Source of the DNA: a bacterium
GTDB taxonomy: Bacteria; Sysuimicrobiota; Sysuimicrobiia; Sysuimicrobiales; Segetimicrobiaceae
Reading direction: 5' to 3'
Assembly (NCBI GenBank): GCA_035307765.1
Contig: DATGHU010000041.1
Coordinates: forward strand, 86,089 to 142,186
DNA: 56,098 bases
In this document: positions 1 to 56,098 of the stretch, piece by piece
How positions within the stretch are numbered: position 1 is the first letter of the stretch
How the letters are laid out: each line of letters starts with the position of its first letter
Program-made: the position numbers and the translations under genes
The notes under the pieces: generated by a model
Told to the model about the DNA's origin: nothing
The model's input: only the letters and a program-made list of their open reading frames with translations
Database searches by the model: none

Positions 1-637
1 GCGATCCTCCGGGGCGGAGCCGCGGGATTCGGCGAACTGGCCGCGGAGCACTTCTCGTCCCGCATCGGGTCGCATCCCTATGAAAGCGCGCCTGCCGATC
101 ACCCGCTGTTCCTCGCGCTGGCCGACATCGCGGCGCGCGCCGACGTGCCGATCGAGCTCCACATGGAGGCGGTACCACGTGACCTGCCCTTCCCCAATCC
201 CGCGTTGATGGGACCGCCGAACCCGCCGGCCGTCCACGAAACATTTCGGCCCTGGAGCGACTGCTGGAGCACAACCCAAGACGCGTGTAATCTGGCTGCA
301 CGCCGGCTGGGACCTGTCCGGCTACCGGACCGTGCCCCTCATGCGTTCACTACTGAGCCGACATCCCAATCTCTACATGAGCCTGAAAGTTGATAAGGGC
401 GGCGCGCCGGACACGTCGCCGTTTGCGCCGAGCGGGGACCTCAAGCCGGGCTGGGCGGCATTGCTGCAGGACTTCCCCGATCGGTTTGTCATCGGGAGCG
501 ATCAGTTTTTCGATGAAGCCCCGCGGCGCATCGCCGCGGCACGCCGCCTCGTTGATGCGCTTCCGCCTGAGGTGGTCAGGCTCATCACGACCGAGAACGT
601 GAAACGCCTCTATGACGTTCCGAGCCTGATGCCGTGA
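1..637 (+). pseudogene. Metal-dependent amidohydrolase (amidohydrolase_2-like), C-terminal part, frameshifted
   Basis: A TIM-barrel amidohydrolase whose N-terminus lies outside the window. One continuous protein can be read only by changing frame twice: frame 1 to about 240 (includes IELHMEAVPRDL and PAVHE), frame 3 over 240-285 (NISALERLLEHNPRR), then frame 2 to the stop at 635-637 (VIWLHAGWDLSGYRT, RFVIGSDQFFDE, TTENVKRLYDV). Each change equals one missing base, the first inside a run of A at 238-241. The LHAGWD stretch, the late GSD and the closing asparagine-containing helix are typical of amidohydrolase_2 proteins. Two one-base losses 45 bases apart could be a true pseudogene or consensus errors; the reading is otherwise undamaged, so I lean to sequence error or very recent decay. 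Substrate unknown. Confidence 0.7.
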
Positions 638-949
638 CGGTGCGCCGATAGAAATTAGGAAGCGGGCGGGATTGTTCCTCGACAATGGAATCTCGTTCGG
701 GCCTCCGAAATCCGCAAGGGATCCTAGATTTCCTCAGAGATTTGGACCCAGTGTTCCTCTGGATGCGACGAAGGAACGCCGGGCGCCCTTTCTCGTTCTG
801 ATCGGCTTCGTCAAACCGTCTGGTCGAGATCCAGTCCTGGCGGCTCCCCCGGTGGCCTAATGGTGACTAAGCATCCCTCGTGCTGGGCATCAATCTTTGA
901 TGAGGGTCTCACTGGAGGGCGAAGTCAAGTCCGCAGCGAGGGCTGTTGC
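638..949. other. Intergenic, no gene seen
   Basis: The 312 bases between the amidohydrolase stop and the MerR-type gene contain only short, unconvincing reading frames. I see no tRNA fold and no hairpin followed by T residues. It presumably holds the promoter of the MerR-like gene, but no good -35/-10 pair stands out. Confidence 0.4.
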
Positions 950-1213
950 ATGCACCCAGCAGACGATGTGCCAATCTACCGGATACGCACTGTCTCGGCT
1001 CTCACCGGCATCCCGGCGGGGCGAATTCGCAGTTGGGAAGATGAGTACGACCTACTGCGCCCCGCGAGGACGAAGGGAGGGCACCGGTTCTACTCCAGCC
1101 GGGATGTGCAGTTGGTCCGGGAGATACACCGGCTCGTGAAAGAGCAGGGCTTAAGCCTTCAGGCGGTCAAGGCGTGGCTAGAGGTGAGGCAGTCAAAGCC
1201 CGCCGTGTCGTGA
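950..1213 (+). CDS. Small MerR-family DNA-binding regulator (HTH only)
   Basis: A protein of 87 residues that is almost entirely a MerR-type winged helix-turn-helix: YRIRTVSALTGIPAGRIRSW (helices 1-2), then the RTKGGHRFYSSRDV wing and a final helix ending KAWLEVRQ. There is no effector-binding or dimerisation coiled-coil domain of useful length, so it resembles the minimal MerR/HspR-like or excisionase-like proteins rather than metal sensors. The start at 950 was preferred to an in-frame start at 860 because a GAGGG ribosome-binding site lies about 8 bases before it and the family homology begins right after it. It stands alone, convergent with the helicase gene. Target operator and signal unknown. 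Confidence 0.75.
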   Translation: MHPADDVPIYRIRTVSALTGIPAGRIRSWEDEYDLLRPARTKGGHRFYSSRDVQLVREIHRLVKEQGLSLQAVKAWLEVRQSKPAVS

Positions 1214-1465
1214 TAGGTGCGGTCCGGACTCCAGCGCCGAGAGATTTCCCCTCATGATAAGTAAACCACTTGAGCCGTCTCTCGCTTGAGTCGAGGTCCT
1301 GTCAATCTCCAGGTGACGCCCGAGGCGATCGGCGGCATAGTACACACGAGACCGCAGTCGCGCACCGCCAGTCGGGGTGCGGGGTCCGTTCCCGGCCAGC
1401 ACCGCCGGACCCGATGCAGCGCGACCTGATCGAGCAGCGAGAGGCTCCCGGCGCCCGCCGGGGCG

Positions 1466-2638
1466 TCAGGCGTAGACGTTCAACGGATGCCGCTTGAGCG
1501 TTTCCCCGAACCTTTTGCGCAGTTGATCGAACATCTCGATGTCGTACTGGCTCACGAAGGTGATCGCCGTCCCGGCGCGCCCGGCGCGAGCGGTGCGCCC
1601 AACCCGGTGGATGTACGTTTCGACATCTTCCGGGATGTCGAAGTTGATCACGTGGGAGATCGCCGACAGATCCAAGCCGCGGGAGGCGACGTTCGTAGCG
1701 ATCAACAACCGCGTCCGCTTCTCGGCGAACGCCCGGAGCGCTTGAAGGCGAGCTCCCTCCCGGAGCCCCCCGTGGATCACGCCGATCGATCCATCCTGCC
1801 CGAGCGTCCGAGCCAGCCGGTCGACCCGGAACCGGGTCCGGCGGAAGACCAACCCCGAGGATATATCGTCGTTCCGCAGAAGGCGCCGCAGGGCTTTGAC
1901 CTTATCCTGCTCCGCGACCTCCAGATAAAATTGTTCGATCGAGTCCACGGTCGGAAGCGCCGCCGCAAGCCGCACCCAGGTGGGGGTGCGCATGCGCTGT
2001 TCGGCGATCGTGCGAATCTCCGGCGGGATGGTGGCGGAGAACAGTGCCGTCTGGCGGGATGCCGGGGTCTGCGAGAGGATCTTCGATACATCCGGGAGGA
2101 AGCCCATGTCCAGCATTCGGTCAGCCTCGTCGAGCACAGCCACGGTGACCGATCCCAGTCGAACCGTCCCTCGCTGGAGGTGATCCAGCAGGCGCCCGGG
2201 GGTCGCCACCGCAATGTGGGGGTGCCGGCGGAGCGCGTCTATTTGCCGGACGATGGAGTGCCCGCCGAACAACGCGACCACGCGGAGCTGCCGCTCGCGT
2301 GCCAGGACCTGGAGGTCTTCCGCAACTTGAACCGCAAGTTCACGGGTGGGGACGAGGATCAGCGCTTGAAGGGTTCTGGAGCCGGGGTCGAGCCGCTCGA
2401 TGATCGGGATGCCGTACGCGCCGGTCTTTCCCGATCCGGTTTCCGCCTGTCCGATCATGTCCTTTCCGCTGCCCATGATCGGAATGCTCTGCCGCTGGAT
2501 CGGGGTTGGCTCGTCCCAGCCCAACCGGTGAATGGCGCGCAGGATCTCCGGGCGGAGCGAGATTCCCCCAAACGTCGCGGGGGCTAGCTTAGGTGTTGCC
2601 TCTACAGGGGCTGTAAGAATACCAATCGCCTCCTTCAT
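1466..2638 (-). CDS. DEAD-box ATP-dependent RNA helicase (RhlE-like)
   Basis: An RNA helicase of 390 residues that unwinds short RNA duplexes with ATP, probably in ribosome assembly, mRNA decay or cold adaptation. All core motifs are visible: the Q-motif region (GWDEPTPIQ), motif I AETGSGKT near residue 65, PTRELA, TPGRLLD, DEAD near 168, SAT, ATNVASRGLD and HRVGRTARAGR. It ends soon after the second RecA-like domain, without the basic or RNA-binding tail found in DeaD/CsdA, hence the RhlE-like label. The start at 2638 gives a normal RhlE N-terminus; in-frame starts upstream (GTG at 2740, ATG at 2722) would add an Arg-rich stretch unlike the family, but no strong ribosome-binding site separates them. 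It is a single-gene unit with its own promoter and a long leader. Confidence 0.93.
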   Translation of the reverse strand: MKEAIGILTAPVEATPKLAPATFGGISLRPEILRAIHRLGWDEPTPIQRQSIPIMGSGKDMIGQAETGSGKTGAYGIPIIERLDPGSRTLQALILVPTRELAVQVAEDLQVLARERQLRVVALFGGHSIVRQIDALRRHPHIAVATPGRLLDHLQRGTVRLGSVTVAVLDEADRMLDMGFLPDVSKILSQTPASRQTALFSATIPPEIRTIAEQRMRTPTWVRLAAALPTVDSIEQFYLEVAEQDKVKALRRLLRNDDISSGLVFRRTRFRVDRLARTLGQDGSIGVIHGGLREGARLQALRAFAEKRTRLLIATNVASRGLDLSAISHVINFDIPEDVETYIHRVGRTARAGRAGTAITFVSQYDIEMFDQLRKRFGETLKRHPLNVYA

Positions 2639-2798
2639 GCTCCGGCTGTTCGCCGGGTGCGGCAATGGCCGCGGGATTCGGTGCCGGCATCTGCGCGTGT
2701 CTCGCCGGAACCTGCTCCCCATGAAGAAGGCCTGCGACACACAAGGAGGGACGCCGTCGCGGCATCCCTCTCAGAACGCATATATGACGACAATAGAA

Positions 2799-2827
2799 AG
2801 TATACCAGTTTCCCTGCGCGACGTCAA
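2799..2827 (-). promoter_or_regulatory. Sigma70-type promoter of the DEAD-box helicase gene
   Basis: On the minus strand TTGACG (2827-2822) is followed, after exactly 17 bases, by TATACT (2804-2799). Both hexamers match the vegetative consensus at five of six positions, and the spacing is optimal. Transcription should start near 2792, giving a leader of about 155 bases before the chosen start codon. Long leaders are common on cold-inducible helicase mRNAs; regulation here is inference. Confidence 0.65.
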
Positions 2828-3222
2828 ATTCGCCGAGCCCGACGCAAGCGCAAGAGGTGTGGGGTTCCCGACGGGGCCGGGAGCGAGCGCAACCTGTCCG
2901 ACGAGGGTGAGGGCCAGGACAGGATCTCGATGGACCGACCGCCGGCGGCATTGAGCGCGGCTGGTTGGGGGGCATCACCGGATTTTTGCACGCGGAGGGA
3001 CGTTGGTCGTTCTGCGCTGAGGGGCGCAAGTCTGTTGAGGATATCCGAGCCTCAGTATCTTTTTTGGTCCGATGTGATTCCCGCGGAATGTGCTTCGGTG
3101 TAACAACTTCGTGACGATGTGGCTTTGCGGGAATGCGCGCTCCCCCAGAAGAGTTCATAACAGCTGGGACAGAGCAGTACGATTTTGGCTCCACCCAAAA
3201 ATCGCAAGAAGGAGGGAAGACG
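2828..3222. other. Intergenic between helicase promoter and small secreted protein gene
   Basis: About 395 bases between two divergent genes. No credible coding frame, tRNA or repeat is visible. The plus-strand end carries the ribosome-binding site of the next gene. A weak promoter-like TTCATA with TACGAT lies near 3160-3185 but is far from consensus. Confidence 0.35.
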
Positions 3223-3438
3223 ATGCGGCATGTGTTAGCAGTGGCAGTGTTGGGCGCAAGCTTGGCGTTGACCGCTTCCGCGGCGCTGGCGGATGAAAAC
3301 ACGGACCACACACCGATCCAGTTCCGGCAGAGCGAGGTGGTCGTGAATCCCATCGACTCCGGGTCGGCCGTGGTTGCGGGCGTCGCCGCCCCCCAGTCGG
3401 TCTACGCCGTCTCTCGCGAAGATAATCGCGAGCGTTAG
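3223..3438 (+). CDS. Small secreted protein, function unknown
   Basis: A 71-residue protein with a textbook Sec signal peptide: Met-Arg-His, a hydrophobic core, and a likely cleavage after ASAALA near residue 23-24. The mature peptide is under 50 residues, polar, and ends with charged residues. The start at 3223 is set by an AAGGAGG site eight bases upstream, one of the best in the window. A strong factor-independent terminator follows directly, so this is an independently transcribed monocistronic gene, probably well expressed. I do not recognise the family; a short periplasmic or surface peptide is all that can be said. Confidence 0.7.
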   Translation: MRHVLAVAVLGASLALTASAALADENTDHTPIQFRQSEVVVNPIDSGSAVVAGVAAPQSVYAVSREDNRER

Positions 3439-3448
3439 GCAACAGGTT

Positions 3449-3493
3449 GCGTCAGCCGTCCGGGCACTTCCGCCGGACGGCTGACGCGGTTTT
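3449..3493 (+). terminator. Rho-independent terminator
   Basis: A perfect 15-bp inverted repeat, GCGTCAGCCGTCCGG at 3449-3463 with its complement at 3473-3487, with a nine-base loop and followed by GGTTTTG. It starts ten bases after the stop of the small secreted protein gene. Confidence 0.9.
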
Positions 3494-3577
3494 GTCGACC
3501 CCCTCCGGTGCATGCGTGCCGCTCTCGACCTCGCGCCGATAGGGTCGCCGCGCGTCTGCGGCGAAACACCGCCGTCG

Positions 3578-4804
3578 ATGAGCCGTGGACGGGACGTCGT
3601 GGTGGTGGGGGCCGGCCCGGGCGGGTCGGCGACGGCGCACTATTTGGCGAAGCTGGGGCTGGATGTCCTCTTCGTCGACCGGTCCGGTTTCCCGCGCGAC
3701 AAGACCTGCGGGGACGGCCTCACGCCTCGGGCGATGGGGGTGTTGCACGATATGGACCTCCTCCCCGACCTGCTTCGGGCGGGGAAACGCATCACCGGGG
3801 TGGAGATCGTCTCCCCCGACGGATCCTCAACCGGAGCCACGATCCCGCCGCTCCCGGGCGTGCCGGGTCCAATGCTGGTGGTCCCCCGGGTGATCCTCGA
3901 CGATGCGATTCGGGAGCGCGCGCGCCGAAGCGGGGCACGGTTTGAGGGGGGCGTGCTCGTCACCGGAGTCGAGCGGACAGCTCACGGGGTGATCGTTCTC
4001 GGCGAGCAGGGCACGCGACGGGTCCGCTTCAGCGCCCGCTGCGCGGTGATCGCGACGGGCGCCTCGGCCCCGCTGCTGATGCGGCTGGGGATCCTCAGGC
4101 GGCCGCCGCCGATGATGCTGGCCGCCCGCGCCTACTTCGAGGGGGTCACCGGCCTGGCCGACCGCGTCCACATCCGGTTTGATGGTGTGCCTCTCCCCGG
4201 GTACGGGTGGGTGTTCCCGGTGTCGCCCACCACGGTCAACCTCGGGGCGGGATTTTTCCCGTCGTCCCGAAGATTTTCGCGCCTTCCGCCCAATCCGCGG
4301 GCGGCGTTCGACCGCTTTGTGCGGAGTCGGCTGATGGCCTCCCTGCTCGGCGGCGCCCGCCAGGCGGGCCCAACTCGCGGATATCCCCTCCGGGTCGACT
4401 TTCCCCGATCGCCCGTGTTTGGCGACGGCGTCCTGTTGGTGGGCGAGGCGGCGGGGCTCGTCAATCCGCTGACGGGCGAGGGCATCGATTACGCCCTCGA
4501 GTCGGCCCAGATCGCGGCGGAGCAGATCGGGAGGATGCTGGGCGCCGGCGGAGTGTCGCCCGGGGGTCTCGAGGAGTACGAGCGGATTCTACGCGCGCGG
4601 TTCGAGCGTTTGTTTGTGTTCTGCGGGCGCCTGCGCGACGCTGCGCTGCACCCTCTGCTGCTGAACCGGCTGGTGCGCCTCGCCGCGCGACGCGACGATC
4701 TCAAGACGTTGCTGATCGACATCGTGTTGGGCAACCGCCGGACCTCGGAGACGCTGACCGTCAAGGCCGTGCTCAGGAAGGCCTTCGCGCTCGCCAGATC
4801 GTGA
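3578..4804 (+). CDS. FAD-dependent oxidoreductase, geranylgeranyl-reductase family (MenJ-like)
   Basis: A 408-residue flavoprotein that reduces double bonds in isoprenoid chains. The N-terminal Rossmann signature VVVVGAGPGGSA (about 8-19) is followed by FPRDKTCGDGLTPRA near residue 40-55. The latter is the hallmark of geranylgeranyl reductases and is especially close to the form in actinobacterial MenJ, which saturates one unit of the menaquinone tail. The second FAD motif, VGEAAGLVNPLTGEGIDYAL, lies near 285-305. Length equals that of MenJ. The start at 3578 was chosen because the FAD fold begins at once; an in-frame ATG at 3512 would add 22 unlike residues, and neither has a good ribosome-binding site. 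The next gene, on the opposite strand, makes haem for terminal oxidases, which fits a respiratory quinone role. Archaeal-type lipid saturation is an alternative. Confidence 0.85.
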   Translation: MSRGRDVVVVGAGPGGSATAHYLAKLGLDVLFVDRSGFPRDKTCGDGLTPRAMGVLHDMDLLPDLLRAGKRITGVEIVSPDGSSTGATIPPLPGVPGPMLVVPRVILDDAIRERARRSGARFEGGVLVTGVERTAHGVIVLGEQGTRRVRFSARCAVIATGASAPLLMRLGILRRPPPMMLAARAYFEGVTGLADRVHIRFDGVPLPGYGWVFPVSPTTVNLGAGFFPSSRRFSRLPPNPRAAFDRFVRSRLMASLLGGARQAGPTRGYPLRVDFPRSPVFGDGVLLVGEAAGLVNPLTGEGIDYALESAQIAAEQIGRMLGAGGVSPGGLEEYERILRARFERLFVFCGRLRDAALHPLLLNRLVRLAARRDDLKTLLIDIVLGNRRTSETLTVKAVLRKAFALARS

Positions 4805-4877
4805 AGCCGCCCCCGACGCACGCGACGGTGCCGGTGGGACCGTTCGCCGGATCGGTGAAATCCTCTCGCGAGGTCAA

Positions 4878-6755
4878 TCAGCCGAGCATCAAGCGATCGA
4901 CGACCATGGCGCCGAACAGCAGCGCGAGATACACGATCGAGTAGCCGAACAGCGCGGGCGCGGCGCGGGGCACCCGGCCGAGCGCGACGAGAACCGCCAG
5001 AGCGACGAAGACCGCGTTGAGCCCGAGCGCCGCGGTGAGGTAGAGACCGCCCAGCGCGTGCAGGGGATAATACAGGAGCAGGGTCGCCGCCGACAGGACG
5101 ATCGAGTAGAGGAGAATCTGCCTGCGGGTCACTCCTTCGCCACGCACCACCGGCAGCATCGGAACGCCTGCCGCCCGGTAGTCATCCGTTTTTCCCAGCG
5201 CCAGCGCCCAGAAGTGCGGCGGTGTCCAGAGGAACACGATGGCAAACAGGACCACCGCCGGCAGTCCCACGTGCCCGGTGGCGGCCGCCCAGCCGACCAG
5301 AGGAGGGACGGCGCCCGCGGCGCCGCCGATGACGATGTTCTGCGGGGTCGTTCGTTTGAGCCAAAGCGTGTAAACGCCGACATAGAAAAGGATCCCCATC
5401 GTTGACAGGACGGCGCTCAGCGGATTGACTCCCCAGGCCATCACGACGATGGAGAGGAGTCCGGTGGCGACTCCAAATCCCAGCGCCTGCGGTGGGCGCA
5501 GCCGCCCCGCGGGAACGGGGCGCAGGCACGTTCGCTGCATCAGCGCATCGATGTCGCGATCGACGTACATGTTGAAGGCATTGGCGGACCCGGCCGCGAG
5601 CGTCCCGCCGAACAGCGTGAGCAGCACGACGCCGAGCCCGACGTGGTGCGGTGCGGCCACCACCATCGACGTCGCCGTAGTGATGAGCAGCAGCATGATG
5701 ATCCGCGGCTTCATCAGCGCCGCGTAGTCCCGGATTACCCGCAGCGTCCCCGCCGGCGCTGTGGTCTCCCAACCGATCGCGCCGGTCGATTCATCGATAG
5801 ATCCCCCGGCGATCGTGGGCATCGCTTTGCGCCCGGGTCGGTCGAGGGCGCCGCTTGGTGCCGGGGCCGGGGACGGCTTCCCCAGCGTGCTCAGGACCAC
5901 GAGCGTGCCGAACAGGAGCGCCGCCGTCCCGAGGTGCGCGCCGCGGACGACCGGGGTGAGCCCCGTGACGATGTTCAGGATGCCCAGGCCAACTTGGATC
6001 ACCACGAGCGCCGCGGCGAGGTGCGCCGCGGCCGCGATCGCGCGTCCGCCCACCCGCGAGGCCGACGCGGCGGTGGCCAGGACGAGCCCCAGCACGAGCA
6101 GGGCCCATGCGCGGTGCAGCATGTGGATGTGGGTTCCCGGGTCGGCGGGCAGGAGGACCGGCCCGCGGCACAGCGGTAGGTCGGGGCACGCGAGCCCGGC
6201 GCCGCTCGCGGCGACATACCCGCCGATCAGGATCATCACATACGTCGCCGCCACCGCGGCCTGGACAAGACGGTGGAACGAGCCCGGCGGGGGAGGGGCA
6301 CCGGCCGTCCCCCGCACGGCTCCCGCCGCCTGGATCACCAGGCCGGCCAGGAAGAGCGTCGCCACGCCGAGGTGCATCACGACGAGCGCGGGGGTGAGGG
6401 CCAGCTTGACGGTCAGCGCACCAAGGATGATTTGGACGACGACGATGGCCAGCATCCACAGGGCCGTGGAGGCGGCCCCGGGGACGGCCCGGCGAACCCG
6501 ATATGCCGCGAGCACCGTCGCCACGACGAGCACGCTGACCAGCGCCGCCACCAACCGGTGCGAATACTCGATGAGTACCGGTCCCTGCAGCGGCGGGATG
6601 AGGCGTCCGTGACACGTCGGCCAATCCGGACACGCCAGCCCGGATCCTGAGATCCGAACCAGCCCCCCGAGCAGGATCAGCAAGTACGCAGCGACCGCGG
6701 TCGCCACGGCGAGCGTCCGGTAGGCCCGCATCGCGGCGCCGGTCGTTCGGATCAT
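4878..6755 (-). CDS. ctaA-ctaB: Fused haem A synthase (CtaA/Cox15) and protohaem IX farnesyltransferase (CtaB)
   Basis: One polypeptide of 625 residues joins two successive enzymes of haem A synthesis. The N-terminal half (about 1-305) is CtaA: eight hydrophobic segments in two related halves, paired histidines (EYSHRL, MHLG, MLHRA, GAHLG) and two loop motifs with cysteine pairs (GLACPDWPTC and GLACPDLPLC). The C-terminal half (about 335-625) is the UbiA-fold farnesyltransferase: NAFNMYVDRDIDALM near 390-405 and FLWTPPHFWALAL with a DDYR-type second aspartate-rich loop. CtaB makes haem O and CtaA oxidises it to haem A for aa3-type oxidases. The start at 6755 has GAGGAGG five bases upstream. 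The order CtaA then CtaB in one chain is, as I recall, known from Thermus. Confidence 0.95.
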   Translation of the reverse strand: MIRTTGAAMRAYRTLAVATAVAAYLLILLGGLVRISGSGLACPDWPTCHGRLIPPLQGPVLIEYSHRLVAALVSVLVVATVLAAYRVRRAVPGAASTALWMLAIVVVQIILGALTVKLALTPALVVMHLGVATLFLAGLVIQAAGAVRGTAGAPPPPGSFHRLVQAAVAATYVMILIGGYVAASGAGLACPDLPLCRGPVLLPADPGTHIHMLHRAWALLVLGLVLATAASASRVGGRAIAAAAHLAAALVVIQVGLGILNIVTGLTPVVRGAHLGTAALLFGTLVVLSTLGKPSPAPAPSGALDRPGRKAMPTIAGGSIDESTGAIGWETTAPAGTLRVIRDYAALMKPRIIMLLLITTATSMVVAAPHHVGLGVVLLTLFGGTLAAGSANAFNMYVDRDIDALMQRTCLRPVPAGRLRPPQALGFGVATGLLSIVVMAWGVNPLSAVLSTMGILFYVGVYTLWLKRTTPQNIVIGGAAGAVPPLVGWAAATGHVGLPAVVLFAIVFLWTPPHFWALALGKTDDYRAAGVPMLPVVRGEGVTRRQILLYSIVLSAATLLLYYPLHALGGLYLTAALGLNAVFVALAVLVALGRVPRAAPALFGYSIVYLALLFGAMVVDRLMLG

Positions 6756-6978
6756 CCCGCCTCCTCGGATAGGCTGGCGTGTTGGGCGACGCACAGATTC
6801 GTAGCCCGGCACAGGGCCTGGTACTCCCTGCCCGGGTCCTCTGGCCTATTCGACGCGTCTCGTGCATCCCTCCTGTTCCGGGCGGCGGCAACGCCCCAGA
6901 AGGGTGGAGCGCATCTTCCGGCGGAATTCTGGGGAATACTTCTTGTGAGGGGCGGGTTCGACAATTCAGGGGCGGGAG

Positions 6979-7629
6979 ATGAGCGTGGAACGGTTGGGCC
7001 GTGTGCTTGCCGCCGCGGCGATCGGGCTCGGGTTGTCATTGATCCCGATTTCCGCGACCGGGACGCCGTCCGCCCAGGAGATTCTCCTCCGGGTGCTGAG
7101 GGCGAACGCGGATACCCCAGATCTCGCGTCGGCGGACGTGCTCTTCAAACTGCGGATCAAGAAGCCCCTCAGCGATCCTCCGGACTGCGAGTTCAGCGGA
7201 ACCATGGAGCTCGTCGGCGGCCGCCAGACGGTCAAGATCGGTCGGCACACCGCGGGGCTGGTGTGCTGGGCCGTTGACAGGTATGTGCTCGGCCGTCTCT
7301 TCGAAGCCAGCGAGCCGCTGCAGAACTTTTTCTCGCGATTCACCTTCCAGGTCCTGGGGGAGAAACTGGTCGGCACCGACCATTTCTTCCTGCTGCAAGG
7401 GCGGGCGCGAAACCCGAAGAACAACCCGACGGGGTTGAACGGCTGGGTTGACTACGACCGGGGGCTGGTGTCCGAGGGGACCGTGATCTTCACCTGGGGC
7501 AGCGTCGATTCCGAACAACGGTACGGGCGCGTCAACGGCGCGTGGGTGCTGACCTACCAATACCTCTACGCTCCTCGGTTCGACGCCAACCTGGAAATCT
7601 TCTACAGCAACTTTCGCTTCGCGCAGTAA
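6979..7629 (+). CDS. Secreted protein of unknown function (possible LolA-like fold)
   Basis: A 216-residue protein with an N-terminal signal peptide (MSVERLGRVLAAAAIGLGLS, cleavage probably near residue 30). The mature part begins AQEILLRVLRANADTPDLAS, followed by alternating strands, the layout of LolA-like or outer-membrane-lipoprotein-sorting-like domains that begin with a helix and then a half-open beta barrel. One cysteine pair is possible (PPDCEF and GLVCWA). A GGGAG ribosome-binding site sits just before the ATG at 6979. It is convergent with the KDG kinase gene, the two stops being only a few bases apart. I cannot name the family; a lipid- or peptide-binding periplasmic protein is plausible but unproven. 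Confidence 0.75.
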   Translation: MSVERLGRVLAAAAIGLGLSLIPISATGTPSAQEILLRVLRANADTPDLASADVLFKLRIKKPLSDPPDCEFSGTMELVGGRQTVKIGRHTAGLVCWAVDRYVLGRLFEASEPLQNFFSRFTFQVLGEKLVGTDHFFLLQGRARNPKNNPTGLNGWVDYDRGLVSEGTVIFTWGSVDSEQRYGRVNGAWVLTYQYLYAPRFDANLEIFYSNFRFAQ

Positions 7630-7636
7630 GCCCAAA

Positions 7637-8590
7637 TTATCGTCTGAATGTCCCGGACTCGCCGCGCAGGACCGCGTCGACTTCGTCGAGCGTGGCCAGG
7701 CACACATCGCCGGGATAGGTCTGCTTGAGGGCGGCCATCGCCGCGCCGTACCGCAGCCCCTCGGCGCATCCGGTCGCCAGGTAGCCGTAGAGGAACCCCG
7801 CGGCGAACGCATCGCCCCGTCCGATCCGATCGACGATTTCTGTGGGGTAGGCGGGTTGCCGGTACGTGCCCGTGTCGTCCTCGGCCAGGGCGCCGTCGCC
7901 CGCGAGCGTGAGCACCAACGCTCGGCACCCGAAGCGCGCCCGCAGCCTGCGCACCGCCGCGTCGGGGCCCCCCCGCTCGCCGAAGACCGTGCCGGCGTCT
8001 CGGTGGCTCAGGAGCACGATGTCGAGACCGTGCAGAAGCGGTTCCAGCCGGCGGCACGCGGCCGCAGGGTCCCAGAGCGTCGCCCGGTAGTTGGCGTCGA
8101 AGGAGACCCCGATGTGGCGGCTCCTGGCCTCGGCGAGCGCCCGCTCGACGAGGCGGGCGGCGTTCGGGCCGAGCGCCGGGGTGATCCCCGTGAGGTGAAC
8201 CATCCGCGCTCCGTCGAGCAGCGCCCACGCCACCGCGTCCGGATCGATCGAGGCGAACGCGGAGTCATGGCGGTAGTAGTGGACTTCCCCTGCCCGAGGG
8301 GCGGCCCCGGGCTGCACCAGCATCAACCCGACGCGGCCTTCGAGCGCCCACAACACCCCGCTGACGTCGACCCCAAACCCGCGGATGGCGGTCGCGACCC
8401 GCCGCCCCAGAGGGTTCGCCGGCAGCTGAGAGATCCACGCGGTGGAGACACCCAGGTGGGCGAGGCCGGCACACACGTTGGCCTCCGCGCCGCCGACGTG
8501 GACGGCAAGCGACGCGGCTCCCTCCAGGGTGTCGTTCCCCCTGGGAGTGAGCCGGATCAACGTTTCTCCGATGCCGACGACCGTGGCCAT
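7637..8590 (-). CDS. kdgK: 2-keto-3-deoxygluconate kinase (PfkB family)
   Basis: A ribokinase-fold sugar kinase of 317 residues that phosphorylates 2-keto-3-deoxygluconate (or the galactonate epimer) to KDPG. It begins MATVVGIGETLIRLTP and has the early HVGGAEANVC motif of PfkB kinases and the C-terminal DRIGRGDAFAAGFLYG motif with the catalytic aspartate. The start at 8590 has GGAG about nine bases upstream and gives a normal-length protein. It is the last gene of a minus-strand run after the dehydratase and KDPG aldolase genes, which makes the substrate assignment much firmer than homology alone would. Fructokinase or ribokinase would be the default alternative without this context. Confidence 0.88.
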   Translation of the reverse strand: MATVVGIGETLIRLTPRGNDTLEGAASLAVHVGGAEANVCAGLAHLGVSTAWISQLPANPLGRRVATAIRGFGVDVSGVLWALEGRVGLMLVQPGAAPRAGEVHYYRHDSAFASIDPDAVAWALLDGARMVHLTGITPALGPNAARLVERALAEARSRHIGVSFDANYRATLWDPAAACRRLEPLLHGLDIVLLSHRDAGTVFGERGGPDAAVRRLRARFGCRALVLTLAGDGALAEDDTGTYRQPAYPTEIVDRIGRGDAFAAGFLYGYLATGCAEGLRYGAAMAALKQTYPGDVCLATLDEVDAVLRGESGTFRR

Positions 8591-8613
8591 GGCCGCGTCT
8601 CCGAAGGGCGGAC

Positions 8614-9258
8614 TCAGAGGGCGGCGAGCGACCGGCGAAGGATCTCGATCCGGGCGCGGAGGGCGCGGGTGTCCACCCGGGCGTTCCCGGGACCCACCAG
8701 CGCCGAGCCGATCCCCAAGGCGGCGGCGCCCGCTTTGAACCACTCGCCGACGTTCTCGGGGGTCACCCCTCCGGTGGGCAGGAGGCGCGCCTGGGGGAGA
8801 GGGGCCAGAATCGCCCGGATGTGGCGCGGGCCGCCGGTCTCCGCCGGGAAGATCTTGACCAGCTCGGCGCCGGAGTCGAGCGCCTGGACGACCTCGCTGG
8901 GGGTGAACGCGCCCGGGACCGCCAGCACGCCGCGCCGCCGCGCCACCGCCCCCATTTCCGGAGAGAGGGACGGGCTCAGCAGGAACTGCGCCCCCGCAGC
9001 GACCGCCTGCTCGGCCGTCTCGCCATGGGTGACCGTTCCCGCGCCCACGAGCACCTGGGGAAACTTTGCCCGCAGCCCCCGGATGACCGCGGGCGCATCC
9101 GGGACCGTAAAGGTGACCTCGATCACCGGGAGGCCGGAGCCGGCCAGCACCTCCGCGGCCTCCGCGGCCCACTCCGCAGACGCGGTGCGGATGATGGGGA
9201 CGACCCGCGCGCGAAGGATCGCCTGGAGCACCTCGGCCGTTCCGGTGGCGGTCGTCAC
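8614..9258 (-). CDS. eda: 2-dehydro-3-deoxyphosphogluconate (KDPG) aldolase
   Basis: A class I aldolase of 214 residues cleaving KDPG (or KDPGal) to pyruvate and glyceraldehyde-3-phosphate. The Schiff-base lysine lies in ELVKIFPAE and the catalytic glutamate in LPVIEVTFTV; GAGTVTHGETAEQA and LPTGGVTPENV are further family motifs. Length is normal. It starts with GTG at 9258, seven bases after the stop of the dehydratase gene, and is followed 23 bases later by the KDG kinase gene, so all three should be co-translated from one mRNA. Dual 4-hydroxy-2-oxoglutarate aldolase activity is common in the family and cannot be excluded. Confidence 0.93.
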   Translation of the reverse strand: MTTATGTAEVLQAILRARVVPIIRTASAEWAAEAAEVLAGSGLPVIEVTFTVPDAPAVIRGLRAKFPQVLVGAGTVTHGETAEQAVAAGAQFLLSPSLSPEMGAVARRRGVLAVPGAFTPSEVVQALDSGAELVKIFPAETGGPRHIRAILAPLPQARLLPTGGVTPENVGEWFKAGAAALGIGSALVGPGNARVDTRALRARIEILRRSLAAL

Positions 9259-9265
9259 GGCGGCC

Positions 9266-10423
9266 TCACGGGACCGTTCTGGCCTGGCGGCGGTGCCAGT
9301 CCTCGGCGAAGAGATTGAAGTGCTGGCGCCGGTACGGGTGGGCCGTCACGACGTCTTCATTAAAGGTCACACCGAGCCCGGGTCCCTGGGGGAGCGGGAA
9401 GTAACCATCCTCCACCTTGGGGACCCCCGGCGCCGCCTGCTCGACAAATGGCTCGGCGAAGTCGTTGAAGTATTCCTGGATCTTGAAGTTGGGGGTTGAG
9501 GCCGCGATGTGCAGCGCCGCCGCGGTTCCCACGGAGGCGCTGACGTTGTGGGGGGCCACCAACAGCCCGTGCGTCTCCGCCATCGCTGCGATTTTCTTCG
9601 TCTCGAGCAGCCCCCCGCAGTGGGTGATGTCGGCCTGACAGATCTGCGCCGCCCCCGACGCGAACAGATCCCGGAACTGCGTCCGGAGATGCAGCCGTTC
9701 GCCCGTGGCGACCGGGATCCTGGTGCTGCGTGCCACCTGGACGAGCGCCCCGAGTTGGTCGGGCGGGACCGGCTCCTCGATCCAGCTCGGCGCAACCCGC
9801 TCCAGGTCGCGGGCGAGGCCGATCGCCTGGGCGGCGGTGAATCGCCCGTGCATCTCGATAAGGATCTCCACGTCGGGCCCGACCGCATCCCGAACGGCCT
9901 CCACCATCTCGACGCTCCGCGCGTGCTCGGCGCGTTCGAGTTCGGCGACGCCGGCGCCGAAGGGGTCAAATTTGAGGGCGCGGTACCCCCTCGCCACCAC
10001 CTTGCGGGCCGCCTGCGCGAACGCCTCCGGGGTGCGTTCCCCGGTATACCACCCGTTGGCATAGGCCTTGATCCGGGGGCGGCACGCCCCGCCCAGAAGC
10101 CGGTAGACGGGTTGGTCGAGGGCTTTGCCGACGATGTCCCAGCAGGCCATTTCCACGATCGCGATGGCCGTCATCTCGGTCGCGCCGGGGAGTTCGAAGT
10201 CGTCCCGAGTGATCCGCGCCACCAGGGCCTCGATGTTGAACGGATCGCTCCCCAGGACGTACCGGTGCGCGATCGCCTCGAGGTACGCGGCGACGGGCTC
10301 CTCGCGGTTGACCGGCCGCGCCTCCCCGATCCCTTCGAGGCCGTCGTCGGTGCGTATCCGGGCGAATACGAAATTCCGCCACGCCGAGCCCATGGTGTAG
10401 ACTCTGACCTCCGCGATCCTCAC
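9266..10423 (-). CDS. Enolase-superfamily sugar-acid dehydratase (galactonate dehydratase-like)
   Basis: A mandelate-racemase/enolase-superfamily protein of 385 residues. It abstracts the alpha proton of a sugar acid and eliminates water to give a 2-keto-3-deoxy acid. The capping domain covers about 1-110 and the TIM barrel the rest. Visible active-site elements are KFDPF (base region), EMHGRF (first metal ligand and the HGR histidine), WIEEPVPP (second ligand), ATGERL (third ligand) and APHNVS. These are arranged as in D-galactonate dehydratase DgoD. The GTG start at 10423 gives the standard MRIAEVRVY opening. Together with the downstream KDPG aldolase and KDG kinase it forms a full acid-to-triose route. 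The exact sugar acid (galactonate, gluconate, fuconate) cannot be told from sequence alone. Confidence 0.9.
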   Translation of the reverse strand: MRIAEVRVYTMGSAWRNFVFARIRTDDGLEGIGEARPVNREEPVAAYLEAIAHRYVLGSDPFNIEALVARITRDDFELPGATEMTAIAIVEMACWDIVGKALDQPVYRLLGGACRPRIKAYANGWYTGERTPEAFAQAARKVVARGYRALKFDPFGAGVAELERAEHARSVEMVEAVRDAVGPDVEILIEMHGRFTAAQAIGLARDLERVAPSWIEEPVPPDQLGALVQVARSTRIPVATGERLHLRTQFRDLFASGAAQICQADITHCGGLLETKKIAAMAETHGLLVAPHNVSASVGTAAALHIAASTPNFKIQEYFNDFAEPFVEQAAPGVPKVEDGYFPLPQGPGLGVTFNEDVVTAHPYRRQHFNLFAEDWHRRQARTVP

Positions 10424-10520
10424 CGGCGGCGACCCGCGCCGATCCCTGCGCGGCCGCGTGACCGTGGGGCGTGCCGGGCGGCGTTGCCCAGGCGGGTTGT
10501 CTGTTCGATCATCGCACGGC

Positions 10521-11462
10521 TCATCCGGCCAGATGCTTGGAGAACCAGTCGAGGGTCATTCCCCACGCGTCCTTCGCCGCGGCCGGCACGTAGCGGAGGT
10601 TCGTGTCGTCGAAGAAGTTGGCGCCGGCCTTCGGCTCCAGCTTGACGATGAACGGCAGCCCGGCCTTCTTCATTGCGGTGTCGAACTGCGTGATGCCCTC
10701 TTCGTCGCGCCGCTCGTCCTCGCCGTAGATTTCCAGCACCCCCGCGCTCAGCGTCGACACCACGCGGGGCGAGGGGACGGCACCCGAGATGGCGACCGCG
10801 GATCGCACGTCCGGGTTTGAGGTCAGGAGCAGCCAGATGAGATTGCCCCCGATCCCCACGCCCATCGCGCCGACCCGGGACTTCGCCACCGACGGCCGCG
10901 TCTCCAGGTACCGCACGGCGGAGTTGAGGTCCTGGAGGATCTGTGGCGGCCCCATGGCCTGAAGGGCTGCGGTAATCTTCGCGGGATCGCCGAGCTTCTC
11001 CACCCCCCCGCTTCGCGAGGTCATGTCCGGGGCCAGTGCCACGTACCCGGCTTTGGCGAGTCGGCGGGTGATGTCCTTGAAGTGCTCGGTCAGCCCCTGG
11101 CTGTCGTGGATCACCAGAAGGCCCGGATAGACGTCCTCGGCCCGAGGGCCGGATAGGTACCCCAGCAGCGTGCCGGTGACGCCCGGATACTGCACCATGC
11201 CGGCGGTGATGGCGGGGTCATCCGGTTTGACCGTGACGCCCGAGGCGGCCTCCTTGTCGGGGGGGTCGCCCGGTCTCGGCGGGGTCGCCGGTTGAGCGGT
11301 CGCCGCCTGCGCCGGCCCGGGCAACATCCCGATGCCCCCTCCGAGCGCCTGCCCTCCGTAGAGGAAGGCGGCGGTGAGGCCGATTCGCTCCCCCCCGCGC
11401 AGGAGCATCCGAAGGAGCTGCCTGCGTCCAAGCCGATGCCGTGGATCGCCCACTGGTCTCAT
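10521..11462 (-). CDS. Exported dienelactone-hydrolase-fold protein lacking the catalytic nucleophile and histidine
   Basis: A 313-residue alpha/beta-hydrolase-fold protein, exported and probably Tat-dependent: the N-terminus carries LGRRQLLRML before a hydrophobic stretch ending GPAQAA. The body matches dienelactone hydrolases (LLVIHDSQGLTEH, GYVALAPDM, DLNSAVRYLET, KDAWGMTLDWF). The nucleophile elbow, normally G-x-C-x-G-G, reads GVGIGG, and the usual HAFF/HGFF histidine site reads GANFFDDT. Two triad residues are therefore missing; the acidic residue region (YGEDERRDE) remains. The start at 11462 has GGGGGAG eight bases upstream. It lies 22 bases after the MFS gene and 97 before the sugar-acid dehydratase gene, in the same operon. 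It may bind a lactone or sugar rather than hydrolyse it. Confidence 0.85.
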   Translation of the reverse strand: MRPVGDPRHRLGRRQLLRMLLRGGERIGLTAAFLYGGQALGGGIGMLPGPAQAATAQPATPPRPGDPPDKEAASGVTVKPDDPAITAGMVQYPGVTGTLLGYLSGPRAEDVYPGLLVIHDSQGLTEHFKDITRRLAKAGYVALAPDMTSRSGGVEKLGDPAKITAALQAMGPPQILQDLNSAVRYLETRPSVAKSRVGAMGVGIGGNLIWLLLTSNPDVRSAVAISGAVPSPRVVSTLSAGVLEIYGEDERRDEEGITQFDTAMKKAGLPFIVKLEPKAGANFFDDTNLRYVPAAAKDAWGMTLDWFSKHLAG

Positions 11463-11484
11463 GTCACGACTCCCCCGCCTCGCG

Positions 11485-12726
11485 TTATCTATGATCCAAC
11501 GTTTCTCCTGCCGCCTGAGGTTCCTGCTCGATGAGCGGATCGGGGGGATCCCAGGCCCGGGGGTCGGACGGCAGCACAAGCGCGATGGCCAGCGCCGCGG
11601 TCGGGATCAGCGCGGTCAGGTCCATCGCCGTCCTCAGGCCCCAGCGGTCGGCGACGGCCCCCAGGACCGCAACCCCCACCCCGCCCATTCCGACGGCGAA
11701 CCCGATGATCAGCCCGGAGATCATGCCGATTCGGTCGGGGACCAGTTCCTGCGCCATGACCATCACCACCGCGAACGTGCTCACCACCGCCATGCCGGAA
11801 ATCGTCGCGGCAAGCAGCGTTAGTATTCCGCTCGTGCGCGTCAGCATCAGCAGCAGGGGGGGGAGGATCGTCATCGAGAAGATGAGCGCGGCCCGACGGC
11901 CCCACCGGTCCGCGGCGATGCCGCCGATCAGCGTTCCGATCGCCCCCGCGCCGAGGAACAGGCTCACGAGCGCGCCGCCGTACCGCGGGTCCAGGTGGCG
12001 AATGTCCGTAAAGTAGAGGGGAATGAAGCTGGCCGTTCCCACGGAAACCCAGGATCGGAGGATGACGAACACGATGAGCAGGATGAGCACCCCCGTCGCG
12101 CCGCGGCGCATACGCGGGTTCGCCGCCGTCCCATGGGCAGGGGGTCCCGCCGGGGTTGCCCACTCCGCTTCCAGGTTCTGACGCTGGCGCGGGCTGATGA
12201 CCTGCCACAGCAGGATCGCCGCGGGGATACTGAAGATGAGGAGATAGCCTATCCCGTGGACCCCCGCGCTTCCGAGCGCGAGGCTCGCCGCAGCCGGTCC
12301 GAAGCCATAGCCGATGTTCCCCCCCACGGAGAAATAGGACATGCCCGTGGCGCGCCGCTGACCCGCGGCCAGCCCGGCGTATCGGTACCCCTCCGGGTGG
12401 AACGCGGCGACCCCCAGGCCCGAGATTAAGATCAGGAAGATCGTGAGGGCATAGTGGGGCGATAGGACGGCGAGGGTCATCCCCACGCCCGCCAGGAGCG
12501 CGCCGACCGGCATCAGCCACCGCATCCCGATCCGGTCGCTCAGCACGCCGAACGCCGGCTGGATCACCGAGGAGCTGATGTTGGCCATCAGCACGATGAA
12601 GCCCACCCCCGCGTAGGAGAGGTGGAACAAGGCCTTGAAGACCGGGAGGAGTGCCGGGATCGCGCCCTGCGACAGATCGGTAGCGAAGTGCCCGTAGCTG
12701 AGGGCGGCGAGGATGCGGCGGTTCAC
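11485..12726 (-). CDS. MFS transporter, fosmidomycin-resistance (Fsr)-like
   Basis: A 413-residue polytopic membrane protein with about 12 hydrophobic segments. The opening SYGHFATDLSQGAIPALLPV and the loop GVLSDRIGMRW mark an MFS protein of the Fsr-like group; a second MFS loop motif (ADRWGRR) follows the central linker. It starts with GTG at 12726, since frames further upstream give low-complexity translations. It is first in the minus-strand operon with the hydrolase-like, dehydratase, aldolase and kinase genes. By context it could import a sugar or sugar acid for that pathway; by homology it could be a drug or metabolite exporter. The two readings conflict and I rate them about equally. 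Confidence 0.88.
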   Translation of the reverse strand: MNRRILAALSYGHFATDLSQGAIPALLPVFKALFHLSYAGVGFIVLMANISSSVIQPAFGVLSDRIGMRWLMPVGALLAGVGMTLAVLSPHYALTIFLILISGLGVAAFHPEGYRYAGLAAGQRRATGMSYFSVGGNIGYGFGPAAASLALGSAGVHGIGYLLIFSIPAAILLWQVISPRQRQNLEAEWATPAGPPAHGTAANPRMRRGATGVLILLIVFVILRSWVSVGTASFIPLYFTDIRHLDPRYGGALVSLFLGAGAIGTLIGGIAADRWGRRAALIFSMTILPPLLLMLTRTSGILTLLAATISGMAVVSTFAVVMVMAQELVPDRIGMISGLIIGFAVGMGGVGVAVLGAVADRWGLRTAMDLTALIPTAALAIALVLPSDPRAWDPPDPLIEQEPQAAGETLDHR

Positions 12727-12816
12727 GGGAACCGATTCGACGGTGCACGGGACGGGACCTTGACTGCGCGCATCGCCGGTGCACGCGCCGGCGGGTGGGA
12801 TCGGAGGAGGCGGAGG

Positions 12817-13527
12817 ATGGCCGCGGAGCTCTCTGGGCAGGTGATCATCGTGACGGGCGCGGGCCGTGGGATCGGGCGGGCGGTGGCCGCCGATCTGGCG
12901 GAGGCCGGCGCGCGGGTGGTGCTGGTGGCGCGAACGAACGACGACCTGGTGCGCGCGGTAGAAGCGATCGGAGAGCCGCGGGCCACGGCGGTCCCGGGCG
13001 ACGTCACCGATGAAGCCACCGCCGCCGCGGCGGTGGCTCGGGCGCGGGAGTGGGGAGGTCGCCTCGATGCCGTCGTGAACAATGCCGGGGTAGGGTGGCG
13101 CGGAGCCACCCACGAAATGCCGGCGGCGGAATGGCGCCGGCTGCTCGATGTCAACCTGACGGGGGTGTTCCTCTTCACCCGCGCCGCGCTCCCGCCAATG
13201 CTGGCGCAGCGGCGCGGGCACATCGTGAACATCGCCTCGGGCGCCGGACGCGCCGGCTCGCCGGGGAACGCGGCCTATTGCGCATCGAAGTATGGGGTCG
13301 TCGGGTTCACCGAAGCGGTGGGGCTGGAGGTCCGAGGCACCGGGGTGAAGGTGAGCGTGGTCGAGCCGGGCGCGGTGCGCACCGACTTCTCCGAAAGCGC
13401 CGCGCGCCGGAGTTGGGCGCTGGATCCGGATGACGTCGCCCGGGTCGTCCGGGTGGTCCTCGCCACCGGGCCGAACGTCTGGATCCGAGAGGCGTTCGTC
13501 ACGCCGTTGGCGGTTCCCAAAGCATGA
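12817..13527 (+). CDS. Short-chain dehydrogenase/reductase (SDR)
   Basis: A classical SDR of 236 residues using NAD(P)H. It has the cofactor motif VTGAGRGIG at about 12-20, NNAG near 90, a catalytic serine in NIASGAG and YCASK (Tyr-x3-Lys) near 152-156, followed by VEPGAVRTDF. The start at 12817 is fixed by GGAGGAGGCGGAGG upstream. It diverges from the MFS-led catabolic operon across 90 bases, so the two probably share a control region. If it belongs to that pathway it could oxidise an aldose to its lactone ahead of the dehydratase; this is inference from position. A general 3-ketoacyl-ACP-type or alcohol dehydrogenase role is possible. Confidence 0.88.
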   Translation: MAAELSGQVIIVTGAGRGIGRAVAADLAEAGARVVLVARTNDDLVRAVEAIGEPRATAVPGDVTDEATAAAAVARAREWGGRLDAVVNNAGVGWRGATHEMPAAEWRRLLDVNLTGVFLFTRAALPPMLAQRRGHIVNIASGAGRAGSPGNAAYCASKYGVVGFTEAVGLEVRGTGVKVSVVEPGAVRTDFSESAARRSWALDPDDVARVVRVVLATGPNVWIREAFVTPLAVPKA

Positions 13528-13626
13528 AGCCTCGGCTGCGTACGCCCCGGCGGGGGCACTAATCCCTGTGGGGGCGTGCTGCGGCGTCGGGCCCCAAGAC
13601 ACACCATCCGCGGGGTGCGGAGCATG

Positions 13627-14913
13627 ATGCGCAGGTGTTCACGGATCGGCTTCGGGCGAGCGGCGGCGGGCGCGCTGGCCGCGGTGCTCGCCCTCCCGCT
13701 CGCCTCGCCGGGGGCGGTTCCGACGCCGGCGGCGGTCGAGGAAGTCCTGTCGCAGGTGTCGGGCCCGCGGGCGTACGGGCACGTCCTGGAGCTGTCCCAG
13801 AAGATCGGCCCCCACGTGGCCGGGAGCCGCCAGGACCGGCCGGCCGGGGCGTACATCGCCGGTCAGCTGGAAAAGGATGGGTACGGGGTGGAGTGGCAGC
13901 CGTTTCAGTTTCCGTTCTTCGGGGTGCGCGCGATCGCATTGAGTGTGCCGTCGGCCCCCGCCGTGGTGCTCCATCCAAACGTCATGGTGTATTCGCCCTC
14001 GACGGTCGATGGGGGGATCACCGCGCAGGTGGTCGACATCGGGCTGGGGGGACTCGACGACGTTCGCGCGAAGCCACCCGTGGGGAAGATCGCGCTGATC
14101 CTGCGCGGCGGGATGACGTTTGCCGAGAAGGTCAAGAACGCGGGCGATGCCGGAGCGCTGGCCGCCATCATTTATAATGCTCAGGCGGGCGACCTGCGCG
14201 GTGTCGTCGGCCGGGGCGCGAAGATCCCCGCGGTCAGCTTGTCCGGTGTCGACGGTGAACGCCTGCTCACCCTCGTTCGCGCGGGCCCCCTGACCGTGCA
14301 CCTTAACGTGCAGACCGTCGACGAGCAGCGCACCACGTGGAACATCATCGCCACCAAGCCCGGCACCCGGGACGCGCACCGCGTCGTGGTGGTGGGGGCG
14401 CACCGCGACACGGTGGAGGGGGCCCCGGGGGCCAACGACAACACCTCCGGCGTCGCCACCGCCCTCGAGGTGGCGGAGGTGCTCCGCGGCGTGCCGCTGG
14501 CGCTGACCGTCCGGTTCGTGTTCTTCGGCGAAGAGGAGTACGGGCTCTATGGCTCCGAGTACTACGTCCACCACATGGGCGCCGATCCCGTGGTCGGCAT
14601 GGTGGATCTCGACATGGAAGGGGTGGGCGAGAAACTGCAACTGGCCAGGGACAAGGGCAGCGACGAGCTCGTCCACACCGCGGCCGCGGTCGCCGAGCGC
14701 CTCGGTATCAAGGTGACCGTCCAGCCCTCCGGCGGCAGCGACCACCAGAGCTTCGAGGCGGTGGGCGTCCCCACCGTCTTCATCTTGCGGCCCGATGATC
14801 CGTACTACGACACCCCGAAGGATACGGTGGATCGGGTGGACCCGAATCTGCTGGCGGTGTCCGCCCGGCTGGCGACGGCGGTGGTGCTGGACGTCGCCGG
14901 CGCCGGGCGGTAA
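13627..14913 (+). CDS. Secreted M28-family metallopeptidase with PA domain
   Basis: An exported zinc aminopeptidase-type enzyme of 428 residues. A signal peptide (to about residue 33, LALPLASPGA) is followed by a propeptide-like helical part, a PA (protease-associated) insert at about 110-230 and the M28 catalytic domain. All metal ligands and the catalytic acid are visible: VGAHRDT near 255, GANDNTSG near 270, FFGEEEYGL near 302 (Glu-Glu), VDLDMEG near 328 and GGSDHQSF near 370. The start at 13627 was taken because GGAG lies four bases upstream; ATG at 13624 is adjacent and equivalent. It probably trims extracellular peptides. It is monocistronic, convergent with the next gene. Confidence 0.92.
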   Translation: MRRCSRIGFGRAAAGALAAVLALPLASPGAVPTPAAVEEVLSQVSGPRAYGHVLELSQKIGPHVAGSRQDRPAGAYIAGQLEKDGYGVEWQPFQFPFFGVRAIALSVPSAPAVVLHPNVMVYSPSTVDGGITAQVVDIGLGGLDDVRAKPPVGKIALILRGGMTFAEKVKNAGDAGALAAIIYNAQAGDLRGVVGRGAKIPAVSLSGVDGERLLTLVRAGPLTVHLNVQTVDEQRTTWNIIATKPGTRDAHRVVVVGAHRDTVEGAPGANDNTSGVATALEVAEVLRGVPLALTVRFVFFGEEEYGLYGSEYYVHHMGADPVVGMVDLDMEGVGEKLQLARDKGSDELVHTAAAVAERLGIKVTVQPSGGSDHQSFEAVGVPTVFILRPDDPYYDTPKDTVDRVDPNLLAVSARLATAVVLDVAGAGR

Positions 14914-14972
14914 GGAACGCAGATCACCGGCCGCACGATCACCGCGGGGACACCAGCGTTTTCGGACGCGAT

Positions 14973-15530
14973 CTAGGACGCCTTGACGTTGGCCCCCACT
15001 TTCGTGGTGTCGGTGACAAAGGTGCCGGCCGGAACCTCGACGTCGTTCCCTCTCACCAGCGCCCCGGCCAGCAGTCCCACCGGGCCGAGGACGATCGCGC
15101 CGGCGACGGTGGCACCGGCCGCCCCCGCACGGCTCTTGTTAATCATGTCCTTCGAGACCACCACGTCGGTGAGCTTGATCGGTTTGCCGTCCACCCCGGT
15201 CGCGGAGATGAATCCGACGACCACCTTCGCGCTCTTGCCGAAGACGCCCGGTTTGCCGACCTGGGTGACGGTTCCCGACGCCGGCGCGCCCGCCCGGAGG
15301 ATCACGTGCCGGTTCACGATCACGTTGCCCGTCACCTTGAAGTGCACCCGGTTGCCCGCGGTCGTCTTCCGGGAATCGACCCCGGTGACGAACTGCAGTC
15401 CGATCGGAGTCCCCGCCGGAACCCACACCATCGTCGCGGCCGCCGCCGGCGCACCGCTGAGGCTGACTGTCAGCGCCATCGCCGCGGCGATGGCCAGCGA
15501 GCTTCCGGCGTGCGTTCGTTGAGTCTGCAT
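14973..15530 (-). CDS. Exported protein with a VPAGT-type beta domain, function unknown
   Basis: A 185-residue protein with a signal peptide (AIAAAMALTVSLSGAPAAAA, cleavage near 33) and a mature beta-rich domain that opens WVPAGTPIGLQFVTGV and continues with short strands (VIVNRHVILRAGAPASGTV). Such VPAGT modules occur widely in secreted proteins of soil bacteria and resemble SH3-like or pilus-assembly beta domains, but have no assigned job that I know. A glycine/alanine-rich hydrophobic segment near 140-160 (AGATVAGAIVLGPVGLLAG) could enter a membrane. The start at 15530 has GGGAG upstream; an 8-bp hairpin lies just before that site. The longer in-frame start would destroy the signal peptide. 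Confidence 0.75.
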   Translation of the reverse strand: MQTQRTHAGSSLAIAAAMALTVSLSGAPAAAATMVWVPAGTPIGLQFVTGVDSRKTTAGNRVHFKVTGNVIVNRHVILRAGAPASGTVTQVGKPGVFGKSAKVVVGFISATGVDGKPIKLTDVVVSKDMINKSRAGAAGATVAGAIVLGPVGLLAGALVRGNDVEVPAGTFVTDTTKVGANVKAS

Positions 15531-15546
15531 CGCGTCATCTCCCGTC

Positions 15547-15571
15547 GTGGGACCGTCATCGTGGGTCCCAC
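15547..15571 (-). promoter_or_regulatory. Inverted repeat in the leader of the VPAGT-protein gene
   Basis: GTGGGACC at 15547-15554 and its complement GGTCCCAC at 15564-15571 form an 8-bp stem with a nine-base loop. It ends 16 bases before the start codon and next to the GGGAG ribosome-binding site. It could be an mRNA hairpin controlling translation or an operator. No T-run follows, so it is not a terminator. Confidence 0.45.
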
Positions 15572-15634
15572 GTGACCTCGACGGACCCGGTTGGGGAAAA
15601 GTTCCCTTCGGATGATGCCCCACGGACGCCGAGT

Positions 15635-16240
15635 CTAACCGTCGCCGAACATCGCACCCTCATCGTTCCGGCGGTACGTGTGCACCTCGTCAGCCGTGAA
15701 CCACAGCGGCACCTCGTGGGCCGCCTCGTCCACGGTCCCCGAGGCGTGGATCAGGTTGCGGACCGGTCGGCGGCCGGCATTGGCGACCGTCGGCGCGTCG
15801 ATCGAGAAGTCGCCGCGGATCGTGCCCGGTTCGGCGAAGACCGGTAGGGTCTTCCCGACGATCTTTCGGGTGACGCTGACCGCGTGCACGCCTTCCAGGA
15901 CCGCGGCGATCACCGGCGTGGTCTGCATGAAGTCGATCAGCCACTGGCGGACCTGGCGCCCGATTTCCCCGGCGTCATCCGTCCCCATCATTACCCGGAC
16001 GTCGAGTCCATAGCTCTCGAACGCCTCGAGCGTCTTGCCGCCGATCACGCGGATCCACGCGTCGTCATCGGGATAGTGCCGCTCCAGCACCTCCCGAGTC
16101 GCCCGCACCATCTTCAGCCCCACGATCTTCAGCCCGACCCGCTCCAGCCGGGCCAGGATGGTCCCGGATAATGCGCGCTGGACCCCGTCGGGTTTGATCA
16201 GGATCAACGTGCGCTCATGACGGACGTCTGCCACTCCCAT
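15635..16240 (-). CDS. ndk: Nucleoside diphosphate kinase, long form with inserts
   Basis: A 201-residue NDK that moves the gamma phosphate of ATP to other nucleoside diphosphates. It keeps LILIKPDGVQR near residue 12-22, the substrate arginines (VTRKIVGKTLP, PGTIRGDF) and the phospho-accepting histidine in RNLIHASGT, where most NDKs have RNIIHGSDS. It is about 55 residues longer than the usual 140-150: about 30 extra residues sit before the FM..TPVIAAVLEG strand (IRVIGGKTLEAFESYG and GTDDAGEIG) and about nine before the catalytic histidine. The start at 16240 lies 19 bases after the gamma-glutamyltransferase stop, so both are probably one transcript. Confidence 0.9.
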   Translation of the reverse strand: MGVADVRHERTLILIKPDGVQRALSGTILARLERVGLKIVGLKMVRATREVLERHYPDDDAWIRVIGGKTLEAFESYGLDVRVMMGTDDAGEIGRQVRQWLIDFMQTTPVIAAVLEGVHAVSVTRKIVGKTLPVFAEPGTIRGDFSIDAPTVANAGRRPVRNLIHASGTVDEAAHEVPLWFTADEVHTYRRNDEGAMFGDG

Positions 16241-16259
16241 CCCCCCACTGTCCTTCGCT

Positions 16260-17888
16260 CTAGTATCCGATCGCGCACCCGTCGGGTCTGGGATCGGATC
16301 CACCCGCGTAAACGTGGTCGTCCGGATTCACGAGGATCACCTGGACCCCTCCGCTCGAGGGCCTGGGGACGACCACGCGGTGGCCCAGTGTGCCCAGCTG
16401 CTCGTAGGTCGCGGGTGGGAATCCGCCTTCCATCCGCAACTCGAACGGCGACCGGATGGTGGCCGGATCCGTGGCCGGGAAGCTGAACCAGCGCGGTTGC
16501 TCCACAGCCTCCTGGACATTCATCTGGTGATGCACGATGTTGCTGAAGACCTGAAAGTCCCACGGGGCCTGCGCGTCTCCCCCCCGGGTCGCCCAGGCGA
16601 GATGCGGGCGTCCCTGCCGGGTCGCCAGGAACGCCATGAGCGTGTGCATCGTCCGCTTGCCCGGCGCGATGCGGTTGGGGTGACCGGGTTCGAGGCTGAA
16701 CCCTCGCCCGCCGCGGTTGTTCAAGAGGATGCCCGTGCCCTCCACGACCTCCCCGCACCCGAAGGCGGCGGACAGACTCGTGATGTAGCTCACGACGTTC
16801 CCATCCCGGTCCGCGACCACGAACGCCGTCGTCTCGCCGACCCGTTCTTGGAGCACGCCCGCGGCGACCACCGCCTGGGCCCGCCGAGGGTCGATCGCCC
16901 GTCGGCGCTCGCGGGCGTACGCCTTACTCAGCAGGCGGTCGAGCGGGTTGGACACGAACCGAGGATCCCCCACGTACGCGAGGCGGTCGGCAAAGGCCAG
17001 CTTCTTCGCCTCGACCGCGAGGTGGACCGCCTCGGCCGACCCCCACGGCAGCTCGCCCAGGCTATCTTCTTCGAGGAGGTTCAGCATCTCGAGGAGCACG
17101 AAACCCTGGGAGGGTGGAGGGGTGCTGTGGATCACCAGGTCTCGATGGACGGTCGTCACCGGTGCGCACACCTCGCTGTGGTGTGCGGCCAGGTCCGCGG
17201 CTCCGAGCAGCCCGCCGTGCGCACGCGCGTAGGTTGCGACGGCCTCGGCCAGCGGTCCCTCGTAGAACGTCCGCGCCCCCTGCTCGGCGATCGCGCGGAG
17301 CGACCCGGCCAGGTCGAGCTGAACGAAGACCTCTCCGGCACGGGGCGGACGGCCGTGGGGAAGGTAGATCTGCGCGGAGGAGGGATAGCGGGAGAGGACG
17401 GGGGCAACCTCCCCGAACCACGCCGCCACTTTTTCGCTGATCGGGAAGCCGGACGCGGCGTAGTGGATCGCCGGCTCCAGCAGCCGTGCCAGCGTAAAGC
17501 GGCCGCTCCCCCACTGCGCGAGCGCGGTGGCCATCGCGTCGATCGCCCCCGGAACCGAGGGGGCCAGCATCCCGCGAAGCGGCATCGTGTCGTATCCGCG
17601 CCCCGCGAAGAATTCCGGCGTCGCCCCTTGGGGTGCCGCGCCGCTGCCGTTCAGGGCGACCACCCGGCTCAGAGCCGCCTCGTAGTACAGGAGGAAGGTG
17701 TCGCCCCCGATGCCGGTCATCATCGGCATGACCACGCCGAGGACGGCCGCGGCGCACACGGCGGCGTCGATCGCGTTGCCGCCTTCCTCGAGCACGCGCA
17801 GCCCGGCGGCCGACGCGAGGGGGTGGTCGGTGCCCACCAAGCCGCGCTGGGCCAGGACGACGCTCCGTCCCTGCGTGCGGTGCGTCAT
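16260..17888 (-). CDS. Gamma-glutamyltransferase family protein (Ntn hydrolase)
   Basis: A 542-residue autoprocessing Ntn hydrolase that transfers or hydrolyses gamma-glutamyl groups, for example from glutathione. The nucleophile threonine after self-cleavage is in VGETTAFVV near residue 353, followed by DGNVVSY. GGNAIDAAVCAAAVLGVVMP and MTGIGGDTFLLYY near the N-terminus and ILLNNRGG are family motifs. The start at 17888 has GGAGG at a good distance and leaves no signal peptide, so the enzyme seems cytosolic, unlike the periplasmic E. coli form. A TATAAT lies upstream. The ndk gene follows 19 bases downstream. Related cephalosporin acylases share the fold. Confidence 0.92.
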   Translation of the reverse strand: MTHRTQGRSVVLAQRGLVGTDHPLASAAGLRVLEEGGNAIDAAVCAAAVLGVVMPMMTGIGGDTFLLYYEAALSRVVALNGSGAAPQGATPEFFAGRGYDTMPLRGMLAPSVPGAIDAMATALAQWGSGRFTLARLLEPAIHYAASGFPISEKVAAWFGEVAPVLSRYPSSAQIYLPHGRPPRAGEVFVQLDLAGSLRAIAEQGARTFYEGPLAEAVATYARAHGGLLGAADLAAHHSEVCAPVTTVHRDLVIHSTPPPSQGFVLLEMLNLLEEDSLGELPWGSAEAVHLAVEAKKLAFADRLAYVGDPRFVSNPLDRLLSKAYARERRRAIDPRRAQAVVAAGVLQERVGETTAFVVADRDGNVVSYITSLSAAFGCGEVVEGTGILLNNRGGRGFSLEPGHPNRIAPGKRTMHTLMAFLATRQGRPHLAWATRGGDAQAPWDFQVFSNIVHHQMNVQEAVEQPRWFSFPATDPATIRSPFELRMEGGFPPATYEQLGTLGHRVVVPRPSSGGVQVILVNPDDHVYAGGSDPRPDGCAIGY

Positions 17889-17930
17889 GAAGAGACCTCC
17901 AGCATTGGGATCCGCGCGCCCACTCCGTTT

Positions 17931-17936
17931 ATTATA
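17931..17936 (-). promoter_or_regulatory. TATAAT -10 box upstream of the gamma-glutamyltransferase gene
   Basis: The minus strand reads TATAAT at 17936-17931, 43 bases before the start codon. No recognisable -35 hexamer occurs at 16-18 bases, so the promoter is judged from the -10 box alone. Confidence 0.45.
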
Positions 17937-18036
17937 CTGATCCGCGGCGGAATGGGAAGAAACGGGAACGTCCGGCGGCGAGTCGTCCACACGACGGGAG
18001 CAGGGATGGATTCCGGCAATCGCCAATCCTCACGCC

Positions 18037-19218
18037 GTGCGATCGCTTGCCCGTCTCTCCATCCTGTGCGTCTCCGCTCTGCTGCCCGCGTTCGGCCACG
18101 TCTCCTGGCAGCCGCGGTCGGCGGAGGCGGCGTCCGGCGTCCCCTCCGCCGTGGTCGTCGCCGAGGGGGTGACCGAGGACGCCACCTCGTCCAACAACGA
18201 GGTGAAGATGGTGCGCGACCCCGCGGTCGGGCTGGTGGTCGCCTACGCCGAGAACGCGGGGGGCACCGCCCAGGTCGTGCTGGCGGTTTCGCACGACGGG
18301 GGGAGGCGCTGGTCGCTCCTGGCGCGGGCGAGCGGAGGGGCGGTGCCGTCGCGGCTCCCCGCGCTGGGGCTCGACCGGGCCGGGCGGCTGCACGTGATCT
18401 GGACCCGCTACGACGACGGAGTCGGCAAGATCTACTACCGCGTCTGGCAGGGCGGGTGGGTCGCGCCGCAGGCGCGGATTTCCCCCGCCCCCGGGTACGC
18501 GGGGTTCCCTTCGCTCGCGCTCGACGGCCAGGGCCGGCCCCAGGTCGTCTGGTACGGGATCCGCGGAAGCTCGACGCCCGCCTCGACCCGGCACGGATCG
18601 ATTTACGAAATCTTCTACACGGGGTTTGACGGCCGGGCGTGGTCGCCGCCGCGGTTGATCTCCGCCGGCCTCCCCGATTCGGTGAACCCGGCGCTCGCCG
18701 CCGATCGGACCGGCCGGCTTCGCGCCGCCTGGTACCAGTCCGACGGCCGAGTCTACCAGGTCCGCTACGCGGAGCGCACGGCCGTTTGGGGCGAGCCGGA
18801 GACCGTACTGGCCACCCGCTCGGACGCCTTCAACCCTGACATCGCCGTTGACGCGAAAGGGCAGGCCGTGCTCGCCTGGGAGCAGCACGACGGCCTCGCG
18901 TCGACGATCCGCTTCACGCGGCGCGTCGGGGGTCGGTGGGAGGCTCCCGCGGCCCTCTCGGACAGTCGGCTCCCGGCGCACCACCCCTCGGTCAGCGTCG
19001 CCCCGTCGGGAGCGATCTGGGTCGCCTGGGATCGCGACGACGGGCAGATTCTCGTGCGGCGCTTCGACGCGCGGTGGGAGCCGGCGGCGCGGGCGGCGGT
19101 GGACGGGGGCAACAGTTTTCCGAGCGTGCTGGCCTCGGACCAGGGCGTCGATGTCGTGTGGACCCACACCGCCCAGGGGCGGTCGCAGGTCCGCTACGCG
19201 CGGCTCGGCGCCAGGTGA
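18037..19218 (+). CDS. Exported sialidase-like beta-propeller protein
   Basis: A 393-residue exported protein (signal peptide to about residue 32) built of repeated beta-propeller blades. Repeats of the kind PALGLDRAGRLHVIWTRYDD, PSLALDGQGRPQVVWYG and PALAADRTGRLRAAWYQSD recur about every 50-60 residues, roughly six times. One clear Asp-box, SHDGGRRWSLLA, is present near 88-99. Sialidase catalytic arginines and the FRIP motif are not visible, so it is more likely a sugar- or protein-binding propeller than a neuraminidase. It starts with GTG at 18037. Its TGA overlaps the GTG of the mutY-like gene by four bases, implying coupled translation of two functionally unrelated proteins. Confidence 0.8.
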   Translation: MRSLARLSILCVSALLPAFGHVSWQPRSAEAASGVPSAVVVAEGVTEDATSSNNEVKMVRDPAVGLVVAYAENAGGTAQVVLAVSHDGGRRWSLLARASGGAVPSRLPALGLDRAGRLHVIWTRYDDGVGKIYYRVWQGGWVAPQARISPAPGYAGFPSLALDGQGRPQVVWYGIRGSSTPASTRHGSIYEIFYTGFDGRAWSPPRLISAGLPDSVNPALAADRTGRLRAAWYQSDGRVYQVRYAERTAVWGEPETVLATRSDAFNPDIAVDAKGQAVLAWEQHDGLASTIRFTRRVGGRWEAPAALSDSRLPAHHPSVSVAPSGAIWVAWDRDDGQILVRRFDARWEPAARAAVDGGNSFPSVLASDQGVDVVWTHTAQGRSQVRYARLGAR

Positions 19219-19904
19219 AACGCGCCGAACCGCCCAGCGTGCCGGCGGCTCGGCGCCGGGCGTTTCAGCGCCGGCTCCTGGGCTGGTACCGCCGGCACCA
19301 CCGCGATCTGCCCTGGCGGCGCACCCGCGATCCCTACCACATCCTCGTCTCCGAAATCATGCTTCAGCAGACTCAAGTGGATCGTGTCGTCCCCAAATAC
19401 CGGGAGTGGCTGATGCGGTACCCGTCGCTGGAGTCGCTTGCCGAGGCCGGCAACCGGGAGGTGCGGGAGGCGTGGTATCCGCTCGGCTATAATATCCGGC
19501 CGGTCCGGCTACGCGACATCGCGCGCGCGGCCCTCCGGCGCCACCATGGCAAAATCCCTCGCACCCGCGAGGAGCTGCTTGCGTTGAAGGGAATCGGCCC
19601 CTATACCGCCGGCGCGGTGCTCAGCTTCGCGTACCGCCAGGACGCGCCCATCCTGGACACAAACGTGCGGCGCGTGCTGCGGCGGGTGTTCCTGGGGGAT
19701 CGGGCGGCGGCGCCGGACCGGTTGCTCTGGGGGTTGTCGGAAGCCCTCCTGCCGCACGGGCAGGTGTACCATTTCAATCAAGCCCTGATGGATTTCGGGG
19801 CGACCGTCTGCCGCGCCCGCCGGCCCCGCTGCCCGGCCTGCCCGCTCTCCCGGCTCTGCGCCTCGTTCCCCCTCACCGGGGATGAGCCCGCCGGTGCGGG
19901 CTGA
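19215..19904 (+). CDS. mutY: A/G-specific adenine DNA glycosylase, short form without C-terminal domain
   Basis: A helix-hairpin-helix DNA glycosylase of 229 residues that removes adenine mispaired with 8-oxoguanine. The catalytic glutamate is in VSEIMLQQTQV, the hairpin in LKGIGPYTAGAV, the catalytic aspartate in ILDTNVRRVLRR, and the [4Fe-4S] ligands are C-x6-C-x2-C-x5-C (CRARRPRCPACPLSRLC) near the end. The Nudix-like C-terminal domain of about 120 residues that reads 8-oxoG in full-length MutY is missing; the frame ends about 15 residues after the last cysteine. The GTG start overlaps the previous stop (GTGA). A thymine-mismatch glycosylase of the same family is the main alternative. Confidence 0.85.
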   Translation: MKRAEPPSVPAARRRAFQRRLLGWYRRHHRDLPWRRTRDPYHILVSEIMLQQTQVDRVVPKYREWLMRYPSLESLAEAGNREVREAWYPLGYNIRPVRLRDIARAALRRHHGKIPRTREELLALKGIGPYTAGAVLSFAYRQDAPILDTNVRRVLRRVFLGDRAAAPDRLLWGLSEALLPHGQVYHFNQALMDFGATVCRARRPRCPACPLSRLCASFPLTGDEPAGAG

Positions 19905-19907
19905 GGC

Positions 19908-20678
19908 TCACAGTCCCATGACGTGGAAGCCGTTGTCAACGAAGAGCACCGCGCCCGTGACGCCTCGGGCGAGCGGGCTCACCAGGAACGCCGCGGCATC
20001 CGCGACCTCCGCGGGGTCGGTGTTCCGGCGGAGCGGGGAGCGCTCTTCCATGATGCCGAGGATCCGGCTGAACCCCTGGATCGCCCGCGCCGAGGTGGTC
20101 TTGATCGGGCCCGCGGAGATGGCGTTGACTCGAATTCCGCGCGGGCCGAGGTCGCTGGCCAGATACCGGACGGACGCCTCGAGCGCGGCCTTGGCCACCC
20201 CCATCACGTTGTAGTTGGGCATCACCCGGTCCGACCCCAGGTAGGTCAGAGTCACGATGCCCGCCCCGGGCCGCAGCACGGGGAGGAGGTGGCGGGCCGT
20301 CGCGGCGAGGGAAAACGCGCTGACCTCCAGGGCCAGGGCGAATCCCGCTCGCGAGGTATCGACGTAGGCCCCCGCCAGGTCCTCCCGGTTGGCGAATGCG
20401 ATGCTGTGGACGAGGGCGTCCAGACTCCCGACCTGAGCCTGAATCGACCCCGCCAGCTTCGCGAGGTCCTCGTCCCGGGTGACGTCGCAGGGAAGGATCA
20501 CCGGGTCGGCGAGGGCGCTGGAGAGCTCGCGCACGTCCTTTTCCTGCCGTTCGCCCTGGAAGGTGAAGACGAGGCGGGCGCCCTCGCGTGCAAACGCCTG
20601 GGCGATGGCCCAGGCGATGCTCCATCGGTTGGCCACCCCCATGACCAGCGCGGTCTTGCCGGCGAGCAGTCCACTCAT
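19908..20678 (-). CDS. fabI: Enoyl-[acyl-carrier-protein] reductase (NADH), FabI
   Basis: A 256-residue SDR-type enzyme that reduces trans-2-enoyl-ACP in the last step of each fatty-acid elongation round. The cofactor site has the FabI variant VMGVANRWSIAWAIA instead of the classical TGxxxGIG. SIAFANRED and the catalytic Tyr-x6-Lys (YNVMGVAK) are present, followed by RVNAISAGPIKTTSA and GAVLFVDNGFHVMG at the C-terminus. The start at 20678 has GGGAGG upstream. The ATG overlaps the stop of the endonuclease III gene in an ATGA, so fabI is expected to be translated from the nth message. Its stop is three bases from that of mutY on the other strand. Confidence 0.95.
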   Translation of the reverse strand: MSGLLAGKTALVMGVANRWSIAWAIAQAFAREGARLVFTFQGERQEKDVRELSSALADPVILPCDVTRDEDLAKLAGSIQAQVGSLDALVHSIAFANREDLAGAYVDTSRAGFALALEVSAFSLAATARHLLPVLRPGAGIVTLTYLGSDRVMPNYNVMGVAKAALEASVRYLASDLGPRGIRVNAISAGPIKTTSARAIQGFSRILGIMEERSPLRRNTDPAEVADAAAFLVSPLARGVTGAVLFVDNGFHVMGL

Positions 20679-21481
20679 CGCGTGCGCCTCCCTGGCGTCT
20701 TGGACCGGACTCCCCGTCCCCCGGCGGCCCGGCCGGTACCTTTCCCGCCGGACGCCATCCACGGGGGGAATCCCCCGTACTTCGCGGACGGACACAGGTC
20801 GCGGAGCGGGCACGAGGCGCACAGGGGCCGGCGCGCGTCGCAAATCTCGCGACCGAAGTAGATGAGCCTGAGCGAGAACTGGCTCCACGCCCCCCGGGGA
20901 ATCACGGCCATGAGATCCTGCTCTATCTTGTCCGGATCGTTGTGCGCGGTGAGGGCCAGCCGGCGCGAGAGGCGCCGGACGTGCGTGTCGACGACGATGC
21001 CGGGGACCCCGAAGACGCTGAGCACGACGTTTGCCGTCTTCCGTCCCACGCCGTCCAAGCGGACCAGGGCCTCCATCGTCCGCGGGACCTCTCCGTTGTG
21101 GCGCTCGAGGAGCAGTCGGGCGGTGCTCTGGATGGCTCGCGCTTTCGCGCGGAAGAACCCGGTGCTGTGGATCGCCCGTTCAAGCGCCTCCCGCTGGGCG
21201 CCGGCGAAGTCGGCGGGGGTGCGGTAGCGCTGGAAAAGCGCCTCCGTCACCGCATTGACCACCGCGTCGGTGCACTGCGCGGAGAGGATGGTGGCGACCA
21301 ACAGCTCGAACGGGGAGGAGTGCCGGAGCGGGATGGCGGCGCGCGGGTATCGGAGGGCGAGCCGTCGCACGATCGCCCCGGCGCGGCGCGTGCGCGCGGC
21401 CGGGGTCTCGCGGGGCAGGCCGGCGCCGGTCCGCCCGGCAGTCGTTCCCAGTCGTGCGCCCGCGCCCCCCACGTGCTTCAC
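20675..21481 (-). CDS. nth: Endonuclease III (DNA glycosylase/AP lyase)
   Basis: A 268-residue helix-hairpin-helix glycosylase that removes oxidised pyrimidines and nicks abasic sites. Motifs: LVATILSAQCTDAVVN, LDGVGRKTANVVLS with the catalytic lysine, VVDTHVRRLSRRL with the catalytic aspartate, and [4Fe-4S] ligands C-x6-C-x2-C-x5-C (CDARRPLCASCPLRDLC). It is longer than the 211-residue E. coli enzyme, with a basic N-terminal lead of about 30 residues and a Gly/Arg-rich tail of about 40. GTG at 21481 was taken as start; a GTG at 21472 would shorten the lead. Its stop overlaps the fabI start. Confidence 0.94.
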   Translation of the reverse strand: MKHVGGAGARLGTTAGRTGAGLPRETPAARTRRAGAIVRRLALRYPRAAIPLRHSSPFELLVATILSAQCTDAVVNAVTEALFQRYRTPADFAGAQREALERAIHSTGFFRAKARAIQSTARLLLERHNGEVPRTMEALVRLDGVGRKTANVVLSVFGVPGIVVDTHVRRLSRRLALTAHNDPDKIEQDLMAVIPRGAWSQFSLRLIYFGREICDARRPLCASCPLRDLCPSAKYGGFPPWMASGGKGTGRAAGGRGVRSKTPGRRTR

Positions 21482-21640
21482 TCTATCGTGGGCGTCTGTG
21501 AGTGTCAATTTGGGATGCGCGGCGAAGCGTAAGGAGGATCTGCGCGACGCCCGAGGCGCGATGGGGCGATGTCGGCGGTGCGTCTCCAGGAGACGGGGGC
21601 GCGGGCGAGAATAGCCGAGGGGGACTGGGGAGGTGACGCA

Positions 21641-22741
21641 ATGGATTACGCAGCGCGGGTGCAGTCGGCGCGGCGGTTGATGGGCGAGCAGCAGATCGAC
21701 CTGCTTGCCCTGGCGCCAAACGACGACATGCGCTATCTGTTGGGATACGTGCCGCACCCCGACGAGCGCCCGTGCTACCTGCTGGTGGACTCCGTGGGGA
21801 GCGCGTTTGTCGTCCCGTCCCTCAACGCCACCGAGGCCGCGCAGCACGTGACGCTGCCGAGCTTCGCGTACAGCGACGCCGACGGCCCCGCCGCGGCGCT
21901 GGCCGCGGCCCGGCGTGCCCTCGGTGGGCGGACGCCGAGTCGGATCGCCGTGTCCGACACGATGCGCGCGGACTTCGTCCTGACGCTGCGGGCCGCCTAC
22001 CCCGATGCCGGGCTCGCCCTTGGGTCGCTGGTCCTCGCCCCGCTGCGTATGCGAAAGTCGGCCGAGGAGATCGAGCTGATCAAACGGAGCGGCCTGCACG
22101 CCGATCAGGCGATGCGCGACGCGTGGGGGGCCTGCCGGGTCGGCGCTACCGAGCGGGAAATCTCCGAGGCCGCGGCGGCATCGTTTCGCCGGTCCGGATC
22201 GGAGGAAGTGCTCTTTGCCCAAGTGGCGTCCGGTCCGAACGGCGCGTTTCCACATCACCACTCCGGCAGCCGTGCGCTGCGTCCCGGCGACGCGGTGACA
22301 CTCGACCTGGGGGGCCGCCTCGACGGCTACGCGTCCGACCTGACCCGGGCGGCGTTCCTGGGCACGCCCCCGCCGCGGTATCTTGAGGCGCACCGAGCGG
22401 TCGAGGCGGCGGTCGTGGCGGGCATGGCGGCCGCGCGGCCCGGCGCCCTTCTCAAGGACGTGGACCTGGCAGGGAGGGGCGAAATCGCCCGCGCGGGGTT
22501 CGGTGAGTACTTCATCCACCGCATCGGGCACGGGCTGGGCCTCACCGGCCACGAACTGCCGAGCGTCACGCACCTGAACGCGCAGCCGATTGCGGAGGGC
22601 ATGGTGTTCTCGGTTGAGCCGGGGATCTACATTCCCGGGGAGTTCGGCGTGCGCCTGGAAGAGATCGTGTACATCGCCCGGGATGGCGCGCACCGGATCA
22701 GCCTGCTCCCCCGGGACGTGCACCAAGTTCCCGCCGGGTGA
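21641..22741 (+). CDS. M24-family aminopeptidase (Xaa-Pro peptidase type)
   Basis: A 366-residue dinuclear metallopeptidase with a creatinase-like N-terminal domain (about 1-135) and a pita-bread catalytic domain. All five metal ligands are visible: VTLDLGG (Asp), YASDLTR (Asp), IGHGLGLTGHE (His), FSVEPGIYI (Glu) and VRLEEIVYI (Glu). The start at 21641 has GGGGAGG ten bases upstream. It cleaves N-terminal residues before proline or a related imide bond, probably in the cytosol since no signal peptide is present. It is transcribed divergently from nth across 160 bases and stands alone. Confidence 0.92.
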   Translation: MDYAARVQSARRLMGEQQIDLLALAPNDDMRYLLGYVPHPDERPCYLLVDSVGSAFVVPSLNATEAAQHVTLPSFAYSDADGPAAALAAARRALGGRTPSRIAVSDTMRADFVLTLRAAYPDAGLALGSLVLAPLRMRKSAEEIELIKRSGLHADQAMRDAWGACRVGATEREISEAAAASFRRSGSEEVLFAQVASGPNGAFPHHHSGSRALRPGDAVTLDLGGRLDGYASDLTRAAFLGTPPPRYLEAHRAVEAAVVAGMAAARPGALLKDVDLAGRGEIARAGFGEYFIHRIGHGLGLTGHELPSVTHLNAQPIAEGMVFSVEPGIYIPGEFGVRLEEIVYIARDGAHRISLLPRDVHQVPAG

Positions 22742-22781
22742 GGATCCTCCCCCCGGCCGAGGCGCGGGAGCGGCGCCTGAG

Positions 22782-23624
22782 CTAGTCGAGCCCGCTCCGC
22801 CCCTTGGCGAGAACGGCGACAACCGCGTCGTGGATCCCGCCGTTCGTGGCGAGGATCTGCCGGCCGTGCAGGTCCAGCCGCCGGCCGCGCAGATCGGTCA
22901 CCCGGCCTCCGGCTTCCTCGACGAGCAGCGCGCCCGCGGCGAAGTCCCAGGCGTGCGGGCCGATTTCCCAATAGCCTTCGAACTGGCCGAGCGCGATCGC
23001 GGCGAGGCTCAAGGCGGCCGATCCCATGTTGCGGATCTTTCCGGCGCCGAGCACGAGGTTGGTGAAATGGTCGAGGTTGATCCGCGTCTCGGCGACGTCG
23101 TGCGGGAAACCAGTCGAGAGCACGGCCTGATCGAGGCGGGTCGTCCCCGGGACCCTGAGCCGCCGCCAGTGCGACAGGTCTCCCCACCCTCCGGGGTCGG
23201 CGGGGAGGTCGGCCAGTTCGGCGGCGAAGGCGCCGCGATCCGCCTCCGCCGCGTAGACTTCGCCGAAGATGGTGTTTAGGATCACCCCGGCGATCGGCCG
23301 GCCGTTCCGCTCGAGCGCGATGCTCACCGCGAACCACGGGATCGCACGGGCGAAATTGAACGTCCCGTCGAGCGGATCGATCAACCAGGTGTACTCGCCC
23401 TTCCCCTGGGGACCGCCCTCTTCTCCGAGAAAGGCGTGGTCTGGGAACGTCGATCTGAGCATCTCGACGATCGCCGCCTCGGACGCACGGTCCGCCTCGG
23501 TGACCGGATCGTTTCGACCCTTGAAGTCGACCCGGATCCCCCGCCGGAAAGAGGCGCGGTGAATTTCCCCGGCCGCACGGGCGGCACGCAGCGCGGCGAC
23601 GCTGAACGGTGAGAGGGCGTGCAT
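22782..23624 (-). CDS. Inositol-monophosphatase-family phosphatase
   Basis: A Mg-dependent phosphatase of 280 residues in the IMPase/FBPase/CysQ superfamily. Metal and catalytic motifs are FLGEEGG, WLIDPLDGTFNFAR and, near the C-terminus, AWDFAAGALLVEEAGG. Typical substrates are myo-inositol-1-phosphate, fructose-1,6-bisphosphate or 3'-phosphoadenosine phosphates; sequence alone does not separate these. I placed the start at 23624 because the family helix begins there; an ATG at 23645 would add seven residues. Neither has a clear ribosome-binding site. A TATAGT lies near 23635-23640 on the minus strand and may be part of the promoter or leader. Confidence 0.9.
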   Translation of the reverse strand: MHALSPFSVAALRAARAAGEIHRASFRRGIRVDFKGRNDPVTEADRASEAAIVEMLRSTFPDHAFLGEEGGPQGKGEYTWLIDPLDGTFNFARAIPWFAVSIALERNGRPIAGVILNTIFGEVYAAEADRGAFAAELADLPADPGGWGDLSHWRRLRVPGTTRLDQAVLSTGFPHDVAETRINLDHFTNLVLGAGKIRNMGSAALSLAAIALGQFEGYWEIGPHAWDFAAGALLVEEAGGRVTDLRGRRLDLHGRQILATNGGIHDAVVAVLAKGRSGLD

Positions 23625-23829
23625 ACCAAAGGCCACTATACGCATCGGCGCCCGCGGTGTCGAGCGGCAGGCGACCCGCTGCGCGCTGCCCGCCCCAGGG
23701 TGCAGGAGAGCGTGCGGAGAACCGGAATGGTACACCGACCAGTGGAACGGCGGCAAGAGGGTAAATTTAGATCAGAATGGCGAATCGCCGTGATATTGGA
23801 GGGATTCCGCCACGCTGTACCTCAGCGGG

Positions 23830-25113
23830 ATGATCGGTAAGCCGGTCTACGACGCGGCCGGAGAGGCGTTCGACACCGTCTCCGACCTGGTGATTTATCA
23901 TGGGACCGAGAAGTTCCCGCGGATCTCGGGGGTCCTGCTGAACGGCGACCGCAGCCGCGTCGCCGTCATCCCGTGGGATGCGGTCGCCGAGTTTTCGCCC
24001 GGCGGCATCCGGCTCCGCGTGGAGCGCCGCCGACTCGCCCCCCGGCCGCTGCAGCCCGACGAGATTCTCCTTCGCGAAGATATCCTCGACACGCAGGTGG
24101 TCGACACCGACGACATCAAGGTCGTCCGGGTCAACGACCTCGAGTTGCGGCAGGTCGGCAACGAGGTGCGCGTGGCCGGGGCGGATGTCGGCACGCGCTC
24201 GCTCCTCCGGCGGCTGGGGCTCGAGCCGGTCGTCTGCCGCGCGTTTGAGCGGGTGGGGCGGCCGTTGCAGAACCGGATCATCCCTTGGAACCTCGTCGCC
24301 GTGCTCGGCGGGACGATGACCCCCCTGCGATTGAGCATCTCGCGGGAGAAGCTCAAGAATATCCACCCGGCGGACCTGGCGGATCTGCTCGAGGATCTCG
24401 ATCGGGACGAGCGGGTCGAAGTGATGACCGCGCTCGCCGACGAGCACGCCGCCGACGTGCTCGAGGAAGCCGAGCCGGACGTGCAAACGACGGTCATCCA
24501 GGAACTGCCGAGTGAGCGGGCCGCCGATATCCTCGAGGAGATGAAGCCCGATGAGGCGGCGGACGTCCTCGGGGAGCTCCCCGAGGCCCAGGCCGAAGAC
24601 CTGATCGCCCGCATGGAGGACGATAAGGCCGAGGAGGTCACCCGGCTGCTCCAGTACGAGCCCGAGACCGCCGCGGGCAAGATGACGACCGAGTTCATCG
24701 CCCTGTCCGTGTCGATGACGGTGGACCAGGTCATCGCGCGGCTGCGGGAAACCAAGCCGGACTCTGAAACGATCTACTACCTCTACGTCGTCGACGACGG
24801 CGGGCGCCTCGCCGGCGTCCTCTCGATCCGCAGCTTGGTCACCGCGGCGTCGGGCACGCCCATCTCCCAGTTGATGCGGGCGGACGTGATCTACGTCCGC
24901 GTCGACGCCAGCGTCGAGGACGTCGCGGGGGCTCTGGTGAAGTACGACCTGCTGGCGGTGCCCGTGGTCGAGGAGGACGGCCGGCTCATCGGCATCGTCA
25001 CGATCGACCACCTCATCGACATCTTGCTGGAAAAGTACGGTCCCCGGAAGCTCGGGGGCGGGTTCGACCTGCTCCGCCGCAAGGCGGCCAGGGAGGGGCC
25101 GGGGGTCCGATGA
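23830..25113 (+). CDS. PRC-barrel / MgtE-N / CBS soluble sensor protein
   Basis: A soluble protein of 427 residues from this ATG. A PRC-barrel-like pair covers about 1-160 (MIGKPVYDAAGEAFDTVSDL; NRIIPWNLVAVL). The MgtE N-terminal helical repeat domain covers about 180-290 (HPADLADLLEDLD, ERAADILEEMKPDEAADVLG), ending in YEPETAAGKMTTEFIAL, and two CBS domains follow (YLYVVDDGGRLAGVLSIRSL; VPVVEEDGRLIGIVTIDHL). The membrane pore of MgtE is absent. In MgtE these parts sense cytosolic Mg2+ and gate the channel. The gene overlaps the next, an Nramp-type carrier, by four bases. 23830 is the first canonical start, but a GGAGGG lies 26 bases upstream and is ideally placed for ACG at 23812, which would add six residues. 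Confidence 0.88.
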   Translation: MIGKPVYDAAGEAFDTVSDLVIYHGTEKFPRISGVLLNGDRSRVAVIPWDAVAEFSPGGIRLRVERRRLAPRPLQPDEILLREDILDTQVVDTDDIKVVRVNDLELRQVGNEVRVAGADVGTRSLLRRLGLEPVVCRAFERVGRPLQNRIIPWNLVAVLGGTMTPLRLSISREKLKNIHPADLADLLEDLDRDERVEVMTALADEHAADVLEEAEPDVQTTVIQELPSERAADILEEMKPDEAADVLGELPEAQAEDLIARMEDDKAEEVTRLLQYEPETAAGKMTTEFIALSVSMTVDQVIARLRETKPDSETIYYLYVVDDGGRLAGVLSIRSLVTAASGTPISQLMRADVIYVRVDASVEDVAGALVKYDLLAVPVVEEDGRLIGIVTIDHLIDILLEKYGPRKLGGGFDLLRRKAAREGPGVR

Positions 25114-26396
25114 GCTTTACGCCGCCGCTCCTCCGCCGCGCCACCCAGAGTGCGGCGATCAGCCGGCTCATGATCTTTTTCGCCATCATGGGGCCCGGCA
25201 TCATCACCCAAAACGTCGACAACGATGCCGGGGGGATCACCACCTACTCGCTCGCCGGGGCGGGGTTCGGCTACGCCATGCTCTGGACCATGATCCCGAT
25301 CACCATCGCGCTCTACGTCGTCCAGGAGATGGCGGCGCGGCTCGGGGCCGTGACCGGACACGGCCTGGCGGACCTGATCCGCGAGCGGTACGGGGTGCGG
25401 ATAACTACCCTCGTCATGCTGGCCTTGCTCCTTGCCGACTTCGGGAACACGATGGCGGAGTTTTCGGGGCTGGCCGCGGGCGGGGAGATCTTCGGCGTGT
25501 CCAAGTACATCCTGGTCCCCATTGGCGCCCTGGCGGTGTGGTGGCTCGTGCTGAAGGGGACGTTCCGCTCGGTTGAGCGGGTGTTTCTCATCGCCAGCGC
25601 GTTCTACATCTCGTATATCGTCTCCGGGGTGCTGGCGCATCCCGACTGGGGGCAGGTGCTTCGGGCCACGGTCGTCCCGTCGTTCCAAATCCGGACCGAC
25701 TACATCATCCTGCTGGTCGGCGTCGTGGGCACGACGATCGCGCCCTGGATGCAGTTCTACCTCCAGTCGGCCGTGGTGGAGAAGCGGATCACCGTCAAGG
25801 AGTACGGCTATACCCGGGCCGACGTGCTGATCGGGTCGATCATGACGGACGTGGTGGCCTGGTTCATCATCGTGGCGTGCGGTGCCACGATCTTCGCGCA
25901 CCACCTGCATGTGGAGACGGTGGGGGACGCCGCGCGGGCGCTCGGCCCGCTGGCGGGGCGGTACGCGTCCGATCTGTTTGCCTTCGGGCTGATCAACGCG
26001 TCGCTCTTCTCGGCCAGCGTCCTGCCGCTCGCCACCTCCTACTACGTCTGCGAGGCGCTCGGCTTCGAGGCCGGGGTCGACCGCACGGCCCGGGAGGCCC
26101 CCGTCTTCTACGGCCTCTACGCCGCGCTGATCGTCGGCGCGTGCATCGTCGTGCTGCTGCCGAACGCGCCCCTGCTCGCGATTCTCTTCCTCTCACAGGT
26201 GGCGAACGGGGTGCTGCTGCCGTTCATCCTCATCTTCATGCTGCTGCTGGTGAACCGGAAGCGGCTGATGGGGAAGTTCACGAACTCGCGCCTGTTCAAC
26301 GTCATTGCCTGGATCACCGTCGTCGTCATGATCGCGCTGACGCTGGCCTTGGTCATCACCCAGATCTTCCCGATCGGCGGCCCCGCACCCGGGTAA
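25110..26396 (+). CDS. Nramp-like divalent metal transporter with altered metal-site motifs
   Basis: A polytopic membrane protein of 428 residues with about 11 hydrophobic segments and the Nramp/SLC11 fold. In helix 1 the canonical DPGN is DAGG (NVDNDAGGITTYS). In helix 6 the canonical M-P-H-N region reads TTIAPWMQFYLQS, so the metal-binding methionine is alanine and the histidine is tryptophan. This departs from Mn/Fe Nramps and recalls the Nramp-related Mg2+ transporters, which I remember as also lacking that methionine. Its ATG overlaps the stop of the MgtE-N/CBS gene (ATGA), so the two should be made together. A carrier for Mg2+ or another hard ion, regulated by the partner, is my inference. 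Confidence 0.88.
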   Translation: MSFTPPLLRRATQSAAISRLMIFFAIMGPGIITQNVDNDAGGITTYSLAGAGFGYAMLWTMIPITIALYVVQEMAARLGAVTGHGLADLIRERYGVRITTLVMLALLLADFGNTMAEFSGLAAGGEIFGVSKYILVPIGALAVWWLVLKGTFRSVERVFLIASAFYISYIVSGVLAHPDWGQVLRATVVPSFQIRTDYIILLVGVVGTTIAPWMQFYLQSAVVEKRITVKEYGYTRADVLIGSIMTDVVAWFIIVACGATIFAHHLHVETVGDAARALGPLAGRYASDLFAFGLINASLFSASVLPLATSYYVCEALGFEAGVDRTAREAPVFYGLYAALIVGACIVVLLPNAPLLAILFLSQVANGVLLPFILIFMLLLVNRKRLMGKFTNSRLFNVIAWITVVVMIALTLALVITQIFPIGGPAPG

Positions 26397-26401
26397 GGCG
26401 G

Positions 26402-27280
26402 ATGCGACCGGACCGGCTGGTAGCGACGTTCAGCATCGTGGCGCGCGATCCCGCGGTCGACGAGTGGGGGATCGCGGTGCAGAGCCGATTCCTCGCCGTC
26501 GGCGCCGTGGTCCCCTGGGCGCAGGCGGGGGTGGGGGGCGTGGCCACCCAGGCCTGGGCCAACGTGGCGTACGGCCCGGCGGCCCTAAGGTGGCTCCGCG
26601 ACGGCCTCTCCGCTGCGGATGTGGTCGACCGCCTCGTCGCCGCGGACGAAGGTCGGGATCACCGTCAACTGGGCGTGGTGGACGCCCAAGGTGGGTCGGC
26701 GGCCTGGACCGGTCCCCGCTGCTTCCGTTGGGCCGGCCACCGCAGCGGCGTCAACTACACTTGCCAGGGGAACATCCTGGCCGGGGAGGCGGTTATCCTC
26801 GCCATGGAGGACTCGTTTCTCGGGTCGCGCGGCCCGTTGTCCCATCGGCTCGTCGCCGCGCTGCGGGCCGGGCAGCAGGCGGGCGGCGACAGCCGCGGTC
26901 AGCAGTCGGCGGCGCTGCTGGTCGTGCGCGAAGGAGGCGGGTACGGGGGGTCGACCGATCGGGCGGTCGACCTGCGGGTCGACGACCACGCGTCGCCGAT
27001 CGACGAGCTCGACCGCCTGCTCGCCCTCCACCGGGTGTTCTTCTCGCCCGCCACCGCCCAGTTGACGCGCGCGGCCGGCAACGTCGTGCGGGAGATGCAG
27101 GAGATCTTGACGAAGCAGGGCTACTATCACGGTCCGATCTCCGCCGAGTACGACGCGGCGACCCGCGCCGCGTTCAAGCAGTTCTGTCACATGGAAAACT
27201 TCGAAGCGCGCTACCGGGAGGATGAGTTTGTGGACCGCGAGGTGCTGACCTTTATGCGGGGCCGGTACGGCGATGCCTGA
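26402..27280 (+). CDS. DUF1028 (Ntn-hydrolase-like) protein with C-terminal peptidoglycan-binding-like domain
   Basis: A 292-residue protein. Residues 1-205 match DUF1028: it opens RLVATFSIVARDPAVDEWGI, continues VGAVVPWAQAGVGGVATQAW and NYTCQGNILAGEAVI, and has an Ntn-hydrolase-like layout. The last 80 residues (EMQEILTKQGYYHGPISAEY, RAAFKQFCHMENFEARYRED) form the short putative peptidoglycan-binding module often attached to it. The function of DUF1028 is unproven. It starts five bases after the Nramp stop and overlaps the next gene by eight bases, so it belongs to the same operon. No signal peptide is visible, which sits oddly with a wall-binding module. Confidence 0.88.
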   Translation: MRPDRLVATFSIVARDPAVDEWGIAVQSRFLAVGAVVPWAQAGVGGVATQAWANVAYGPAALRWLRDGLSAADVVDRLVAADEGRDHRQLGVVDAQGGSAAWTGPRCFRWAGHRSGVNYTCQGNILAGEAVILAMEDSFLGSRGPLSHRLVAALRAGQQAGGDSRGQQSAALLVVREGGGYGGSTDRAVDLRVDDHASPIDELDRLLALHRVFFSPATAQLTRAAGNVVREMQEILTKQGYYHGPISAEYDAATRAAFKQFCHMENFEARYREDEFVDREVLTFMRGRYGDA

Positions 27281-28391
27281 CGACCGCTGGGCCGGACCGA
27301 TCCCCACGCTGCACGACGTCGTTCGGGCGCGCCGGATCCTGGCGCCCCACCTGCCTCGGACGCCCCTCCTGCACGCGCCCGCGCTCGATCGGCTGCTCGG
27401 CGCGCGGGTCTACGTGAAGTGCGAGAACGTCCTGCCGACGGGCGCGTTCAAGGTGCGGGGCGGGATCAACCTCCTGAGCAGCTTCGGGCCGGAGGAGCGC
27501 CGGCGGGGGGTGATCACCGCCAGCACGGGGAACCACGGGCAGTCGATCGCCTACGCCGGACGGATGCTGGGGATCCCGGTCACCATCGGCGCGCCTCTGG
27601 AGAGCAACCCCCTCAAGATCGCCGCGATGCGCGCGCTGGGCGCGCGGGTGGTCCTCGAGGGGCGGGACTTCGACGAGGCACGCGAGTGGGTGGAGCGGAC
27701 GGCGCAGGCCGAGGGGTCCCGGTACGTCCATTCCGCGAACGAGCCGCTGCTCATCGCCGGGGTGGGGACCGCCAGCCTCGAGGTGATGGAGGAGCTCCCC
27801 GAGGTTGACGCGATCCTGGTTCCGATCGGCGCCGGGAGCGGCGCGTGCGGCCACTGCATTACCGCGAAGGCGATCAGCCCGAAGGTGGAGGTGATCGGCG
27901 TGCAGGCCGAACTGGCCAACCCCGTCTACCGGTCCCTCAAAGAAGGGGGAATGGTCTCCCTGGATCGCATGGAGACCTTCGCCGAGGGGATCGCCACCCG
28001 GGTGCCGTTCGCCTTGCCGATCACGATCCTGCGACGCCATCTGGACGACATCGTGCTCGTCAGTGACGACGAGATGATGGATGCGATTCTCCTCCTGGCG
28101 GAGGCCGCGCGCCAGACCGCCGAGGGGGCCGGCGCGGCCAGCCTGGCCGCCGCCCTCCGGCTGGGGGTCCGCCTCCAGGGGAAGACGGTCGTGCTCATCT
28201 TGAGCGGCGGGAACATTCCCCTCGAGACGCTGAGCGGAGTGTACGATGCCGACCGTGTCCGGCGCGTCGCCGCGCGGCTGCGCCGCGCGACCCCCGACGG
28301 CCCGGGGGGCGATGCGCCGTCGACACCGGACGATCGACTTCGGACGACGCGGGTCCCGGGACCGGCGTCCGCTGGGAGGACGGATCGATGA
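27273..28391 (+). CDS. PLP-dependent threonine/serine dehydratase-like enzyme
   Basis: A fold-type II PLP enzyme of 372 residues. The Schiff-base lysine is in LPTGAFKVRGG near residue 59, the STGNHGQSIAYA loop near 88 holds the substrate carboxylate, and VPIGAGSGACG near 188 binds the cofactor phosphate. The length and lack of an ACT domain fit catabolic threonine dehydratase, serine racemase or the related hydroxyaspartate/diaminopropionate lyases rather than biosynthetic IlvA. The last 40 residues are low-complexity and Arg/Pro-rich. It overlaps DUF1028 by eight bases and the UroD-family gene by four, in a tightly coupled operon. The substrate is uncertain. Confidence 0.9.
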   Translation: MPDDRWAGPIPTLHDVVRARRILAPHLPRTPLLHAPALDRLLGARVYVKCENVLPTGAFKVRGGINLLSSFGPEERRRGVITASTGNHGQSIAYAGRMLGIPVTIGAPLESNPLKIAAMRALGARVVLEGRDFDEAREWVERTAQAEGSRYVHSANEPLLIAGVGTASLEVMEELPEVDAILVPIGAGSGACGHCITAKAISPKVEVIGVQAELANPVYRSLKEGGMVSLDRMETFAEGIATRVPFALPITILRRHLDDIVLVSDDEMMDAILLLAEAARQTAEGAGAASLAAALRLGVRLQGKTVVLILSGGNIPLETLSGVYDADRVRRVAARLRRATPDGPGGDAPSTPDDRLRTTRVPGPASAGRTDR

Positions 28392-29368
28392 ACCACCGCG
28401 AGATTGTCGAATCCGCCGTGCGCGGTGAACGGCCGGAACGGATTCCCATCGCGCTGTGGCGTCATTTCCCCGGCGATGACCAACGGGCCGAGAAGCTGGC
28501 GCAGGCCCACCTCGCGTTTTACAAACAGTACGACGTCGACATCCTCAAGGTGACCCCGGCGAGCGGGTACTACGGCGACGACTGGGGGCTCCGCGCCGGC
28601 TACAAGCCGAACCGGGAGGGGGTCCGCACGTACGGGGACCGCCCGATCAAGAAGGCCACGGATTGGGAGCGGCTGCGCCGACTTGACGTGAGCCAGGGCG
28701 CCTACGGCCGCGAGGCGCAGGCGATCCGCATGGTCAGCGAGGCGGTGGGCGCGGAAGTGCACGTGCTCGAGACGGTGTTCAGCCCCCTGTCCATCGCGCG
28801 GACGCTGGCCGGGGAGCACGCCAGCGTCCGCTACCTGCGCGAGGATCCCGAGGCGCTGCACAGCGGATTGCAGGTGATCGCGGAGGTCACCCGTGATTTT
28901 GTCCGCGGGGTGATGGCGGCGGGGGCGGATGGAATTTTCTTCAGCACGCAGATGGCGACGACCGATCTCCTCACCCGTGAGGAGTACGAGGAGTTTGGCC
29001 GGCCGTACGATCTGATGGTGCTCGAGGCCGCGACGACCGGGCTCGTCTTCCTGCACATCCACGGCGTCCACATCATGTTTGATCTCTTCCCCGACTATCC
29101 CGTCCATGTCATCAACTGGCACGCGCGCGAGACGCCTCCCAAGATCGCTGACGCCCGCGCCGAGATCGCCTCGACGTGCCTGGCGTGTGGCATCGACGCA
29201 TGGAACACCCTGGCCAAAGGTACCCCGGATGCCGTGGCGCGGGAGGTCCAGGATGCCATCGCCCAAACGGGAGGACGTGGGCACATCGTGACGACGGGCT
29301 GCGTGATGCCGATCGATACCCCGGAGGCGAACATCCGGGCCGCGATCGCGGCCGCGCGAGACGCCTGA
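28388..29368 (+). CDS. Uroporphyrinogen decarboxylase (UroD/MtaA) superfamily protein
   Basis: A TIM-barrel protein of 326 residues of the UroD superfamily: RPERIPIALWRHFPGDDQ near the N-terminus, QYDVDILKVTP, and at the C-terminus GRGHIVTTGCVMPIDTPEAN followed by a helix, the standard closing pattern. It lacks the RQAGRYLP signature of true haem-pathway HemE, so it more likely belongs to the uncharacterised or methyltransferase-like branch (MtaA-type). No corrinoid protein lies nearby. The ATG overlaps the preceding stop. Role unknown; linkage to the amino-acid lyase upstream and aconitase downstream suggests carbon or one-carbon metabolism, but this is guesswork. Confidence 0.85.
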   Translation: MNHREIVESAVRGERPERIPIALWRHFPGDDQRAEKLAQAHLAFYKQYDVDILKVTPASGYYGDDWGLRAGYKPNREGVRTYGDRPIKKATDWERLRRLDVSQGAYGREAQAIRMVSEAVGAEVHVLETVFSPLSIARTLAGEHASVRYLREDPEALHSGLQVIAEVTRDFVRGVMAAGADGIFFSTQMATTDLLTREEYEEFGRPYDLMVLEAATTGLVFLHIHGVHIMFDLFPDYPVHVINWHARETPPKIADARAEIASTCLACGIDAWNTLAKGTPDAVAREVQDAIAQTGGRGHIVTTGCVMPIDTPEANIRAAIAAARDA

Positions 29369-29455
29369 GGCCGGTCTCGCGTCGCGTATCGGAGGCCTCC
29401 CGGCTCCTGAGGGGGTGGGGGAGGGAGCGCTGAGGGTGTCATGAGGGGGAGGTCG

Positions 29456-31399
29456 ATGGGCGAGACTCTGACCCGGAAGATTCTGAAGGCACACCTCGTG
29501 GACGGCCGGTTGGCCGCGGGCGAGGAGATCGGGATTCGGGTGGATGAGATCCTGATCCAGGACATCACCGGGACCGCGGCGGTGCTGCACTTTGAGGCGA
29601 TGGCTCTCGAGCGGATCCGGTGCAAGATCGCCTGCGTCTACGGCGACCACAACGTGCTGCAAGTGAGCGAGGAGAACACCGAGGACCACGTCTATCTCTC
29701 GACCGCGGCGCGCAGATACGGGATGTGGTGGGGCAAGCCGGGCGCCGGGATCGGCCACCAGATCCACCAGGAGCACTTCGCCTGTCCAGGCGACACCGCG
29801 CTGGGGGCGGACAGCCACACGCCGCACATCGGCGGGATGGGCGTCTATGCGATGGGGGCCGGCGGGCTGGACGTCGCGGTGGCGATGGGGGGCGGCCCCT
29901 ATTACTTCGACACGCCGTCCGTCGTCCGGGTCCAGCTGACCGGGGCGCTTCGGCCGTGGTCGACGGCCAAGGACGTCATCCTCGAGATGCTGCGCCGGAA
30001 AACCGCGAAGGGCGGATTCGGCAAGGTCTTCGAGTACGTGGGGCCCGGGATTCAGCACCTCAACGTTCAGCAACGGATCACCATCTGCAACATGGGCGCG
30101 GAGCTGGGGGCGACCACCTCGGTCTTCCCCTCCGATGGGGTCACCCGGGACTATATGCGGCGGATCGGGCGGGAGAAGGACTGGCGGGAGATGCTGCCGG
30201 ATCCGGACGCCGGATACGACGAGTCGATGGAGATCGATCTCGGCACGATCGAGCCGCTGGTGGCGCTCCCCAGCAACCCGGACAAGGTCGTCCCCATCTC
30301 CCAGGCCGAGGGGGTGAAGGTGGACCAGGTGATGGTGGGGTCCTGTACCAACGGCTCGTACATGGACCTCCAGGCCGTGGCCAAGATCGTCAGGGGGCGC
30401 AAGGTCCACCCCGACGTCACCTTCTTCATCCATCCCAGCAGCCGTCTGGACCTCGAACTGCTGGCCCGAGAGGGGTTGCTGACGGACCTCATCGCCGCCG
30501 GCGTGAACGTCGAGGCGGCCACCTGCGGGGCCTGCATCGGGGTGGGGCATGTGCCGGCGAAGGGCATGAAGGCGCTGCGCGCCATCAACCGGAACTTCAA
30601 GGGGCGGACCGGCCAGAAAGACGACGAGGTCTACCTCGCGTCGAGCGAGGTTGCCGCGGCCACGGCGATCGCCGGCGTGATCACCGATCCTCGGAAGCTG
30701 GGGATCCCCGCGCCGGGACAGCACGAACCGGCGGGGATCGACCAGGACAACAGCAGCCTCGTCCCTCCCGCCCCGGAGGCGGAGGCGCCGAAGGTCAGGG
30801 TGGTCAAGGGCGACAACATCCAGGTGATCCCGCTGAAGGGCGCGCTCGAGGCGACGCTTCGCGGCGAGGTGCTGATCGCGCTCGGCGACAACATCAGCAC
30901 CGACCACATCATGCCGGCGGGCTCGCAGATCCTCCGCTACCGCTCGAACATTCCCAAGCTCTCCGACTACGTCTTCAACCGCGTCGACCCCGAGTTCCCG
31001 ACCCGGGCCAAAGCCAAGAAGGGTGGGTTCATCGTCGGCGGCAGCAACTACGGGCAGGGCAGCAGCCGCGAGCACGCGGCGATCGCGCCGATGTACCTGG
31101 GGGTCGTGGGGGTGATCGTGAAGGACTTCGCCCGCATCCATCTGGCGAACTTGATCAACTGGGGAATCGTGCCCATGACGTTCGTCGATCCGGCCGACCA
31201 CGGCCGGGTGCGGCAGGGCGATGTCCTCGAGGTCCCCGGCCTGCGCCGTCAGGTCGAGTCCGGCGCGGACACCGTCCAGGTGAAGAACGTCACCCAGGGT
31301 ACCGCGTTTCCCGTCGCCCTCAACCTGAACACGCGGGAGCGCGGCTACCTGCTGGCTGGGGGAAAGCTCGCCTACACCAAGGCGCATCCAATCCACTAG
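29456..31399 (+). CDS. Aconitate hydratase (Aquifex-type)
   Basis: A 647-residue [4Fe-4S] enzyme interconverting citrate and isocitrate in the TCA cycle. Cluster cysteines are in GSCTNGSYMDL and ATCGACIGVG. DSHTPHIGGMG near 120 and the swivel-domain motif GGSNYGQGSSREHAA near 525 carry active-site residues. The length and single-chain order match the short Aquifex-type aconitase rather than the 890-residue AcnA. The start at 29456 gives the family opening MGETLTRKIL. An ATG at 29441 has a better-spaced GAGG and would add five residues. It follows the UroD-family gene by 87 bases, same strand. Confidence 0.95.
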   Translation: MGETLTRKILKAHLVDGRLAAGEEIGIRVDEILIQDITGTAAVLHFEAMALERIRCKIACVYGDHNVLQVSEENTEDHVYLSTAARRYGMWWGKPGAGIGHQIHQEHFACPGDTALGADSHTPHIGGMGVYAMGAGGLDVAVAMGGGPYYFDTPSVVRVQLTGALRPWSTAKDVILEMLRRKTAKGGFGKVFEYVGPGIQHLNVQQRITICNMGAELGATTSVFPSDGVTRDYMRRIGREKDWREMLPDPDAGYDESMEIDLGTIEPLVALPSNPDKVVPISQAEGVKVDQVMVGSCTNGSYMDLQAVAKIVRGRKVHPDVTFFIHPSSRLDLELLAREGLLTDLIAAGVNVEAATCGACIGVGHVPAKGMKALRAINRNFKGRTGQKDDEVYLASSEVAAATAIAGVITDPRKLGIPAPGQHEPAGIDQDNSSLVPPAPEAEAPKVRVVKGDNIQVIPLKGALEATLRGEVLIALGDNISTDHIMPAGSQILRYRSNIPKLSDYVFNRVDPEFPTRAKAKKGGFIVGGSNYGQGSSREHAAIAPMYLGVVGVIVKDFARIHLANLINWGIVPMTFVDPADHGRVRQGDVLEVPGLRRQVESGADTVQVKNVTQGTAFPVALNLNTRERGYLLAGGKLAYTKAHPIH

Positions 31400-31484
31400 G
31401 CGGAGCGTTCCGACGGCGCGGAGCGGGGCGCGGGCGACGGCTGCCCACGTCCGCCCGGCGGGCGCGGCCGAGGCGGGCTGAGGA

Positions 31485-32306
31485 ATGATTGCGTTCTCGA
31501 CCGGATCGCTGTATACGTACGGGCTCGCCCGGGCGGCACACCTGGCGGCGGACGCGGGGTTCGACGGCTTGGAGATCATGGTCGACGACCGCTGGGACAC
31601 CCAGGACGCGGCGTACCTGACGGAACTCGCACGCACCGTGCGGATTCCGATCTTGAGTCTCCACGCGCCGTTCCGGCCGGGGCCGGACGGCAGAAGGGAC
31701 GAGGTCGAGCGCCTGACCCGGACCGTGGATCTCGCCCGCGCGGTCGGCGCCCGCACGGTGGTGGTGCATCCGCCCGTGCGCTATCGATGGGTGACGCTGC
31801 GCTATCCGCCCTACCTTAACGTGTCTGTGCTCACCCCGTTCAGGCAGGTGACCCGCTACCACCGGTGGCTGCGAGGCGAGCTGGACGCCTATGGCGCCGG
31901 GATCGGGATCACCGTCGCGGTGGAAAACATGCCGCGCCACCGGCTGGGGTTCCGGACCGTCAACCTGTTCGACCTGAATGAGATCCGCGACCTCCGGCAC
32001 TTCCCCGCGCTGACGCTGGACACGACCCACATCGGAACCTGGGGGGTCGATCTGCTCGATACCTATCAAGTGCTCGCCGATCGCGTGACCCACGTCCACC
32101 TCTCCAACTACAACGGACGGCAGCACCGCCTCCCGGACGACGGGTCGCTGGCGCTGGGGCCCTTTCTCCGCGCGCTCCACCGGCATGGGTTCGCGGGGGC
32201 GATCGTGGTCGAGCTCGACCCCGATTCGGCGGGGGCCGGGGACGACGCGCGCGTCCGGGAGCGGCTGGGCCGGGCGATCGGATTCTGCCGGCAGCATTTC
32301 GGATAA
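31485..32306 (+). CDS. Sugar phosphate isomerase/epimerase (AP endonuclease 2-type TIM barrel)
   Basis: A 273-residue TIM barrel of the xylose-isomerase-like superfamily. Metal-site residues are visible at strand ends: SLHAPF, VVVHPPV, VAVENMPRH, LTLDTTHIG, THVHLSNYN and IVVELDP. Such proteins act as sugar or inositol epimerases/isomerases or, less often, endonuclease IV; the missing DNA-binding loops argue against the latter. It is the last gene of the plus-strand run, 85 bases after aconitase. GAGGA lies directly before the ATG. Confidence 0.85.
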   Translation: MIAFSTGSLYTYGLARAAHLAADAGFDGLEIMVDDRWDTQDAAYLTELARTVRIPILSLHAPFRPGPDGRRDEVERLTRTVDLARAVGARTVVVHPPVRYRWVTLRYPPYLNVSVLTPFRQVTRYHRWLRGELDAYGAGIGITVAVENMPRHRLGFRTVNLFDLNEIRDLRHFPALTLDTTHIGTWGVDLLDTYQVLADRVTHVHLSNYNGRQHRLPDDGSLALGPFLRALHRHGFAGAIVVELDPDSAGAGDDARVRERLGRAIGFCRQHFG

Positions 32307-32813
32307 CCCCGATCCCTTCGGATGACACGCCCGATCGTGCGCAGATCGTTACACGCACGCGCGCTGTGCAGAACACGCTGATGGAGGTTCCACATCCTAG
32401 ACCGCAGTACCGCGGATTCGTCTACTACCTGCGTGACGACGACGATCCGGGGCTTGAACGTCCTATGCCTGCTGCAGGGGCTGTGCCATTCGAAAAGATC
32501 GAGAGCCTGTCAAACCTTGTGCGTGTGTCGGGGGCAGGCCGCCAAGGGCCGACGCATGAAGGCATTGCTACTCATGCTTCCGACCGACTTCTGCGCCCGG
32601 AGCCAGCGCAGGGCTCGCTTCAGGTCGGAGAGACGGTGTCAATCATCGTCCCCCTCCCGAGGGGTCCTTGACCACGACATGGAGCAGGCGAAAGCGCTGA
32701 CACACGACGGGCATGGGAGACGTCGGCTCACGCCCCAGGCGCGCATTCCCGAGAAAAGTAGCGCTACCGTGACGAGTCCTCGAATAGGGGCCGCGTTCGC
32801 TCATGGGAGAGCG
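32307..32813. other. Intergenic, decayed sequence without a recognisable gene
   Basis: About 500 bases with lower GC than the flanks and no frame with family resemblance or a ribosome-binding site. It leads into a DNA-ligase remnant at 32814-32927 and is best read as degraded coding sequence. Confidence 0.35.
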
Positions 32814-32927
32814 CCGAATCAGCCCCGGCTTTTTCTCAGGCCTGAGCCCCCTCAAGGCCGCGTGAAGCAGGCCGTCTTTCAGCCGTTGCCGGTATTCCAC
32901 CTCTACGACCAGGTGGGCCGTACCCAA
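32814..32927 (-). pseudogene. Remnant of an ATP-dependent DNA ligase C-terminus (LigD/LigC type)
   Basis: On the minus strand about 38 codons read GTAHLVVEVEYRQ, then LKDGLLHAALRGLRPEKKP. This fits the end of the OB domain of ATP-dependent ligases, where a V.EV.(F/Y)..WT.DG.LRH..F.GLR.DK pattern is conserved. Nothing before or after resembles a ligase, and the frame continues into unrelated residues. It lies 40 bases from the stop of the O-methyltransferase gene. The match is made by eye. Confidence 0.45.
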
Positions 32928-32966
32928 TGGGCGGGAGTGGGAGGCAACTCATGAAGATCGTCCCCG

Positions 32967-33983
32967 CTAAGCCGGGACGCCCTCGATGACGCACGGCCCG
33001 GCTTCGGTCGGGGTCGCGCCCACCAATCGGAATCCGCCTGCGGCAAAGAGGGCTGCCCACTCGTCGTGCGTGCGCTCTCGTCCTCCAGGTGACACCAACA
33101 TGTTCAGGTCGCTGAACTTGGCCATCGGCCCTTCGTTCGGAGGGTTGATCTCTCGCTCGATGACCAACAACGTCCCGTTCGGCCCGACCGCCACACGGCA
33201 CGTCCGCAAAATGGCCGTCGCCTGCGCGTCCTCCCAGTCGTGAAGAATGCTCTTCAGCACATATGCGTTGCCGCCGTTAGGGACGGCCTCAAAGAAGTCC
33301 CCGCCAACGACCTGGCAGCGATCGGCGACCCCGGCAGCCCGCAGCACCTGCTTGGCACCGGCCACCACCCGTGGCTGGTCGAATAGCACACCACGCATCG
33401 ACGGGTGCTTGGTCAGGATCGCCGCAAGGAGCGCACCGTGCCCCCCACCCACGTCTACCACGCACGCGAACTGTCTGAAGTCGTGGGCGCTGAGGACGGC
33501 ATCGGTAACGCCGCGGGACAGACTTGTCATCGCGTGGTCATAGATTGCCCCTGCCTCTGGATTGCGCGCGTGGTACTCCCACAGGCTCATGCCGTGGACG
33601 TGGCGGAAGGTGTTTTCCCCAGTCCGTACGCTGTGGAGAAGGTGTCCCCACGCTTGTCTGTATTCCGCCTGGCCGATGTAGACAGCAAACGGAGCGACTG
33701 TTTCGGGCGCGTCGGACCGTAAGCAGTGACCGACCGGGGTCAAGGAGAAGCGGCGGTCCGCGTCTTCCCGGAAGACCCCAACGCTGGCGAGCGCGCGGAG
33801 CACCCGGTACAGCGAACGCGGGTGGGTACCGGTCGCCGCAGCGAGGTCATCGCTGCTTCTCGCGCCGTTCTTCAAGAGGTCGGCGATTCCGAGCGTTGCG
33901 GCGACCTGGATGGCCTGCGATACTCTGAATCCGTTGACCAAGTCTAGAAGTATAGCGGATGGCCTCCGGTCGCCCGTGTCCAT
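32967..33983 (-). CDS. SAM-dependent O-methyltransferase (acetylserotonin/hydroxyneurosporene type)
   Basis: A 338-residue class I methyltransferase of the O-methyltransferase_2 family. An N-terminal winged-helix dimerisation domain (about 10-100: VAATLGIADLLKNGARSSDD, GTHPRSLYRVLRALAS) precedes the catalytic domain with VVDVGGGHGALLA near 173 for SAM and ILHDWEDAQA near 245, whose histidine is the usual base. It methylates a hydroxyl on a small aromatic or carotenoid/polyketide-like acceptor; the acceptor is unknown and no biosynthetic cluster is beside it. The start at 33983 has GGAAGGGGGG upstream. It lies between a DNA-ligase scrap and an integrase scrap and has lower GC than the operons around it, so recent acquisition is plausible. 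Confidence 0.9.
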   Translation of the reverse strand: MDTGDRRPSAILLDLVNGFRVSQAIQVAATLGIADLLKNGARSSDDLAAATGTHPRSLYRVLRALASVGVFREDADRRFSLTPVGHCLRSDAPETVAPFAVYIGQAEYRQAWGHLLHSVRTGENTFRHVHGMSLWEYHARNPEAGAIYDHAMTSLSRGVTDAVLSAHDFRQFACVVDVGGGHGALLAAILTKHPSMRGVLFDQPRVVAGAKQVLRAAGVADRCQVVGGDFFEAVPNGGNAYVLKSILHDWEDAQATAILRTCRVAVGPNGTLLVIEREINPPNEGPMAKFSDLNMLVSPGGRERTHDEWAALFAAGGFRLVGATPTEAGPCVIEGVPA

Positions 33984-34261
33984 CGTCGCGCCCCCCTTCC
34001 TGAGATGCACCAAGGACCTCACGTGATATCTGTCTGGCCTATGTACTCCTCCTTGCGTGGCCCGAGTTGTACACGGATGGGCGTCCAGTCGGGGGTCGAG
34101 AACATGGCATCGGCTTTTTGGAGGAGCATGGACACCGACTGACGAGGCCGCGGGTCTGCGCCCCGCGGGTCCAGGCCAAGGCGACAGAAGGCTCGGGCCA
34201 CGGTCTGCGTGAACATGGGCTCTTTGATAATGAGTTGGACGACACCAAAGGGGTGGAGAAT

Positions 34262-34363
34262 ATGAAGACAAGCGTCCTGGTCCTTCTGTCACTCCTGTTG
34301 CTGGTTGCTCCGGCTGTATCCCAGACCCCTGATGACAACTCATCGTCCCTGGCGTTCGGATAG
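34262..34363 (+). CDS. Possible 33-residue secreted peptide or truncated signal-peptide remnant
   Basis: A short frame starting at ATG 34262 with GGTGGAG just before it encodes a near-perfect signal peptide (MKTSVLVLLSLLLLVAPAVS, cleavage likely at about 20) and only 13 more residues ending LAFG. Either a tiny secreted peptide or the front of a gene whose remainder was lost in this decayed patch. A further short frame (34381-34524, 47 residues) follows without a ribosome-binding site and resembles nothing I know. Confidence 0.35.
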   Translation: MKTSVLVLLSLLLLVAPAVSQTPDDNSSSLAFG

Positions 34364-34635
34364 GGAAGCGGACGTTAACGATGACTATCGAAGATCTCCT
34401 ACGGATGAATGGCCCTTCAAGTACGATACTCTGGACGGCGGGTTATCAATCGGCTCTTAATGCGAGACGAGATTTTTTGGCCCACGATTGGATTCCTCTC
34501 GGGCCTTGGGGCGGTCACGTTTGATCGAAAGAAGGTCGAGGTTTTGGTAGCCGGAATCGTCGGAAGCGTCGTACCTTTCAAAACGGATACGAGGATCGCA
34601 CTGCTTCAGAGTAAGCATAGCGATATATTCACAGT
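34364..34635. other. AT-rich intergenic patch
   Basis: This segment is clearly richer in A and T than the rest of the window and holds only short frames without recognisable homology. It ends where the integrase C-terminal remnant begins, so it may be the worn body of an integrated element. Confidence 0.35.
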
Positions 34636-34740
34636 GTGTACGTGAAGGAGCAGGCGGGCTACGCGTCAGCCGCGTTCACCCTCGACCGGTACGGCCACCT
34701 GGTTCGCTCGCGCAACCGCGACCGGAGCGACTTGACGACA
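34636..34740 (+). pseudogene. Tyrosine recombinase (phage integrase) C-terminal remnant
   Basis: The frame reads VYVKEQAGYASAAFTLDRYG followed by HLVRS. This is the terminal helix of tyrosine recombinases: the (L)GH.S...T...Y.H pattern with the catalytic tyrosine in DRYGH. The usual LGH is AGY, so the second active-site residue is lost. No upstream integrase sequence is found in any frame; what precedes is AT-rich. It is a dead tail of an integrated element between the methyltransferase and the binding-protein genes. Confidence 0.6.
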
Positions 34741-34998
34741 CAACCGTATCAGACGAAAAATCAGCCCACGAAAACATGGTCCCGCCACATCCCGGCCCGT
34801 CCCGTGCCCGATTTGCCCCTACGGTCTCTTCAACCCCACCTCCCCGCTGGCCCTTGATACAGGCCCCACACAGGGGCGAGGACCGATTTTGATGTTCTGA
34901 TCGTAGGGATGACAGGGGATGCCACGGACCGGGCGGAAGGTTTCCGTACCCGTAACGTGAATACCACCACGCGCTTTGCCGGAAGGAGAGGTGACGGG

Positions 34999-36534
34999 AT
35001 GCGACGATGGGGGGGACTGCTCCTAGCCACAACGATGGTGGTGGGCCTCATGGCCGTGGCCTTTGCCCAGGGGAAGGGCGGGGGAACGCTGCGGGCCGGC
35101 CTCGATGCCGATCCGCCGAACATGGATCCCCACCGCTCGACCGCCGCCGTGGATCGGCAGGTCTTTCAGAACCTCTACGACAAACTGGTGGACACCGACG
35201 ACACCCTCAAGATCGTCCCGATGCTCGCAGCCTCCTGGACGATCAGTCCCGACGGCAAGACCGTCACCTTCAAGCTCCGCCAGGGTGTCAAGTTCCACGA
35301 CGGGACGCCGTTTGACGCCGAGGCGGTCAAGTACAACTTCGACCGGATGCAGGACCCGAAGTTCCCCTCCGCCCGTCGGAGCGAGGTCGCGCCTGTGCAG
35401 AAAGTGACCGTCGTCAGCCCCGACACGGTCGCGCTCACCCTGGACAAGCCCTACAGCCCGCTGCTCTACGTGCTCACCGATCGGGCGGGGATGATGGTCT
35501 CGCCCGCGGAGGCGCAGAAGGCGGGGGCGAACTTTGCGCTCCACCCCGTCGGCACCGGGCCGTTCATGTTTGTGGAGAAGGTCCCCCAAGACCACATCAC
35601 CCTCAAGCGCAATCCCAACTATTGGGTGAAGGGCGAGCCCCTGCTGGACACCGTGATCTACCGCCCGTTTCCCGACGACAACGCCCGCGTCGCAAACTTG
35701 AAATCGGGCGACGTCGACATCATCAATATCGTGCCGCCGCCGCAGGTCAAGGCACTGGCGGAGGAGGCGAAGAAGCCCGGCGCCCGGTTTCGGCTGCTCG
35801 AGCACGGGGCTTTCGCCTGGCAGGGGATCTGGCTCAACGTGACCAAACCGCCATTCGACAACAAGCTGCTGCGCCAGGCCTTCAACGCGACGATCGACCG
35901 GAACGTGATCGCGAACGTCGTCCTCCAGGGCTCGGCGTACCCATCCTACTCATTTTTCCCCAACGGGACCCCGGCGTACGACCCGACGTGGAAGATCCCC
36001 CCGCGCAACATCGCGCTGGCGAAGGAGAAGCTTCAGGCCGCGGGGCACCCGAATGGGTTCGAGTTCACGCTGCTGATCGTCCCGGGGGAGGTGGCGGGCG
36101 CGCTGGGGCAGGCCGTCCAGTCGATGGCCGCCGACGCCGGGATCCAGGTCAAGCTCCAGATCGTCGAGTTCGGGACGATGCTGCACGAGACCGACACGTT
36201 GATGCACCAGGCCGCGCTCCTGGGGTGGAGCGGTCGGCCGGACCCGGACTTCGATGTCTACCCATTTGTCACCCAGTCCGGGATCGGCTCGTTCAACGAC
36301 GCCGGGTACACGAATCCTCAGGTCCAGACCCTGCTGGACGCCGCGCGCCTGCTCAACGACATGACCCAGCGGCGCCGTGCGTACAAGGAAGTGACGCAGA
36401 CGCTCGCCGATGACCTGCCGTATATTTGGCTCTACTTTCCGAAGGAGTACAAGCTCATCAGCACGCGGGTGCATGGCTACGTGCATGTCCCCGACGGGAT
36501 GATGCGGTTTCGGACGGTGTGGCTCTCGCCGTAG
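34999..36534 (+). CDS. ABC transporter substrate-binding protein, family 5 (dipeptide/oligopeptide type), copy 1
   Basis: A 511-residue periplasmic-type binding protein (SBP_bac_5). A Sec signal peptide ends at AVAFA near residue 24, with no lipobox cysteine, so it should be free rather than lipid-anchored. The mature protein has GGTLRAGLDADPPNMDPHRS, SWTISPDGKTVTFKLRQGVK and RNPNYWVKGEPLLD, all standard for peptide, nickel or opine binding proteins. The start at 34999 has GGAGAGG upstream. The next gene is a close paralogue of identical length, followed by two permeases. The ligand is unknown; the downstream N-carbamoylase-type gene hints at N-acyl or carbamoyl amino acids or peptides. Confidence 0.93.
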   Translation: MRRWGGLLLATTMVVGLMAVAFAQGKGGGTLRAGLDADPPNMDPHRSTAAVDRQVFQNLYDKLVDTDDTLKIVPMLAASWTISPDGKTVTFKLRQGVKFHDGTPFDAEAVKYNFDRMQDPKFPSARRSEVAPVQKVTVVSPDTVALTLDKPYSPLLYVLTDRAGMMVSPAEAQKAGANFALHPVGTGPFMFVEKVPQDHITLKRNPNYWVKGEPLLDTVIYRPFPDDNARVANLKSGDVDIINIVPPPQVKALAEEAKKPGARFRLLEHGAFAWQGIWLNVTKPPFDNKLLRQAFNATIDRNVIANVVLQGSAYPSYSFFPNGTPAYDPTWKIPPRNIALAKEKLQAAGHPNGFEFTLLIVPGEVAGALGQAVQSMAADAGIQVKLQIVEFGTMLHETDTLMHQAALLGWSGRPDPDFDVYPFVTQSGIGSFNDAGYTNPQVQTLLDAARLLNDMTQRRRAYKEVTQTLADDLPYIWLYFPKEYKLISTRVHGYVHVPDGMMRFRTVWLSP

Positions 36535-36607
36535 AGGCCGGGGCGGACCGGGAGGGCCGGCGGCCTGCGGTGACCCGCATGCGCCCATCGTCTGGGGGGA
36601 TCTGACG

Positions 36608-38143
36608 ATGCGCAGATGGAGGGCAGGGTGGCTCGGCGTGGCGATCGTGGCCGCGCTCATCGTCACTGCGTCCGCGCAGGGCAGGCGCGGGGGGACCCTG
36701 CGGGCCGCGCTGGACCGGGACCCCCCGAACATGGATCCCCACCGCTCGACCGCGGCCGTCGACCGTCAGGTGTTCCAGAGCCTCTACGATAAGCTCGTGG
36801 ACACCGACGAAAACCTCCGCGTCGTGCCGATGCTGGCGACGGTCTGGACGATCGCCCCGGACGGCAAAACCGTGACCTTTAAGCTCCGGACCGGCGTGAA
36901 GTTTCAGGACGGCACCCCGTTCGATGCCGGGGCGGTGACCTATAACTTCGAGCGGATGCAGGATCCGAAGTTCCCCTCCGCCCGGCGCAGCGAGATCGGC
37001 CCGATCCAACAGGTGACGGCCGTGGACCCCACCACGGTGCAGATCTCCCTGGAGCGCCCCTACAGCCCGCTGCTCTACGTCCTCACCGACCGCGCGGGGA
37101 TGATGGTGTCCCCCACCGCGGCGCGGAAGGAGGGGGCGAACTTCGCCCTGCACCCCGTCGGCGCGGGACCGTTCAGGTTCGTGGAAAAGATCCCTCAAGA
37201 CCACATCACGCTGGAGCGCAACCCCGACTACTGGGAGGGAGGCCTGCCCCTCCTCGACCGGATCGTCTACCGGCCGATCGTCGACGACAACGCCCGCGTC
37301 GCGAACCTGAAATCCGGCGACGTCGACATCATCAACGTCGTCCCGCTGCCGCAGATCAAGCAGCTGGCGGAGGAGGCCAAGCAGCCCGCCGCCCGGTTTC
37401 GGCTGCTCGAGCGCGGCGCGTTCCAGTGGTACGGCGTCTGGCTGAACGTGACCAAGCCGCCGTTCGACAACAAGCTCCTCCGCCAGGCGCTCAACGCGAC
37501 GATCAATCGGAACGCGCTGGCGAGCGTCGTCCTGCAGGGGGCGGCGTACCCGGCGTTCTCGTTCTTCCCGAACGGGACGCCGGCGCACGACCCCGCGTGG
37601 AAGATCCCGCCCCGCAACCTCCCGCTGGCCCGGGAAAAACTCCAAGCCGCCGGCCATCCGGGGGGGTTCGCGTTTACGCTGCTGGCACTGCCGGGGCAGA
37701 CCGATCAAGAGCTCGCCCAGGCGATTCAGTCGATGGCCGCCGAGGCCGGGATCGAAGCCAAGATCCAGATCATCGAGTTCGGTGCGATGCTGGATACGAT
37801 GGCCCACCTGCAACACCAGGCCGGCCAGATTGGGTGGAGCGGGCGGCCCGATCCGGACTTCGACGTGTTTCCGTTCGTCACCGAGTCCGGCATCGGCTCA
37901 TTCAACTACGCCGGGTACGTGAACCCGAAGGTGCAAGAACTGCTCGATGCCGCCCGGCTCCTCAACGACATGGGTCAGCGGACGCGGGCGTACGGTGAGG
38001 TGACGAAAATCCTCGCCGACGATCTTCCCTATCTCTGGACGCACTTCCCCAAGGAATACAAGCTGGTCTCCACCCGGGTGCACGGCTTCGTGCAGGTGCC
38101 CGATGGCATGATGCGCTTTCGGACCGCATGGCTCTCGCCATGA
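36608..38143 (+). CDS. ABC transporter substrate-binding protein, family 5, copy 2
   Basis: A tandem paralogue of the previous gene, also 511 residues, aligning without major gaps and about three quarters identical by eye. Signal peptide to about residue 23 (VTASA then Q), no lipobox. Shared motifs are DPPNMDPHRSTAAVDRQVF, PYSPLLYVLTDRAGMMVSP and LLNDM. Differences cluster in surface loops and in pocket-facing parts of lobe 2 (GAFQWYGVW against GAFAWQGIW; EFGAMLDTMAHL against EFGTMLHETDTL), so the two may bind different ligands. A GGGGG run nine bases upstream serves as ribosome-binding site. It leads into the permease genes. Confidence 0.93.
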   Translation: MRRWRAGWLGVAIVAALIVTASAQGRRGGTLRAALDRDPPNMDPHRSTAAVDRQVFQSLYDKLVDTDENLRVVPMLATVWTIAPDGKTVTFKLRTGVKFQDGTPFDAGAVTYNFERMQDPKFPSARRSEIGPIQQVTAVDPTTVQISLERPYSPLLYVLTDRAGMMVSPTAARKEGANFALHPVGAGPFRFVEKIPQDHITLERNPDYWEGGLPLLDRIVYRPIVDDNARVANLKSGDVDIINVVPLPQIKQLAEEAKQPAARFRLLERGAFQWYGVWLNVTKPPFDNKLLRQALNATINRNALASVVLQGAAYPAFSFFPNGTPAHDPAWKIPPRNLPLAREKLQAAGHPGGFAFTLLALPGQTDQELAQAIQSMAAEAGIEAKIQIIEFGAMLDTMAHLQHQAGQIGWSGRPDPDFDVFPFVTESGIGSFNYAGYVNPKVQELLDAARLLNDMGQRTRAYGEVTKILADDLPYLWTHFPKEYKLVSTRVHGFVQVPDGMMRFRTAWLSP

Positions 38144-38189
38144 CGGGCGCAGCGAGGCCGGCGGCGACAGCCCCGCGGAGGGCCTTGGG

Positions 38190-39146
38190 GTGATCCGGTT
38201 CATCGCCCGCCGGCTCCTCCAGACGATCCCCGTGCTGTTCTTCGTCAGCGTCATCATCTTCGTGCTCATCAACCTGGTGCCGGGCGACGCCGCCCGGCTC
38301 TTCCTCGGAGAGGAGGCACCCCCCGACGCCCTCGCCGCGCTGCGCCACGAGATGGGACTCGACCGCCCCCTCTACGTGCAGTACCTCCGCTGGGTGGGGG
38401 GGATGCTGCGCGGCGATTTCGGCCATTCCTTCAAGGACAACCGGAAGGTCCTCGCGACGGTCCTTCAGAAGGTGCCGGTGACCGGGGAGCTCACGGCCGG
38501 GGCATTGATCATCGCGTGGACGATCGCGATCCCGGCCGGGGTGCTCGCGGCGTGGCGGCGGCGGACCGCCGTGGACTACTCCGTCTCCGCGGCGGCGCTG
38601 ACGGGGCTCAGCCTCCCGACCTTCTGGCTCGGGATCATGCTCATCTACCTGTTCGCCGTGCACCTGCGCTGGCTCCCCGCCTCCGGATACGTCTCCTTCA
38701 CCCAGGATCCCGCCCGCAACCTCAAGACGATCGTGATGCCGGCGTTCGTCCTGGGGGTCGTGCTCGCCGCGGTGGTGATGCGGCAACTCAGGAGCAGCAT
38801 GCTGGAGGTGCTGAACGCGGACTACGTCCGGACGGCGAGCGCCAAGGGGCTCGGCGGACGCGTGGTCCTCATCCGGCACGCCCTCAGGAACGCGCTGATA
38901 CCCGTGATCACGGTGATGGGGATCCAGATGGGCACCCTCCTCGGCGGCGCGGTGATCACGGAGACGATCTTTTCCCTGCCGGGCCTGGGCCGGCTGGCGC
39001 TGGAGTCGATCTACGGGCGCGACTATCCGATGCTGGAAGGCGTGGTGCTGTTTAGCGCGTTCTCAATCCTCCTCATCAACCTGCTCGTGGACATCGTCTA
39101 CTCGCTGATCGATCCGCGCATCAAGCTCGCCGGGGGGCGCACGTGA
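38190..39146 (+). CDS. ABC transporter permease, DppB/OppB type
   Basis: A 318-residue inner-membrane permease with about six hydrophobic segments, opening MIRFIARRLLQTIPVLFFVS as typical for DppB. The EAA loop that contacts the ATPase is DYVRTASAKGLGGRVVLIRH near 211-230. The GTG start at 38190 has GGAGG eight bases upstream. It pairs with the next permease, whose start overlaps its stop (GTGA). Together with one or both binding proteins it would form the import channel for a peptide-like solute. Confidence 0.94.
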   Translation: MIRFIARRLLQTIPVLFFVSVIIFVLINLVPGDAARLFLGEEAPPDALAALRHEMGLDRPLYVQYLRWVGGMLRGDFGHSFKDNRKVLATVLQKVPVTGELTAGALIIAWTIAIPAGVLAAWRRRTAVDYSVSAAALTGLSLPTFWLGIMLIYLFAVHLRWLPASGYVSFTQDPARNLKTIVMPAFVLGVVLAAVVMRQLRSSMLEVLNADYVRTASAKGLGGRVVLIRHALRNALIPVITVMGIQMGTLLGGAVITETIFSLPGLGRLALESIYGRDYPMLEGVVLFSAFSILLINLLVDIVYSLIDPRIKLAGGRT

Positions 39147-40030
39147 CGGTTGCCGTGGAGGCGCTGCCCCGGCCTAGGGGCCGGACCCGGGAGCGGCGCG
39201 GGCTGCAGCACCTGGCGCGGCGGTTCGCCCGAAACCGGCTTGCGTTCGCGGGGTTCGTCGCCTTTGTCGCGATCGTGTTGATGGCCATCCTCGCCCCTTG
39301 GGTCGCCCCGGCCTCCCCGGTCAAGACCGACTTCGGCGCCACCTTGCTGGCGCCCAACGCGCAGCACTGGTTGGGGACCGATGAGCTGGGGCGGGACGTC
39401 TTGAGCCGGGTGATCTTCGGCGCGCGCGCGTCGCTCGAAGCCGGGCTCGTCTCGGTGACCTTGGGGATCGCCGCGGGGCTGCCGCTCGGAATCGTGGCGG
39501 GGTTTTATCGGGGACGGCTGGACGACGTCTTGATGCGGTTGACCGATGCCATGCTCTCCTTCCCGCAGCTGATCCTCGCCCTGGCGGTCGCGGCCGTCCT
39601 GGGACCGGGGCTAGGGAAGGCGATGATTGCGATCGCCGTCGTCCTCGCCCCCGTCTTCATGCGCGTCATGCGGGCGCAGGTGCTCACCGAGCGGGAGCGG
39701 GAGTACGTGGATGCCGCGCGGGCGATGGGGGCGGCGGACCGACGGATCATCTGGCGCCATCTCCTGCCGAACAGCCTGGCGCCGATCCTCGTTCAAGGGT
39801 CGCTCAACGTTGCCGGGGCGATCATCACGGAGGCCACCCTCAGCTTCCTCGGACTCGGGACACAGCCTCCCACCCCCTCCTGGGGATCGATGCTCAACGC
39901 CGCGCAGCAGTACTTGAGTCAGGCGATCTGGCTGTCGTTCTGGCCGGGGCTGGCGATTGCCGTCACCGTGTTCTCCGTGAACGTCGCCGGAGACGGGCTG
40001 AGGGAGATCTGGGACCCGCGAACCCGCTGA
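39143..40030 (+). CDS. ABC transporter permease, DppC/OppC type
   Basis: A 295-residue permease of the DppC type. It has the extended N-terminal cytosolic stretch and first helix (FVAFVAIVLMAILAPWVAP), the short periplasmic loop HWLGTDELGRDVLSR that is diagnostic of DppC, and an EAA loop EREYVDAARAMGAADRRIIW. It starts with GTG overlapping the DppB stop. No DppD/DppF ATPase genes follow; the next gene is a hydrolase. The ATP-binding subunits must come from elsewhere or be shared with another importer. Confidence 0.94.
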   Translation: MTVAVEALPRPRGRTRERRGLQHLARRFARNRLAFAGFVAFVAIVLMAILAPWVAPASPVKTDFGATLLAPNAQHWLGTDELGRDVLSRVIFGARASLEAGLVSVTLGIAAGLPLGIVAGFYRGRLDDVLMRLTDAMLSFPQLILALAVAAVLGPGLGKAMIAIAVVLAPVFMRVMRAQVLTEREREYVDAARAMGAADRRIIWRHLLPNSLAPILVQGSLNVAGAIITEATLSFLGLGTQPPTPSWGSMLNAAQQYLSQAIWLSFWPGLAIAVTVFSVNVAGDGLREIWDPRTR

Positions 40031-40177
40031 GCTCGTCCCCGCTGCTCCGGCAATCGATCCGCCCCGTCGGCGCTCGTGCCGGAGGCTTGACGATGCAGGG
40101 GCCCGCGGTCATTCTGGTGGATTTGGACACAGCAGGAGGCCCCGTCGATTTCCACGCCACGTATCGATGCTGATCGG

Positions 40178-41383
40178 TTGCGCGCGCGCCTCGAGGAGTT
40201 GGGCGCCATCGGCCGCACGCCCGAGGGGGGCGTCACGCGCCTGTCGTACCGGGAGGAGCACGCACAGGCCGCCCGGCTCTGCGCGCGCTGGATGCAGGAC
40301 GCCGGGGCCGAGGTGGGCGTGGACCCGTGGGGCAATCTCTTCGGCATCGTGGGGGGGAGTGGGGGGGCACCGCGGCCGATCGCGGCCGGCTCGCACCTCG
40401 ATACCGTGCCGAACGGCGGCATCTTCGACGGCGGACTCGGCGTCGTCGCGGCGATCGAAGCGGCGGCGGCCCTGCGCGCAGCGGGGAGACGCCTGCGTCA
40501 CCCTCTGATGCTCCTGGGGTTTGCCGAGGAGGAGGGGGTCTCGTTCAGCCTGGGGTGCCTTGGGTCCCGGGGCGTCGCCGGTCGGCTGCCGGCTCTCCAG
40601 GCGCTTGTCGATCGGACCGGCCGATCCGCCGCGGACGCGATCCGGGCGTTCGACCCCGGCGTCCCCCGCCGGGCGATGCCGGCGCCCCCGGCCGCGTATC
40701 TCGAACTGCACATTGAGCAGGGCCCGATCCTCGAACGCCAGCGCACGCCGCTCGCCTCGGTCGACGCCATCGTCGGCATCGCCCGGATGTCCTTCCTCTT
40801 CCTTGGGGAGGCGAATCATGCCGGGACGACCCCGATGGAGGGGCGCCGGGATGCGCTGTGGGGCGCGGCCGACCTCGTGGCTCAAGTGCGAGAGATGGCC
40901 CGCGCGACCGAGGGGCGGGCCGTGGGGACCGTCGGCCAGTGCACCGTGTCGCCCGGCGTCCCCAACGTCGTGCCGGGGCGGGCCGAGGTAACGGTTGAGG
41001 TCAGGAGCGCCGACGGCGCGCTCCTCGACCGCCTCTGCGGGGGGGTCGTTGCGGCCGCACAGACCTGCGCCGTCGCCTACGGGCTGACCGTCGAGCACCG
41101 ACACGGGTGGACCGAGCCCCCGGTCCCCCTCGATCCTCGGATCCGCGCGGAGGTGGTGGCCGCGGCGGGCGACCTGGGCTGGCCGATTGCCACCATGTCG
41201 AGTTGGGCCGGCCACGATGCCAAAATCCTCGCCGGTATCGGGCCGACGGGGATGATCTTCGTCCCCAGCGCGGGGGGCATCAGTCATTCCCCATTCGAGC
41301 GAACGGGGTGGGAGGACGCCGCCCGCGGGGCGCAGCTTCTGTGCCGCGCGCTGGAGCGGCTGGATGCGGGGGACGAGAGCTAG
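40178..41383 (+). CDS. M20-family N-carbamoyl-L-amino-acid hydrolase / allantoate-type amidohydrolase
   Basis: A zinc amidase of the hydantoinase/carbamoylase branch (AmaB/HyuC-like), at least 401 residues. Ligands are visible: AGSHLDTVPNGGIFDGGLG, FAEEEGVSFS, YLELHIEQGP and, near the end, GHDAKIL. SMSS... the dimerisation lid lies at about 215-330. It releases an amino acid from N-carbamoyl or ureido substrates. 40178 (TTG) is only the first standard start codon in frame. Homology (ISTPRIDADRL) begins ten codons earlier, and an AGGAGG sits eight bases before ATT at 40148, which may be the true start and would give 411 residues. It probably acts on solutes brought in by the adjacent ABC importer. 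Confidence 0.92.
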   Translation: MRARLEELGAIGRTPEGGVTRLSYREEHAQAARLCARWMQDAGAEVGVDPWGNLFGIVGGSGGAPRPIAAGSHLDTVPNGGIFDGGLGVVAAIEAAAALRAAGRRLRHPLMLLGFAEEEGVSFSLGCLGSRGVAGRLPALQALVDRTGRSAADAIRAFDPGVPRRAMPAPPAAYLELHIEQGPILERQRTPLASVDAIVGIARMSFLFLGEANHAGTTPMEGRRDALWGAADLVAQVREMARATEGRAVGTVGQCTVSPGVPNVVPGRAEVTVEVRSADGALLDRLCGGVVAAAQTCAVAYGLTVEHRHGWTEPPVPLDPRIRAEVVAAAGDLGWPIATMSSWAGHDAKILAGIGPTGMIFVPSAGGISHSPFERTGWEDAARGAQLLCRALERLDAGDES

Positions 41384-41408
41384 GAGTTCGCGACTGGAGG
41401 TGAGGTCG

Positions 41409-41807
41409 GTGCCGGAACCAGAGACCCAGCCGGGGGCGGGGGCAGGCGGCCCCCCGCAGGATGAGCCGCAGCCGGACGTTCAGGGCACACCCGCCAAGGC
41501 GGAGGCGGCCGAGGAGACCGGGCAGGATCGCACGCAGGCGGTTCCGCTGGGCGCGCTGCCGACGGTCGAGGTGCTGCGCTGGAGCCTGAGCCTTCTCGCG
41601 GCGAAGGCTTGGGAGGGGATGGGCCTCATGCCAAACCCCATCACCAACAAGACGCAGAAAAATCTTGAGGAGGCGCGGCTGGCGATCGACGCGTTCGCCG
41701 CGGTCTTCGAGGTGCTCCGGGCGCGAATCGAGGAGCCGCCGCGCCGCGAGATGGAGACGCTGCTGACCAATCTGCGACTCAATTTTGTTGAGAAGAGCGC
41801 GGGATGA
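41409..41807 (+). CDS. DUF1844 protein
   Basis: A 132-residue protein. The first 45 residues are Pro/Gly/Glu-rich and probably disordered. The rest is the helical DUF1844 domain (GLMPNPITNKTQKNLEEARL, AIDAFAAVFEVL, LLTNLRLNFVEK), found in many phyla next to translation or housekeeping genes and of unknown function. The GTG at 41409 was chosen because GGAGGTGAGG precedes it at proper spacing. It is 25 bases after the carbamoylase stop, so it is probably co-transcribed. Confidence 0.85.
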   Translation: MPEPETQPGAGAGGPPQDEPQPDVQGTPAKAEAAEETGQDRTQAVPLGALPTVEVLRWSLSLLAAKAWEGMGLMPNPITNKTQKNLEEARLAIDAFAAVFEVLRARIEEPPRREMETLLTNLRLNFVEKSAG

Positions 41808-42185
41808 GCCGCGGAGTTATCCACGCAATCCACATATCCCTCGAACTGAGATTCCGGATTGTGCGACCGCGGGGTGTGTGCTACTAATAGTGATGGAGGC
41901 GCAAGCCGACTGGCAAGGTAGCCGACTCAAACGCTCGCGCACGTGGACGCCGAAAGCTGGTCAAGTGTACTTCGGGGGTAACTCCGGAGAACGGCTGATG
42001 AGCGGTAGGCACCGGCGACGAGGGCCGAAGACGGTGAGAAGCCAGCCCGGTGAGCGCCTCCCGATTTTTTCCCGCACATCCTTCCCCGCCCGCAAAAACC
42101 AGGAGCCTGCGGCCTGAGATCGCCCGACGCCGGCGGTCCTCCCACCGCTTGGCCCGGCGTTCGCGTCGGGCACCGGACCGTCCGG
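41808..42185. other. Long non-coding stretch, possible RNA element
   Basis: About 380 bases without a credible frame. A TTGTGC at 41859-41864 and TACTAA at 41882-41887, 17 bases apart, could form a weak plus-strand promoter. A hairpin CTTCGG/CCGGAG at 41970-41975 and 41984-41989 follows, then a direct repeat CGGTGAG and a T6 run near 42064-42069 with no clear GC hairpin before it. I could not match it to a known riboswitch or small RNA. A short DnaA-box-like TTATCCACG at 41817 is isolated. Confidence 0.3.
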
Positions 42186-42191
42186 TATAAT
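42186..42191 (+). promoter_or_regulatory. TATAAT -10 box of the DUF255 gene
   Basis: A perfect TATAAT 27 bases before the ATG at 42218, preceded by GC-rich sequence without a good -35 hexamer. It would give a leader of about 20 bases containing the GGAGG ribosome-binding site. Confidence 0.5.
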
Positions 42192-42217
42192 AAGGGAGAA
42201 GGCTAGTGGAGGTCCGC

Positions 42218-44356
42218 ATGCCCAACCGATTGTCCGCTGCGACGAGTCCCTACCTGAGGTCTGCCGCGCACCAACCGGTGGATTGGTACCCGTGGAGCGA
42301 CGAGCCGTTCGCCCGCGCCAAGGCCGAGAACAAACCGATCCTGCTCGACATCGGTGCCGTCTGGTGTCACTGGTGCCACGTCATCGACCGGGAGTCCTAC
42401 GACAACCCCGAGATCGCTCGGATCATCAACGAACAATTCGTCGCGGTGAAGGTCGACCGCGACGAGCGGCCGGACATCGACGTGCGGTACCAGAGCGCCG
42501 TGAGCGCGATCACGGGCCAGGGGGGATGGCCGCTTACCGCGGCACTGACCTCGGAGGGTAAGGTATTTTTCGGCGGGACCTACTTCCCTCCCGACAACGC
42601 CATGGGCCGCCCGGGATTTCGACAGGTGCTCTTGGCGGTGGCCGAATTCTACCGCACGAAGCGCGAACAGGCTCACGCCTACGCCGACGAGCTGTTCCAG
42701 ACCCTCCACCGGCTGGGGGCGGCGCGCGCCTCCGAGGAGGCGCTGACGCCGCAGTTGGTCGAGAGTGCGGTCTCCGACATCGAGCGGCAGTTCGACCCGC
42801 AGAACGGCGGGTTCGGCGGGGCGCCGAAGTTTCCCCACACCGGCGCACTCGAACTGCTGCTGAGGCGCCACGACCGGATCGCAGACCCTCAGGCGCTTGC
42901 GATCGTGATGCGGACGTTGGAGAAGATGGCGCGGGGCGGAGTCTACGACCAGCTCGGGGGCGGGTTCCACCGCTACTCCGTCGACGCGTCGTGGATCGTG
43001 CCGCACTTCGAGAAGATGATCTACGATAACGCGGAGCTGCTGCGAAATTACGTCCACGCCTATCAGGCGACCGGGAACGCGTTCTTCCGGGAGATCGCGG
43101 AGGGGGTGGTGGGCTACGTCACCGGCACCCTGACGGACTCGATCCGGGGCGGATTCTACGCCAGCCAGGACGCGGACCAGAGTCTCGACGATGACGGCGA
43201 GTACTATACCTGGGCGCCGGAGGAAGCTGCGGTCGCGCTCTCGCCCGAAGAATTCGCGGCCGCAAGCCAAGCGTACCACCTCGAGGGACAAGGGGAGATG
43301 CACCACGACCCTCGCCGCCATGTCCTGTTCATCGATAAATCCCCGGACGTGGTGGCGGCCCTGTTGGGGCGTCCGGCGGCGGCCGTTCAGGATTTGATCG
43401 CCGGCGCGAAGCAGCGCCTCCTCGCCGCGCGCTCCGCCCGGCCGGCGCCCTTCGTCGACTCAACGATCTACACCGGGTGGAACGGCATGATGATCTCGGC
43501 GTTTCTCGAGGCCGCGCGTGCGTTCGACCGGCTCGACATCCGGGCGACTGCGCTTTGTGCTCTCGACCGAATCGTGCGCGATGCCTATCAGCCCCCTCCG
43601 CGGGAGCCCGGCGGCGCCGATGGCCCTCCGCCCGCCCGGCGGGGGTTCCGCCACGTCGCGAGCGCGCCGGGCGGTGTGGCCGGCCTGCTGGACGACCAGG
43701 TCTGGATGGCGCGGGCGTTGGTGGACGCGTTCGAGCAGACGGGCGACCCTCGCCATCTCGCCCTTGCCGAAGAAACGATGGCGTACGTCATCCGGGAATG
43801 TCTGGCTCCGTGGGGCGCCTTCTACGATACCGCGCAGCCCGCGTCCACCGGGGACCGGTCCCCGCTCGGGTTGGGGGTGCCTTACGTTCCCACTCAGGAC
43901 TCGCCCACGCCCGCGGGGAACGCCGTCGCTGTGCTGGTGCTGGATCGCCTCGCCCTGATCACTGGGGACGCGCGCTATCGCGAGGCGGCGGAGCGGGTCC
44001 TACGGGTTTGCGCTCCGGCCGGCACCGCACACGGGCTGTTTGCCGCCAGCCTGATCCACGCGCTCGACCTGCACCTTGAGCCTCCGCTGCATGCGGTCGT
44101 CGTCGGCCCGCGTGGCGATCCCCGGGTCGGCGCATTGCATCGGGCGGCGCTGGCGGTCTACCGCCCCGGCACCGTCGTGCACCTGTACGATCCGACGGCG
44201 TCGGCCGGCCAGCTGCCACCGGAGATTCCCCCGGTGGTCGGCGGCTCGGCCCCGCGGGTCTTCGCCTGCAGCGCGACAGCGTGCGCGCCCCCGGCGGATA
44301 CGCCCGAGGCGGTGCGCGAGACGATCCTCGCGTTCGGCCGGGTCTCCGTCGGGTAG
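42218..44356 (+). CDS. Thioredoxin-domain DUF255 protein (YyaL/SPATA20-like)
   Basis: A 712-residue protein with a thioredoxin-like N-terminal domain (about 1-165), carrying the family mark WCHWCHVID near 46-54, and an alpha/alpha six-hairpin glycosidase-like barrel in the rest ([49 protein letters not shown]). The DUF255 family is widespread; its reaction is not established, though redox or sugar-related roles have been proposed. ATG 42218 has GGAGG five bases upstream, against a GTG at 42206 lacking it. A TATAAT lies just upstream, so the gene begins a transcription unit that continues into DUF309. Confidence 0.94.
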
Positions 44357-44401
44357 CGCGTCCGGCATGCGGCGCGGGAATTTCTTCAGCGATCGAGCGC
44401 G

Positions 44402-45187
44402 ATGAGCTACGTACGGCTCAAGCACACCCTGGCCGAGGTCGCCCTCGCCGCCATTGCGCACCCCGATCATGCGCCGACCGCGGCCCTGCTCCTGGCCTAC
44501 GCGCGGCGAAGCCGGAGCCATCCGGCCGTCGCGCTCGCGGCCCTCGGTCGGGATGCCGGGACGGCGCCGGCCGACGCGGCGCGGATGCTGCTCGGGACTG
44601 GTTTGTTCGACGAATCTCCGGGGGGGGATCGGATCAGTCTGTCCGCGCCCTTCCAGCCGTTTGCCTCCTACCTGCGCCGGCAGGCGGCCCGAGCGGTGAG
44701 CGCCCGTCGGCTGCTCGGATCGTCGCGGCGGGCGGGCCTCCCCGATGAGATCCGGCGCGCGGTGGCATTGTTCAACGCCGGCCTGTTCTTCGAGTGTCAT
44801 GAATACCTCGAGGGCATCTGGCGCGCGGCTCCCGAGGCCGAGCGGGCCTTCTACCACGGCCTCGTCCAGGCGGCCGCAGGCTGTTATCACATGGAAAAAG
44901 GGAACGTGCACGGTACCAGGACCCTTCTGCAAAAGGCGATGGCGAAGCTTGAGCCGTACTCGCCGGTGCACCGCGAGGTCGACGTTTCCTCCCTGCTGGC
45001 CGGGCTGCGCGGGGTCGTGCGCCGCTTGGATCGTCCATCCGCCGATGCGGCACCCGGCCGGCGCGCGCGGCCGACGCTGCCGCTCGTCGACGGTCCTCCG
45101 CGGGGCCGCCGCAAGCGCGGCCGCGCGGGTGCCGCTCCGGGGTTGACCGGTTCCTCGCGGACGGACGGTGGTCGTCCGTCCCGGTAG
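44402..45187 (+). CDS. DUF309-domain protein with N-terminal extension
   Basis: A 261-residue protein. Its middle (about 115-190) is DUF309: ALFNAGLFFECHEYLEGIWR, RAFYHGLVQAAAGCYHMEKG and GTRTLLQKAMAKLEPY, a short helical bundle with conserved His and Glu, function unknown. The first 110 residues are a helical domain I do not recognise, and the last 55 are Arg/Pro-rich low complexity. It follows the DUF255 gene by 45 bases on the same strand. DUF309 proteins are usually 100-160 residues, so the extensions are unusual. Confidence 0.82.
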   Translation: MSYVRLKHTLAEVALAAIAHPDHAPTAALLLAYARRSRSHPAVALAALGRDAGTAPADAARMLLGTGLFDESPGGDRISLSAPFQPFASYLRRQAARAVSARRLLGSSRRAGLPDEIRRAVALFNAGLFFECHEYLEGIWRAAPEAERAFYHGLVQAAAGCYHMEKGNVHGTRTLLQKAMAKLEPYSPVHREVDVSSLLAGLRGVVRRLDRPSADAAPGRRARPTLPLVDGPPRGRRKRGRAGAAPGLTGSSRTDGGRPSR

Positions 45188-45336
45188 CGCGCCCCGTCGG
45201 AGGCCCGGGTGCGGGATCGCCCCCGGATGCGGCGCGGCGCCGGCGATGGATCACCGATCGGCCCGCAGGGAACCCCGTTCCCGTCCTGGAATGTGTCGAT
45301 AATCCCCCCAGATCGGTCAGGAGACAAGGAGCTTCT

Positions 45337-46695
45337 ATGGACCGCGTGCTCCAATACATCGATGCGCACCAGGACGAATACGTGGCATTGCTGCGCGGAT
45401 TGTGCCGGCAGCCCAGCATCGCCGCCCAGGGGATCGGCCTTCCCGAGACCGCGGAGAAGGTGGAGGGGCTGCTGGCGGAAGCGGGCGTGCGCGCCCGGAC
45501 GGTGCCGGTCGGGGGCGGCGCGCCCGTCGTCTACGGCGAGGTGAAGGGGAAGACCCCGCGCACCTTGATGTTCTACAACCACTACGACGTCCAGCCGCCG
45601 GAGCCGTTGGAGGAGTGGGAGAGCGAGCCGTTTGCCGCGGCGGTGCGCGACGGGAAGATCTTTGCCCGCGGCGTCGCGGACAACAAGGGCAATCTGGTGG
45701 CGCGGATCTGTGCCGTTGACGCGACGCTTCACGCCCTGGGGGAACTTCCGGTTAGTGTCCGGTTCGTCGTCGAGGGAGAGGAAGAGATCGGCAGCGTCAA
45801 TCTCCCGACGTTCGTCCGGGAGCACCGCGATCTCGTCGCCGCCGATGCCTGCATCTGGGAGTCCGGGTCCCGCGATATCCAGGAGAACATGGTGCTGGCC
45901 CTGGGGGTGAAGGGGATCTGCTACGTTGAGCTGGAGGCTCACGGGGCCTCCCGGGATCTCCATTCCTCGATCGCCACCATCGTGCCGAATCCGGCGTGGC
46001 GCCTGGTGTGGGCGCTGTCGACCTTCAAGGATCGGAACGAGCGGGTGCTGATCGACGGGTTCTACGACGACGTGGTGGATCCCACCGAAGACGAGATGGC
46101 CCAACTGCGCCGCATTGCATTCCTGCGGGACGATGCGGCTGAGCTCAAGGACTACGGTCTCGACCGCTACCTTCTGGGAGTCTCCGGGGTCGAACTGCTG
46201 AAGCGGAATCTGTTTCAACCCACTTGCACGATCTGCGGGGTGACGTCCGGGTACGGCGGACCGGGAAGCAAGACGGTCCTTCCCCGCCGCGCGGTGGCGA
46301 AGGTGGATTTCCGGCTCGTGCCCAACCAGCGCGGCAACGATATCTTCCAGAAGGTCAGGGCGCACCTCGCCCAGCACGGCTTCGCCGACATCAGCGCCCG
46401 CGCGCTCGGGAATGAGGATCCGGCCAAGACCCCGATGTCTGCCGAGATCGTCAAGATCGTTTCCGAGAGCGTGCGGCGGATCTACAATCGCGAGCCCCTG
46501 GTGTACCCGTCCATGGCGGGAACCGGCCCCCAGCACGTGCTCACCGGCGAGCAGGGGATCCCGACGATCGGCTCCGGGGTCGGCTACGCGCACAGCAACG
46601 TCCACGCGCCGAACGAGAACATCCGGATCGCGGACTACCTCGGCGGCATCAAGCACATCGCCATGATCATGCATCTGATGGGAGGCGGGCGTTAG
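45337..46695 (+). CDS. M20-family dipeptidase (carboxypeptidase-type)
   Basis: A 452-residue dizinc peptidase. Ligands: FYNHYDVQPPEP, ARGVADNKGNLVARI, VVEGEEEIGS and, late, GYAHSNVHAPNENIRI. This is the dipeptidase/CNDP-like branch of M20, expected to split dipeptides in the cytosol; no signal peptide is present. The ATG at 45337 has AAGGAG six bases upstream, after a 149-base gap that may hold its own promoter. The next gene starts directly at its stop codon. Confidence 0.94.
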   Translation: MDRVLQYIDAHQDEYVALLRGLCRQPSIAAQGIGLPETAEKVEGLLAEAGVRARTVPVGGGAPVVYGEVKGKTPRTLMFYNHYDVQPPEPLEEWESEPFAAAVRDGKIFARGVADNKGNLVARICAVDATLHALGELPVSVRFVVEGEEEIGSVNLPTFVREHRDLVAADACIWESGSRDIQENMVLALGVKGICYVELEAHGASRDLHSSIATIVPNPAWRLVWALSTFKDRNERVLIDGFYDDVVDPTEDEMAQLRRIAFLRDDAAELKDYGLDRYLLGVSGVELLKRNLFQPTCTICGVTSGYGGPGSKTVLPRRAVAKVDFRLVPNQRGNDIFQKVRAHLAQHGFADISARALGNEDPAKTPMSAEIVKIVSESVRRIYNREPLVYPSMAGTGPQHVLTGEQGIPTIGSGVGYAHSNVHAPNENIRIADYLGGIKHIAMIMHLMGGGR

Positions 46696-47682
46696 GTGGG
46701 TGAGGGGTTCCAAACTTCATTACTGGCGGCAGACGACGGCGCCGCCCGGCCGGTGCGGGGCCGCATCTACGTCGGCACCTGCTCGTGGGCGGAGAAGTCG
46801 TTCGTCAAAAGCGATTTCTACCCCCGGGCGATCCGCACCGCCCAGGATCGTCTCCGATACTACGCCACGCAGTTCCCCACGGTGGAGATCGACGCGTCCT
46901 ATTTCGCCCTGCTCCCTTCGGCCTACAGCCGGCGATGGGCGGAGGAGACTCCCCAGGAATTCATCATGCACGCGAAGGCCTTCGGCTTGTTCACCGGTCA
47001 CGGCGCGGCGGTGCAGAGGCTTCCGCAGGGGTTCTCGGCGCTGTTGCCTCCGCGGCTGCGGGAGGCCCGCGAGGTCCGGGCGCAGGATGTCCCCGACGAG
47101 TTCCTGAACGCCTGCTGGGATCGCTTCCGCGAGTTCCTCGCCCCCCTGGAGGAAGCCGGCAAGCTCGGCTACGTCCTCTTCCAGTTGCCGCCCGGCGTCA
47201 AGTACTCCGACCATGCCCTGGAGGCGATGCGCGCCTGGAAGCGCGAGCTTCCCGGACGCCATCTCGCGGTCGAGTTCCGAAACCGTGACTGGGCGCGCCA
47301 TCCCGACGCGCTGGAATTTCTGACGCGGGAAGGACTGGCGTATGTGATGGTGGACCTGCCGGACCTCCCCCGCCTGATGCCCACGGTGGACGCGATCACC
47401 TCCGACTGGGCGGTGGTCCGGTTCCACGGTCGCAACCTCGCCGGGTGGGATCGAGCCGGCGCCAGCACCGACGAGCGGTACGACTACGAGTACACGACGG
47501 ACGAATTGCGCGGGTGGGTGGAGGTCGTGGCGCGCGGCGCCGGCCGGGCCGCCCGGTTTTTCGCGATGTTCAACAATCACGTTCGGGGCAACATGGCCAG
47601 GAACGCGCGGACCTTCCTCGGCCTGCTGACGGAGCAGGGCAGCCCGCGGCCGATCGAGGACCGGTCGGCGAGGCCGGGCTAG
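46696..47682 (+). CDS. DUF72 protein (YecE-like TIM barrel)
   Basis: A 328-residue DUF72 protein: GRIYVGTCSWAEKSF, FPTVEIDASYFALLP, FQLPPGVKY, VEFRNRDWARHP and MFNNHVRGNMARNARTFLGL. The family forms a TIM barrel of unknown activity. It begins with GTG immediately after the dipeptidase stop, so the two are one transcript; a later GTG at 46753 would remove an unconserved lead of 19 residues. Its TAG stop shares the palindromic CTAG at 47679-47682 with the stop of the convergent methyltransferase gene. Confidence 0.9.
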   Translation: MGEGFQTSLLAADDGAARPVRGRIYVGTCSWAEKSFVKSDFYPRAIRTAQDRLRYYATQFPTVEIDASYFALLPSAYSRRWAEETPQEFIMHAKAFGLFTGHGAAVQRLPQGFSALLPPRLREAREVRAQDVPDEFLNACWDRFREFLAPLEEAGKLGYVLFQLPPGVKYSDHALEAMRAWKRELPGRHLAVEFRNRDWARHPDALEFLTREGLAYVMVDLPDLPRLMPTVDAITSDWAVVRFHGRNLAGWDRAGASTDERYDYEYTTDELRGWVEVVARGAGRAARFFAMFNNHVRGNMARNARTFLGLLTEQGSPRPIEDRSARPG

Positions 47683-48440
47683 CCTCGAGCCGTCGCCCGG
47701 CGGGCGGCGTAGAAGACTCGTCCGGTCTGCGGCGTCACCGCGGCAAACTCGGGGCTGGCCCACCGCCCGAGGATTTCAAACCCCGCGGCGACGAGTTCGG
47801 CATCGATCATCGGCACCGGATACCCGCGCTCGCGGTGGATTTCGCGCACCCGTTCGTAGAGGTCGCGCTCGCGGCGCAGGAACGCGTTGACCCTGAGCGT
47901 CGCGATCCCGGTGTCGAAGTCGAACTCGCTTTGGTTTACTTCGAGCGCCTCCTCATTGTCCTGGATCAGCCATACCCGGTTGCCCCACCGCGTCGCCAGC
48001 CCCTGAATGGTGTTCATGTCGAAGAGAAAGAACCCACCCGGGCGCAGCGCGCCGGCGACCGCGGCGAGGGTTCGCCTGAAATCCTCGTCGCTGGTCAGGT
48101 AGTTGAGGCTGTCATAGAGGCAAGTGGCGGCGTCGACGGGGGTGGGGAGTGCGAGCTCGCGCATGTCCTGCTGGAGAAAGGTCGCCGCGATGCCCTTTTC
48201 TTCCGCACCCCGACGGGCTATCATCACCATCTCCGGCGACTGATCCACCCCCGTGACGCTGAGCCCGCGCTGCGCCATCGTCATGGCAAACTCCCCGGGG
48301 CCGCAGGCGACATCGACCAGAGAAGCCGGGGTCGCGCGTTGCCGGTCGAACACACCGGTCACCCACGGCACCAGCTGGAGGCTCCAGCGACCCTGCCCCG
48401 CCTTGACGTATGCTTCGGCGTACCGGCGGTAGATGCTCAT
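47679..48440 (-). CDS. Class I SAM-dependent methyltransferase
   Basis: A 253-residue Rossmann-fold methyltransferase. Motif I is LVDVACGPGEFAMTM near 41-55, followed by VTGVDQSPEMVMIAR, QQDMRELALPTPVD and GALRPGGFFLFDMNT. The opening YRRYAEAYVKAGQGRWSLQL is common in bacterial methyltransferases of the Methyltransf_25 type that act on small metabolites or quinone-like compounds. The acceptor cannot be read from sequence. Start at 48440. It is convergent with DUF72 and stands alone. Confidence 0.87.
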   Translation of the reverse strand: MSIYRRYAEAYVKAGQGRWSLQLVPWVTGVFDRQRATPASLVDVACGPGEFAMTMAQRGLSVTGVDQSPEMVMIARRGAEEKGIAATFLQQDMRELALPTPVDAATCLYDSLNYLTSDEDFRRTLAAVAGALRPGGFFLFDMNTIQGLATRWGNRVWLIQDNEEALEVNQSEFDFDTGIATLRVNAFLRRERDLYERVREIHRERGYPVPMIDAELVAAGFEILGRWASPEFAAVTPQTGRVFYAARRATARG

Positions 48441-48682
48441 TGGTGGAGATGTTCTCTTGCCGCGGAGAGGCTTCCTGTACGGTTTCCGGGAGGAGCGTCC
48501 CGCCCACCAGCCTCTTTCGGGGAATCGGGTCGGGCGCACCGAAGATCGCACGCCCCCGTGGGGACGGGTGCCTGCAGTGTGGCTGGGACCCAAGGCCACA
48601 CGGCGAGGAGAGGAAGACCTCAGACTCGGGACTTGGAGCTTCGCGGTGCGTCCGGACCCCCGGTCACGGCGCAGGACCGCGA

Positions 48683-49933
48683 TCAGCCCTGGCCGATCAG
48701 CGATGGCTTCGGCGTCACGAACATTGCCCCCGCGCTCACTGCGTAGAGCGCGGACACGGCGGCGAACGCGAGCTGGTAGGTGCCGGAGCGATCGTAGATC
48801 CAACCCGCGATCACAGGTCCGAGGGCGGCGCCGGCAAGGGCGGGGATCCCCTGGACGGCGCTGATTGCGCCGAAGGCGCGGCGCCCGAAGTGTTCGGCGC
48901 GCACCGAGGCGGTGAGTGAAGCGGCGGCGCCGAAGGCAGCGCCATAGACGATGATATAGGCGATCAGCCAGCCGATGGAGCTGGCGACCGTCAGCAGGAC
49001 CACCCCAAGCCCGAGCACGGCCTGGCAGATGCCAAGAAGTAGCTGCGAGGGGAAGCGGTCGCTCATGATGTTGAAGATGTAGCGGCCCGGCAGGCTCGCT
49101 AGGCCGACCATCCCCGCCAACGCCGCCGCAACGGTAGGATTCTGACCGCGGCCGATCATGTAGGCCACCTGGTGGGCGAACAGGACGTTTGATCCCATTA
49201 GCGCAATGCAGTTGGACAGGGTGAGGGTCCAGAAGGGGCCGCGACGCAGTGCGTGCCGCAGCGGGATGCCGGATAGCGGCGTGGTCGGCGTCACCTCCGC
49301 CGCGGGGGTGCCATCTGGGAAGAGCCCCACATCCTCGGGATGGCGCCGCACGGCGAGCACCGCCAGCGGCAGTGCGATGCTCAACTGCGCCAGGCCGAAG
49401 ATGACCAGCGTTTCCCGCCAGCCGACGCGCGGCACCAGCCAACCGGCCAGTGGGATGAAGATGGGCGACGCCAACCCGCCCAGCACCGTCAGCAGCGCCA
49501 TCGCTGACCCCCGCCGCCGGTGGAACCAGTTCGCCACGACGGTGAAGGTGACCGGGTAAAGGGTCATCGACCCGGCCACGCCCAGCCCTCCCCCCCACAG
49601 CAGATACCACTCCCAAAGCTGGTCGACCTTGGACAACCCAATGAGCGAGAGGCCGGCAAGGATGGAGCCGCAGGCGAGGACCGCGCGTGCGCCCTTCCGG
49701 TCTACCCAACGGCCGATGGGATAGCCGAGCAGTCCAGAGACCACGAGGGCGATCGAGTAGCTCAGGGACAGCTCTGCTCGGCTCCAACCCAGCTCCCGTC
49801 CAAGCGGGAGGACCAGCACGCCAAAGAAATACTGAACAGTCCCGTAGGCGATAATGGTGATGACGCCGAGGGCCACTAGGAGTTTCCAACCGTAATAGAG
49901 GCCCCCTCGGGCGGCGATCGGCATGGCTCTCAT
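48683..49933 (-). CDS. MFS transporter (monocarboxylate/OFA-like)
   Basis: A 416-residue membrane protein with 12 hydrophobic segments. It begins YYGWKLLVALGVITI and VQYFFGVLVLPLGRELGWSR, the typical start of MCT/oxalate-formate-like MFS proteins, with the loop IGRWVDRKGAR after helix 2 and a YDRSGTYQLAF loop near the end. The probable substrate is a small carboxylate. The start at 49933 is the longer of two close ATGs (49933, 49924). GC is lower here than in the first 47 kb. Confidence 0.88.
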   Translation of the reverse strand: MRAMPIAARGGLYYGWKLLVALGVITIIAYGTVQYFFGVLVLPLGRELGWSRAELSLSYSIALVVSGLLGYPIGRWVDRKGARAVLACGSILAGLSLIGLSKVDQLWEWYLLWGGGLGVAGSMTLYPVTFTVVANWFHRRRGSAMALLTVLGGLASPIFIPLAGWLVPRVGWRETLVIFGLAQLSIALPLAVLAVRRHPEDVGLFPDGTPAAEVTPTTPLSGIPLRHALRRGPFWTLTLSNCIALMGSNVLFAHQVAYMIGRGQNPTVAAALAGMVGLASLPGRYIFNIMSDRFPSQLLLGICQAVLGLGVVLLTVASSIGWLIAYIIVYGAAFGAAASLTASVRAEHFGRRAFGAISAVQGIPALAGAALGPVIAGWIYDRSGTYQLAFAAVSALYAVSAGAMFVTPKPSLIGQG

Positions 49934-50134
49934 TTTCTCATCAGGCCCACGTCCTCCCTGCTCAAATGTATTCGTCACCCGGCCCCCAGTGCACGCAACC
50001 CACCCTCGAGCCACTCAACGTTCAAACAACGTGTCGCAACTCCTTTAGTGGTCATTCAAAGCAATATCCGGTTCACCGGGTCCGGTAGTCGGGCCTGTCT
50101 TCCGCGGCGCGCTGCCCACGGCAGATCCTCTGCA
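49934..50134. other. Intergenic, no gene seen
   Basis: Two hundred bases between the MFS gene and the small membrane protein genes, all read on the minus strand. No frame, hairpin or repeat is convincing. It should contain the MFS promoter. Confidence 0.3.
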
Positions 50135-50377
50135 TTATTTGACGCGATGGCCGAGGATGCCGGCCAGATCGAGAAAGTGGTAGATCGGCATGCCTGCCAT
50201 CACGATCAGGTATGCCCGCAGGGTCAAGAGCGAGAACTTCACCGTCCTTGTCAGGTGCATCCGCGGAATGTTGACGGTGTCCATCTTCTCCTCCGGTTCG
50301 TCAAACAGCAGATGCACAACAAGATGGGGATGCCGCCGCGTGTCTTTAAAGAGTCGAATGTCCGCCTGAAGTGTCAT
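50135..50377 (-). CDS. Small membrane protein of 80 residues, unknown
   Basis: The ATG at 50377 is preceded by AAAGGAG at ideal spacing, which makes this short frame credible. The product begins MTLQADIRLFKDTRRHPHLV, is charged over the first 45 residues, then has one transmembrane helix (about 50-75: SLLTLRAYLIVMAGMPIYHF) and a short tail. It would sit with the N-terminus on one face of the membrane as a single-pass protein. It lies 38 bases after another tiny membrane protein gene on the same strand, so the two look like a bicistron. I know no family; small subunits or regulators of membrane complexes have such shapes. Confidence 0.55.
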   Translation of the reverse strand: MTLQADIRLFKDTRRHPHLVVHLLFDEPEEKMDTVNIPRMHLTRTVKFSLLTLRAYLIVMAGMPIYHFLDLAGILGHRVK

Positions 50378-50415
50378 GATCGTCTCCTTTCTCGACCTCA
50401 TCGGTCCCCGATATT

Positions 50416-50535
50416 TCAGCTGCCGCCGCTCGGGAACAGCTGAGGCAACGCGACCTGGGCCGCCGGGAGCAGCGACAGGACAATCAGAATCACGATCGCC
50501 GTCCAATTGATCCAGTTGTTCCACGGCCGGTTCAC
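50416..50535 (-). CDS. Small membrane protein of 39 residues, unknown
   Basis: A GTG-started frame encoding one transmembrane helix: N-terminal (V)NRPWNNWINWT, then AIVILIVLSLLPAAQVALPQ and a polar end. Tryptophans at the N-terminal membrane border are typical of real single-span peptides, and the base composition follows coding use. A TTG start seven codons upstream is possible; no strong ribosome-binding site is seen for either. It precedes the 80-residue membrane protein gene in the same direction. Unknown family. Confidence 0.5.
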   Translation of the reverse strand: MNRPWNNWINWTAIVILIVLSLLPAAQVALPQLFPSGGS

Positions 50536-50731
50536 GAATGAGATTGCACATCGCAACCTTCTTAGCATCCTACTGGCTTGCGCTCGCCGAGTTGGGCAGG
50601 CTCGCGGTCCGACATCACAGCCGACTCCATGTACGCCACGGGCCTATCACGCGTAGTGTTTCTGTTGATCTGGGCGGAAATCTCCCCACGTCCCACCGCC
50701 GCTCCCCGGGGCACGTTTGGAGGCTATCAGC
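50536..50731. other. Intergenic between small membrane genes and integrase scrap
   Basis: No coding frame or RNA structure is recognised. The minus-strand promoter for the two small membrane genes is expected here but no hexamer pair stands out. Confidence 0.3.
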
Positions 50732-50824
50732 CTAGCAAAGGTCCTGTTGCCTCAGCCAGGTCCAGAAGTTCCCAAGACCGTACCGGTAGACGCGGAAGGT
50801 TTTGGGCGATCGCCCCTCAACCAT
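50732..50824 (-). pseudogene. Probable tyrosine recombinase N-terminal remnant
   Basis: A 30-codon minus-strand frame reads MVEGRSPKTFRVYRYGLGNF then WTWLRQQDL. This has the spacing T-x3-Y-x3-L-x2-F-x2-W-L of the SAM-like N-terminal core-binding domain of tyrosine recombinases (compare XerD). It stops at once, so only this helix pair survives. It lies 147 bases from the 5' end of tRNA-Arg. The match is short and made by eye. Confidence 0.4.
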
Positions 50825-50970
50825 ACCCGCCGTTTTTAGGCCTCCCAGGCCTTGGAGAAGGAGAGGGCATATGGTAGAGTTTCCATCGGACGCCTCCAAA
50901 GGTGCGCCCCTCCCCTCGGACTGTTGGAACAGGCACGAGCCTGGGGAGGCCTAGTCTATAGGGGTTCAAC

Positions 50971-51046
50971 GCGCCCGTAGCTCAGGGGATAGAGCAGCTG
51001 CCTTCGAAGCAGCGGGTCGGGGGTTCGAATCCCTCCGGGCGCTCCA
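50971..51046 (+). tRNA. tRNA-Arg (anticodon TCG), CCA encoded
   Basis: A full cloverleaf of 76 bases: acceptor GCGCCCG/CGGGCGC, D arm GCTC...GAGC, anticodon arm GCTGC-CTTCGAA-GCAGC with anticodon TCG, T arm GGGGG-TTCGAAT-CCCTC (one G-U pair), discriminator T and genomic CCA. It decodes CGA and, by wobble, other CGN codons. The 3' half is duplicated imperfectly at 52733-52776, the classic mark of an integration site. Confidence 0.96.
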
Positions 51047-51058
51047 AGATTATCAAGG

Positions 51059-51200
51059 TCCAGCCCGGAGACATAGGTGACACTTCGTACCTAAGACATG
51101 GGTAACACTTTCGGGCCGAACGGATTTTCGAGCGGTTCGAGCACTCGGGTCTCCAGATTAAAGTATCCCAAGTCATAGTCCAGAAAGCTGACCATGTCTC
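51059..51200 (-). mobile_element. IS481-family insertion sequence remnant (transposase C-terminus and terminal repeat)
   Basis: Minus-strand codons from 51195 to the TAG at 51093-51091 read MVSFLDYDLGYFNLETRVLE then PLENPFGPKVLPMS, the typical C-terminus of IS481-type rve transposases. Directly after it lie two related 17-base copies, AGACATAGGTGACACTT at 51069-51085 and AGACATGGGTAACACTT at 51094-51110; the former belongs to the terminal repeat (GTCCAGCCCGGAGACATAGG). An in-frame TGA at 51201-51199 marks where the rest of the transposase is lost. The element cannot transpose by itself. Confidence 0.75.
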
Positions 51201-51350
51201 AGGCCGCTCAATAATCAAGCTCTAGGGAAGAAGAAGTCCACCGGTGCGCGAGTTGGGCGAATAGTGCAGTATCGTGGCATCCGCGATGACGCTAACGGTC
51301 ATACGGTTCAATACGTAGGACATTAGAACTTAGGGACCGGTCGAGGAGTA

Positions 51351-51485
51351 ATGATGGCGGATAACGCGGTGCTGGTGATGAAGATCGAGTATTACGCCGA
51401 AGGTCTGGACAGGATCATAGCGTGGAAGAAGCGAGAGGATGAGGAAAGCGGCCGCTTCTTCTGGGGGTACAACGGTACCCGCTGA
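51351..51485 (+). CDS. Possible 44-residue small protein
   Basis: A short frame with GAGGAG just before two adjacent ATGs (51351, 51354; the second is better spaced). The product has natural-looking composition: MMADNAVLVMKIEYYAEGLD, then RIIAWKKREDEESGRFFWGY. It could be a small soluble protein or the front piece of a longer, now truncated gene inside the island scar. No family recognised. Confidence 0.35.
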   Translation: MMADNAVLVMKIEYYAEGLDRIIAWKKREDEESGRFFWGYNGTR

Positions 51486-51600
51486 AGGTAATTCAGTTTG
51501 GGTCGGGGCTTGCAAAGACCCAAGCGACTATTTCGCGCAGGCACCCCGCTGCTCCAAACAACTGGGCTGCCCACTCTGTAATGTCCTTGGGGCAACGCGG

Positions 51601-52392
51601 TCAGCCGTATGGGAGGCCGGGGATCGTGATCGTGATGCCCGCATCGACGGTCAGCACCTGTCCGGTCACCCAGCGGGCCTCATCGCAGGCGAGAAAGACT
51701 GACGCCCATGCGACGTCCCACGCATTTCCTTCTTCCCTGATGAGGCCTGCCGTCGCCCGACCCTCACGAGCCTGAGCGTTAAGCCGCTCGGCGACCAGCG
51801 GTGTGTACACTTGACCCGGCGCAATGCAGTTGACGCGGATGTGCTTGCTGCCCAGCTGGCCCGCCAGCGCAAGCGTCAGTCCGATGACCGCAGCTTTGCT
51901 GGTCGTGTACGCCGTCGAGCGCGCAGGATATGCGCGTACCCCGGCGATCGATGAGATGTTGATGATGGAGCCAGACTTACCAACCAGCATGTGCGGCACG
52001 ACCGCCTGGGCCGCCAGGACCATGCTACGGACGTTGACGCCCATAATATGGTCCCAGGCTTCCTCGGTGATGTCCTCCAGGCTCTGGTTGGAAGGGATGC
52101 CGACGTTGTTCTGAAGGATGTCGAGACGCCCATAGCGCTCGACCGCAGTGGCCGCCAATTGCTGACAGCCCTCGCGATGCGAGACATCGCAGGCGAACGA
52201 CGAAGCCGTGCGACCTTCGGCGACGATCGCGGCCACCGTTTCGTCAGCCCGACTCACGATCTGATCGGCGCACACGACCGCTGCGCCCTCGCGTGCGAAG
52301 AGAATCGCCGCGGCTTTGCCGTTGCCAATGCCCTCACCCCGCGAGCCGGCACCTGTGACCACCGCAACTTTTCCCGCCAGCCGACCGCTCAT
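51601..52392 (-). CDS. Short-chain dehydrogenase/reductase (SDR)
   Basis: A 263-residue classical SDR. It has VTGAGSRGEGIGNGKAAAIL near 12 (the glycine motif is stretched by three residues compared with TGxxxGIG), CDVSHREG, LQNNVGIP where most have NNAG, ISSIAG with the catalytic serine and AYTTSKAA with Tyr-x3-Lys. The extended loop and NNVG occur in some hydroxysteroid or cyclohexanol dehydrogenase-like SDRs. The start at 52392 has GGGAGG about 11 bases upstream. It is the only intact gene between the tRNA and its partial copy, so it is probably cargo of the vanished element. Substrate unknown. Confidence 0.9.
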   Translation of the reverse strand: MSGRLAGKVAVVTGAGSRGEGIGNGKAAAILFAREGAAVVCADQIVSRADETVAAIVAEGRTASSFACDVSHREGCQQLAATAVERYGRLDILQNNVGIPSNQSLEDITEEAWDHIMGVNVRSMVLAAQAVVPHMLVGKSGSIINISSIAGVRAYPARSTAYTTSKAAVIGLTLALAGQLGSKHIRVNCIAPGQVYTPLVAERLNAQAREGRATAGLIREEGNAWDVAWASVFLACDEARWVTGQVLTVDAGITITIPGLPYG

Positions 52393-52732
52393 GTATTCAC
52401 ACCCCTCCCGCGTCGCCCGGTGTTCCAGAGTCGCCGCATTTCCCCGCAGCTCCCTCTCCTCGGTGGAAACGTTGCCGTGATGAGTACAGCGATACCAAGA
52501 ACAAGCACGAACTACTTCAAGAGCTGTTTTCCGCCCTTCGTGTGGAACAGCCAAACGAAGTCCGACATCGTCTGTCCCCCCTACAGCTCTTGCTTCAGTG
52601 GCTCATGATAGCACACAGCTCGCTACGCTCCTGACGTTATCTCAAATGGAACTAAACCCTTAATAATCGTAGCGACAGCACTAACAGCTGGTCGATGATA
52701 CTCGGTGATAGTTGCTGACAGCCCTACGGCCG
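52393..52732. other. Intergenic, AT-richer, no gene seen
   Basis: About 340 bases between the SDR gene and the partial tRNA copy. No frame or fold is convincing. The last 100 bases are AT-rich and hold many TGA/TAA triplets in all frames. Confidence 0.35.
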
Positions 52733-52776
52733 GCCTTCGAAGCAGCGGGTCATTTCGAACCCCTCCGGGCGCACCA
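52733..52776 (+). repeat. Partial duplicate of the tRNA-Arg 3' half (att-like site)
   Basis: GCCTTCGAAGCAGCGGGTC at 52733-52751 is identical to the tRNA anticodon-arm region (51000-51018). It is followed by TCGAACCCCTCCGGGCGCAC and CA, matching the T arm and acceptor 3' strand including CCA with a few changes and a three-base deletion. The 5' half of the tRNA is absent, so it is not a gene. Direct orientation and about 1.69 kb separation fit attL/attR of an element integrated in the tRNA. Confidence 0.8.
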
Positions 52777-52985
52777 CGTTGCGGAAGATGTTAGTTACCC
52801 TCCATCCACACTATCGGACAGCCCCCCCATAGGAGTGCCTTGGTTCGCATCAAGCGGAAGACGGGCCCGTACCGCGCTTGTCGGTCTCCGGAACGAGGCG
52901 ATGGTGAGGCCAGCCTACCCGGTGGCGTGACCTCAGGCATCAGTTCGTCGGTTTCTTATACTCCTGGAGGAAGTACACTATTGAG
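52777..52985. other. Intergenic, no gene seen
   Basis: Two hundred bases between the att-like repeat and the APC permease stop; no coding or structural signal recognised. Confidence 0.3.
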
Positions 52986-54563
52986 TTACTTTTGGGCCTG
53001 CCGTGTTCGTGTTTTCTCCCTAGCGGCAAGGGCGAACCGGTATTCCTCCAACAGCGAAAACTCTTGGGCTGATTCCAGGATCGCCATTTGTTCCGCGGGC
53101 CAGTTCCGAGCGAGCGACCGCCAGATCGGATAACCTTGCTGGTGCCGGTACCAGACGTAATATGAGATGCACAGGAGCACCCAGGCTGGTCCAGCAATCC
53201 GCCCGATGGTGTGCGTGGCGATGACTTCAAAAAGGATCATGCTCACACCGGCGATGCCGAGGAACCCGAGTACTGGGACCCGGATAGTCTCGCCCCCGTG
53301 ACGCCAGGTGATGTTGAAGGGCACGTGGTACGGGCGAGGCGTGGCTGGGTCGCTGAACCGAAGTCTGACAAGCGACACAAAGACCAAGAGGTAGGCGAGC
53401 GTTGCCCCAAAGGCGTACATGTTCCCCAATGTGTCGAGGGCCTGAGGAGTGAGGAACGACAACAGGGCTTCGATGATTGCGAGTACCGAGAACACGATAG
53501 TGGTGCGGTAGGGCGTGCGATACTTTGGATGCACCGCATTCATCCATCGTGTTGCGAGTCCCAGTTCGCTCATCGAAAAAGTCAGGCGTGAACTTCCCAT
53601 CACGCCCGTGTTTGCTGAGATGAGCAAGATGGTCGCACCGAGCATGGCCGCGAACGGGCCGGCGACTACCCCAATCAGGGGGATGTTGTGAGCCAGTAGC
53701 GCCACGGGATCCCCCTGGTGCTGGGCGATTTCCTGCCAGGGGAGCATGCCGATGCCCAAGGTGGAAAATGCCATCGCGAACAAGAGTACGCTAAAGATCA
53801 ACCCGATCGATGTTCGTGGGATTATTGTTGCCGGGCGGCGGGTCTCTTGAGCCGCTTGCGAGATCGACTCTAACCCAACGTACGAAATGATCGCCAGCGA
53901 TGAACCGTACATAAACTGTGAGAACGAAGGTTGTTGAGTCTGGAACTGGTGCACCAGCAGCTCGGGCTTCCAAGCGAAGAGGAAGCCTAAAATGATTACA
54001 CACGATTCGGTCACCATGTCGATGGTGCCGATAATCTCGTTGAAAAACGACGACTCCCGAATTCCTCTGATATTGAGCCAGATAAGGAAAAGGATGAGGA
54101 GTACCGTCTCCGCTGCCCAGATCGGATTCAGGTGATGGAGCGGGCCCAATGTCACAGAGTACTCGCGGATGGCCGGAATGAAGAAGTTCAGGTACCCTGC
54201 GGAAGCCGCCGCGAATAGAGCGATATCTATCGTATAGTCAAGGAGGAGCGCTGCCCCCGCGACGAACCCCCAAAAATCCCCCAAGCCCCGAGCCGTGTAA
54301 TACTGCCCCCCCCCAGCGACCGGAAAGGAACTCGCCAGCTCCGTGTATGCGAGACCGATGAGCACGTACACCACGCCCGCGAGCGCAAACGCCAGAGGCG
54401 CAAGCCCCATTGACGCCGCCACGACGATGCCCAGCGCGGCGTAGATGTCAGCGCCGACGTCGGCGTACCCCCACATGAACGAGCCCCAGACGGAGATGTC
54501 CCGTCGGAGCGTTTCTCGAGGTGCGGGAGAGCCATGTTGGGGCTGGTCGGCCCGGGCTGCCAC
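52986..54563 (-). CDS. APC-family amino acid permease
   Basis: A 525-residue membrane carrier with 12 predicted helices of the APC (amino acid-polyamine-organocation) superfamily. Helix 1 region reads SFMWGYADVGADIYAALGIV; conserved ELASSFPVAGGGQYYTARGL follows helix 2, and a helix-6-like GSSLAIISYVGLESISQAAQ region includes the usual E-S/T-I contact, then ETRRPATIIPR. It probably imports an amino acid by H+ symport. GTG at 54563 with AAGAGG seven bases upstream is the start. GC and codon choice are clearly lower in GC than in the 7-47 kb genes, suggesting a separate origin. Confidence 0.92.
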   Translation of the reverse strand: MAARADQPQHGSPAPRETLRRDISVWGSFMWGYADVGADIYAALGIVVAASMGLAPLAFALAGVVYVLIGLAYTELASSFPVAGGGQYYTARGLGDFWGFVAGAALLLDYTIDIALFAAASAGYLNFFIPAIREYSVTLGPLHHLNPIWAAETVLLILFLIWLNIRGIRESSFFNEIIGTIDMVTESCVIILGFLFAWKPELLVHQFQTQQPSFSQFMYGSSLAIISYVGLESISQAAQETRRPATIIPRTSIGLIFSVLLFAMAFSTLGIGMLPWQEIAQHQGDPVALLAHNIPLIGVVAGPFAAMLGATILLISANTGVMGSSRLTFSMSELGLATRWMNAVHPKYRTPYRTTIVFSVLAIIEALLSFLTPQALDTLGNMYAFGATLAYLLVFVSLVRLRFSDPATPRPYHVPFNITWRHGGETIRVPVLGFLGIAGVSMILFEVIATHTIGRIAGPAWVLLCISYYVWYRHQQGYPIWRSLARNWPAEQMAILESAQEFSLLEEYRFALAAREKTRTRQAQK

Positions 54564-54768
54564 ATCAGCGCCTCTTGGGTAGATTAACGCAAATACTCTA
54601 TCATAATCTTACTGGCTCCGCCTGATCTTTGTGAGCCCCTTTGAGTCTGAGCTGTGACATATTTGAGCGGGTAGATCACGACGCCCACCAAGTCAAGCGT
54701 ATCGTTATGATCCCGTCGTGTCGGTGGCCGTGGGCAGCGACGCCACGGTTGCGCCAATCTAGGTTCGG

Positions 54769-55602
54769 TCAATCCGGCGCACCGTGACCGGACGCAACTC
54801 GTACGACCCCCCGAATGAGATCGCGGAACGCCTCGTCGTAGTTCACGCCGCTGATTCCCCACGCATAATCCACTTCGCGCCAGCGCATTTTCCACGCCCC
54901 GACCCAACCAGGCAAGGCCTGCCGAAACTCCAACGTGCCGGCGACAAGCGCTTGGTCCGGTGAGGATGCAGTTTGCGGGGAAGGAAACTGCCCCAGAGTC
55001 ACCCCCCATGCGGCAAACGCGGCTTCGGTCGGAAAGCGCAGCTTCATCCCGAAGTCGCTGGCCACGTTGGCAAAGGCAGCGCGCTGCTCGGACCCGGCGG
55101 GGGTCTCCGCGCTCAGCAGATAGGACGCGGTGAAGCCGCGCACTGCCAGCACCGGAACCACCACAGGGCGCGCGCCGCGCCAAGGGTGCTCCCCCAGGTT
55201 TGCCAGCGCCTTGTCGATCCTCGCCGGGTCGAAATGCACGGTGAGACTATGTGGCCGATCGTAAGTGCCCTGGTCGTCATGAATCTTAACGGCGGCATCC
55301 AGATCCACATAGTCAAAAGATGCGACCAGCGCATCCGCATGTGCAGCCAGTTCGGAGATCCGCGGATCGTCATGCAGCCGCGGTTCGCCGGATATTTTCA
55401 CGAGGACCTCGCGCAAGCATTGCGCGAATCCGGTCGGGCGGCTGCGCATATCGGTACCGGTAACGATGGCGGTCGCCTGGTACAAATCGCTCACATCTTG
55501 CGCCCTGCCCGACGGGGTGTCGGCCGCGATGAACGCGCCCGAGAGCAAGACGAGCAGCAATGCTATTGCACGACATCGATGCAGGCCATGCCCACCCGCC
55601 AT
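54769..55602 (-). CDS. DUF2066 secreted protein
   Basis: A 277-residue exported protein with a signal peptide (AIALLLVLLSGAFIAADT). The mature part carries DUF2066 features: an early TAIVTGTDMRSR, then CLREVLVKISGEPRL near 60, YDRPHSLTVHFDPARIDKAL and PVVVPVLAVRG. DUF2066 is of unknown function and, to my knowledge, known mainly from Proteobacteria. The start at 55602 has GAGGGG seven to eight bases upstream; ATG 55617 is an alternative without one. It stands apart from the permease by 205 bases. Confidence 0.8.
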   Translation of the reverse strand: MAGGHGLHRCRAIALLLVLLSGAFIAADTPSGRAQDVSDLYQATAIVTGTDMRSRPTGFAQCLREVLVKISGEPRLHDDPRISELAAHADALVASFDYVDLDAAVKIHDDQGTYDRPHSLTVHFDPARIDKALANLGEHPWRGARPVVVPVLAVRGFTASYLLSAETPAGSEQRAAFANVASDFGMKLRFPTEAAFAAWGVTLGQFPSPQTASSPDQALVAGTLEFRQALPGWVGAWKMRWREVDYAWGISGVNYDEAFRDLIRGVVRVASGHGAPD

Positions 55603-56098
55603 CGCCAATCCCCTCATCTTTCTGATCGTGGGTGAAGTGAGGGCCCGCGATGAAGGTCATTTTCAGCACTCGATTCGCCCGCCGGATGCATCCTCTTGCC
55701 GACCCAGTCCGAGTGCGTTGGCCGAGGTTTCCGCTTTGATTCCTGCCTCTCCTTCCATTAACAGAGCCGAAGATATTCGTTCCGCCCTTATGCTCATAGA
55801 ATGCTTGCCCCTCTCCATCAAAAACGTTCCACGCATCCCATGGTTCTCCGTGTGTGGTCAAATTGGAACTCCGGAATTGTCGTTGTATTGCTAAACAACG
55901 GTCCCGCCCCTCCGCTTCGCCCACAAGAGCGCCGACAGATGCCTCGCCCGAGGCACTCAAATCTACGTTGCTGTAGATCCTGCTAGTTTGAGGGAACGGG
56001 GCGGTCAAGCAACCGATCCGGCGGCGTGCGCCAGATATTGGCTGCTTCCGTCGCCTCCTCACCTCGGAAGGACCGAGAACCGCGCGGGGGGGGGGATC
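55603..56098. other. End of window, no gene recognised
   Basis: Nearly 500 bases with several open but unconvincing frames on both strands. The window closes on a run of ten G residues followed by ATC, which looks like a low-quality contig end. Confidence 0.35.

Follow-up and report, generated by a model that had tools for sequence, protein, structure and literature searches.

Two small open reading frames (ORFs) on the minus strand of a 56,098-nucleotide stretch of bacterial DNA, hereafter called the window, were shown by comparison with related loci to be the remnant of a putative two-gene operon encoding an Nramp-type transporter and a companion protein. The transporter gene is reduced to its last ~41 codons, and the companion gene, which encodes an 80-residue protein (P0001), is intact. 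The same comparisons showed a family of predicted one-helix proteins that accompany NRMT-like/outgroup Nramps and that in some lineages are fused to the transporter as its C-terminal tail. We have high confidence in this reading as a whole, that is, an Nramp and companion operon remnant, a one-helix family of transporter companions or accessory helices, and an origin by horizontal gene transfer followed by truncation.

Table 1. Features of the window that bear on the ORF pair
Feature	Position	Strand	Basis
PRC/MgtE_N/CBS gene, 4-base overlap with the resident Nramp gene	23830..25113	+	context
Resident Nramp gene, intact, NRMT-like metal-site motifs, without companion gene	25110..26396	+	context
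Intact 80-residue single-span companion gene (P0001)	50135..50377	-	relatives to 51% identity; 17/21 columns conserved in the clade; single helix predicted with confidence (residues 44-71)
Shine-Dalgarno AGGAG, six bases 5' of the P0001 ATG	50384..50388	-	read from sequence
Nramp relic (P0002, 39-residue peptide of the initial annotation): last ~41 codons and stop	50416..50541	-	HMM E 6e-8; conserved columns
Junction between truncated Nramp end and tRNA-Arg; no convincing Nramp sequence	50542..50970		HMM, tblastn, alignment
tRNA-Arg (TCG)	50971..51046	+	context

The 39-residue ORF and its relation to Nramp transporters

The initial annotation had described two tiny membrane proteins in tandem. 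Their positions and strand were confirmed, as was the single hydrophobic stretch in each; however, only the gene of the 80-residue protein is intact, the 39-residue peptide (P0002) coming from what remains at the 3' end of a truncated Nramp gene. The tryptophan-rich P0002 frame ends at 50416 and can be read as 39 residues from a GTG at 50535 or as 50 residues from an upstream ATG at 50568, and inspection of the sequence revealed no Shine-Dalgarno upstream of the GTG. P0001 starts with an ATG and has a good ribosome-binding site, AGGAG at 50388-50384. Its codon-position G+C (0.62/0.31/0.73) resembles that of a coding membrane protein, and that of P0002 is coding-like as well, with a GC3 of 0.88.

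Neither ORF matched Pfam or NCBIfam, even at an E value of 10, and PADLOC, which holds described families only, assigned no family to either of them. PHROGs returned nothing for P0001 and three weak matches for P0002 (E 0.05-0.13), all to families of unknown function. The suggestion that the two might be toxin-like peptides therefore found no backing in these collections. The view that they resemble no family stands for the small protein, which curated models lack, and falls for the relic, which matches Nramp.

The first clue to the nature of P0002 was a pair of weak matches, one to the C-terminus of the Nramp resident in the window and one to that of the Nramp at locus L003; its other weak matches formed a cloud in which these two were the informative ones. 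When all six frames of the window were searched with an HMM built from 12 Nramps, two places matched: the resident Nramp gene and the P0002 fragment. The latter scored E 6e-8 over model positions 397-432 of 433, and none of the frames held a third Nramp piece at E ≤ 1. A tblastn search of region 50380-51700 with 89 Nramp ORFs gave 53 matches that passed E 0.1, and the 20 best matches to the relic, all from acidobacterial-type loci, showed 59-76% identity over 32-41 residues. Matches of 14-24 residues elsewhere in this region (E 0.012-0.073) were taken as chance.

When aligned with 22 intact C-termini, the relic keeps 19 of the 22 conserved columns from [WF]VN[RK] onward and 0 of the 10 before, and homology starts abruptly at ~50541, inside a conserved block of the Nramp C-termini. 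The columns kept after the break and lost before it therefore indicate that the Nramp gene was cut at ~50541. Three conserved columns are changed after the break, and these changes include a proline in the helix. Homology over the matching part places the 39-residue piece in the SLC11/Nramp family, but a complete transporter would have 11-12 helices; here the last helix alone is left, and both metal-site helices are lost. As judged from these alignments, the 39-residue ORF is not a gene of its own but all that is left of an SLC11/Nramp transporter, namely its last predicted transmembrane helix.

The companion gene and its family

P0001 begins 38 nt after the stop of the relic; at 21 acidobacterial-type loci, the corresponding distance is -4 to 57 nt. 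It thus occupies the position that defines the family, directly downstream of (or, in other members, fused to) an Nramp gene, but its partner is the relic, and no full-length Nramp is present there. The core (K/R)xxLxxLRxYL at the start of the single helix reads VKFSLLTLRAYL in P0001, and the AlphaFold model of the protein shows one long helix at residues 44-71. The acidobacterial-type N-terminal block VhHPLdD.pEqK reads VVHLLFDEPEEK, with the proline of HP replaced and the rest mostly kept. This change, HP to HL, affects a proline that is invariant in 21 of the 21 other members, and P0001 carries another proline inside its helix; the two features may be a sign of decay.

Homologues, on which the initial annotation had made its proposal depend, exist for both ORFs: Nramp C-termini for P0002 and, for P0001, small proteins with 48-51% identity over 55-62 residues. 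The best relatives of P0001 are the small genes behind the same Nramps that match the relic (L067, 51% over 59 residues; L063, 48% over 62; L038, 43% over 56). Of the 21 columns that are conserved across 21 relatives, P0001 keeps 17; the intact member L063 also keeps 17 of 21, and L074 keeps 17 of 23. Searched independently, the relic and P0001 indicate the same clade. In a joint tree, built on 76 rows and 106 columns of the Nramp C-terminus joined to the companion (L101 was left out owing to a contig cut), the relic groups with L063 (support 0.82) and L073 (0.91) within a 22-member acidobacterial-type clade (0.999). By these comparisons, the 80-residue protein is an intact member of an uncatalogued family of predicted one-helix Nramp companions. 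PDB matches of P0001 to rhodopsin and an ammonium transporter were taken as chance helix matches, and a partnership with the downstream MFS gene (48683-49924) was rejected because the partner of the family elsewhere is Nramp.

With P0001 as the sole query, searches of viral contigs, plasmids, phages, and genome contigs yielded no relative. Against the genomes of the phylum, the protein gave weak matches only, among which L003 alone proved real, by virtue of its Nramp/CBS neighbors and of a profile built on it; a 646-codon frame (L002) had scored better than L003. This first lead, from a search of 61 related genomes, is a 60-codon ORF lying between an Nramp gene and an MgtE_N/CBS gene. A three-sequence companion profile was then run over 386 genomes and recovered more small ORFs. 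We examined in full nine loci from nine genomes other than the source (eight of the 12 non-source profile matches, and G095). The small ORF adjoins an Nramp gene in all nine, and in four a CBS gene is also present nearby. Matches of this profile in G403, G311, G156, and G162 (E 0.001-0.006) were judged from their short loci to be chance.

An Nramp alignment scan yielded at least 570 confirmed candidates, of which the best 80, from many named phyla, were used. A separate small gene lies downstream of the Nramp gene in 66 of these 80 loci (immediately in 55, with an MgtE_N/CBS gene in between in 11). In another 11 loci, the Nramp ORF itself ends in a tail that holds the helix (seven recognized by HMM, four by inspection of the tail), and three loci (L070, L083, and L133) stop at or near a contig end. 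With fusions counted, a companion is present at 77 of the 77 evaluable loci of this sample, which is biased to one Nramp branch because it comprises the best 80 of at least 570 candidates. The counts are of loci and not of independent species, the 80 loci overlap in places with the nine described above, and the same small protein occurs in L106 and L036 and again in L130 and L042. L074 was scored as a separate small gene despite its fused appearance, as it lies in a different reading frame from its Nramp. For L081, the 163-residue start choice is an artefact, and the last 62 residues were used in the tree and profile comparison.

A 34-row companion profile gave 18 matches at E ≤ 0.01 in the 386 genomes. 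Among the 13 with E < 1e-4, 12 adjoin a full-length Nramp ORF or form part of one, and the 13th is P0001 at the relic. One of the five weaker matches (G303, contig C25) adjoins an Nramp; around the other four (E 0.0015-0.008), the loci of ~3 kb contain no Nramp, and these matches look like chance. The 34 members, searched against Pfam and NCBIfam, gave no match better than E 0.016, and in the titles and abstract openings of the literature we found no paper naming a one-helix companion of Nramps. The companions have 36-94 residues and one helix. Their Nramp partners make up a large part of the NRMT-like/outgroup branch, and in ten full-length relatives the helix-1 aspartate is present in ten, the glycine in nine (alanine in L038), and TxxA/T in ten.

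The NRMT/NrmT branch is described as having a metal site with DxxG in helix 1 and TxxA/T in helix 6 (cited part of PMC8806188). An MgtE_N-like gene adjoins most NrmT members according to the cited part of PMC4072509, and an M-box Mg riboswitch is attributed to some members only. The parts of PMC4072509 and PMC8806188 drawn on here describe the MgtE-like neighbor and mention no one-helix companion; likewise, in that part of the 2014 study the MgtE-like neighbor was tested and a one-helix companion gene was not (PMC4072509). Our locus resembles the characterized systems (Ca_c0685, EleNRMT; PMC4072509, PMC8806188) in that the relic is an Nramp and the full-length partners of the companions carry NRMT-like metal-site motifs. 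The acidobacterial-type partner L038 differs from NRMT in having DxxA, not DxxG, in helix 1. No MgtE_N-like gene was seen beside the relic or in the available flanks of the acidobacterial-type loci L055-L075. At Rfam gathering score, no M-box was found anywhere in the window, the resident genes at 23830-26396 included, and these also have no companion gene.

Fused forms and predicted topology

The fusion claim rests on profile comparison. With hhalign, the fused tails matched the separate companions at a probability of 97 and E 1.2e-10, the best of 39 control Nramp slices reaching E 0.067. Scored alone, the seven fused tails found by the small-family HMM are weak (E 2e-4 to 3e-2), and the four others were recognized by eye and by profile comparison. 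A companion-like C-terminal helix was noted in the Nramp ORFs of L085, L109, L111, L114, L118, L119, L120, L126, L129, L131, L132, and L155.

The AlphaFold model of the natural fusion L131 (554 residues; pLDDT 84, pTM 0.84) ends in helices at 429-454, 460-487, and 521-550, the latter two of which are extra beyond the Nramp core, and its best Foldseek match is EleNRMT (7qia). VIA-align superpositions end near residue 458 with the structures that we take to be 11-helix Nramps and at 532-554 with those taken to be 12-helix, end points that by themselves are a hint and not a placement. Lysine and arginine are more numerous before the helix than after it in 33 of the 34 companion members, and this excess suggests that the companion helix runs from inside to outside, with its N-terminus in the cytoplasm. 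The two extra helices of L131 indicate that fused forms seem to add a chain-returning helix before the companion helix; in the model, this added helix would bring the chain back to the cytoplasm, which agrees with the proposed direction.

The companion family would most likely act as an accessory membrane helix of these transporters, comparable to MAP17 on SGLT2. In SGLT2-MAP17, a separate single-helix protein sits on a LeuT-fold transporter and is thought to aid its folding and stability, according to the cited part of PMC10803289. The likeness lies in the proposed role; MAP17 differs in being human, in serving the SLC5 family, and in binding TM13 of SGLT2 (same part of PMC10803289), and no sequence relation is claimed. 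TM12 of the 12-helix Nramps (EcoDMT, DMT1, and NRAMP1) is alike as an extra helix after an 11-helix core; unlike it, the fused member L131 has two extra helices, and a separate companion would run from inside to outside. We propose that the companion would insert so that its N-terminus stays in the cytoplasm and would pack on the Nramp as an extra helix via the conserved (K/R)xxLxxLRxYL face, where it might aid folding, stability, or regulation of divalent-metal uptake. The earlier idea that such pairs could be subunits of respiratory or transport complexes is thus partly borne out, since the family of the 80-residue protein adjoins, and is sometimes fused to, Nramp metal transporters; the 39-residue piece has no share in it, being a gene fragment.

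Origin of the locus and alternative explanations

The source genome contains four Nramp matches: the resident gene, two full-length genes on contigs C18 and C38, and a partial match on C22. The C22 match (L033) has an in-frame TAG and spans positions 157-356 of 357 in the Pfam model, making it another broken Nramp. The C38 Nramp is followed by an intact 94-residue companion (L032:1826-3639), and counterparts of this Nramp in a same-genus genome (G002) and a same-family genome (G006) have similar small ORFs behind them. A DtxR-like regulator, recognized by eye, lies upstream of the C38 pair.

The type of the relic itself was found in none of the other genomes among 43 of the phylum, which together with the joint tree suggests horizontal acquisition. 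The segment 50787-50970 lies beside the same tRNA in G002, at 71% identity, which places the end of the foreign piece between 50541 and 50787. The 3' half of the tRNA-Arg (51000-51046) is repeated ~1.73 kb downstream, at 52733-52776 (19 nt identical and 23 nt at 91%), and the two copies flank a short-chain dehydrogenase gene in an att-like arrangement. Moreover, the tRNA-Arg and the ~148 bases behind it (50970-51194) have 81-94% matches on several contigs of this genome and of the family, often at contig ends. These repeats make the tRNA a plausible integration site, and we infer an insertion near the tRNA-Arg and truncation of the Nramp gene. An integrase remnant suspected by eye at 50732-50899 matched nothing in Pfam or PHROGs and was dropped. 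The simplest history would be that horizontal transfer brought in the window copy as part of an acidobacterial-type system and that the transferred Nramp gene was then truncated beside the tRNA-Arg.

Repeats of this kind also cause mis-joins, so an intact Nramp and companion operon might have been cut by a false join near the tRNA-Arg in this multi-contig assembly. We consider such an artefact improbable: the break lies 430 bases from the tRNA-Arg repeat, and conservation of 50787-50970 beside the tRNA confines any mis-join to 50541-50787. Moreover, an Nramp family search of the genome found no separate 5' fragment, its one partial match being that on C22. That the two ORFs encode small membrane proteins independent of each other, whether toxin-like peptides or parts of an unknown complex, agrees with the hydrophobic helix in each and with the coding-like GC3 of the 39-mer. 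Such a GC3 is, however, as expected for former coding sequence, and the alignment of the 39-mer with Nramp C-termini spans its whole length and begins partway through a conserved block, while its GTG lacks a ribosome-binding site; with no PADLOC match in addition, this explanation is highly improbable.

A different question is whether P0001 still works, having lost its own transporter and serving another Nramp in trans, either the resident NRMT-like protein or that of C38. Its intact ORF and good ribosome-binding site speak for this, as does a conservation equal to that of intact L063, and the cell has three full-length Nramp genes, one of them in the same window and without a companion. We nevertheless think it rather unlikely, as none of the other genomes among the 43 of the phylum yielded the type, which therefore shows no sign of long-term retention, the invariant proline is lost, and the C38 Nramp already has its own companion. 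Within the reading of the pair as an operon remnant, P0001 is probably a decaying leftover, although it could still act in trans with a different Nramp of the cell. We advance only tentatively, and on balance doubt, the bolder view that a branch of bacterial and archaeal Nramps has an obligatory, overlooked second subunit, supplied by a 36-94-residue gene or a fused C-terminal helix, with P0001 a survivor working in trans.

The window locus itself is a small gene ruin that exposes the companion family, for which we found no curated model in Pfam or NCBIfam and which occurs at every evaluable locus of the best-80 sample. The subunit idea can be tested directly on the natural fusions and on the intact pair that this genome carries. 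If the companion is a true subunit, a native partner may have been missing from the transport and structural studies of this Nramp branch.
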